In this document: piece by piece, positions 1 to 41,300 of the stretch | Numbering within the stretch: position 1 is the stretch's first letter | Layout of the letters: every line of letters starts with the position of its first letter | Assembly: GCA_029942185.1 (NCBI GenBank) | Contig: JAOZTK010000001.1 | Coordinates: 28,319 to 69,618, forward strand | DNA: 41,300 nt | Direction of reading: 5' to 3' | Source of the DNA: Flavobacteriaceae bacterium | Lineage (GTDB): Bacteria; Bacteroidota; Bacteroidia; Flavobacteriales; Flavobacteriaceae | The notes under the pieces: generated by a model | Seen by the model: only the letters and a program-made list of their open reading frames with translations | Told to the model about the DNA's origin: nothing | Databases searched by the model: none | Position numbers and translations under genes: made by a program

Positions 1-58
1 GTAAAGGCGTTGCACGCAACGTCTCAAAAATGTAAAGACGTTGCACACAACGTCTCAA
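1..58. repeat. Two tandem copies (period 31) of gtaaagRcgttgcacRcaacgtctcaa, each a small hairpin (agacgttg-caca-caacgtct)
   Basis: Direct reading: copy 1 at 1-27, copy 2 at 32-58; internal inverted repeat 36-43/48-55. Confidence 0.85.
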
Positions 59-91
59 CTTCGCTTCTTAGCGACTTAGCGGTTAAATAAA

Positions 92-1393
92 ATGAAAAAA
101 CTAACATACATATTAGTATTACTATCCTGGTGCGGATACTCCCAAAACACCCTCACCAAAGAACAAGCACTACAAACTTTATTGGAAAACAACTACGCCA
201 TTCAATTGTCAAAAAATGATATCCGAATAGCTGAAAACAATGCTAGCATTTATAATTCAAAGTATTTACCGAGTGTCGCTGTTGGTGCAGGAGCTAATTA
301 CAGTAATATGAATCAAGAAATTGAAGCACAAAGTGGAGTGATAACTTCTTTTAATGGTTCAGAAACTCAAAATTACAACGCTTCTATTGGGGTTAATTAT
401 ACCTTGTTTAATGGTTTTAACCGGAAGTATGCAACTAAGCAATTGCAGGAACAATTGGCTATGAGCCATCTAGAAGCAAATGCCGTTTTAGAACAAGCAA
501 TTTTAGATGTATTCAGCAACTATTATCAAACGGCACAAGTAGCCGAAAATGTACGCGTGTTACAAGAAGCTTTACAGATATCTAAAACACGTTTAAAGCG
601 CACCAATTACCAATATGACTATGGACAAACTACAAAATTAGCCGTGCTTAATGCTGAAGTTGATGTCAACAACGACAGTATAAACTACATCAATACCAAA
701 CAATTATTAGAAAACAGTAAACGTAATTTATTGTTACTAATCGGAGACACACAAACACAGAATTTTGCTGTTGAAACCGGTGTGCAATTTGCAACAATTC
801 CAACATTAGAAATATTGCTGGCAGCGCTTCCACAAAACACCAACATGCAACAAATAGAAAAAGCTTTGGAAATTGGGGAATACAGCATAAAAATGAGTAA
901 ATCAAATTATTTACCAACACTTGGAGCAAACTCATCCTACGGATGGAGTACAAGTAAAAACCCTGTGACTTCTTCTACGGCAGGTATGATGAATTACGGA
1001 TTAAATGCAGGTCTTTCGTTGAATTGGAATATTTTTGATGGAGGAGCTACCAAAACCCGTGTTCAAAATGCACAAATCAACCAAGAGAATCAATTGTTGC
1101 GCAAAAAGCAATTGGAACATCAACTAAAAAACTTTATCTCAAACACTTATTTTGATTACCAAAACAAGCGTTTAGTTTTAGAAACACAAAAACAAAACCT
1201 TCAAACTGCTAAACACAACTTTGAGCGAACAGAAGAACATTTTAAAATGGGAAGTGTCAGCTCAGTGGAATACCGACAAGCCCAATTAAATCTACTCCAT
1301 GCACAAATGGCTATTTTACGTGCTAAATACGATGCAAAAACAGTTGAACTACAATTATTACAATTGACAGGAAAATTGGTAAACGGCGTGTAA
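92..1393 (+). CDS. TolC family outer membrane efflux protein
   Basis: 433 aa; signal peptide; repeated TolC-like helical halves (NNYAIQLSKNDIRIAENN, SVSSVEYRQAQLNLLHAQ). Confidence 0.9.
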   Translation: MKKLTYILVLLSWCGYSQNTLTKEQALQTLLENNYAIQLSKNDIRIAENNASIYNSKYLPSVAVGAGANYSNMNQEIEAQSGVITSFNGSETQNYNASIGVNYTLFNGFNRKYATKQLQEQLAMSHLEANAVLEQAILDVFSNYYQTAQVAENVRVLQEALQISKTRLKRTNYQYDYGQTTKLAVLNAEVDVNNDSINYINTKQLLENSKRNLLLLIGDTQTQNFAVETGVQFATIPTLEILLAALPQNTNMQQIEKALEIGEYSIKMSKSNYLPTLGANSSYGWSTSKNPVTSSTAGMMNYGLNAGLSLNWNIFDGGATKTRVQNAQINQENQLLRKKQLEHQLKNFISNTYFDYQNKRLVLETQKQNLQTAKHNFERTEEHFKMGSVSSVEYRQAQLNLLHAQMAILRAKYDAKTVELQLLQLTGKLVNGV

Positions 1394-1507
1394 AGATGAT
1401 TTTTTTAACAACCTGTATTCAATAATCTATTTAATCCTAAAATATTGTTTACTTTTATCTATTGGTTTTTTAAAAAACGCCAATTAAAAATTTTAATTTT
1501 TGGAATA

Positions 1508-3661
1508 ATGAAACCAAAAATAGTATTCATTCTCATCTTATTAGTAAACAACAGCATTTTTAGCCAACAATCAAATCCAAATACTTTACTTGCAACCTAT
1601 ATCGATGAACAAATTAAGCTTGATGGAAAACTAAACGAATTATGTTGGTCGAACGCATCAGTTGTTGAAAATTTTACACAAAGAGAACAAAATGAAGGGA
1701 CTCCTGCAACCGAAAAAACACGAATTGCGGTAGTGTTTAATGCAACTAATATTTATTTTGGTATCTGGTGTTTTGACAGCGAAGCTGATAAAATTTCTGC
1801 TCAACAAATGGCACGTGATTTTAACTGGAGAAGTGATGATAATATAGAAATAATGATCAGTCCATTTAACGACAATCGAAATGGCTATCTGTTTGTTACA
1901 AATCCTAATGGAGCAATGGCTGATGTTTTGGTGGGTGATGAGGGTAAAAATTGGAACAAAGATTGGAACACTGTGTGGGATGTTGCCGTGGAAAAAAATC
2001 AACAAGGTTGGTTCGCGGAAATAGTTATTCCTTTTAGTTCTTTGAAGTTCAAAAAAGAGAGTACACAAATTTGGGGTATTAACTTTGAAAGAAATATTCG
2101 AAGAAAAAAAGAACAAGTATTATGGCAAGGATGGTCGCGATTATACGATGTGGAAAAAATATCTCAAGGTGGTAAACTTATTGGTATAAATAATATTAAA
2201 CAGGGAACAAAAATTGAATTAATGCCTTATGTACTAGCTGGTTTTGAGTTTTCCAACGAACAAAATAAAACAAAACAAAAAATTGGTGGTGAAATAAACT
2301 TTGATATTACACCAACATTAAAATTAAACTTTACAACAAATACAGATTTTGCACAAGTTGAATCAGATCGTAAACAGATTAATCTTTCTAGATTTTCTTT
2401 ATACTATCCTGAGAAAAGACAATTCTTTTTAGAAGGAATAAATTATTACAATATGAATATTGGAAGAGAAGAATTGTTTTATAGCAGAAAAATCGGTATT
2501 GATCAAAATCAAGAAATACCCATAATTGGTGGGGTAAGGCTTTTTGGCAAACTAAATAAAACCAATTTAGGTGCTATGTCAATTCAAACCTATGCAAAAG
2601 ATAGTATACCCACAACCAATTATTCAATAATTAGAGTAAAACAAGATATTTTTAAACAGTCAAATATCGGCTTAATTCTCACTCAAAAATATTCAAAAAA
2701 TGGTTATAATCGCGTTTATGGAACCGATTTTACATATTCTACTACTGAACTTTTTAGAAATAAAAATCTTATAGTAGGTGGCGCAATAGGAGCTTCTGAA
2801 ACCAAAATTTTTGATGAAAATGATACTAAAAACGGAAATAATCTTTCGTATAATGTGTTTTTAAGTTACCCCAATGATGTTGTCGAATATGACTTGGGAT
2901 TTACCACAGTACAAACTGATTTTAACCCTGAAATGGGTTTTACGAGACGGAAGAATTACCAAATGCTTTACACAGAACTTCAATTTAATCCTAGATTTAA
3001 GAAGTTCCCTTTTTTTAGAAATCTAATTTTTAAACCTATTGATGTCAATTATTATATAAATGATGAAACGAAAGAAATGGAAAGTGTTTTTTATGAATGG
3101 CGCCCTTTGGGTTTCGTTATGAAAAGTGGTGAGTTTTTTGAATTAAACATCCAACACCTTTATGATAAACCTGATGCTGATTTTGAACTAATTGATGATA
3201 TTTATATTCCCGCTGGTAGTTATTGGGATAATCGATATGAAGTTCAATTTAGCACTTTTAGAGGTAGAAAAATTGCAGCAAGTGGTTCAATTAGTACAGG
3301 GGATTTTTATACCGGAGAACGACAAGAGTATGAATTCTATACTTTTTTTAATTTGAATAAGCATATAAATTTAAGTGTTGACTGGCAAAGAAATTACATA
3401 CAATTACCGCAACAATCATTTACAACAGATGAATTAGGTGCGCGAATCGACTACGCTTTTAATCCTAAATTACAAACCAGTATGTTTGCTCAATGGAATA
3501 ATGAAAACGAAAATATTTTACTTAATTACCGAATTAATTGGATTCCAAAAGTTGGTAGTTATTTTTACTTTGTAATTAATCAAGAACTCGCTACAGAAAC
3601 AAAAATCAAACTAGAACGAACTACCATTTTAGGAAAATTAATATGGCGTTTTGCCTTATAA
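1508..3661 (+). CDS. CBM9-like N-terminal domain / DUF5916 beta-barrel outer membrane protein
   Basis: Signal peptide MKPKIVFILILLVNNSIFSQQ; IDEQIKLDGKLNELCWSNA (CBM9-like) followed by a long barrel region (ATNTDFAQVESDRKQINLSRFSLYYPEKRQFFLEG). ATG at 1508 is preferred over 1445. Confidence 0.85.
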   Translation: MKPKIVFILILLVNNSIFSQQSNPNTLLATYIDEQIKLDGKLNELCWSNASVVENFTQREQNEGTPATEKTRIAVVFNATNIYFGIWCFDSEADKISAQQMARDFNWRSDDNIEIMISPFNDNRNGYLFVTNPNGAMADVLVGDEGKNWNKDWNTVWDVAVEKNQQGWFAEIVIPFSSLKFKKESTQIWGINFERNIRRKKEQVLWQGWSRLYDVEKISQGGKLIGINNIKQGTKIELMPYVLAGFEFSNEQNKTKQKIGGEINFDITPTLKLNFTTNTDFAQVESDRKQINLSRFSLYYPEKRQFFLEGINYYNMNIGREELFYSRKIGIDQNQEIPIIGGVRLFGKLNKTNLGAMSIQTYAKDSIPTTNYSIIRVKQDIFKQSNIGLILTQKYSKNGYNRVYGTDFTYSTTELFRNKNLIVGGAIGASETKIFDENDTKNGNNLSYNVFLSYPNDVVEYDLGFTTVQTDFNPEMGFTRRKNYQMLYTELQFNPRFKKFPFFRNLIFKPIDVNYYINDETKEMESVFYEWRPLGFVMKSGEFFELNIQHLYDKPDADFELIDDIYIPAGSYWDNRYEVQFSTFRGRKIAASGSISTGDFYTGERQEYEFYTFFNLNKHINLSVDWQRNYIQLPQQSFTTDELGARIDYAFNPKLQTSMFAQWNNENENILLNYRINWIPKVGSYFYFVINQELATETKIKLERTTILGKLIWRFAL

Positions 3662-3675
3662 AATTATAGAAACAA

Positions 3676-4086
3676 ATGAAGTTATTAATAATTTATTGCG
3701 ATCAGTTTTCATACCAGCCTCAGTTAAAAACACTTGCCGAATTCCCCGATTTCACAGAAAAAGTTATCCTTGAAAATGTACTTGTTGCATTTATTCAAAT
3801 GGAAGAAAAAGATATAGAAATCAGTTCAAAAATTGAAACGAAATTGCTTAAAAATCTAAAATGGGGAGCCAAGAAAAATAACAGCAAACATGTTGTCTTG
3901 CACTCATTCGCCCATCTATCGACTAGTAAAGCAGATCCACAAAGCACAAAGCACTTGTTTGACCAAGTAGAAACGCGACTTAAAAATGCAGATTATGAAT
4001 GTAATCAAACTCCTTTTGGCTATTTTTTAGATATTAATGTGCAGGCTCCTGGACGTTCTGCAGCGCGAATATTCCTGGATTTCTAA
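3676..4086 (+). CDS. Free-standing archaeal-type threonyl-tRNA synthetase editing-domain protein (DTD-like fold)
   Basis: 136 aa; ILENVLVAFIQMEEKD, VVLHSFAHLSTSKADPQSTKHLFDQVETRL, QTPFGYFLDINVQAPGRSAARIF resemble the N-terminal editing domain of archaeal ThrRS; no synthetase domain attached. Confidence 0.75.
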   Translation: MKLLIIYCDQFSYQPQLKTLAEFPDFTEKVILENVLVAFIQMEEKDIEISSKIETKLLKNLKWGAKKNNSKHVVLHSFAHLSTSKADPQSTKHLFDQVETRLKNADYECNQTPFGYFLDINVQAPGRSAARIFLDF

Positions 4087-4090
4087 TCAA

Positions 4091-4130
4091 AATAATTCTG
4101 AATTCTGAATTCTAAATTCTAAATTCTATT
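4091..4130. repeat. Short tandem repeat of aattctga/aattctaa units
   Basis: aattctgaattctgaattctaaattctaaattctatt. Confidence 0.8.
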
Positions 4131-4131
4131 G

Positions 4132-4139
4132 TACCTTTG
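4132..4139 (+). promoter_or_regulatory. Putative Bacteroidota -7 element TAnnTTTG (TACCTTTG)
   Basis: Exact match to TAnnTTTG, 28 bp upstream of the ATG at 4167. Confidence 0.5.
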
Positions 4140-4166
4140 CCAAACCAATTTTTTAAACGAATTATT

Positions 4167-5348
4167 ATGGCACAAGATTTATATCAAGCTCCTGATTATT
4201 TTCAGTTAGATGAGCTATTAACTGACGAACACAAATTGGTTCGTGATGCAGCACGTGAATGGGTAAAAAGAGACATTTCACCCATGATTGAGGAAGCAGC
4301 TCAAAAAGCTGAATTTCCTATGGAAATCATCAGTGGTTTAGCTGAAATAGGTGCTTTTGGTCCTTATATTCCCATGGAGTATGGTGGTGCGGGTTTAGAC
4401 CAGATGAGTTATGGATTAATCATGCAAGAAATTGAACGTGGTGATTCAGGTGTTCGCTCTACAGCATCGGTACAAACTTCTTTAGTAATGTATCCTATTT
4501 ACGCTTTTGGGTCGGAAAAGCAAAAGAAAAAATACTTGCCAAAATTAGCCTCTGGTGAAATGATGGGTTGCTTTGGATTAACTGAACCTAATCACGGTTC
4601 AAATCCAGGTGGAATGGAATCACGTCTTAAGGATATGGGTGATCATTACATCCTAAATGGAGCTAAAATGTGGATATCAAATGCTCCTTTTGCAGATATT
4701 GCAGTAGTTTGGGCAATTGATGAAACTGATAATCGTATTAAGGGTGTTATTGTAGAACGTGGTATGGAAGGTTTTACCACACCAACAACTCACAACAAAT
4801 GGTCTCTTAGAGCATCGGCTACAGGTGAATTAATATTTGATAATGTCAAAGTACCAAAAGAAAACCTACTACCAAATAAAACTGGTTTAGGAGCGCCATT
4901 AATGTGTTTAGATTCTGCTCGTTATGGTATTGCTTGGGGTGCTATCGGTGCCGCAATGGATTGTTATGATACTGCTTTACGCTATGCTAAAGAACGCACA
5001 CAATTTGGAAAACCAATTGCTTCTTTCCAACTCCAACAAAAGAAATTAGCTGAAATGATTACCGAAATAACCAAAGCTCAATTTTTAACGTGGCGTTTGG
5101 GAACACTTCGTAACGAAGGACGAGCAACTTCAGCACAAATCTCTATGTGTAAGCGTAATAACGTAGATATGGCATTAAAAATTACTCGTGAAGCACGTCA
5201 GATTCTAGGTGCAATGGGTATAACCGGCGATTATTCTATTATGCGACACATGATGAACTTGGAATCTGTCATTACCTACGAAGGAACACACGATATTCAT
5301 TTGTTGATTACAGGAATGGATATTACGGGTATTCCTGCTTTTCAATAG
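4167..5348 (+). CDS. Acyl-CoA dehydrogenase family protein (glutaryl-CoA dehydrogenase-like)
   Basis: GCFGLTEPNHGSNPGGMES, YAKERTQFGKPIASFQLQQ, ITYEGTHDIHLLITGMDITG motifs; ATG at 4167 preferred over 4137. Confidence 0.9.
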   Translation: MAQDLYQAPDYFQLDELLTDEHKLVRDAAREWVKRDISPMIEEAAQKAEFPMEIISGLAEIGAFGPYIPMEYGGAGLDQMSYGLIMQEIERGDSGVRSTASVQTSLVMYPIYAFGSEKQKKKYLPKLASGEMMGCFGLTEPNHGSNPGGMESRLKDMGDHYILNGAKMWISNAPFADIAVVWAIDETDNRIKGVIVERGMEGFTTPTTHNKWSLRASATGELIFDNVKVPKENLLPNKTGLGAPLMCLDSARYGIAWGAIGAAMDCYDTALRYAKERTQFGKPIASFQLQQKKLAEMITEITKAQFLTWRLGTLRNEGRATSAQISMCKRNNVDMALKITREARQILGAMGITGDYSIMRHMMNLESVITYEGTHDIHLLITGMDITGIPAFQ

Positions 5349-5373
5349 CCTTACTATTTATAATATCATAACG

Positions 5374-5410
5374 AAACCTAACAGACATTATAAAGCTGTT
5401 AGGTTTTTTA
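5374..5410 (+). terminator. Rho-independent terminator
   Basis: AAACCTAACAG (5374-5384) / CTGTTAGGTTT (5396-5406), T-rich tail. Confidence 0.8.
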
Positions 5411-5445
5411 ATATCTTTACCGCTTAATTATGACAAAATATTATT

Positions 5446-7674
5446 ATGTCCAGAAAAAAGAAAGGGAACAAAAATGATTCCTTTATTAAAAAAAATAAGC
5501 AACTTCTTTTACAATATCTAACCAACAATCCAAACAAAACTTTTAATTACAAGCAATTAGCTTTTCAATTAAATATTGTTGATGACTACAATAGAGGGCA
5601 ACTTCAAAAATTGATTAAAGATTTGCTTTACAGCAAACAGATTAAAGAAGTAAGTCGCGGAAAATATAAAATTACACATCAATCTCACTATTATGAAGGA
5701 GTACTTGATATTGCTATAAGCGGAAAGGCTTTTTTTGTATGTGACGAGTTAGAAAAAGACATTTATATTCCTTCTCGTAATCTCAACCATGGTTTACATG
5801 GTGATCGTGTTCGGGTATATGCCTACAACAGACAGCGTAGTAGTAAAAAGCTAGAGGGTGATGTGGTAGAAATTATCAAACGAGCTAAAACTGAGTTTGT
5901 AGGTACGCTACAACTTCACGATAATTACGGGTTTGTAGTCGCAGATAATAAACGGATGTATGCCGATTTTTTTATTACAAAAAAACATGTAAACAATGCT
6001 AAAGATGGTGATAAAGTCGGTGTAAAACTTCTAGATTGGCCTTCAAATTCAAAAAATCCTTTTGGTGAAATTATCGATGTGTTGGGAAAACCCGGGGAAC
6101 ACAATACCGAGATTCATTCCATACTCTATGATTATGGACTGCCTTATAAATTTTCTGAAGAAGTAGAGGCAGAAGCGGGAAAACTACCTATTGAAATAAC
6201 TGCTAAAGAGATTTCAAAAAGGCGCGATATGCGTAAAACACTTACCTTTACCATTGATCCTAAAGACGCTAAAGATTTTGATGATGCGCTATCCTTTAAA
6301 GTATTACCTAATGAAAACTATGAAATTGGTATTCATATCGCTGATGTTTCTTATTACGTACAACCCAAAACAATCTTAGATGAAGAAGCCTACAATCGGG
6401 CTACTTCCGTTTATCTGGTAGATCGAGTGGTTCCTATGTTACCCGAAGTACTTTCAAATAATGTGTGTTCGCTAAGACCTCATGAAGAGAAATTAACCTT
6501 TTCTGCTGTTTTTGAAATTGATAAAAATGCAAAAGTAGTTAACCAGTGGTTCGGTCGTACAGTTACCTATTCCGATGCGCGTTTTGCCTATGAAGAGGCG
6601 CAAGAAATAATTGAAACTAATAACTTAAATTCCGAAAACCAAAGTTTAAACCTTAATATTCCCAAAGAAATTGCACTCTCCGGAGAATCCTATGATGTTG
6701 AGCCCGCTGTTGCAAACGCTATTTTAACACTTGACAAACTGGCTAAAATACTTCGTAAAAACAGAATGAGTGAAGGGGCTATTACCTTTGATAAAGTAGA
6801 AGTGCGTTTTGATTTAAACAAAGATAACGACCCTATTGGAATTAGATTCAAACACTCTAAAGATGCCAATAAACTCATAGAAGAGTTTATGTTACTCGCC
6901 AATCGTAAAGTAGCCGAATTTGTGGGTCGAAAAAATGATGGCGCTCCTACCAAAAACACTTTTATATATCGTATTCACGAAGAACCTAATTTTGATAAAT
7001 TAGTTACTTTAAAACAAATCATCGGTAAATTTGGTTATTCAATTGACACGAGAAGCGTCGAGCTTTTATCGAAGTCTATCAATAAATTGTTGGCAGATGT
7101 ACAAGGAACTCCTGAAGAAAACATGATAGAGACTTTGACGATTCGATCGATGAGTAAAGCGATTTATACCACTCACAACTTGGGTCATTACGGTCTGGCA
7201 TTTGGTTATTATTCACATTTTACATCACCTATCAGGCGTTATCCGGATGTGATGACACATCGTTTATTACAACATTATTTAGATAAGAAAAGATCCCCTA
7301 GTTCAGCTGTTTACGAGGAGAAATGTAAACATTCTTCAGACCGAGAGCAATTAGCTACCAAAGCCGAACGAGCTAGTATCAAATACATGCAAGTGAAATA
7401 CATGCAAAAACATCTTCACGAAGAGTTTGAAGGAGTTATATCAGGTATTACCGAATGGGGAATGTATGTTGAAATTGTCGATAATTTATGCGAGGGAATG
7501 GTACGAATCCGAGATATTAAAGACGATTATTATCTTTTTGATGAAAAAGAGTACGCAGTTATCGGTCAATCTACAAAAAAAGTATACCGTTTAGGTGACA
7601 AAGTTCAAATTAGTGTCAAAAGCGCCGATTTAGAACGTAAACATTTGGATTTCACACTTTTGAAAAAAATTTAA
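5446..7674 (+). CDS. rnr: Ribonuclease R
   Basis: 742 aa; RNB domain (TIDPKDAKDFDDALSFK, HYGLAFGYYSHFTSPIRRYPDVMTHRLL) and C-terminal S1 domain. Confidence 0.95.
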   Translation: MSRKKKGNKNDSFIKKNKQLLLQYLTNNPNKTFNYKQLAFQLNIVDDYNRGQLQKLIKDLLYSKQIKEVSRGKYKITHQSHYYEGVLDIAISGKAFFVCDELEKDIYIPSRNLNHGLHGDRVRVYAYNRQRSSKKLEGDVVEIIKRAKTEFVGTLQLHDNYGFVVADNKRMYADFFITKKHVNNAKDGDKVGVKLLDWPSNSKNPFGEIIDVLGKPGEHNTEIHSILYDYGLPYKFSEEVEAEAGKLPIEITAKEISKRRDMRKTLTFTIDPKDAKDFDDALSFKVLPNENYEIGIHIADVSYYVQPKTILDEEAYNRATSVYLVDRVVPMLPEVLSNNVCSLRPHEEKLTFSAVFEIDKNAKVVNQWFGRTVTYSDARFAYEEAQEIIETNNLNSENQSLNLNIPKEIALSGESYDVEPAVANAILTLDKLAKILRKNRMSEGAITFDKVEVRFDLNKDNDPIGIRFKHSKDANKLIEEFMLLANRKVAEFVGRKNDGAPTKNTFIYRIHEEPNFDKLVTLKQIIGKFGYSIDTRSVELLSKSINKLLADVQGTPEENMIETLTIRSMSKAIYTTHNLGHYGLAFGYYSHFTSPIRRYPDVMTHRLLQHYLDKKRSPSSAVYEEKCKHSSDREQLATKAERASIKYMQVKYMQKHLHEEFEGVISGITEWGMYVEIVDNLCEGMVRIRDIKDDYYLFDEKEYAVIGQSTKKVYRLGDKVQISVKSADLERKHLDFTLLKKI

Positions 7675-7771
7675 TTCGTAAAATATAAATATGAAACTTT
7701 GAAAAAGAAATTTGAATTTAACTATTTAACATCTTTTTATCGTTGAATTTTTTCTTATTTTTGAACATTAA

Positions 7772-9172
<1,401 letters not shown>

Positions 9173-9178
9173 TTTTTT

Positions 9179-9215
9179 AACGTAGTAGCGACCTAGCATG
9201 CTGCGACGCTACGTT
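9179..9215. repeat. Imperfect palindrome with AGCATGCT core upstream of tatA
   Basis: aacgtagtagcgacctagcatgctgcgacgctacgtt. Confidence 0.7.
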
Positions 9216-9227
9216 AAAATTAATTCT

Positions 9228-9235
9228 TATCTTTG
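9228..9235 (+). promoter_or_regulatory. Putative -7 element TATCTTTG for tatA
   Basis: Exact TAnnTTTG match 20 bp upstream of the ATG at 9255. Confidence 0.5.
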
Positions 9236-9254
9236 TCTTTTAAATCAAAACAAA

Positions 9255-9449
9255 ATGAACACACTAACTATATTTTTAGGAATGATTGGCGGACCACAAA
9301 TAATTATTATCGTGGTGGTCATTTTACTGCTTTTTGGCGGTAGAAAAATTCCGGAATTAATGCGTGGTTTGGGTAGCGGAATTAAAGAATTTAAAAATGC
9401 TTCCAAAGAGGAGGATGAACCCACTGATAAAAAAGAGGAAAAAAAATAA
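9255..9449 (+). CDS. tatA: Twin-arginine translocase subunit TatA/TatE family
   Basis: N-terminal TM plus FGGRKIPELMRGLGSGIKEFKNA; ATG at 9255 preferred over 9198. Confidence 0.9.
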   Translation: MNTLTIFLGMIGGPQIIIIVVVILLLFGGRKIPELMRGLGSGIKEFKNASKEEDEPTDKKEEKK

Positions 9450-9475
9450 CCAACCAAATATATTTGATAAAAAAA

Positions 9476-9509
9476 CCGCAATTGTTTAACACGATTGCGG
9501 ATTTTTTTT
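9476..9509. terminator. Probable bidirectional terminator between convergent tatA and the SPFH gene
   Basis: CCGCAAT (9476-9482) / ATTGCGG (9494-9500), A-tract on the left and T-tract on the right. Confidence 0.8.
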
Positions 9510-9523
9510 ACAGATATTGTAGC

Positions 9524-9539
9524 GTGTAGCATGCTACAC
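9524..9539. repeat. Perfect 16-bp palindrome GTGTAGCATGCTACAC
   Basis: Self-complementary; shares the TAGCATGCT core with 9179-9215. Confidence 0.85.
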
Positions 9540-9545
9540 TTCTAC

Positions 9546-10469
9546 TTATTCTTCTTTTTTCTTTTTGTTTTGACGTTTCATACTTTCACCTATTTGATTC
9601 GCCGCTGTAAAAGACGCCACCATTTCGTTGAGCATATTACTTCCCGCTTGTGGTGAATTCGGCAACAAAATCAAATTAGAATTTGTGTCAGCACCAATAG
9701 CTTGTAATGTGTCATAATGCTGTGTAACTATAATCAAAGCTGAAGCTTCTTGTGAATTAATACCTACTTTATTTAAAATATCCACACTATCTTCCAAGCC
9801 ACGTGCTATTTCACGACGTTGGTCTGCAATACCCATACCTTGTAAACGCTTGCTTTCTGCTTCTGCTTTGGCGCGTTCTACAATTAAAATACGTTGTGCG
9901 TCTCCTTCGTATTGTGCGGCAACTTTTTCACGTTCAGAAGCATTAATACGGTTCATGGCTATTTTCACATTTTCATCAGGATCAATATCTGTTACCAGGG
10001 CTTTAATAATATCATATCCATACGCAAGCATGGCTGCTTTCAACTCGCGTTGTATCGCTAAAGCTATTTCCTCTTTCTTTACAAATACATCATCTAATAT
10101 CATTTTTGGCACTTCGGCACGAACTGTATCAAAAATAAAAGCGGTGATTTGCTCATGTGGATTTTGAAGTTTATAAAAAGCATTGTACACATGATCCGGT
10201 TGAATTAAAAATTGAACAGATATTTTGAGATGTACAAATACATCATCTTTTGTTTTTGTTTCTACAATTACATCTAATTGTTGAATACGTAAACTTACGC
10301 GACCTGCAACACGATCTATAAGTGGTATTTTAAGTTGTAATCCCGCTTTACGAGCACTTTGAAATTTACCAAAACGTTCGATTACTGCAGCTGTTTGTTG
10401 TTTTACAATAAATAAACCTGATGCAATAATAATAAGGACTAAAGCAATAATAATATATGTTCCGGGCAT
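9546..10469 (-). CDS. SPFH/Band 7 domain protein (stomatin-like)
   Basis: N-terminal TM; QQTAAVIERFGKFQSARKAGLQLKIPLIDRVAGRVSLRIQQLDV; AAQYEGDAQRILIVERAKAEAESKRLQGMG. The start at 10469 avoids an unlikely N-terminal extension. Confidence 0.9.
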   Translation of the reverse strand: MPGTYIIIALVLIIIASGLFIVKQQTAAVIERFGKFQSARKAGLQLKIPLIDRVAGRVSLRIQQLDVIVETKTKDDVFVHLKISVQFLIQPDHVYNAFYKLQNPHEQITAFIFDTVRAEVPKMILDDVFVKKEEIALAIQRELKAAMLAYGYDIIKALVTDIDPDENVKIAMNRINASEREKVAAQYEGDAQRILIVERAKAEAESKRLQGMGIADQRREIARGLEDSVDILNKVGINSQEASALIIVTQHYDTLQAIGADTNSNLILLPNSPQAGSNMLNEMVASFTAANQIGESMKRQNKKKKEE

Positions 10470-10619
10470 GTTTAAAAAATTTAAATGATTAATAAAAGTT
10501 AAAGATAGCACTAATTAAGAATTCAAAATGTAGAATTAATAATTCTTTTAGTAATATGTCGCAAAAAGATTAGTTTTGTTACTTTTGTAGTTGCTTTGAG
10601 CTATTTTAATTACAATCCC

Positions 10620-10970
10620 ATGAAAAAAATAATAATTAGTACTGTTTTAATTCTTATCCTTATAATTGCAGGTTATTTTACTTTTGTTTATTATGTCTCT
10701 TATAGCGAAGGTTATAGAGCCGGAAAATTAGTCAAATTTACATATAGGGGAGTGGTCTTTAAAACATGGGAAGGAGAACTCAGTCAAGGTGTTTCGGATG
10801 CCCAACGCTTTGAATTTTCAGTAGAAAAGAAAGAAAAAGAAGTAATTCAACAGTTAAAAGATCTACAGGGAAAATTGGTCAAACTCACCTACAAAGAGCG
10901 TTTTGCTACGTTTCCTTGGCTAGGAGATGCTAAATATTTTGTTACAAAAGTGGAAAAGCCTTTGGAATAA
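10620..10970 (+). CDS. Small conserved hypothetical membrane-anchored protein
   Basis: One N-terminal TM then YSEGYRAGKLVKFTYRGVVFKTWEGEL; I believe this is a conserved Bacteroidota family but cannot verify it. Confidence 0.65.
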   Translation: MKKIIISTVLILILIIAGYFTFVYYVSYSEGYRAGKLVKFTYRGVVFKTWEGELSQGVSDAQRFEFSVEKKEKEVIQQLKDLQGKLVKLTYKERFATFPWLGDAKYFVTKVEKPLE

Positions 10971-10998
10971 GTACAAGCTACTGTGAATTAATATATTA

Positions 10999-12228
10999 CT
11001 ACCAACTCACTCCGGCACCACCGCCCCCCGAAGAACCACCTCCAAAACTGGACCCACCTCCCGAGGAACCGCCTCCAAAACTAGAACTACTGGATGTTGT
11101 CCTAGGAATTTTTATTGTATTTACTTTAATATAATCACAATTTTTACACTTCTGGATTTCTTCGCGAACACCAGTTGAACTTCTTGTAGCAGCTTTTACC
11201 GTTTTTGAATGAGCGGTATAGTAAGTTTTATATTTACATTTAGGACATTTAGAATACTTGGAAAAGAATTTTTGGTATTTTAAAATTAAAATGTCATCCG
11301 CGTTTTCAGTTGCCCAAACATCATAATCTACAGAATGTAAATTTTCTTCTACTAACTGACCCTTATCGAGAAATTTGTTTTCTGCAACCTCTGTCTTCTT
11401 AAACATTTTCTTTCCATTTATCTTACTAAAACGTGAATTATTTCGATATTTAGAGAGTCGATTTTTTATAAATATATAACGAATCAACAAAAATGGTAAG
11501 GGGAAAAGAATAAAATATACAAAATGTTTTATGTTATATAAATCTTTAAATTTATCATAAAAGTCTTCTTTGTTTTTGTTTATTTTTCTAACATTTGAAA
11601 AATAATGAAATAGTGCGAAAAATAGTAGCCCCAAGTAAATTATAACACCGACAGAAATAGGATTTTTATTCTTAGTATACCCAACACCACCATCGTCGTA
11701 AATCTCCGAAATCACCTCAGGATTATCTAAAATTTGTTGTATTCTTTCAACTCCCGCTAATAAACCCAAACCATAATCACTGTTCTTAAAATGAGGAACT
11801 AATTCTTGAGAAGCAATACGATAACTAAGAGCGTCTGTTAAAATTGGCTCCAATCCGTAACCCACTTCAAACTCCGTTCTGCGTTGATCTACAACAGTGA
11901 GAATTAACAATCCATTATCTTTTTTTTCTTGACCAATACCCCAATGTTTAAACAAGTGAACGGCAAAGTTTTTAGGAACCTCATCGCCAATACTCGGTAA
12001 TACAACTATCGCAATCTGGGCTGTGCTTTTGTTTTCAAGTGCTGAAATTAGGGAGTTTAACGCTATTTTTTCTTCTCCACTTATGTAATTATTTGGATCA
12101 GATATCCAACCGCCATCACTGTTTTTAGGATTGGGGACATCTTCTACCGTATAAACAGTTTGTCCTTGTAAAAGTAAGGAGGTGAATAAAACAAAAATTA
12201 TTAGAACTCTAGAAAAAAAAGTTGTCAT
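10999..12228 (-). CDS. TPM domain (YgcG-like) protein with CxxC zinc-ribbon-like segment and Gly/Ser-rich tail
   Basis: TPM signature (WISDPNNYISGEEKIALNSLI, AVHLFKHWGIGQEKKDNGLLILTVVDQRRTEFEVGYGLE); KCPKCKYKTYY...KCKNCDYIK; SSSSSFGGGSSGGGSSFGGGSSGGGGAGVSW tail. Confidence 0.85.
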   Translation of the reverse strand: MTTFFSRVLIIFVLFTSLLLQGQTVYTVEDVPNPKNSDGGWISDPNNYISGEEKIALNSLISALENKSTAQIAIVVLPSIGDEVPKNFAVHLFKHWGIGQEKKDNGLLILTVVDQRRTEFEVGYGLEPILTDALSYRIASQELVPHFKNSDYGLGLLAGVERIQQILDNPEVISEIYDDGGVGYTKNKNPISVGVIIYLGLLFFALFHYFSNVRKINKNKEDFYDKFKDLYNIKHFVYFILFPLPFLLIRYIFIKNRLSKYRNNSRFSKINGKKMFKKTEVAENKFLDKGQLVEENLHSVDYDVWATENADDILILKYQKFFSKYSKCPKCKYKTYYTAHSKTVKAATRSSTGVREEIQKCKNCDYIKVNTIKIPRTTSSSSSFGGGSSGGGSSFGGGSSGGGGAGVSW

Positions 12229-12238
12229 GGCTTTGTGT

Positions 12239-13771
12239 TTAAGAGAGTTGATTAATAGCTGTACGCAAACGAGTAATAGTCTCTTCTTTACCGATCATTG
12301 CAGCAATATCAAAAACGTGGATTCCTTGCATACTACCCACCAAACTCAATCGAAACGACATAAGAACTTTCCCAAAACCCAATTCGTTTTTCTGTATCCA
12401 AGCTTTGATGTTCTCCTCAATATTTTTAGACGTGAAATCATTAATTCCTTCTAAAATTTCAATAACATTTTGCATTAAAATATCGGTTCCTTCTTTCCAA
12501 GCTTTTTTGGTTGCTTTTGGATCAAATGTATCGGGTGCCTTAAAAAAGTAGTGTCCTAAATCCCATAAATCAGCTACAAATGTCGCGCGTTCTTTTATGG
12601 ATGAAACAACCTGAATCACATAAGAATGGGCTTGCTGATGCAAACCGACTTCTTTCAATTCATCTTTAAAAAGCGTTTGAAAATCTTTTGCTAATTTCTC
12701 ATCATCTGCCATTTGCATGTACTGATGTTGGTACCACTTTGTTTTATCTAAATCAAACTTTGCACCACTTTTACTGACACGTTCTAAACTAAATGCATCC
12801 ACTAATTCTTCCAATTTAAAAAGTTCTTGTTCCGTACCAGGATTCCATCCCAAAAACGCGAGCATGTTGATAAAAGCTTCGGGAAAATAGCCGTCCTCAC
12901 GATAACCTCGTGATACATCTCCCGTTTTCTCATCGGTGTATTCCAATGGAAATACCGGAAAACCTAATTTATCCCCATCTCGTTTGCTCAACTTGCCTTT
13001 ACCTACCGGTTTCATCAATAATGGCAAATGTGCGAATTCAGGAGCTTTCCAATCAAATGCACGATATAATAAAATATGTAAAGCCATAGACGGCAACCAT
13101 TCTTCACCGCGAATTACATGTGAAATTTCCATTAAATGATCATCTACAATGTTGGCTAAATGATAAGTAGGCATGCCATCAGATTTATATAAAACCTTGT
13201 CATCTAATATATTCGTGTTGATTTTTACTTCTCCACGAATAAGGTCTTGTAAGACCAAGAGTTCATCTTTAGGGGTTTTAAACCGAATGACATACGGATC
13301 ACCTGTAGCAATTCTTCGATCCACTTCTTCCTTTGAAAGTGTCAGAGAATTATTCATCTCTTCACGATTGTGCCAATTATATATAAATGTTTCTTTGTTG
13401 GCTTCGCTATTTTTACGTTGTATATCAAGGGCTGCTGCTGTATCAAATGCATAATAACCCCAACCCGTATCAACTAATTGTTGGGCATATTTTTGATAAA
13501 TCATTTTACGTTCACTTTGTCGATAAGGACCGTAGCCGGCTTCTTTACCAATTCCTTCGTCATAAGGGATTCCCGACCAATTTAAAGCTTTAATAATATA
13601 TTTTTCTGCATTGGCGACATACCGCTTTTGATCGGTATCTTCGATACGAAGTATAAAAGTTCCTCCGTGCTTTTTAGCAAATAAATAATTGTATAAAGCG
13701 GTACGAACACCTCCAATATGTAGGGGTCCTGTTGGACTTGGAGCAAATCTTACCCTAATGTTTTTTGACAT
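12239..13771 (-). CDS. gltX: Glutamyl-tRNA synthetase
   Basis: VRFAPSPTGPLHIGGVRTALYNYLFA, KLSKRDGDKLGFPVFP; ATG at 13771 preferred over 13792. Confidence 0.95.
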   Translation of the reverse strand: MSKNIRVRFAPSPTGPLHIGGVRTALYNYLFAKKHGGTFILRIEDTDQKRYVANAEKYIIKALNWSGIPYDEGIGKEAGYGPYRQSERKMIYQKYAQQLVDTGWGYYAFDTAAALDIQRKNSEANKETFIYNWHNREEMNNSLTLSKEEVDRRIATGDPYVIRFKTPKDELLVLQDLIRGEVKINTNILDDKVLYKSDGMPTYHLANIVDDHLMEISHVIRGEEWLPSMALHILLYRAFDWKAPEFAHLPLLMKPVGKGKLSKRDGDKLGFPVFPLEYTDEKTGDVSRGYREDGYFPEAFINMLAFLGWNPGTEQELFKLEELVDAFSLERVSKSGAKFDLDKTKWYQHQYMQMADDEKLAKDFQTLFKDELKEVGLHQQAHSYVIQVVSSIKERATFVADLWDLGHYFFKAPDTFDPKATKKAWKEGTDILMQNVIEILEGINDFTSKNIEENIKAWIQKNELGFGKVLMSFRLSLVGSMQGIHVFDIAAMIGKEETITRLRTAINQLS

Positions 13772-14065
13772 AATATCAATATTTTTATGCAAATATAAAA
13801 TTATCAGTTGGAAAGTTTGAGATTTAAGGTTTAAAGTTTAAAGTTTAAATCAGCTCTTAATAATATGCCTGATTAAAATACACCAACAAAAGAAAAAGCC
13901 ATCACTGTATCCTAATACCATCCCTGGTGTAGATAAACTATAAACCTGAGTTATAAGAAAGTCAAGATCCTTTTAGCGATCACTACGATTTTTAGTTTTG
14001 GTTCTTGTGTATTTATAACAGATAAGAATCTTTTTTTTGTACTTTTATCCCTGTTATTTTTTTAG

Positions 14066-17000
14066 ATGAAAGCCTATAAGCAAATACAACAAAAATTACA
14101 CGGATTTATTCGTAAGTATTATACCAATGAGTTAATTAAAGGAAGCATCCTTTTTTTAGCTTTTGGCTTATTGTATTTTCTTTTTACTTTATTAGTAGAG
14201 CATTTTCTGTGGTTAAAACCCGATGCACGAACCCTTTTGTTTTGGATGTTTATCGCAGTTGAAATCGGTTTATTGATTCGTTATATCCTTATTCCTATAT
14301 TAAAACTCATAGGCTTGTCTAAAGGGATCAGCCTTGCTAAGGCTTCTTCTATAATTGGTGTTCATTTTAAAGAAATTGATGATAAGTTGTTAAACATGCT
14401 TCAATTGCAAGAGACCAATTCAAATCTTAAAAACGGACAAAAAAACGCTGAATTACTACTTGCCAGCATTGATCAAAAAGCTGCAAAATTACAACCCATT
14501 CCTTTTCAAAAAGCCATTCAATTTTCTACTAATAAAAAATATCTCAAGTATTTAATTATTCCCTTTGCTCTGTGGCTACTTACATTGTTTTCCGGAGAGA
14601 AAACAATGCTGCGAGATAGTTATAAGCGTGTCGTCAACCACCAACAAACCTACTTGCCACCGGCACCTTTTAGTTTTGAAATTACCAATAATAACCTAAA
14701 TGTAATAGAGGGAGAATCAATTCAGTTGAATATCCGTACAAATGGTGATCTTATTCCGGATGCCGCAAAAATCTTTTTTAACGACGAGTATTATTTTTTA
14801 AAAAATGAAGGAGCCGGTACTTTTACTTACAACTTTGAACACGTGGTGAAATCCATTAATTTTTACCTTCAAGGAAATAATGTGACTTCAAAAGCACATA
14901 CCATTAATCTTATTCCAACCCCAAAAATTCGTGGTATTCGTTTGTTTTTAAATTATCCTAATTACATCAAAAAAACGGATGAAAGAATTGATAATACCGG
15001 AAATATTATCGTTCCTTCAGGGACGGCGATAACATGGAATATCAATACCAAACAAACCGATTCTTTACACCTATTAAAAGAAAATGTACGTACTCTTTTC
15101 AATAAAAGTTCTGATATTCCGGATCTTTTTACCTTGACAAAACCCGCTTTAAAATCCTTTTCTTACAACATTCAAGCATCGAATAAACACTTGATAAATT
15201 ATGAAGATCTCTCTTTTAGTGTTGTGGTTATTCAAGATGAATATCCCGATATGACTATCAAAACAGATATTGACAGTATTTCACGTGGCTATGCTCAATT
15301 TGTAGGACATTTATCCGATGATTATGGAATATCTAAATTGCAACTTATGTATTTCCCAAAACTTCATAAAGAGGAAAGAATTACATACACAATTCCAATT
15401 CAAAAATCTTCTATTGTCAATTTTTACTATGTTTTTCCTACGGGACTTAAGCTTGAAGAAGGGTTCGATTATGAATTTTATTTTGAAACTTTTGATAATG
15501 ATTTAGTCACCGGACCTAAATCAGTAAAAAGTAAAGTTTATTCGTATCACAAAGACACAAAAACAGAAGAACAAGAAAAAATATTGCAAGAGCAAAAACA
15601 AGGTTTAGATGATTTACAGAAAACCTTGGAAAAACAAGAAAAAAATCAATTGGATTTAGACGCATTAAGAAAAGACTTACAAAACAAATCGGATATTGAG
15701 TTTAACGATACTAAAAAATTGAAAAAGTTTATTCAAAGACAAGAGGAATATCAACAAATGATGGAGCGACAAACGGAGGAATTACAAAGAAATCTCGACC
15801 AGCAACCTGAATTAAAAAACGAATTTCTTGAAAACAAAAAAGAAGATATTCAAAAACGGCTTCAAGAAGCAAAAGAAATTGCCAAACAAGACAAGTTATT
15901 AGAAGAATTACGAAAATTAGCCGAAAAATTACAAAAGGAAGATTTGTTGGATCGTATCAAGAAAATGAGTAAAAACAACAAACAACAAGAAAAAAGTTTA
16001 GAGCAATTGTTGGAGTTGACCAAAAGATTTTATGTAGAGCAAAAAGCGGAACAAATCAGAGAAAAACTCGAAGAATTAGCAAAAAAACAAGAAAAACTAG
16101 CAAAAAGTGAAGAAAATAGCGAAGAAAAGCAAAAAAAACTAAATAAGGAATTTGAAAAAATTCAACAAGATATGCTACAGTTGCAAAAAGACAACAAAGC
16201 GCTTAAAGAGCCTATGGAAATCGAGGCGCAAAAACCGGAACAAGAAGCGGTGAAAAAAGACCAACAAGAAGCCACCCAACAACTTCAACAGCAGCAACAA
16301 CAACAAGCGAGTAAAAAACAGAAATCCGCTGCTAAAAAAATGAAAGAAATGGCGCAAATCATGCAAATGCAAATGGCTGGTTCTTCGCAAGACATGATTG
16401 AAGAAGATATTGCCATGCTTCGTCAAATAATTGAAAACCTGATTACCTTTTCGTACAAACAAGAAAATTTGATGGACGCTTTAAGTGATTTACATAAAAA
16501 TCATCCAGGGTTTTCAAAAAAATTAAAAGAGCAAAATCAACTAAAAACATTTTTTGAGCATATTGATGATAGTTTATATGTGCTGTCTATGCGTCAGGCA
16601 AAACTCTCAAAACACATCAATACCTATTTAGCAAATGCACATTATTATTTAGATGAAACGCTTGTACAATTAGAAGAATTTAGAATTACTAAAGCGGTCT
16701 CAGATCAGCATTATGTAATGACTGCAGCAAATGACTTGGCCTTGTTATTGAGTTTAATGCTCGACAACATGCAAAGTTCTATGGGAATGGGAAAAGGAAA
16801 AGGAAAAGGAATGGGCATGGGAAAAGGAAAGGGTAGTGGTAAAGGATTTAGTTTGCCTGATATTATTAAAAAACAAGGCGAACTCAGTGAAAAAATGAAA
16901 CAAGGTATGAAAAAGGGTGAAAAACCAGGCGGTGAAAAAGATGGGAAAAAAGGAGAAAAGGGGGAATCCGGTAAAGGTGAAAAAAATGGAAAAGGGGGAC

Positions 17001-17449
17001 AAAAAGGCGGACAAGGTGAAGGGGAACAAAATAGCCAAGAACTGTATGAAATATACAAACAACAAGCAATGTTACGGCAAGCCCTTGAAAATCAATTGAA
17101 TGATTTAAATGGAAGTGGCACTAAGGCGCAGGCAAATAAAGTAAAAAGGCAAATGGAAGATCTCGAACGCCTTTTATTGGAAAAAGGAATAACGAATCAA
17201 GTATTACAGAAAATGTTACGATTGGATCACGAACTTTTAAAGCTGAAAGATGCTGCCCAAAGACAAGGCAAGGAAAACAAGCGTGAATCGAAAACAAACT
17301 ATAAAACCTATCCAAAAATAAGTCCCAAACAATTGGAATTTAAAGAAAAGTACTTCCAACAAAATGAAATATTAAATCGCGAAGTATTACCTTTGCGCAG
17401 CCTTTACAAGAAAAAAGTAAAGGAATATTTTAAAAATGGGAAACAATGA
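14066..17449 (+). CDS. DUF4175-like large coiled-coil membrane protein with Q-rich and GKGMG-rich low-complexity segments
   Basis: N-terminal TMs; long charged coiled coil; TQQLQQQQQQQASKK; SMGMGKGKGKGMGMGKGKGSGKG. Confidence 0.75.
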   Translation: MKAYKQIQQKLHGFIRKYYTNELIKGSILFLAFGLLYFLFTLLVEHFLWLKPDARTLLFWMFIAVEIGLLIRYILIPILKLIGLSKGISLAKASSIIGVHFKEIDDKLLNMLQLQETNSNLKNGQKNAELLLASIDQKAAKLQPIPFQKAIQFSTNKKYLKYLIIPFALWLLTLFSGEKTMLRDSYKRVVNHQQTYLPPAPFSFEITNNNLNVIEGESIQLNIRTNGDLIPDAAKIFFNDEYYFLKNEGAGTFTYNFEHVVKSINFYLQGNNVTSKAHTINLIPTPKIRGIRLFLNYPNYIKKTDERIDNTGNIIVPSGTAITWNINTKQTDSLHLLKENVRTLFNKSSDIPDLFTLTKPALKSFSYNIQASNKHLINYEDLSFSVVVIQDEYPDMTIKTDIDSISRGYAQFVGHLSDDYGISKLQLMYFPKLHKEERITYTIPIQKSSIVNFYYVFPTGLKLEEGFDYEFYFETFDNDLVTGPKSVKSKVYSYHKDTKTEEQEKILQEQKQGLDDLQKTLEKQEKNQLDLDALRKDLQNKSDIEFNDTKKLKKFIQRQEEYQQMMERQTEELQRNLDQQPELKNEFLENKKEDIQKRLQEAKEIAKQDKLLEELRKLAEKLQKEDLLDRIKKMSKNNKQQEKSLEQLLELTKRFYVEQKAEQIREKLEELAKKQEKLAKSEENSEEKQKKLNKEFEKIQQDMLQLQKDNKALKEPMEIEAQKPEQEAVKKDQQEATQQLQQQQQQQASKKQKSAAKKMKEMAQIMQMQMAGSSQDMIEEDIAMLRQIIENLITFSYKQENLMDALSDLHKNHPGFSKKLKEQNQLKTFFEHIDDSLYVLSMRQAKLSKHINTYLANAHYYLDETLVQLEEFRITKAVSDQHYVMTAANDLALLLSLMLDNMQSSMGMGKGKGKGMGMGKGKGSGKGFSLPDIIKKQGELSEKMKQGMKKGEKPGGEKDGKKGEKGESGKGEKNGKGGQKGGQGEGEQNSQELYEIYKQQAMLRQALENQLNDLNGSGTKAQANKVKRQMEDLERLLLEKGITNQVLQKMLRLDHELLKLKDAAQRQGKENKRESKTNYKTYPKISPKQLEFKEKYFQQNEILNREVLPLRSLYKKKVKEYFKNGKQ

Positions 17450-17859
17450 TTCTATTTCATTCAGAAACCAATTTTACGCTAACGGATCAAGAAACCTACT
17501 CCTCGTGGATAAGTAGTGCTGTTTCTGAAATGCAAAAGGAAGTGGGTGCTATCAATTATATTTTTTGTGATGATGCCTATTTGTTAAAGATTAACCAAAA
17601 ACACCTGAAACACAATACTTTAACCGATATAATAAGTTTTGATTATTCTAAAAACGACAAACTTGCAGGAGATATTTATATATCAACTGAACGTGTAGCA
17701 GAAAATGCTGCTAAATTCAAAGTTTCTTTTGCAAATGAATTAGAAAGAGTATTGATACACGGTATTTTACATTTTGTCGGTTTTAACGATAAAACAAAAG
17801 AAGAAAAAACAGAAATGCGCAAGCAAGAGAATTATTACTTAGCTTTACTTTCTTTTTAA
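17446..17859 (+). CDS. ybeY: Endoribonuclease YbeY
   Basis: NTLTDIISFDYS, GDIYISTERV, LIHGILHFVGFNDKTKEEKTEMRKQE; ATGA overlap with the upstream gene. Confidence 0.88.
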   Translation: MILFHSETNFTLTDQETYSSWISSAVSEMQKEVGAINYIFCDDAYLLKINQKHLKHNTLTDIISFDYSKNDKLAGDIYISTERVAENAAKFKVSFANELERVLIHGILHFVGFNDKTKEEKTEMRKQENYYLALLSF

Positions 17860-17883
17860 TATATATACAACATATTTAATAAA

Positions 17884-17899
17884 TGTTCCACGTGGAACA
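17884..17899. promoter_or_regulatory. parS: parS-like ParB binding site (perfect palindrome TGTTCCACGTGGAACA)
   Basis: 16/16 self-complementary, matches the chromosomal parS consensus; 8 bp upstream of the mnmG start. Confidence 0.85.
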
Positions 17900-17907
17900 A
17901 TTCGTTT

Positions 17908-19785
17908 ATGAGCCTATTTAATACAACCTATGACGTCCTAGTAATCGGAGCCGGACACGCCGGATGTGAAGCGGCACACGCAAGTGCAAAATTAGGAGCA
18001 CACACACTACTCATCACGATGAGTTTGCAAAACCTTGCTCAAATGAGTTGTAATCCTGCTATGGGTGGTATTGCAAAAGGACAAATTCTACGAGAAATTG
18101 ATGCTCTAGGTGGTATGAGCGGTATTGTTGCCGATAAAACTGCCATACAGTTTAAAATGCTCAACAAGTCAAAAGGACCTGCTATGTGGAGTCCTCGAGC
18201 TCAAAGTGATCGTATGCAGTTTTCAGAAGAATGGCGCAATGTCTTAGAAAACACAAAAAATTTGGATTTATATCAAGACATGGTTACCAATCTTCTAGTT
18301 GAAAACGGACAGATAACCGGTGTGCGAACAAGTCTTGATTTTCCAATAAAAGCAAAAAGTGTAATTCTAACAGCTGGAACCTTTCTCAACGGTACTATTC
18401 ATATAGGAACCAAGCAATTTAGTGGGGGTCGAGCCGGTGAAAGAGCTTCTACAGGAATTACAAAAGAACTCGTGAATTTAGGTTTTGAAACGGATAGAAT
18501 GAAAACCGGTACACCGCCTAGAGTTGATGCACGTTCACTAGATTTTTCCAAAATGGAAGAACAGCCCGGTGATGAAATTCCTATTAAATTCTCTTATTCC
18601 GACGCATCTTCCTTTTTAAAAGAACAGCGTTCCTGTTATTTGGCCCACACCAGTCCGGAGGTTCATAGATTATTAAAAACAGGTTTTGCAAGAAGCCCTA
18701 TGTTTACGGGTACAATCATAAGTGCAGGTCCACGTTATTGTCCCTCCATAGAAGAAAAAATAGAACGGTTTTCCTCTAAAGACAGACATCAATTATTTGT
18801 AGAACCAGAAGGTTGGACCACGAATGAATACTACGTAAATGGGTTTTCAACTTCACTTCCTGAAGATGTTCAAGACAAAGCATTACGCAGTGTGTCGGGT
18901 TTTGAAAATGTTAAAATAATTCGATTTGGTTACGCTATTGAATATGATTATTTTCCACCTACACAGTTAAAACACAGTTTGGAAACCAAACGTATCGCCA
19001 ATTTGTACTTTGCCGGACAGGTAAACGGGACAACCGGTTATGAAGAAGCCGCTGCTCAAGGTTTAATGGCCGGAATTAATGCTGTTCTTAAACTTCAAAA
19101 TAAAGAAGCCTTTGTTCTTAAAAGGAATGAAGCTTATATAGGTGTTTTAATTGATGATTTGATTACAAAAGGAACCGAAGAACCCTATAGAATGTTCACT
19201 TCGCGGGCTGAATTTCGCACTTTGCTACGGCAGGATAATGCGGATATTAGACTAACACCTAAAGGTAATCGTTTGGGACTGGCTTCTGATAAGCGTTTAG
19301 ATATTGTAAAAGAAAAAATTAAAAATACCGCAACATTTATACAGTTCCTTAAGAAAACCAGCATCAAGCCTAACGCGATAAACCCATTACTGTTATCACT
19401 CGGAAGCAAAGCTATAAAGCAATCGATGAAAATGTATAAAGTCTTTTCACGTCCCGAATTTAATATAGAAATAATTAGGTCCGTAAAAGAGATTGCCAAC
19501 TATATACATGAACATCAAACCTGTACTTCAGTGCTCGAACAGGTGGGTATCGATTTAAAATATTCCGGATATATCAATAAAGAAAAAAAGACTGCTGAAA
19601 AATTAAGTCGTCTTGAAAATGTCAGAATACCGGAGAATTTTGATTTTGATAAAATTAAATCTTTATCCATTGAAGCAAGACAAAAACTTAGTAAAATAAA
19701 ACCTGTTACAATTTCTCAAGCAAGTCGTATTAGTGGTGTTTCGCCAAGCGATATTTCTGTTTTATTAGTATACTTAGGACGCTGA
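17908..19785 (+). CDS. mnmG: tRNA uridine-5-carboxymethylaminomethyl modification enzyme MnmG (GidA)
   Basis: DVLVIGAGHAGCEAAHASAKLGAHTLLITM, SCNPAMGGIAKGQILREIDALGG, MFTSRAEFRTLLRQDNAD. Confidence 0.95.
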   Translation: MSLFNTTYDVLVIGAGHAGCEAAHASAKLGAHTLLITMSLQNLAQMSCNPAMGGIAKGQILREIDALGGMSGIVADKTAIQFKMLNKSKGPAMWSPRAQSDRMQFSEEWRNVLENTKNLDLYQDMVTNLLVENGQITGVRTSLDFPIKAKSVILTAGTFLNGTIHIGTKQFSGGRAGERASTGITKELVNLGFETDRMKTGTPPRVDARSLDFSKMEEQPGDEIPIKFSYSDASSFLKEQRSCYLAHTSPEVHRLLKTGFARSPMFTGTIISAGPRYCPSIEEKIERFSSKDRHQLFVEPEGWTTNEYYVNGFSTSLPEDVQDKALRSVSGFENVKIIRFGYAIEYDYFPPTQLKHSLETKRIANLYFAGQVNGTTGYEEAAAQGLMAGINAVLKLQNKEAFVLKRNEAYIGVLIDDLITKGTEEPYRMFTSRAEFRTLLRQDNADIRLTPKGNRLGLASDKRLDIVKEKIKNTATFIQFLKKTSIKPNAINPLLLSLGSKAIKQSMKMYKVFSRPEFNIEIIRSVKEIANYIHEHQTCTSVLEQVGIDLKYSGYINKEKKTAEKLSRLENVRIPENFDFDKIKSLSIEARQKLSKIKPVTISQASRISGVSPSDISVLLVYLGR

Positions 19786-19801
19786 TGTTCCACGTGGAAC
19801 C
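19786..19801. promoter_or_regulatory. parS: Second parS-like site TGTTCCACGTGGAACC (15/16)
   Basis: Starts directly after the mnmG stop codon; differs from the perfect site only at the last base. Confidence 0.78.
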
Positions 19802-19827
19802 TTTGAAACTTTTTAAATGATTAAAGA

Positions 19828-20688
19828 TTGAAAGCAAAACTTATTTGTAAAGATCACACTGTTTCCGGTGAAATCTTTGAATTAATTTACAACGCTGATT
19901 TGGATTTGTTGGAAACATATCCAAAGCCGAGTCTTGCTAATTTACCTAACTATTATAAAAGCGACAACTATATTTCACATACCGATGCTAAAAAAACTTT
20001 TTTTGATAAAATTTATCAAGCTGTAAAAAACCATACCGTATCTTCTAAAATCAAACTTATTAATTCTTTTAACACGGAGACACATCAGCTTTTAGATGTG
20101 GGCTGTGGTACCGGTGATTTTCTAAAAGCAGCAGAAAAAAAAGGCTGGACTATTTCAGGGGTAGAACCTGATGGTTCCGCAAGAAAATTGACCAAACATA
20201 AAATCAATTCCAAAAAATCTATTTACGTAAATCTTGAAGAAATCGTCGATCGAGATAAAAAAGATAAATTTGATGTTATTTCGCTATGGCATGTTTTAGA
20301 GCATGTCTCTGATTTGGGTTCTTATATTACTCAACTAAAATCTTTGTTGAAATTAAATGGTTATCTAATTATAGCTGTTCCTAACTTTAAAAGTTACGAC
20401 GCAAAACACTATAAAGAATTTTGGGCGGCTTATGATGTGCCAAGACATCTTTGGCATTTCTCTCAAAAATCAATTTTAAAAATTTTCTCAAAACACAAAA
20501 TGTTTGTGATTGATATTTTACCCATGCGTTTTGATTCCTATTATGTTTCCCTTTTATCAGAAAAATATAAAACTGGAAAATTAAACATCTTCTCTGCATT
20601 CGTATCCGGTTTTCTTTCTAATTGGAAAGCTAGAAAAACAAAAGAGTATTCTTCTTTGATTTATCTTATAAAAAACAAAGTAAATTGA
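19828..20688 (+). CDS. Class I SAM-dependent methyltransferase (TTG start)
   Basis: HQLLDVGCGTGDFLKAAEKKGWTISGVEPD, DVISLWHVLEHV; annotated start codon is TTG. Confidence 0.85.
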   Translation: MKAKLICKDHTVSGEIFELIYNADLDLLETYPKPSLANLPNYYKSDNYISHTDAKKTFFDKIYQAVKNHTVSSKIKLINSFNTETHQLLDVGCGTGDFLKAAEKKGWTISGVEPDGSARKLTKHKINSKKSIYVNLEEIVDRDKKDKFDVISLWHVLEHVSDLGSYITQLKSLLKLNGYLIIAVPNFKSYDAKHYKEFWAAYDVPRHLWHFSQKSILKIFSKHKMFVIDILPMRFDSYYVSLLSEKYKTGKLNIFSAFVSGFLSNWKARKTKEYSSLIYLIKNKVN

Positions 20689-20878
20689 TTTTAAGACTGT
20701 TTTTAAACACTTTTTTTAACGAGTGTGTATGTTTTCCTTTCCTTTTTTTTAAAATCCTTTAAATAAACTAATTTTTTGTTAAAATATATAAAATATGTTT
20801 ATTCAAAAACCTTATTTTGATAAATTTTATTGATAGAAGACATTTGTAGTATTTTTCCTGCCAATTCCTAAGAATTAG

Positions 20879-20886
20879 TATTTTTG
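20879..20886 (+). promoter_or_regulatory. Putative -7 element TATTTTTG upstream of serS
   Basis: Exact TAnnTTTG match 57 bp upstream of the ATG. Confidence 0.4.
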
Positions 20887-20942
20887 TCTTTTTATAATTA
20901 AAAGTTCTAAACACAGAACTTAAAACTTTTAAACAAAGATTT

Positions 20943-22217
20943 ATGCTTAGTATTTCATTTATTCAAAACAACCTCGAAAAAGTTCTGGAAGGATTAGCAA
21001 AACGTAATTTTAAAAATGCAAATTCAATTCTTGAAAAATTAATAGCTGCTGATCAAAATAGAAAAGTGGTTAGAACTGAAATGGAAATGATACAAGCAAA
21101 AGCAAATTCAATATCTAAAGAAATTGGAATATTTTTCAAAACAGGAAAAATTGCTGTAGCTAATGAGATGAAAAATGAATCAGCAAGTTTAAAACAAAAA
21201 GCAAAAGATTTAGGGGAAACCTTAATTGTTATAGAAAAACAAATTCAGAATATCCTTTATGAAATTCCAAATATTCCACATAAATCGGTTCCTGCCGGAA
21301 CTTCTGAAGAAGATAATGAAGAAATATTTGTTAAGGGTGAATTTCCAAAATTAGACGCTAATTCATTGCCACACTGGGAATTAGCTAAAAAATTCGATCT
21401 TATTGACTTTGAATTGGGCACCAAAATAACAGGTGCCGGGTTTCCTGTTTACAAAGGTAAAGGAGCTAAACTACAACGAGCTTTAATTGCTTATTTTTTA
21501 GATAAAAATTCATTAGCCGGCTATGAGGAAATACAACCACCTTATCTGGTAAATGAAGCTTCGGGAATTGCTACAGGGCAATTACCCGATAAAGAAGGAC
21601 AGATGTATCACGATATAAAGGATGATTTGTATTTAATTCCTACTGCTGAAATCCCGCTCACAAATATGTACAGAGACGTGTTACTAAAAGAAGCTGATTT
21701 TCCTATTAAAACTACTGCTTATACACCTTGTTTTAGACGTGAAGCCGGCTCTTATGGTGCACATGTTAGAGGTTTAAATAGATTGCATCAATTCGATAAA
21801 GTAGAAATAGTGCGTATTGAACATCCTAAAAATTCCTATACTGCTTTAGATGAAATGGTAAATCATGTAAAAGATTTGTTGGATGAATTAAAATTACCTT
21901 ACAGAATTTTACGTCTTTGTGGTAGTGATCTCGGTTTTACTGCTGCACTTACCTATGATTTTGAAGTGTATTCTGCCGGTCAAAAACGCTGGTTGGAGGT
22001 AAGCTCAATTTCTAATTTTGAATCTTTTCAAGCCAATCGTCTTAAACTTCGTTTTAAAAACGAAAATGGAAAAAGTGAACTTGCGCACACATTAAATGGA
22101 AGCTCTCTAGCTTTACCGAGGATTCTTGCCAGTATTTTAGAAAATTATCAAAATGCTAATGGTATTCAAGTTCCTGAAGTGCTACAGAATTATACCGGTT
22201 TTAATACAATTTCTTAA
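20943..22217 (+). CDS. serS: Seryl-tRNA synthetase
   Basis: IPTAEIPLTNMYRDVL, TPCFRREAGSYGAHVRGLNRLHQFDKVEIV, LNGSSLALPRILASILENYQNANG. Confidence 0.95.
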   Translation: MLSISFIQNNLEKVLEGLAKRNFKNANSILEKLIAADQNRKVVRTEMEMIQAKANSISKEIGIFFKTGKIAVANEMKNESASLKQKAKDLGETLIVIEKQIQNILYEIPNIPHKSVPAGTSEEDNEEIFVKGEFPKLDANSLPHWELAKKFDLIDFELGTKITGAGFPVYKGKGAKLQRALIAYFLDKNSLAGYEEIQPPYLVNEASGIATGQLPDKEGQMYHDIKDDLYLIPTAEIPLTNMYRDVLLKEADFPIKTTAYTPCFRREAGSYGAHVRGLNRLHQFDKVEIVRIEHPKNSYTALDEMVNHVKDLLDELKLPYRILRLCGSDLGFTAALTYDFEVYSAGQKRWLEVSSISNFESFQANRLKLRFKNENGKSELAHTLNGSSLALPRILASILENYQNANGIQVPEVLQNYTGFNTIS

Positions 22218-22280
22218 TTCCTTACTTTTATAAGCTTCTTCTATTTTTTATTGTATTTTAGTGCGTTAAAATAAACTAAT

Positions 22281-23483
22281 ATGACTCATATAAAAAAAAG
22301 TAAAGGAACAATTGGAATATTAACCGGAGGCGGAGATGTTCCCGGACTTAACCCGGCAATTAGAGCAATAACTATTCGTGCAATCAGAGAAGGCTATAAA
22401 ATAATAGGATTTAAAAGGGGATGGGCTGGTCTTGTAGATATTATACGAGATAAAAAACATGATAACAGCAATAATTTTACTGAATTAAATCATATAAAAG
22501 TAAACAAAACCGGTCGTACCGGTGGAACTTTCTTACATACTTCCAGAACTCGGCCTACTTCTATTAAAAAAAATGAAGTCCCCACTCATCTTAAAGATAG
22601 CTATACTAAAGAAGTAAATGATCTTACTAAAGAAGTAATTGCAAATTTGGATTGGATAGGTATTGATTATTTGATTCCAATTGGTGGTGATGATACATTA
22701 AGTTACGGTGTTCACCTCTATAAAAAAGGAGTTAAAGTTGTTGCTATGCCTAAAACAATGGATAATGACGTACCCGGAACGGATTACTGTATCGGTTTTT
22801 CTACTTGTATTACCCGAACTATGGAATTGACCAATAATCTTAGAACCGTTGCCGGCTCACACGAAAGATTTATGGTTTTAGAAGTATTTGGAAGATATGC
22901 AGGTTATACAGCAATGTTACCGACAATGGCAGGTGCTGCTGATAGGTGTGTTATACCTGAACATCCTTTTGATATAGAAAATTTAACAGAATTAATGGCT
23001 TATGATAGAAAAAATAATCCATCAAACTATTCTATTGTTCTCGTTTCTGAAGGTGCTACTTTTAAAGGTGGAGAGATGCATTTTGAAAATGAACAAACCG
23101 ATGCTTACGGACACGCAAAATTAGGAGGTATAGGAGATAAGGTTTCAGCTGAACTAAAAGCAATCTCACCCAGATTTAACAATGGCATACCCATCAATGT
23201 AATTAATCAAAAATTAGGTTATCTAACACGTTGTGGTAGCCCGGACGCGATTGATTCAATTGTTCCTATGGCTTTTGGTACTTTGGCTCTTGATTTAATT
23301 CTCAATGGTATTTATGGTAGATTGGTCGTCTTAAAAAATGGAAGATATGATCATGTACCTTTGGAAGTGGTTACCAGTACTAAAAAAATAGTAAATGTGG
23401 ATCAATTTTATGATGTAGAAAGATTTCATCCTTATTTTCATAATTTTGAAATGCTCCCACTTTTTATCATGACAAGTGATTGA
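22281..23483 (+). CDS. 6-phosphofructokinase family, PPi-dependent-type signature
   Basis: IGILTGGGDVPGLNPAIR, GGDDTLSYG, PKTMDNDVPGTDYCIGFSTCI, GSHERFMVLEVFGRYAGYTA. Confidence 0.9.
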   Translation: MTHIKKSKGTIGILTGGGDVPGLNPAIRAITIRAIREGYKIIGFKRGWAGLVDIIRDKKHDNSNNFTELNHIKVNKTGRTGGTFLHTSRTRPTSIKKNEVPTHLKDSYTKEVNDLTKEVIANLDWIGIDYLIPIGGDDTLSYGVHLYKKGVKVVAMPKTMDNDVPGTDYCIGFSTCITRTMELTNNLRTVAGSHERFMVLEVFGRYAGYTAMLPTMAGAADRCVIPEHPFDIENLTELMAYDRKNNPSNYSIVLVSEGATFKGGEMHFENEQTDAYGHAKLGGIGDKVSAELKAISPRFNNGIPINVINQKLGYLTRCGSPDAIDSIVPMAFGTLALDLILNGIYGRLVVLKNGRYDHVPLEVVTSTKKIVNVDQFYDVERFHPYFHNFEMLPLFIMTSD

Positions 23484-24169
23484 TAAATTTTAATAGTAGA
23501 ATAATATATAAATTGGTTTAAACTACATCAAGTAGTATTCCTTACACTCACTACTAATTATTAAAGTATTAACTCGATAACTTTGCTTGAGTTAGTTTAT
23601 TTTATGGGAGTTAATAGATTTCTTTTCGTTTATCAATAACGGACTAATTATTCTTTTTAAACTGCTTTAAAAAATTGTTATCAACAACTTATATAAATAT
23701 ATTATTTTTTAATAAATTTTTTTTAAATAATGATTGCTATTATACTCAGTTAATAAGTACAATAAAAAAATACTCTTTTTCTTGTGTAATAAAAATTATT
23801 ATTATTATCCATTTTTATAAACAATTTTCAATACATATAAAAACTTAAAAATCAGTAAAAATGCTTTACTTTTTAACAGATGGTTAATAAAAAAAAATAC
23901 ATAAAAAGTTAATAAAAAAAATAAAGTTCACTGTTTATAAATACATAAAAAACTGTTTATAAACAGTGAAAAAAAATACATAAAAAAATTTGCATATTTC
24001 TACAAAATAGTTACCTAATAAAAACACTTTAATAAATAAAAAAAACTTATCAGTTTTAGTTGTAAATTTGTAAACAAATGGAAGTATTATTAACTCATTC
24101 AATATTACTGTTTTAAAATTTTCTATTAACAATTGCATTTTATTTTGTTGATAAACATAAAATTTAAAA
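23484..24169. other. Long AT-rich, repeat-rich intergenic region; candidate replication origin
   Basis: ~690 bp with no convincing ORF; TTATCAACA at 23678-23686 (+) and 24146-24154 (-); TTATAAACA at 23815-23823 (+), 23932-23940 (-), 23954-23962 (-), 23957-23965 (+); nested inverted repeat; ATACATAAAAA repeats; parS sites 4-6 kb away. Confidence 0.45.
23927..23970. repeat. Perfect 15-bp inverted repeat TTCACTGTTTATAAA...TTTATAAACAGTGAA with an inner 16-bp palindrome ACTGTTTATAAACAGT
   Basis: Arms 23927-23941 and 23956-23970; inner palindrome 23952-23967. Confidence 0.9.
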
Positions 24170-24613
24170 ATGAAAAAAATAAATACAATAGCGATTGCTA
24201 ATGATCATGCCGGAACTCAATACAAATTTGAAATAGTAAAATTATTAGAAAGCAAAGGAATTAATATTCTTAATTTTGGAACAGATTCTGAAAAAAGCAT
24301 GGATTATCCGGATACGATACATCGAGCAGCTGCTTCTGTTGAAAAAGGAAAAGCTGATTGTGGTATAGTACTTTGTGGTAGTGGAAACGGTGCTCAACTA
24401 ACGGCGAATAAACATAAAAATGTTCGTGCAGCCCTTTGTTGGAATAATGAATTAGTGGCATTGGCACGACAACATAATGATGCTAATATTTTAAGTATTC
24501 CCGCTCGTTTTGTTTCGTTACAACAAGCTTTGGGTTTTGTAGAAATTTTTATTGCTACAGATTTTGAAGGTGGTCGTCATCAAATACGTGTCGATAAAAT
24601 AGGAAAGCTTTAA
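24170..24613 (+). CDS. rpiB: Ribose-5-phosphate isomerase B / LacAB family
   Basis: IANDHAGTQYKFEIVKLLESKG, YPDTIHRAA, GIVLCGSGNGAQLTANKHKNVRAALCW. Confidence 0.88.
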   Translation: MKKINTIAIANDHAGTQYKFEIVKLLESKGINILNFGTDSEKSMDYPDTIHRAAASVEKGKADCGIVLCGSGNGAQLTANKHKNVRAALCWNNELVALARQHNDANILSIPARFVSLQQALGFVEIFIATDFEGGRHQIRVDKIGKL

Positions 24614-24712
24614 TAAAGTATAACGACACTTTAAACCAGAGTTCTCCTTTTTTTACAATAGCGTTATAAGTAAAAATTATAAATATTATTTGATAGAATA
24701 AAAACTACACAG

Positions 24713-24720
24713 TATCTTTG
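24713..24720 (+). promoter_or_regulatory. Putative promoter: -7 TATCTTTG with TTG at 24690-24692 (20-bp spacer)
   Basis: Close to the Flavobacterium TTG-N19-TAnnTTTG consensus, upstream of the ORF at 24747. Confidence 0.6.
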
Positions 24721-24746
24721 TATTTATAATATTTAAAACAGATAAA

Positions 24747-25127
24747 ATGAAACTAAATAATTATGTTGATATTTCAACAGTAGACAAAGAAGCAAAAAAA
24801 GATTACATCGACAGACATTCACCATTTATTTATTGTGCCGATGAAACGACAAAAAATGAAAAATTTAAGGTAACTGTAAAAGTAGGAAAAGAGTATTCGC
24901 ATCCGGATGATTTTGATCACTATATTTCGTACGTTCAATTATGGGATGGAGAAACTTTATTAGCACAAGCTAACTATGAACCTGGAACTCTAGGTAATAT
25001 GTCCAATCAATTAGAAGTAGATTTTTATGTGGTTCCTACAAAATCTAAAATGAAGTTATCTGCAGCAGCTTATTGTACCAAGCATGGACTTTGGACCAAT
25101 GAAACCAAAGTAGTAAAAGTAGTTTAA
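24747..25127 (+). CDS. Superoxide reductase (neelaredoxin/desulfoferrodoxin C-terminal domain)-like protein
   Basis: 126 aa; DRHSPFIYCA, VTVKVGKEYSHPDDFDHYISYVQLW, AAAYCTKHGLW give the Hx(n)HPxxxxxH...CxxH ligand pattern. Confidence 0.8.
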   Translation: MKLNNYVDISTVDKEAKKDYIDRHSPFIYCADETTKNEKFKVTVKVGKEYSHPDDFDHYISYVQLWDGETLLAQANYEPGTLGNMSNQLEVDFYVVPTKSKMKLSAAAYCTKHGLWTNETKVVKVV

Positions 25128-25145
25128 TAGCAGGACGATAGCCAA

Positions 25146-25163
25146 TCCCGATAATTATCGGGA
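25146..25163. repeat. Perfect 18-bp palindrome tcccgataattatcggga
   Basis: Self-complementary; related to 31342-31359. Confidence 0.9.
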
Positions 25164-25170
25164 GGTTTAA

Positions 25171-25190
25171 CCTGCCTGTCTATCAGCAGG
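25171..25190. repeat. Inverted repeat cctgc...gcagg
   Basis: cctgcctgtctatcagcagg. Confidence 0.65.
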
Positions 25191-25327
25191 TATAATAGGT
25201 AAGCTAGTTTTCTGATGCTTTGCATAGAAAGGAATAATTAAATCTAATACACCGATGCCTCTGTCTTTGGTCTATTTATTTTTGTTTTATTCAAAAAAAA
25301 CAAGTCATTCTGTGAGTTGAATTACTT

Positions 25328-25342
25328 CCGCTTTTTTAGCGG
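25328..25342. repeat. Hairpin ccgcttttttagcgg
   Basis: Same element type as 31312-31328 (cccgctttttcagcggg). Confidence 0.7.
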
Positions 25343-25416
25343 GATTAGAGGTCAATTTATTTTATCAGTGTGACTTATTTTTTTATAGTACCTGAATACA
25401 CACTCAATTTGTCATA

Positions 25417-26322
25417 ATGTCTCATAAACATCACAAACCAACAGTAAGTGGAAAAAATCTTTTGATTACGATTTTTTTGAATGTATTGATTACAATCGCA
25501 CAATTGATAGGTGGCTTTATTTCAGGAAGTTTGGCATTGTTATCAGATGCGGTACACAACCTTTCTGATGTTTTAAGTTTGATTATTAGTTTTATAGCCA
25601 ACAGGCTTACACATAATAAAAAGCAAAACCTCAGCCAGACTTTTGGCTATAAGCGTGCCGAAATAATCGCTGCTTTTATCAATGCAGCTACGTTAATTGT
25701 AATTGCCATCATTTTAGGAATCGAAGCTATAAAACGATTTTATAATCCTGTAGAAATAGGAAGTAATATGGTTATTTGGCTCGCACTAATAGGTATTGCC
25801 GGAAATGGGTTGGGTGTGTTATTTCTAAAGAAAGATGCCGGGCACAATTTAAACATGCGTTCTGCCTATTTACATTTGTTAACCGATATGCTTTCTTCTA
25901 TTGCTGTATTAATAGGCGGTTTATTGATGAAGTTTTACCACGTTTATTGGATTGATGCAATTTTAACCTTGCTAATTTCTATTTATTTAGTTTATATGAG
26001 TTGGCGAATTTTTATAGATTCTTTAAAAATATTGATGCTTTTTGCCCCGGAGCATATCATTATAAAAGACATAGAAAAGGAGGTTTTAAAAATAGAAGAA
26101 ATAAAAAATATTCATCACGTGCACGTATGGCAACTCAATGATTATAACATTCATTTAGAAGCGCATATAGAATTTAATAAAGACGTGAAGCTATCTAAAT
26201 TCGACAGTATTTGTGAACAAATAGAAAAAGTTTTGGCAACAGATTTTGGTATTTATCACAGCAATTTACAACCTGAATTTAAACGCGATGATACAAAAGA
26301 ATTTATTATTCAAGATAGCTAA
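25417..26322 (+). CDS. Cation diffusion facilitator family transporter
   Basis: GGFISGSLALLSDAVHNLSDVLSLIISFIA, HLLTDMLSSIAVLIGG, IHHVHVWQLNDYNIHLEAHIEF. Confidence 0.93.
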   Translation: MSHKHHKPTVSGKNLLITIFLNVLITIAQLIGGFISGSLALLSDAVHNLSDVLSLIISFIANRLTHNKKQNLSQTFGYKRAEIIAAFINAATLIVIAIILGIEAIKRFYNPVEIGSNMVIWLALIGIAGNGLGVLFLKKDAGHNLNMRSAYLHLLTDMLSSIAVLIGGLLMKFYHVYWIDAILTLLISIYLVYMSWRIFIDSLKILMLFAPEHIIIKDIEKEVLKIEEIKNIHHVHVWQLNDYNIHLEAHIEFNKDVKLSKFDSICEQIEKVLATDFGIYHSNLQPEFKRDDTKEFIIQDS

Positions 26323-26375
26323 TCTGCTCTAATCCGATCCAACTAAGTTTAGAAATTTCACTTACTTTGCATATC

Positions 26376-27554
26376 ATGATTATAAAACAAGTAATTGATG
26401 CACAAGAAGCATCTGATTTTCTAAAGCTCCCCATTTCATTATATAAAGAGAATCCTTATTGGATACGTCCGTTAGATAAAGATATAATAGGTGTTTTTGA
26501 CAGCAAAAAAAATACGGTAGTCCAAAAAGATAATTTTAAGCGCTGGTTGCTTTTTGATGAGCGAAAAAAAATTATTGGAAGAATAGCCGCTTTTGTCAAT
26601 ACGAAAACGGTAAATAAAAACAATGATTATCCGGTTGGAGGTGTTGGATTTTTCGAATGTATTAATAATCAAGAAGCGGCTGATTTATTATTTGATACAG
26701 CAAAAAATTGGCTTCAAAAACAAGGAGTAGAGGCGATGGAAGGTCCCATTAATTTTGGAGATCGCGATAGATGGTGGGGCTTATTAACAAAGGGTTTCGA
26801 TCAAGAACCTAATTATCTGGCAAATTTTAATTTTTCTTATTATCAGCGTCTTTTTGAGAATTACGGATTTAAGCTCTATTTTAATCAGTTTACCTTTAAA
26901 CGGGATATTCTGCTTAAATTACCCGAAGATTATATTAAAAAAGCAACACATATTTTTAACAATCCCGATTATAAATTTGAACATATTCGTAAAAAAAACT
27001 TAGATAAATATACGGAAGATTTTAGAACGATTTACAACAAAGCATGGGCAAAACATTTAGGTGTGTCTGAAATGAAATTCCGACAAGCAAAGGCGATAAT
27101 TAAGTCGCTTTTACCCGTTTTAGATGAAAAAGTAGCTTGGTTTGGCTATTATAAAAAGGAACCCATCGCTTTTTTTATCGCTGTTCCGGAAGTAAATCAG
27201 GTTTTTAAAAAACTTAACGGGAAATTGAATCTATGGGGAAAACTGATCTTTTTAAAACAAAAACTACTAAAGACAAACAAAAAACTTTTAGGGATTATCT
27301 TTGGAGTTATCCCAAAATATGACGGTAAAGGGGTAACGCAAGCAATTACCTATATCCTTCGAAATGTTATGGAAGAAAAAACAAATTATCGCATTTTTGA
27401 AATGCACGGAATCGGAGATTTTAATCCGGCAATGATTAAATTGATAGCTAAATTTGAAGGTTCTGAAAAATCAAAAATTCATACGACTTATCGTTATATA
27501 TTTGATAGAAACAGGCCTTATGTAAGAATGCCTATAAAAACAAAAGAAGAATAA
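26376..27554 (+). CDS. GNAT-superfamily acyltransferase, similar to bacterial ceramide synthase (bCerS)-type proteins
   Basis: LPISLYKENPYWIRPLDKDIIGVFDSKKN, IIGRIAAFVN, GGVGFFECINNQEAADLLFDTAKNWLQKQGVEAMEGPINFGDRDRWWGLL; first ATG at 26376. Confidence 0.7.
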   Translation: MIIKQVIDAQEASDFLKLPISLYKENPYWIRPLDKDIIGVFDSKKNTVVQKDNFKRWLLFDERKKIIGRIAAFVNTKTVNKNNDYPVGGVGFFECINNQEAADLLFDTAKNWLQKQGVEAMEGPINFGDRDRWWGLLTKGFDQEPNYLANFNFSYYQRLFENYGFKLYFNQFTFKRDILLKLPEDYIKKATHIFNNPDYKFEHIRKKNLDKYTEDFRTIYNKAWAKHLGVSEMKFRQAKAIIKSLLPVLDEKVAWFGYYKKEPIAFFIAVPEVNQVFKKLNGKLNLWGKLIFLKQKLLKTNKKLLGIIFGVIPKYDGKGVTQAITYILRNVMEEKTNYRIFEMHGIGDFNPAMIKLIAKFEGSEKSKIHTTYRYIFDRNRPYVRMPIKTKEE

Positions 27555-27555
27555 A

Positions 27556-28317
27556 ATGTCTAAAGGTTACGTTATAATTACCGGAGCTTATGGAGGACTT
27601 GGAAAAGCACTTTCTCTAGTTTATGCCAAAGAAGGTTTTGGAATTATTTTAATAGGAAGAAACAAAACAAAGCTTCAAGATTTAGATAGTAAATTAGCTG
27701 ATATAACGGAAGTAAAAAGCATAATTTGTGATATAAGTAATTGGGAGAGTTGTAAAAATGCTCATACTCAAATAACAGCACTTAACCTGCGCATTAAAAT
27801 TCTAATTAATAACGCAGGCATCACCTATATCCAAAATTTTAATAAAGATTATAAAATTGCTAAATACCGGGAATTGATTGATACGAATCTTAACGGAGCA
27901 GTTTATATGTCTCAACTTTTTATAGAGAATTTAACACAAAACAAAGGAAGTATCATCACTATTTCCAGTGTGATTGGTTACGCTCCGGTAATTGGCAGAA
28001 CAGCATATGCCGCCTCTAAATTTGGTTTAGAAGGCTTTTTCAGTGTCTTAAAAGCAGAACAAAACAACAGACTGCATATAATGATGGTGTATCCCACTTT
28101 TATTCAAACGCAAATTAGAGCTGTTGTAAAAGGAGATAAAACTATAAATGAAGTACTTACACCCCAAGAAGTCGCCGACAAAATAATAAAGGCTTATACC
28201 GAGAAAAAATCAAAAATTTATATTGGAAAAACAGCGAAACTCTCTTACTATTTATATAAATATTTCCCTAATTTCTATGTAAATTTGATGCGTAAAAAAG
28301 TAGCTGACGAAATTTAG
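27556..28317 (+). CDS. Short-chain dehydrogenase/reductase
   Basis: VIITGAYGGLGKALSLVYA, LINNAGITY, TISSVIG...YAASKFGLEGF. Confidence 0.92.
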   Translation: MSKGYVIITGAYGGLGKALSLVYAKEGFGIILIGRNKTKLQDLDSKLADITEVKSIICDISNWESCKNAHTQITALNLRIKILINNAGITYIQNFNKDYKIAKYRELIDTNLNGAVYMSQLFIENLTQNKGSIITISSVIGYAPVIGRTAYAASKFGLEGFFSVLKAEQNNRLHIMMVYPTFIQTQIRAVVKGDKTINEVLTPQEVADKIIKAYTEKKSKIYIGKTAKLSYYLYKYFPNFYVNLMRKKVADEI

Positions 28318-28349
28318 AATTTTCACAAAGACAAACAACCGAAAATTTG

Positions 28350-29342
28350 ATGAATAAACCCATAAACAATCTACTCAAAACAATAGGAAACACTCCTTTG
28401 GTTCGATTAAATAAATTGTGTAACGACTTTAATTGTGAAGTGTATGCGAAATTAGAATCTTTTAATCCTTCGATGTCTGTAAAAGACAGAATTGTAAATT
28501 ATATTATAGAAAAAGCGGAGAAAGAAGGAGTATTAAAACCCGGAATGACGATTGTAGATGCTACAAGTGGTAATACCGGTTTATCCATAGCTTTAATAGC
28601 GTTGATAAAAAATTACAAGTGTATTTTGACCGTAAAAGATAATTCGGCGATAGCAAAGATTCAACAATTGCAATTATATGGAGCACGTGTGATTAAGTGT
28701 CCAGCAAAAGCAAAACCCGAAGATCCTTTGTCCTATTACTCGATGGCAAAAAAAATTGTCAAAGAAACACCCAATGCTTTTTTTCTGGATCAAAATTTTA
28801 ACAACAATCATTTTAAAGCGCATTACAACAGTACAGGCAAAGAGTTGTGGAATCAAACAGACGGGAAAATTTCTCATTTCTTTACAAGCGCAAGTACAGG
28901 TGGAACTGTATCCGGAACAGGAGCGTTTTTAAAGAAGAAAAATCCAAATATTAAAATAATATGTGCAGATGGAAAAGGATCGGTGTTAAAGCCTTTCCAT
29001 GAAGAAGGAATCTACTACAAAGAGCTAAAAAAACAAACACCCCTAGAGGGAGTAGGAAAAGATATTATTCCTTCGGTTTTTCATGCAGATATTATTGATG
29101 AATGTGTAGAAGTAAATAATGAAAAGAGTATTCAAAACGCTTTAGATGTTTTAAAGAATGAAGGTATTTTTGCGGGAGGCTCTAGTGGCGCTGCTATAGA
29201 TGCTTTTAAACAATACCGGAAAAAGCATTCTGAAGAAAAAATAAGTATGGCCGTATTAAATTTTCCTGATCACGGATTAAAGTATATGGGAAAATTGTAC
29301 ACACCTGAATCAGAAGCTGAAAATGCAGCAGATTTATTCTAA
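28350..29342 (+). CDS. Cysteine-synthase-family PLP enzyme; candidate cysteate synthase
   Basis: LLKTIGNTPLVRLNKL, NPSMSVKDRIVNYII, DATSGNTGLSIALIAL, STGGTVSGTGAFLKKKNP; divergent TVKDNSAIAKIQQLQLYGA where CysK has a MPETMS..R-type loop. Confidence 0.8.
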   Translation: MNKPINNLLKTIGNTPLVRLNKLCNDFNCEVYAKLESFNPSMSVKDRIVNYIIEKAEKEGVLKPGMTIVDATSGNTGLSIALIALIKNYKCILTVKDNSAIAKIQQLQLYGARVIKCPAKAKPEDPLSYYSMAKKIVKETPNAFFLDQNFNNNHFKAHYNSTGKELWNQTDGKISHFFTSASTGGTVSGTGAFLKKKNPNIKIICADGKGSVLKPFHEEGIYYKELKKQTPLEGVGKDIIPSVFHADIIDECVEVNNEKSIQNALDVLKNEGIFAGGSSGAAIDAFKQYRKKHSEEKISMAVLNFPDHGLKYMGKLYTPESEAENAADLF

Positions 29343-29386
29343 AACAAAAAAACCTAAGTTTTTAAACAGACATTAAAGCACAAAAA

Positions 29387-30601
29387 ATGGATTTATTTGA
29401 TAAAATTAAAGCAAAACACGGACCTTTAAAAGATTATGCCGCTTCTAGTGAAGGCTATTATATGTTCCCAAAATTAGAAGGGGCGATTGGACCTAGAATG
29501 CAGTTTAATGGTAAGGAAGTTATTATGTGGAGTATCAATGACTATTTAGGTTTGGGAAATGATCCTGAAGTTCGGAGAAGAGATACAGAAGCCACCAAAA
29601 AATGGGGCTTAGCCTATCCGATGGGTGCAAGAATGATGTCCGGTCATACGGAAAAACACGCACAATTTGAAAAAGAAATCGCTGAGTTTCAAGAAAAAGA
29701 AGCAGCTTATTTATTGAATTATGGGTACCAAGGTGTTGTTTCTATCATTCAAAGCTTGGTAGATCGGCACGACGTAATTGTGTACGATTATGAATCGCAC
29801 GCTTGTATTGTCGACGGAGTTTCCTTACATTTAGGAAAACGTTTTGTTTTTGATCACAATGATATTGAGAGTTTAAAAAAACAATTGGTACGTGCTGAAA
29901 AAGTAATTAAAAAGACAGGAGGATCTATTTTGGTGGTATCAGAAGGCGTTTTTGGAATGCGCGGAGATCAAGGATTGTTAAAAGAAATTGTCGCTTTAAA
30001 AAAGGATTTTGAGTTTAGAATTTTTATAGATGATGCACACGGATTTGGAACATTAGGACCACAAGGACAGGGAGCTACTTTTGAACAAGGAATTCAAGAT
30101 GAGATAGATATATATTTTGCCACATTTGCTAAAAGTTTTGCGAGTATCGGTGCTTATGTAGCCTCTACAAAAGAAGTAATAAAGCATTTACAATATACAA
30201 TGCGCTCACAAATATTTGCAAAATCACTTCCGATGCCTATGGTTGAAGGCGCTTTATATAAACTTCATTTACTTCGTGAATCTACTGAGCAAAAAGATAA
30301 GTTGTGGCGCATCGTAAGATCCCTACAATCAGGTTTAAAAGAGATAGGATATGAAATTGGAGATACCAACTCAGCTGTAACGCCGATTTATTTAAAAGGC
30401 TCTATAGAAGACGCACGTAAAATTGTTTATGAGATGAGAGAAAAATACGGTGTTTTTACCTCTATGGTAGTGTATCCAGTGATTCCAAAAGGAATGATTA
30501 TTTTAAGAATTATTCCCACAGCTACACATACGATGAAAGAAGTTGAAGAAACAATTGAAGTTTTTAAAAAAATGAAACCCTTTATCGCTGCGTTAGCCTA
30601 A
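29387..30601 (+). CDS. Alpha-oxoamine synthase (serine palmitoyltransferase / cysteate fatty acyltransferase-like)
   Basis: MWSINDYLGLGNDPEVR, YESHACIVDGVSLHLGKRFVFDHND, SEGVFGMRGDQG, IDDAHGFGTLGPQGQG, TFAKSFASIGAYVAS. Confidence 0.85.
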   Translation: MDLFDKIKAKHGPLKDYAASSEGYYMFPKLEGAIGPRMQFNGKEVIMWSINDYLGLGNDPEVRRRDTEATKKWGLAYPMGARMMSGHTEKHAQFEKEIAEFQEKEAAYLLNYGYQGVVSIIQSLVDRHDVIVYDYESHACIVDGVSLHLGKRFVFDHNDIESLKKQLVRAEKVIKKTGGSILVVSEGVFGMRGDQGLLKEIVALKKDFEFRIFIDDAHGFGTLGPQGQGATFEQGIQDEIDIYFATFAKSFASIGAYVASTKEVIKHLQYTMRSQIFAKSLPMPMVEGALYKLHLLRESTEQKDKLWRIVRSLQSGLKEIGYEIGDTNSAVTPIYLKGSIEDARKIVYEMREKYGVFTSMVVYPVIPKGMIILRIIPTATHTMKEVEETIEVFKKMKPFIAALA

Positions 30602-30624
30602 AGCGTACGACGAAAGACAAATCA

Positions 30625-31257
30625 TTAAAACCCAATTGAAACACTTACGGGAACCATAATATGATGTATATAAGATTCTTTATAAACCTCTAAAACACCT
30701 AGCTCAGCTCTTGCACTGATACGAACCCGATCGCTTAGATTAAACCCAAAACCCGAAAAGACCCTTATATCCAATTTTTCCGGAGTTTCACTTCCTGTAT
30801 TTGATACTAAAAAAGAAGGACTTCCACCGATTGTAAAGAATAGTTTTTTATTTCTTGAAACGAAAATATTATAGGATATGGCAATATCTAAATATGAAAA
30901 ATCTCTATCGAGTATAACCATATTAATTTCATCCAAAATATCGTAATTAAAATTAATTTCGTCATAAATTTTAGTGGTTGTATAATTAACTTCCAGCATA
31001 CTAAACCCAAATCCATCCTTGTATGCAGCAAATCCACCGAATTGATAATTATAAGTTATATCCGCATAATGAGGCACACCCTTTACCACATCATCCCCTT
31101 GTAAAACACTTCCGATACTGTTGTTTATTTTAATATCAGGTAAAATAGCTGAATTAAGTAACACACTTGCTTTTACTCCATAAGAAAGATTATTTTGAGC
31201 AAATGAGACTACTGCAAAAAGAAAAAGAAATACAATACTTAAAGATTTTTTAAACAT
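30625..31257 (-). CDS. Outer membrane beta-barrel-like protein, hypothetical
   Basis: Signal peptide MFKKSLSIVFLFLFAVVSFAQ; alternating beta-strand pattern ending in VSIGF. Confidence 0.65.
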   Translation of the reverse strand: MFKKSLSIVFLFLFAVVSFAQNNLSYGVKASVLLNSAILPDIKINNSIGSVLQGDDVVKGVPHYADITYNYQFGGFAAYKDGFGFSMLEVNYTTTKIYDEINFNYDILDEINMVILDRDFSYLDIAISYNIFVSRNKKLFFTIGGSPSFLVSNTGSETPEKLDIRVFSGFGFNLSDRVRISARAELGVLEVYKESYIHHIMVPVSVSIGF

Positions 31258-31279
31258 AATTTGTTTTATTCGTGAGACT

Positions 31280-31359
31280 CCACGCTTTTTGGCGTGGTTA
31301 GTCGAATTAATCCCGCTTTTTCAGCGGGTTATTGGGTTCAGTCCCGATGGCTATCGGGA
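31280..31359. repeat. Cluster of three different GC-rich hairpins
   Basis: ccacgc/gcgtgg 31280-31297; cccgct/agcggg 31312-31328; tcccgat/atcggga 31342-31359. Confidence 0.85.
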
Positions 31360-31501
31360 TACCCTGAGGTTTAATACCTTTTATTTTAAAAAGACAAAAG
31401 TATTTGTTTTTAGAGGTTTTAAATGTAACATTAAGTACAGCGTTAAAAAAGCCCGTATATTTGAAATTTAATAATTAAAAATCAAAGAGTATTCAGCACG
31501 T

Positions 31502-31942
31502 ATGCAGTGGTCAATTAAAACATATAAGGAATTAACCAAAGATGAACTCTACGGTTTATTACGATTACGCGCAGCAGTTTTTGTGGTGGAGCAAGATTGT
31601 CCTTATCAAGACGTAGATAATAAAGATCAAAAAGCACTTCATGTTCTCGCTGTTGAAAATGGTGAAGTAATAGCCTATACTCGTATTTTCAATCCAGGTG
31701 ATTATTTTCAAGAAACAGCTATCGGAAGAGTTGTCAGTAATCCTAAATACAGGGGTTTGGGTTTGGGACAAGAATTAATGCGCAAATCCATTACATTTAT
31801 TGAAGAGAAAAATATTCCCAAACCCATACGTATAAGTGCACAAACCTATTTAAAAAATTTTTATGAAAATTTTGGTTTTAAACAGGTGGGAATTGAGTAC
31901 ATGGAAGATGATATTCCCCATATAGGCATGATAAGAAAATAA
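31502..31942 (+). CDS. GNAT family N-acetyltransferase, ElaA-like
   Basis: LYGLLRLRAAVFVVEQDCPYQDVDNKDQKALHVLA, AIGRVVSNPKYRGLGLGQELM, YLKNFYENFGFK. Confidence 0.88.
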   Translation: MQWSIKTYKELTKDELYGLLRLRAAVFVVEQDCPYQDVDNKDQKALHVLAVENGEVIAYTRIFNPGDYFQETAIGRVVSNPKYRGLGLGQELMRKSITFIEEKNIPKPIRISAQTYLKNFYENFGFKQVGIEYMEDDIPHIGMIRK

Positions 31943-31962
31943 AGACGCTCAAATTGTAAAAC

Positions 31963-32988
31963 ATGTTTAAAATGATAAATCTAATAAGTGATACAGTTAC
32001 CAAACCAACCTCAAAAATGTTGGATTATATGTTTCATGCCGAAGTGGGCGATGATGTATTTCAAGAAGATCCGAGCGTAAATGCCTTACAAAAGAAAATA
32101 GCTTCTTTATTTGAAATGGAAGCAGCGCTGTATTTCCCGTCGGGAACAATGGCAAATCAGGTAGCGATTAAATTACATACCCAGCAAGGGGAACAAATGA
32201 TTTGTGATAAATGGGCACATGTGTATAATTTTGAAGGAGGTGGTGCTGCTTTTAATTCAGGAGTGTCATGTCGCTTGCTGGACGGGCAAAGAGGAATGTT
32301 CACCGCCGAGCAAGTCGCCGAAGCAATTAATGATAAAACCAACATTCATCTACCCATAACCTCTTTAGTAGCTATAGAAAACACAACTAATAAGGGCGGT
32401 GGCGCTTGTTGGGATTATAAGGAGATTCTCAAGATTAAAGAGATTTGTATTAAAAATGATTTATCTTTTCATTTAGACGGAGCACGACTTTTTAATGCTT
32501 TAGTCGCTAAAAATGAATCTCCTGAACAATACGGTAAAATTTTTGATACAATCTCTATTTGTTTGTCTAAGGGTCTTGGAGCTCCGGTGGGTTCGGTTTT
32601 ATTAGGCAGCCAAAAATATATTGCAAAAGCTTTGAGAATTAGGAAATTATTTGGAGGTGCTATGCGACAAGCGGGTTATATGGCCGCTGCCGGTATTTAT
32701 GCTTTAGATCATCATGTAAAACGTTTGGCTCTAGACCATCAAAAAGCAAGAGCTATAGGAAAAGGGCTTCAAAAATGCCGTTTTGTTAAAAAAGTAGCGT
32801 CTATTGAAACAAATATTATTATTTTTTATTTACATAAAGGAATACTTGAGGCGGAATTTATAGAAAAATTAAAAGAAAAAGGTGTTTTGTTAAGCACTAT
32901 GGGTGAGGGTAAATTACGAATGGTAACCCACCTGGAGATTACAGAGAAGCAGGTAGAGCAGATAGTAAAGATTTTAAAAGACCTGTAG
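31963..32988 (+). CDS. ltaE: Threonine aldolase family (low-specificity L-threonine aldolase-like)
   Basis: LISDTVTKPTSKML, AEVGDDVFQEDPSVNALQKKIA, FHLDGARLFNA, SKGLGAPVGSVLLGS. Confidence 0.92.
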   Translation: MFKMINLISDTVTKPTSKMLDYMFHAEVGDDVFQEDPSVNALQKKIASLFEMEAALYFPSGTMANQVAIKLHTQQGEQMICDKWAHVYNFEGGGAAFNSGVSCRLLDGQRGMFTAEQVAEAINDKTNIHLPITSLVAIENTTNKGGGACWDYKEILKIKEICIKNDLSFHLDGARLFNALVAKNESPEQYGKIFDTISICLSKGLGAPVGSVLLGSQKYIAKALRIRKLFGGAMRQAGYMAAAGIYALDHHVKRLALDHQKARAIGKGLQKCRFVKKVASIETNIIIFYLHKGILEAEFIEKLKEKGVLLSTMGEGKLRMVTHLEITEKQVEQIVKILKDL

Positions 32989-33028
32989 TTTCTTAATAGA
33001 CACGACAGGCTTTTATTTTAAAAAACAG

Positions 33029-33751
33029 TTATTTTTCTATAAACAAAATATCTTCATCCGATAAAATAGGTTTGTTTAGGTAACGTAACAATACTTGCGC
33101 CACAGCAAGTGTATCTTTTTCACAGTATTTTACAATACGTTTTAGGTTTTTTTCTTTGTAATAAACTTCAGCAACCTGACTGCCATCAATATCATCTTTT
33201 GGAGAAGGAATATCTAAAATAGTAGTTAGAAGTTGCAGCGAAGTATAGTGTTTATAATCTCCAAATTTCCATAAATCTAAAGTGTCAAGATGCGAAACCT
33301 CCCAAGGTTTTTTGCCAAAAAGATTTAATTTATCAGGTAATTCAATTCCGCGAATAATCATGCGTCTGGCGATATATGGAAAATCAAATTCTTTCCCATT
33401 ATGAGCGCAGAGCAGGTGTTTAGGTTTATTAAAATGTGTGTCTAACAAGTTTTTAAAATTTGTTAAAAGTTCTGTTTCGTCACCGTAAAAAGAAGTAACA
33501 CGTAGCTTTTGTCGCTTGTTGTCTTCTGTAAAAAAAGCGACAGAAATACAAATTATGATTCCAAATTCAGCCCAAATTCCAGCGCGGTCATAAAAATCTT
33601 TCGGAGAAATACCCTCTGCTTTACGTTGGTATTCTGTTTTTTTTGTAAAAAGCTCCTTTTTGATTTTTGATAAATTGGTATAATCAGCAGTTTCAGGAAC
33701 AGTCTCAATATCTAGAAATAAAATATTGTGTAGGTCGATATTTTGTAGCAT
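33029..33751 (-). CDS. Predicted 3'-5' exonuclease, PolB-like RNase H fold
   Basis: ILFLDIETVPE, LLCAHNGKEFDFPYIARRM, VSHLDTLDLWKFG, YCEKDTLAVAQVLLRYL (DEDD pattern). Confidence 0.82.
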   Translation of the reverse strand: MLQNIDLHNILFLDIETVPETADYTNLSKIKKELFTKKTEYQRKAEGISPKDFYDRAGIWAEFGIIICISVAFFTEDNKRQKLRVTSFYGDETELLTNFKNLLDTHFNKPKHLLCAHNGKEFDFPYIARRMIIRGIELPDKLNLFGKKPWEVSHLDTLDLWKFGDYKHYTSLQLLTTILDIPSPKDDIDGSQVAEVYYKEKNLKRIVKYCEKDTLAVAQVLLRYLNKPILSDEDILFIEK

Positions 33752-33864
33752 TTTTTAACTTTTTGTAAAGGTACAAAAAAACTATAATGCATCATGGATC
33801 TTTTGTCTTCATACCTTCCAAATTTTTCGGATAAGATTATTAAATTGAATACAAGAGATAAAAA

Positions 33865-33894
33865 AAACGCCCAAATTTAATTGGACGTTTTTTT
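33865..33894. terminator. Terminator-like hairpin between the T9SS protein and exonuclease genes
   Basis: aaacg-c-ccaa / ttgg-a-cgttt followed by a T-run (A-run on the other side). Confidence 0.6.
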
Positions 33895-33949
33895 ATTGTA
33901 TAAAGCCTTGATTATTTTACATCAAATACAAGATATAAATTCATCAAAC

Positions 33950-35668
33950 TTATTTTATCACTAGTTTTTGAGTAGCGAAATGATTATTTTCTTCAATGTT
34001 GATAATGTAAATTCCACTATTTAAATTGGATATATCAATACTTGTTTTAGCAGTGGTTTGTGTGAAAACAACTTTTCCTAGCAGATCAAATATTTGAATA
34101 TTTTTATCAGAATTATTTAATGTGCTAATGTTAATAATACCATGAGTAACCGGATTTGGATATAAGGAAAAACCTTCAATTACATTTTGTTGGTCTACAC
34201 TTAGAATATCGCTGGTATCACGTGGTGTTACTTGAGGAGTTCCATTGTATCCACTGACAATACAAGTATAGTCCATAGGAATTAGTGGTAAATCAGTACC
34301 TATATAATTAGCATCAAAAAAATCTGTTCTTAAAATAGAAGTACCGGATGCGTCGGTAATATCATAGTTGGTCCCCGTTTGGAAGGTGCCATCTCCACCG
34401 GAAACATCGGCAATACTAACTTGTGCTATTTGGACGAGTTCAGATTCGTACTCTGCCAAACCTTTGCTTGTTAAATCAGCAAGTGTAATTACTTCGGGTG
34501 TGACGACATTACCTGTTGAATTAAGTCCGGGATCAGTCGTTGGTACAAACTGCAATACTTGGTTATAAGAAGCTAATTTTCCTCTTAAATTTACAACACC
34601 ATCTCCTTCGTTATAGGCAGTAGTAATAACCTCATCCGGATCATGGATTTTCATACCCGCTGTTGCATCTTGCACCCATTTTTGATTGTTATATTCTTGT
34701 GCGTAGGTGCCAAAAACTTCACCGGTTACTTTATAATATTCTCCTTCTGTACCAGCTCGTAAAGCAGCTAAATTAGCAACGTTTGTATAAGATGCAATAT
34801 CAAAAGCGACTTGATCGTTTACTTCAGGAGATAATACAGCCCCTGAGTTATCAACTAATTCCATATAAAAAGTGTGGGAACCAGCGGCCAAACCAGATAA
34901 AGCGATAGGGTCAGTAGTATAATACGATGTAGCACTACCACCATCTAGGGTGTACTTAATATAACCATCGCCACCAGAACTTGCAACGGCAAAATTGGCA
35001 ACATTAAAAAGAACATCAAAATCAGTTATTTCAGGGTTATAAGTAGTATTGGCAGGGTATGATATAGAAATTGATGGGTCAGGGGAAGCAGAATATATAT
35101 ATGCGCCTGCAGGGAATGGTATCGCTGCAGTTGCATTTGTTGTTTCACCATCAAATGCATTTATTCCACTAAAGAACCAGTTAGCCAAAACAAAAGTATT
35201 TCCATCAGGTCCGGTACCATCAGCTCTATATGCCCAACCATCTAGATATTCCCACGGTTCGTCAGTACCATCTACATCAATTAAACCAAAAAGATCTATC
35301 ACACCTCCATTCATAAACAATTCAATAGCATCATCACCATTTATTGCCATTGCACCTGAAGTGTAATTCGGAGCAAACCCGAAAAAATTAGTAAACTCTA
35401 CATCCTCAGAAGCTATATAAAGAAAATCACCGGCAGTAGCAGCATCAGCGGGAAAAGTAAATTCTTCACCGTCAGAACCGTCTCCGTTATTTGCACTTCC
35501 AACTCCATAGATACTTAAATTAGGAATATTGTTTACTACGTATAGTTCTACGCCTTTTGGGACACCACCCGTAAGGGGTCCATCAAAAGTTCCAGTAATT
35601 ATTAGATCTTGTCCAAAAGACAAACTAGTCACTAAAATTGTGACCAATAATAAATAAATTTTTTTCAT
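33950..35668 (-). CDS. Secreted T9SS substrate with lamin-tail-like N-terminal region and DUF5689/OB-fold-like segment
   Basis: Signal peptide MKKIYLLLVTILVTSLSFGQ; KGVELYVVNNIPNLSIYGVG...INGDDAIELF; C-terminal FSLYPNPVTHGIINIS...LNSGIYIINIEENNHFATQKLVIK (type A CTD). Confidence 0.85.
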   Translation of the reverse strand: MKKIYLLLVTILVTSLSFGQDLIITGTFDGPLTGGVPKGVELYVVNNIPNLSIYGVGSANNGDGSDGEEFTFPADAATAGDFLYIASEDVEFTNFFGFAPNYTSGAMAINGDDAIELFMNGGVIDLFGLIDVDGTDEPWEYLDGWAYRADGTGPDGNTFVLANWFFSGINAFDGETTNATAAIPFPAGAYIYSASPDPSISISYPANTTYNPEITDFDVLFNVANFAVASSGGDGYIKYTLDGGSATSYYTTDPIALSGLAAGSHTFYMELVDNSGAVLSPEVNDQVAFDIASYTNVANLAALRAGTEGEYYKVTGEVFGTYAQEYNNQKWVQDATAGMKIHDPDEVITTAYNEGDGVVNLRGKLASYNQVLQFVPTTDPGLNSTGNVVTPEVITLADLTSKGLAEYESELVQIAQVSIADVSGGDGTFQTGTNYDITDASGTSILRTDFFDANYIGTDLPLIPMDYTCIVSGYNGTPQVTPRDTSDILSVDQQNVIEGFSLYPNPVTHGIINISTLNNSDKNIQIFDLLGKVVFTQTTAKTSIDISNLNSGIYIINIEENNHFATQKLVIK

Positions 35669-35756
35669 AATAGTATATTTAAATTTTAAAAATAAAGCAG
35701 TCACAAAGTTACAAAAAGTTTATGATATATCAGAGGGGAACGACCGATGAAAAAAA

Positions 35757-36527
35757 CTATTTCAACTTTTTAAAAGTATCGTTTAAAAGCCATCCAACTT
35801 TGCCATCTACCAGCTTTATTCTGGACCAATCATCCATGTTTTCAAGTACTAAAATCTTAGTGCCTTCGTGTAATTCAAAAGCTTCTGACGCAGTATTATT
35901 AGGTTCTGATTTTACAGAGACTTTTGAGTTAAAGATGATAGCAGGTTGGTTATGAGTGCTGTAGTGTTTTGCTTTTATGCTAAAACTCAAACTGATTAAA
36001 AACAAAGCGATATTTATAAAACCAAGACTAAAAAAAAGACGTTTGGTATTTGTATAACGAGAAAAATGATAAAGCAAAAAGAAAGTACTTAATAAAAGAG
36101 CAATAATTACACTGATTAAAGCCCACGTATTATAAGAAATAGGATAGATTATTTTTTCATTAATTTTTTGAAAAACACTTTTAGGAAGTACTTCAAAAGC
36201 GTCAATTGTCATCCTCTGGGCAAAAATTAAATTGTGTTTTACGTCTGTGTGATGCGGATTAACGAGTAAAGCTTTTTCATAATAATAAATACTCGGTGCA
36301 ATTTGGTTCAGTTTGTAACAGGTGTTTCCTAAATTATAGTACAAATCGGCAGATTGTAAGCCAAAACTATCAATTTGACGGTAGTTGTTTAGGGCTTCTT
36401 CATAAAAACCATTACGGTAGGCGCTATTTGCCTTTTCGAAAAGAAGATCACTTTGACTAGTAATATCTTGTGCAGATATAGCCATTGTTATAATAAAAAA
36501 CGATATGTAAAGTACTCTTTGTTTCAA
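35757..36527 (-). CDS. batE: BatE-like TPR and SH3 domain membrane protein
   Basis: Signal peptide; TPR (ADLYYNLGNTCYKLNQIAPSIYYYEKALLVNPHHTDVKHNL); two TMs; C-terminal SH3 (DWSRIKLVDGKVGWL). Confidence 0.82.
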   Translation of the reverse strand: MKQRVLYISFFIITMAISAQDITSQSDLLFEKANSAYRNGFYEEALNNYRQIDSFGLQSADLYYNLGNTCYKLNQIAPSIYYYEKALLVNPHHTDVKHNLIFAQRMTIDAFEVLPKSVFQKINEKIIYPISYNTWALISVIIALLLSTFFLLYHFSRYTNTKRLFFSLGFINIALFLISLSFSIKAKHYSTHNQPAIIFNSKVSVKSEPNNTASEAFELHEGTKILVLENMDDWSRIKLVDGKVGWLLNDTFKKLK

Positions 36528-36537
36528 TTTGTAATTA

Positions 36538-38346
36538 TTACCTTAATTCAGAACTTATTTTAGAAATTATCTCACTAGCTTTTTTGTAAACATTTTTCAT
36601 TTTTAAATTTGTAGTCGGTGTAAATCGACCAAAATCACAATCATTTAATACCTCATTAAAATCAATAATGGTATCTTCACTTACTTGATATTCTGATAGT
36701 AATTTTTTTATTTTTTCTTGACTGATATCCGCTGTTTCTATAGATAATTTTGCTTTTAAAAAATTGTGCAATGCCCTTTCTAAAGCTATATAAAAAGCAT
36801 CTTTATTGTTTATTTGTTTTTTGGCCTCCGATAAATATTTCTTCGCTAATCTATCTGCGGTTCTTTTTTTATTTCCCACAATATCACGTATCATTTTTTT
36901 ACGCTTTCTTCCAATAAAAATTCCTATAGGAATTGTTAACAAGAAGAATAACAACAAACCATAATACCATTTTGAATTGTAAAATTCAAAAGTATGTGGT
37001 GCTATAAATTCCGTTTTCGTATGAATAAACCTAAAATCGCCTCCTGTGTTCTTTACTATTTGTTTTGTTGTTGATTCGTTATTTGTAGTTGAGGGCAACG
37101 TCTTACCTTCTGTAACCTCAAGGATAAGTTCTTTTGAAGAAAGCCTGTGATATTGCTTGTCTTTTGGATTAAAATAAGAAAAATTAACAACGGGAATTTT
37201 ATATTTTCCTTTGTATTCCGGAACAATTGAATAAGTCTCGGTGATATTACCTTTTAAACCATTTAATGTGGTGCGGACATTTTGTTTGTTTTCCGGAGTA
37301 TAAACCTCTAATTCTGAAGGCACCACTATTTTTGGAATTCCAAAGAGTTTTAAGTTACCTTCTCCCGTAATTTTTATTTCAACTTGAGTTGATTCATTGG
37401 CTTTTAGGGAGCTTTTACTAAGTCCGACATCCAAATTATAATTACCTACCGCTCCGGTAAAATCGACAGGTTTTCCATCTATAGGCAATGCCTTTACATA
37501 GATTTGTCTTTTATCAGAAGTATAGTGTGCATTGATCCTTCGGGTTTGGGGATTACCAAAAAAATCGTAACGACCGGATGGAACGGAGACAACCAAGTCT
37601 ACACTCATAGGGTTGACATATAATTTACCTGATTTTTGAGGAATTAAAACAGTTTTTTTAATCGTGTAATAACGATAATTTTGACCCTTAAACTCTCCTC
37701 TTTTTTCTCGGTTGTTCTTAATTGGAATTTCTTGATTCCAAAAACCTTCGTATTTTGGATTTTCTCCAAATTGGGGATTGCTAAAACCAATTTTTTCACT
37801 AAAATAAAGCCGATATTCTACATAGACTCCTTCTCCTATATAAGGATTTGTTTTAGAGACAAAAGCCACTAAATGAATATTCTCTTGTGCGATATAATTA
37901 GGATCATTCGGATTTTTGGGTAGAGCTATTTTCTCAGTGACAGTTATTTTGACAGAATTGGAGTAAATAATAACTCCTTCATACGCTATTTGAGCGGGAG
38001 AAATAGTGTGGTTCCCTATGATTTTTGGTTCTAAGATATAAATATAGGATTGTGAATAGGAAGATTTTCCATTAACCCATGATTGACTGACAGAAGAACT
38101 GGGTCCGGCAACGACTTTAAAATTAGAAAAATCGGGTGCTTTAAAATTATCTGCACCGTTTTTATTAACGCTAAACTCAATTTTTAAACGTTGGTTGACG
38201 CCCAGCACACTTTTGCTGACAGAAGTGGTAAACTCAAAATCTTGAGCAAAAATAACTCCGCTGAGTAAAAGAAAAAATAGTATGATGTGTTTTTTAAAAA
38301 ACAAAATAATATACACTGCATTTTTAACTAAATGCAAAAGTCGCAA
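36538..38346 (-). CDS. batD: BatD-like protein (oxygen tolerance)
   Basis: FEFTTSVSKSVLGVNQRLKIEFSVN...GPSSSVSQSWVNGKSSYSQSYIYILEPK; single TM near residue 470. Confidence 0.88.
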   Translation of the reverse strand: MRLLHLVKNAVYIILFFKKHIILFFLLLSGVIFAQDFEFTTSVSKSVLGVNQRLKIEFSVNKNGADNFKAPDFSNFKVVAGPSSSVSQSWVNGKSSYSQSYIYILEPKIIGNHTISPAQIAYEGVIIYSNSVKITVTEKIALPKNPNDPNYIAQENIHLVAFVSKTNPYIGEGVYVEYRLYFSEKIGFSNPQFGENPKYEGFWNQEIPIKNNREKRGEFKGQNYRYYTIKKTVLIPQKSGKLYVNPMSVDLVVSVPSGRYDFFGNPQTRRINAHYTSDKRQIYVKALPIDGKPVDFTGAVGNYNLDVGLSKSSLKANESTQVEIKITGEGNLKLFGIPKIVVPSELEVYTPENKQNVRTTLNGLKGNITETYSIVPEYKGKYKIPVVNFSYFNPKDKQYHRLSSKELILEVTEGKTLPSTTNNESTTKQIVKNTGGDFRFIHTKTEFIAPHTFEFYNSKWYYGLLLFFLLTIPIGIFIGRKRKKMIRDIVGNKKRTADRLAKKYLSEAKKQINNKDAFYIALERALHNFLKAKLSIETADISQEKIKKLLSEYQVSEDTIIDFNEVLNDCDFGRFTPTTNLKMKNVYKKASEIISKISSELR

Positions 38347-38411
38347 AACGCCTTAAAAACCACAAAATTAGACTGAAAAAGTTATGTTAAAAAAGACATG
38401 AGCACATAAAA

Positions 38412-38864
38412 TTATTGACGATTCTTAGTGTCAATTAATATGGTTACAGGTCCGTCGTTGATAAAATTGAGTTGCATATAAGCTCCAAATCTTCCCGTTT
38501 GAACTTTTTTATTCAAATCTAGTTCTAGCTGTTCTATAAAGTGATTATACAAAGGAATCGCAATTTCAGGTCTCGCAGCTTTGATATATGAAGGCCTATT
38601 TCCCTTTTTAGTACTTGCGTGTAGTGTAAATTGACTGACGACAATAACTTCTCCATTTATATCTTTTATTGAAAGATTCATCACTCCTTCGTCATCATTA
38701 AAAATCCGTAGGTTCGTTATTTTGTTGGATAACCAAATAATATCTTCAGTTGTGTCTTTCGTTTCAATACCGAGTAAAATCATAAAACCTCTTTTGATAG
38801 CTGCAACTTTCTGCTCTTCAATTAGCACTGAGGCATCGCTCACTCGTTGGATAACTGCTTTCAT
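38412..38864 (-). CDS. dtd: D-aminoacyl-tRNA deacylase
   Basis: MKAVIQRVSDASV, VVSQFTLHASTKKGNRPSY, INDGPVTILIDT (Gly-cisPro motif). Confidence 0.95.
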   Translation of the reverse strand: MKAVIQRVSDASVLIEEQKVAAIKRGFMILLGIETKDTTEDIIWLSNKITNLRIFNDDEGVMNLSIKDINGEVIVVSQFTLHASTKKGNRPSYIKAARPEIAIPLYNHFIEQLELDLNKKVQTGRFGAYMQLNFINDGPVTILIDTKNRQ

Positions 38865-38882
38865 AGGTTTGGTTTTATTCCA

Positions 38883-39806
38883 TTATCTATAAGGGCTCTT
38901 TTCATTTTCTAACAATTGCAAATAATTATAATAGCGTGATTCTGAAACTTCTCCATTTTCCACCGCTTTTATCACAGCACATTTAGGTTCGTCAACATGT
39001 CTACAATTATTAAATTTACATTTTTCTTTTAAAGCAAAAATTTCCGGAAAAAAATCTCCGACTTCTTCTTGGGAAAAATCAACAACCCCAAAACCTTTAA
39101 TCCCGGGTGTGTCTATGATAAATCCACCGAAATGTAGGGGATACATCTGCGCAAAAGTAGTTGTATGTGCTCCTTGTTTGTGTGCTTCTGAAATGGGTTT
39201 TGTTTTGATGTTTAAACCCGGTTCAATAACATTGATTAAAGTTGATTTCCCAACTCCGGAATGACCTGCAAACAAACTTGTTTTATCTTTCATCAGTTTT
39301 TTTATGCTTTCAATATTAACCCCTGTTTTGGCAGAAACATCAATACAGGTATAACCAATTTTTTCATAAAGTTGTTTTAAATAATCTTTTTCAAATAGCA
39401 AATCATCATCATAGGTGTCAATTTTATTAAAAAGCAGTATTGCATTGATATGATACGCTTCAGCAGTAGCCAAAAAACGATCGATAAATGCAGTGTGTGT
39501 TATGGGATTTTCTATTGTAATTAACAAAAAAGCAATATCAATATTTGCCGCGATGATATGTGTTTGTTTTGATAAATTAACGGATTTCCGAATGATGTAA
39601 TTCTGTCTCTCGTGAATAGTATTAATGACAGCTGTCTCATGATTAACTTCTATTTCAAAATCTACCAAATCACCTACCGCAACCGGATTGGTGCTTTTAA
39701 TTCCTTTGACACGGAACTTTCCTCTCATACGACATTCAAAAGTTTTTCCTTCTTTTGTACGTACCTTGTACCAGCTTCCCGTAGATTTTGTTACAACTCC
39801 TTGCAT
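38883..39806 (-). CDS. rsgA: Ribosome small subunit-dependent GTPase A
   Basis: Circularly permuted GTPase: LLFNKIDTYDD, FAGHSGVGKSTLINVI, IDTPGIKGFG; C-terminal CKFNNCRHVDEPKCAV zinc motif. Confidence 0.95.
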   Translation of the reverse strand: MQGVVTKSTGSWYKVRTKEGKTFECRMRGKFRVKGIKSTNPVAVGDLVDFEIEVNHETAVINTIHERQNYIIRKSVNLSKQTHIIAANIDIAFLLITIENPITHTAFIDRFLATAEAYHINAILLFNKIDTYDDDLLFEKDYLKQLYEKIGYTCIDVSAKTGVNIESIKKLMKDKTSLFAGHSGVGKSTLINVIEPGLNIKTKPISEAHKQGAHTTTFAQMYPLHFGGFIIDTPGIKGFGVVDFSQEEVGDFFPEIFALKEKCKFNNCRHVDEPKCAVIKAVENGEVSESRYYNYLQLLENEKSPYR

Positions 39807-39869
39807 GGGGTAAAAGTAAGAAAAATCGGAAAAACCGAATCTTTTACTCAATAAAAGAATGTTTAAAAG

Positions 39870-40982
39870 TTAAGTTTTTGCACGTCTCCTATCGTATTCA
39901 CCGGTTCCCAATTGATTTAACATGGAAAAATGACTTTTTAAAGCGCCAAAAAATGTTTTGTGCTGGTGGTAGGTTATATCAAAATCTGCAGCGGTTTGCT
40001 TGACAATTTTAGCAATCTTTTTATAGTGAACATGACAAATTTTAGGAAACAAATGATGTTCTATTTGGTAATTTAAACCTCCGATAAACCACGAAAACAG
40101 CACACTTTTATCGGCAAAATCTGAGGTTGTTTTCATTTGGTGAATTGCCCAATTATTCTCTATAGTACTATTTTTATCAGGCAACGGAAACTCCGTTTCT
40201 TGTATAACATGAGCCGGTTGAAAGATAAGGGCTAACGCAAGCCCGGTAATAAAATGCATAATAAAAAATCCTAATAATGAGATCCACCACGGCACGGCAA
40301 CTAACATAATTGGCAATACGATAAATAATACTGTATACCAGACTTTATGAAAAATTATACGAGTAAGTGCCTTGTTAAAAGTAAGGCCTTGACCGGATAA
40401 TAATCCTTTTTTATTATAACGAACTAATTGTAGAAAATCTTTGGCGGTAAACCAATAAATACTCATTATTGCATAAAAGAAGGGTGCATAAAATGCTTGA
40501 AAACGATGCATGTATTTTCGTTTTTGATTGGGTGAAAACCGCATTAATGGATTGGCAATATCATCATCGTACCCATCAATATTTGTATAAGAATGATGCA
40601 ATACATTGTGTTGTATAATCCAATTGATATGATAACCTCCAATAAAATTAAGCATAAAACCAAGCACCTTATTCACTTTTTTATTTTTTGAATACGATCC
40701 ATGATTGGCATCATGCATTACGGATAAGCCGATTCCCGACATTCCAAAACCCATCAAAACCCACATAAACAACACCATTCCTATTGTTGAAATAATTCCT
40801 GTAAGCATGAGTAAATAAGGAATAAAATACAATAACAACATGAAAATTGTTTTAATTTTCATATTAAAATTAGCATATTTTGAGATGTTGTTTTCTTTGA
40901 AATAGGCATTGACCCTAGTGCGCAATTCTTTTAAAAATTCAGGTTGATCCTGTTTATTAAATTTGACTGTTGGAATATTCAT
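39870..40982 (-). CDS. Fatty acid desaturase (front-end-like; acyl-CoA desaturase family)
   Basis: His boxes HDANHGS, HNVLHHSYTN, QIEHHLFP. Confidence 0.9.
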   Translation of the reverse strand: MNIPTVKFNKQDQPEFLKELRTRVNAYFKENNISKYANFNMKIKTIFMLLLYFIPYLLMLTGIISTIGMVLFMWVLMGFGMSGIGLSVMHDANHGSYSKNKKVNKVLGFMLNFIGGYHINWIIQHNVLHHSYTNIDGYDDDIANPLMRFSPNQKRKYMHRFQAFYAPFFYAIMSIYWFTAKDFLQLVRYNKKGLLSGQGLTFNKALTRIIFHKVWYTVLFIVLPIMLVAVPWWISLLGFFIMHFITGLALALIFQPAHVIQETEFPLPDKNSTIENNWAIHQMKTTSDFADKSVLFSWFIGGLNYQIEHHLFPKICHVHYKKIAKIVKQTAADFDITYHQHKTFFGALKSHFSMLNQLGTGEYDRRRAKT

Positions 40983-41216
40983 AGTGGTAGGTTTTGTATA
41001 ATTACAACTGCAAAAAACGATTTATTATCAGCAAAGTTATATAATATGTTTGACTTTTGATTGCAATGGTACAGAAAAAGAAGTTTTAAGATTTTCTAAA
41101 CAGTTTAAATAAAACCTAAACACATTTACAAGCTTATTAACTAATGTTAGACAGATACTCAATCTCGATTTCATCAAAAAAAAACAAAAATTTTACAGAT
41201 ATATAAAAAAACAGTT

Positions 41217-41224
41217 TATATTTG
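41217..41224 (+). promoter_or_regulatory. Putative -7 element TATATTTG upstream of tRNA-Asp
   Basis: Exact TAnnTTTG match, 18 bp before the tRNA 5' end. Confidence 0.6.
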
Positions 41225-41242
41225 CATCCGCTTATAAAGCAC

Positions 41243-41300
41243 GGTCTGGTAGTTCAGTTGGTTAGAATACCTGCCTGTCACGCAGGGGGTCGCGAGTTCG
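41243..41300 (+). tRNA. tRNA-Asp (GTC anticodon), 3' end beyond window
   Basis: GGTCTGGTAGTTCAGTTGGTTAGAATACCTGCCTGTCACGCAGGGGGTCGCGAGTTCG; anticodon stem CCTGC/GCAGG, GTC at 41277-41279. Confidence 0.93.

Follow-up and report, generated by a model that had tools for sequence, protein, structure and literature searches.

A four-gene operon in a Flavobacteriaceae genome that probably encodes a complete sulfonolipid pathway, including a candidate N-acyltransferase

Introduction

Sulfonolipids, which are sulfur-containing lipids of membranes, play a role in gliding, in the induction of rosettes in choanoflagellates and in inflammation of the gut. Of their biosynthetic pathway, the first three enzymes are known. 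The closest described systems are the capnine pathway CapA-CapB-CapC of Capnocytophaga ochracea and Ornithobacterium (Liu et al. 2022, as cited in PMC10191378 and PMC12927429) and the Cys-CFAT-KCR system of Chryseobacterium gleum (PMC11211663). A further reference point is SulA of Alistipes finegoldii (PDB 7u7h; PMC9304779), an organism whose cysteate synthase is said to be of the archaeal type (PMC10191378). N-acylation is described as a step in the literature that we searched, which names no enzyme for it.

Here, we analysed a stretch of 41,300 nucleotides from a Flavobacteriaceae bacterium (the window), which contains an operon that shares cysteate synthase-like, CFAT and SDR reductase steps with CapA-CapB-CapC and Cys-CFAT-KCR, but differs from both in the divergence of its CapA-like protein. 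Moreover, in both C. gleum and A. finegoldii the KCR genes lie apart from cfat and cys (PMC11211663), whereas the window operon includes not only the reductase but also a candidate for the N-acyltransferase.

Results

Four co-directional open reading frames on the + strand (26376-30601; table 1) are separated by intergenic gaps of 1, 32 and 44 bp, i.e. they are as tightly spaced as an earlier note on this DNA had claimed. The families of the SDR, the PLP enzyme with cysteine-synthase fold and the alpha-oxoamine synthase (AOS) were confirmed with Pfam and NCBIfam. Because the GNAT-SDR-CapA-like block recurs in three further genomes of the genus, with GNAT identities of 83, 76 and 72%, the four genes form a real operon and not a chance arrangement. 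In two of these three genomes, CFAT lies downstream of this block on the same contig; in the third, the block ends its contig and CFAT is found on a separate one. A CDF transporter gene located upstream (25417-26322) was rejected as an operon member, since another gene and approximately 1 kb intervene in a relative. For the CapA-like reading frame, there is an alternative start (TTG at 28347).

Table 1. Genes of the operon, with positions in the window.
Gene product	Position	Strand	Length and evidence
Tandem-GNAT acyltransferase of clade B (bacterial ceramide-synthase family), proposed N-acyltransferase of capnine or 3-ketocapnine	26376..27554	+	392 aa from ATG; AF2, Foldseek, tree, co-occurrence
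Classical SDR, proposed 3-ketocapnine reductase (CapC/KCR role)	27556..28317	+	253 aa; PF00106
Divergent CapA-like PLP enzyme, proposed cysteate synthase	28350..29342	+	330 aa from ATG; NCBIfam CysteaSynCapA
Predicted cysteate fatty-acyltransferase CFAT/SulA/CapB	29387..30601	+	404 aa; PDB identities, tree, Lys281 equivalent

The AOS is 60% identical to the cysteate-C-fatty acyltransferase (CFAT) with PDB entry 28eh and 56% to SulA, but only 31% to SPT, with corresponding bit scores of 554, 510 and 210. Its phylogenetic placement had been set beforehand as one of the tests on which the sulfonolipid reading could fail: the protein clusters with CFAT/SulA, inside the CFAT clade with a support of 100/100, and apart from SPT, KBL and BioF. 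A lysine at SulA position 281, where SPT has alanine, serves as a CFAT criterion (PMC9304779). In our alignment, this lysine is present in 74 of 74 CFAT-like rows, with alanine or asparagine at this position in 15 of 15 SPT-like rows, and the window protein keeps it along with the other catalytic residues that it has in common with A. finegoldii SulA (Asn53, His140, Lys251 and Arg376 in SulA numbering). Identity, clade and Lys281 together assign this AOS as a CFAT (SulA/CapB), which would use cysteate and an acyl donor (acyl-ACP in the case of SulA) to generate 3-ketocapnine. It is set apart from A. finegoldii SulA, however, by the separate branch that the CFATs of the genus form inside the CFAT clade. 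The genome has only one other AOS, which falls with E. coli KBL in the tree, and a search for SPT at E 1e-90 gave no match in this genome.

For the first protein of the operon, neither Pfam, NCBIfam nor a single-sequence search of the PDB returned a match that would assign it to the GNAT superfamily. A family-profile search of the PDB gave weak matches, nearly all of them to GNAT acetyltransferases, and an AlphaFold2 model (pLDDT 92.3) had tandem-GNAT proteins as its top Foldseek matches, with a probability of 1.00. Over its full length, the protein is homologous to the bCerS family, which was recognized via members from Roseomonas, Diaphorobacter and Rubrobacter located in sphingolipid gene clusters; identity to the Roseomonas and Rubrobacter members from such clusters is 23-25%. 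Plasmid-borne relatives stood in for Caulobacter bCerS itself, with synteny as the link to CC_1154. The Roseomonas and Diaphorobacter relatives are encoded directly downstream of LptF/LptG genes, a layout also described for Caulobacter cerS CC_1154 (PMC11324152), and the Rubrobacter relative is part of an AOS-GNAT-oxidoreductase operon. These relatives belong to clade A, the side of the tree that holds the SPT-adjacent and the proteobacterial bCerS-syntenic members and whose genes are neighbours of SPT in over 50 genomes. The window protein lies outside of it, in a Bacteroidota clade B that is separated from clade A by a 100/100 branch. The earlier note had called this protein bCerS-like and had named a lack of relationship to bCerS as a ground for giving up its proposal. 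Tandem-GNAT fold and full-length homology bear out the kinship with CerS and its SPT-adjacent relatives, but the protein belongs not to the bCerS clade proper but to clade B, a clade that tracks CFAT rather than SPT.

With 145.6 bits to PF00106 and the motifs TGAYGGLG and YAASK (TGxxxGxG and YxxxK of classical SDRs), the second protein is an ordinary short-chain reductase, in line with the earlier family call, and we propose that it acts as 3-ketocapnine reductase, i.e. that it would reduce the ketone of this intermediate. A second SDR present in the genus was rejected as the reductase here, since no orthologue of it was found in the window genome, and the SDR of table 1 is therefore the only reductase in the operon. 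In an otherwise identical pathway, N-acylation could also come before reduction, with the SDR then acting on N-acyl-3-ketocapnine. This order has been proposed for ceramide synthesis in Caulobacter (PMC11087976), and bCerS belongs to the GNAT family; on the other hand, CerR of Caulobacter is a periplasmic protein (PMC11087976) while the reductase encoded in the operon is a classical SDR, and the verified 3-ketocapnine reductases use the free base (PMC11211663); we thus regard the reversed order as possible but rather unlikely.

Clade B and CFAT show strict co-occurrence. Clade B is present in 56 of 297 Bacteroidota genomes, all 56 of which have CFAT, and in none of the 188 CFAT-less ones (Fisher p 3e-30, with genomes that are not phylogenetically independent); at the family level, it occurs in 10 of 14 families with CFAT versus 0 of 36 families without (p 1e-7). 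It is also absent from all 179 genomes that have SPT and lack CFAT. The GNAT protein is probably the N-acyltransferase of the sulfonolipid operon, which would add the amide-linked fatty acid to either capnine or 3-ketocapnine. That it acylates something else instead, e.g. by O-acylation of the finished lipid, with the operon making 3-ketocapnine or capnine and another enzyme providing the amide, seems improbable. Clade B is indeed missing from about half of the CFAT genomes (it is found in 56 of 109), its place is taken in most other Flavobacteriaceae by a clade-A GNAT, usually encoded next to CFAT and convergent with it, and one member of the genus (G302) carries both clades. However, no clade-A protein was found in the window genome, and 59 of the 64 genomes with CFAT and without SPT encode a GNAT of clade A, clade B or both, so the two clades look interchangeable. 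In addition, F127 and T371 are residues that clade B has in common with those clade-A proteins whose genes adjoin CFAT, but not with SPT-adjacent clade A. Clade B adjacent to CFAT was not seen outside the genus of the window genome, which is the only one to join both in one operon. The link between an N-acyltransferase and the other steps, to which the earlier note had drawn attention, is special in precisely this respect, i.e. as a complete one-direction operon that carries a clade-B GNAT, but not as a GNAT gene beside CFAT, which is not unique.

The top NCBIfam family for the CapA-like protein is CysteaSynCapA (NF053679), but its 373 bits miss the curated cut-off of 600 bits; other CFAT-adjacent CapAs that we scanned reach 508-650 bits, with 650 for that of another family member and two others also below 600 (548 and 508). 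The protein keeps the catalytic lysine of SVKDR as well as TSGNTG and GGSSGAA, i.e. the PLP-binding motifs, and its loop, like that of CapAs, is without the 'MPE' motif found in CysK of E. coli and in CBS. What had been described earlier as a divergent CysK homologue is thus divergent and unlike CysK in this loop, with CapA as its nearest family, but it is not an orthodox CapA. Its gene, immediately upstream of CFAT (44 bp), occupies the CapA slot; this adjacency is kept at locus L091, two other genes lie in between at L089, and CapA and CFAT are also neighbours elsewhere in the Flavobacteriaceae and in the next family. A second full-length CapA-like gene (contig C109) was rejected as the real CapA: orthologues in 13 of the 14 genomes checked mark it as a housekeeping gene, so that the CapA slot is left to the protein of the operon. 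Because this protein is far below the cut-off and is outscored on the CapA model by the housekeeping paralogue (459 versus 373 bits), we are less sure where the cysteate comes from; it is likely that the CapA-like protein supplies it and would make it, if it works as CapA does, from phosphoserine plus sulfite. It could be argued that this fast-diverging, genus-only lineage makes a different amino acid, for use by the likewise separately branching CFAT in a lipid with a new head group, but the conserved residues of this CFAT as well as the CapA-type loop and PLP-binding motifs make such a scenario doubtful.

Discussion

We consider a complete sulfonolipid (N-acylcapnine) pathway the best explanation of this operon with good confidence, and that the operon as a whole makes a sulfonolipid is very probable. 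This reading, already put forward in the earlier note, is supported by the position of the AOS within the CFAT clade and by the kinship of the GNAT protein with the bCerS family; within it, we infer which substrates the GNAT, SDR and CapA-like proteins use and in which order reduction and N-acylation occur. A sphingolipid (dihydroceramide) operon consisting of SPT, 3-ketosphinganine reductase and ceramide synthase plus an unrelated cysteine synthase would fit the homology to bCerS and the relationship of the AOS to SPT, but is effectively ruled out by the placement of this AOS among CFATs, with Lys281 and identities of 60 and 56% as against 31% to SPT, and by a clade B that never occurs without CFAT.

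On balance, we favour the idea that clade B, a paralogue of bCerS, is a dedicated sulfonolipid N-acyltransferase in Cytophagales, Chitinophagales, Weeksellaceae-type genomes and others, with clade A serving serine-derived and clade B cysteate-derived bases, and that other Flavobacteriaceae have swapped in clade A. If so, the sulfonated base may be selected via residues F127 and T371. The operon could serve as a 'Rosetta stone' for clade B as sulfonolipid N-acyltransferase, and this widespread family would be the likely missing last step of the sulfonolipid pathway. Strict co-occurrence and the presence in one operon make this missing enzyme testable in culturable relatives, e.g. Algoriphagus or Chryseobacterium. 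In 11 of 77 loci, the clade-B gene follows a gene for a fatty-acid hydroxylase at a distance of approximately 29 bp.

Operon layout and the acyltransferase step

The four co-directional, tightly spaced genes from which the earlier note, using sequence alone, had proposed a sulfonolipid pathway are borne out as open reading frames with gaps of 1, 32 and 44 bp, in that order.

Genes of the operon and the gene converging on its 3' end
Gene	Position	Strand	Basis
Tandem-GNAT protein	26376-27554	+	ORF
Short-chain reductase (SDR)	27556-28317	+	ORF
CapA-like (CysK-like) protein	28350-29342	+	ORF
CFAT (alpha-oxoamine synthase)	29387-30601	+	ORF
Convergent gene	30625-31257	-	

Judged by its sequence, the alpha-oxoamine synthase (AOS) is a cysteate fatty-acyltransferase (CFAT), and this is the only step of the pathway that such evidence brings close to certainty. 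Its top PDB match is the cysteate-C-fatty acyltransferase 28eh (554 bits, 60% identity), followed by A. finegoldii SulA (7u7h; 510 bits, 56%) and then by serine palmitoyltransferase (SPT; 210 bits, 31%). The kinship with CFAT/SulA suspected in the earlier note holds in a 95-row tree, where the protein groups within the CFAT clade at 100/100 and separately from SPT, KBL and BioF. At the position of Lys281, the residue telling SulA from Spt (PMC9304779), Lys is found in the window AOS and in 74 of 74 CFAT-like rows, as against Ala or Asn in 15 SPT-like rows, which include the KBL of the genome carrying the window (G000); Asn53, His140, Lys251 and Arg376 are also retained. The sole other AOS in G000 (2.2 Mb, 204 contigs, 97% complete) groups with E. 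coli KBL, and SPT was not found there; absences from G000 are provisional, because metagenome-assembled genomes may miss genes.

In other Bacteroidota families, single ORFs of about 1160 amino acids fuse an acyl-AMP ligase with a phosphopantetheine carrier and a CFAT-like AOS (L214 2100-5573, G255:C158; L215 2337-5849, G179:C1), with a similar long frame in G219:C210. The L214 ORF has the Lys281 equivalent, and such a fusion suggests a self-loading acyl-carrier cysteate acyltransferase.

The tandem-GNAT protein and its family

Family databases do not recognize the GNAT protein, but its AlphaFold2 model (pLDDT 92.3) resembles tandem GNAT enzymes, and a PDB search with its family profile gave weak GNAT matches located at the C-terminal acyl-donor motif. 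The family, present in 287 of 297 Bacteroidota genomes, divides into clades A and B (100/100), a larger quick tree being concordant. Clade A directly adjoins SPT in more than 50 of the 297 genomes, and members from other phyla have sphingolipid-type surroundings. One belongs to an AOS-GNAT-oxidoreductase operon of Rubrobacter. In Roseomonas and Diaphorobacter a single gene separates the GNAT gene from LptF/LptG genes, and a nucleotidyltransferase gene follows, a layout resembling that of Caulobacter, where lptF2/lptG2 (CC_1156, CC_1155) neighbour cerS CC_1154 (PMC11324152). By synteny, these contexts identify clade A as the presumptive bacterial ceramide-synthase (bCerS) family, Caulobacter CerS being tied in through gene layout only. 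The proposed bCerS likeness of the window protein thus stands as regards the GNAT fold and full-length identity of 23-25% to the Rubrobacter, Roseomonas and Diaphorobacter members; the protein itself, however, sits in clade B, whose other members include numerous stand-alone genes from Cytophagales, Chitinophagales and further Bacteroidota.

Counted with profiles that tell A from B, clade B occurs in 56 of the 297 genomes, all 56 with CFAT, and in none of the 188 that lack CFAT (Fisher p 3e-30; counted by family, 10/14 versus 0/36, p 1e-7; kinship ignored in both). Where CFAT and SPT coexist, clade A is present in 45/45 genomes and clade B as well in 28; with CFAT but not SPT, 59 of 64 have A or B. 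Almost every CFAT genome therefore has a bCerS-family GNAT, and clade B is confined to CFAT genomes. By gene coordinates, clade A lies convergently less than 1 kb from CFAT in 21 of the 28 other Flavobacteriaceae genomes having it. F127 and T371 occur in 94/98 and 96/98 of the stand-alone genes, almost all of them clade B, and in 19/19 and 18/19 of CFAT-adjacent clade A, whereas SPT-adjacent clade A has Pro at 127 (10/11) and mostly Met at 371; this pattern could be a specificity signature or reflect common ancestry.

In 11 of 77 loci (e.g. L105 6970-7902), the clade-B GNAT gene is preceded, at a distance of about 29 bp, by a gene for a fatty-acid hydroxylase, an additional lipid link for clade B. 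A sterol-desaturase-family gene is likewise upstream of the bCerS-family gene in Roseomonas (L232 9322-10089).

Conservation in the genus

The genus of G000 also includes the metagenome-assembled genomes Lutibacter sp. CSMAG_642 and Flavobacteriaceae bacterium. Three other members have the GNAT-SDR-CapA-like block (GNAT identity 83, 76 and 72%); in G297 and G302 one contig carries the block and, behind it, CFAT, and in G301 the block is at a contig end with CFAT on a different contig. G302 carries both GNAT clades; G297 additionally has an SPT-like AOS adjoining a clade-A-type GNAT, which may be contamination. The loci L089 and L090, which match the G297 and G301 contigs, respectively, by their length and content, have a second SDR 3' of capA. 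In L089 (12958-14830), the capA-like gene is separated from cfat by this SDR, which groups (100/99) with the SDR whose gene overlaps cfat in L211, from a different family, and by a two-domain glyoxalase-family protein.

The remaining steps

Beyond CFAT, we infer the functions of the CapA-like protein, the SDR and the GNAT protein. The pathway would run from cysteate through 3-ketocapnine and capnine to N-acylcapnine, the last two steps, reduction and N-acylation, possibly being swapped, as proposed for Caulobacter ceramide (PMC11087976).

The best NCBIfam model for the CapA-like protein is cysteate synthase CapA, at 373 bits, below the cut-off of 600; CFAT-adjacent CapAs score 650 (same family), 548 (next family) and 508 (a third). 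The genus proteins form their own long branch (93/96). PLP lysine, TSGNTG and SSGA motifs are all preserved, and the loop TVKDNSAIAKIQQL does differ from that of true cysteine synthases, as had been claimed: like the CapAs, it has no MPE motif such as E. coli CysK and CBS carry. Comparison of homologues across 14 other genomes revealed no orthodox CapA in G000. A paralogue on its contig C109 (46% identity) has an orthologue (65-92%) in 13 of the 14, most of which also have a separate second homologue, in Flavobacteriaceae the CFAT-adjacent CapA; the operon protein therefore occupies the CapA slot, and would make cysteate.

The SDR, a classical short-chain reductase, shares about 30% identity with SDRs that stand divergently next to clade-B GNAT genes of other Flavobacteriales; its identity to the one overlapping cfat in L211 is 28%. 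Because verified 3-ketocapnine reductases are several and mutually dissimilar (PMC11211663), its assignment as one is made from context.

CapA, CapB and CapC are already known (PMC10191378; PMC12927429), and the operon represents a new version of this established pathway. The literature searched, with most subscription papers and all preprints outside reach, describes sulfonolipid N-acylation without naming an enzyme, though one may have been reported recently. The operon connects clade B, phylum-wide and without assigned function, to sulfonolipid synthesis.

Elsewhere in the window, 24747-25127 encodes a desulfoferrodoxin-family protein, an oxygen-stress protein frequent in low-oxygen organisms, and 33950-35704 a secreted protein that combines a DUF5689 domain with a sorting tail for type IX secretion (Por_Secre_tail).
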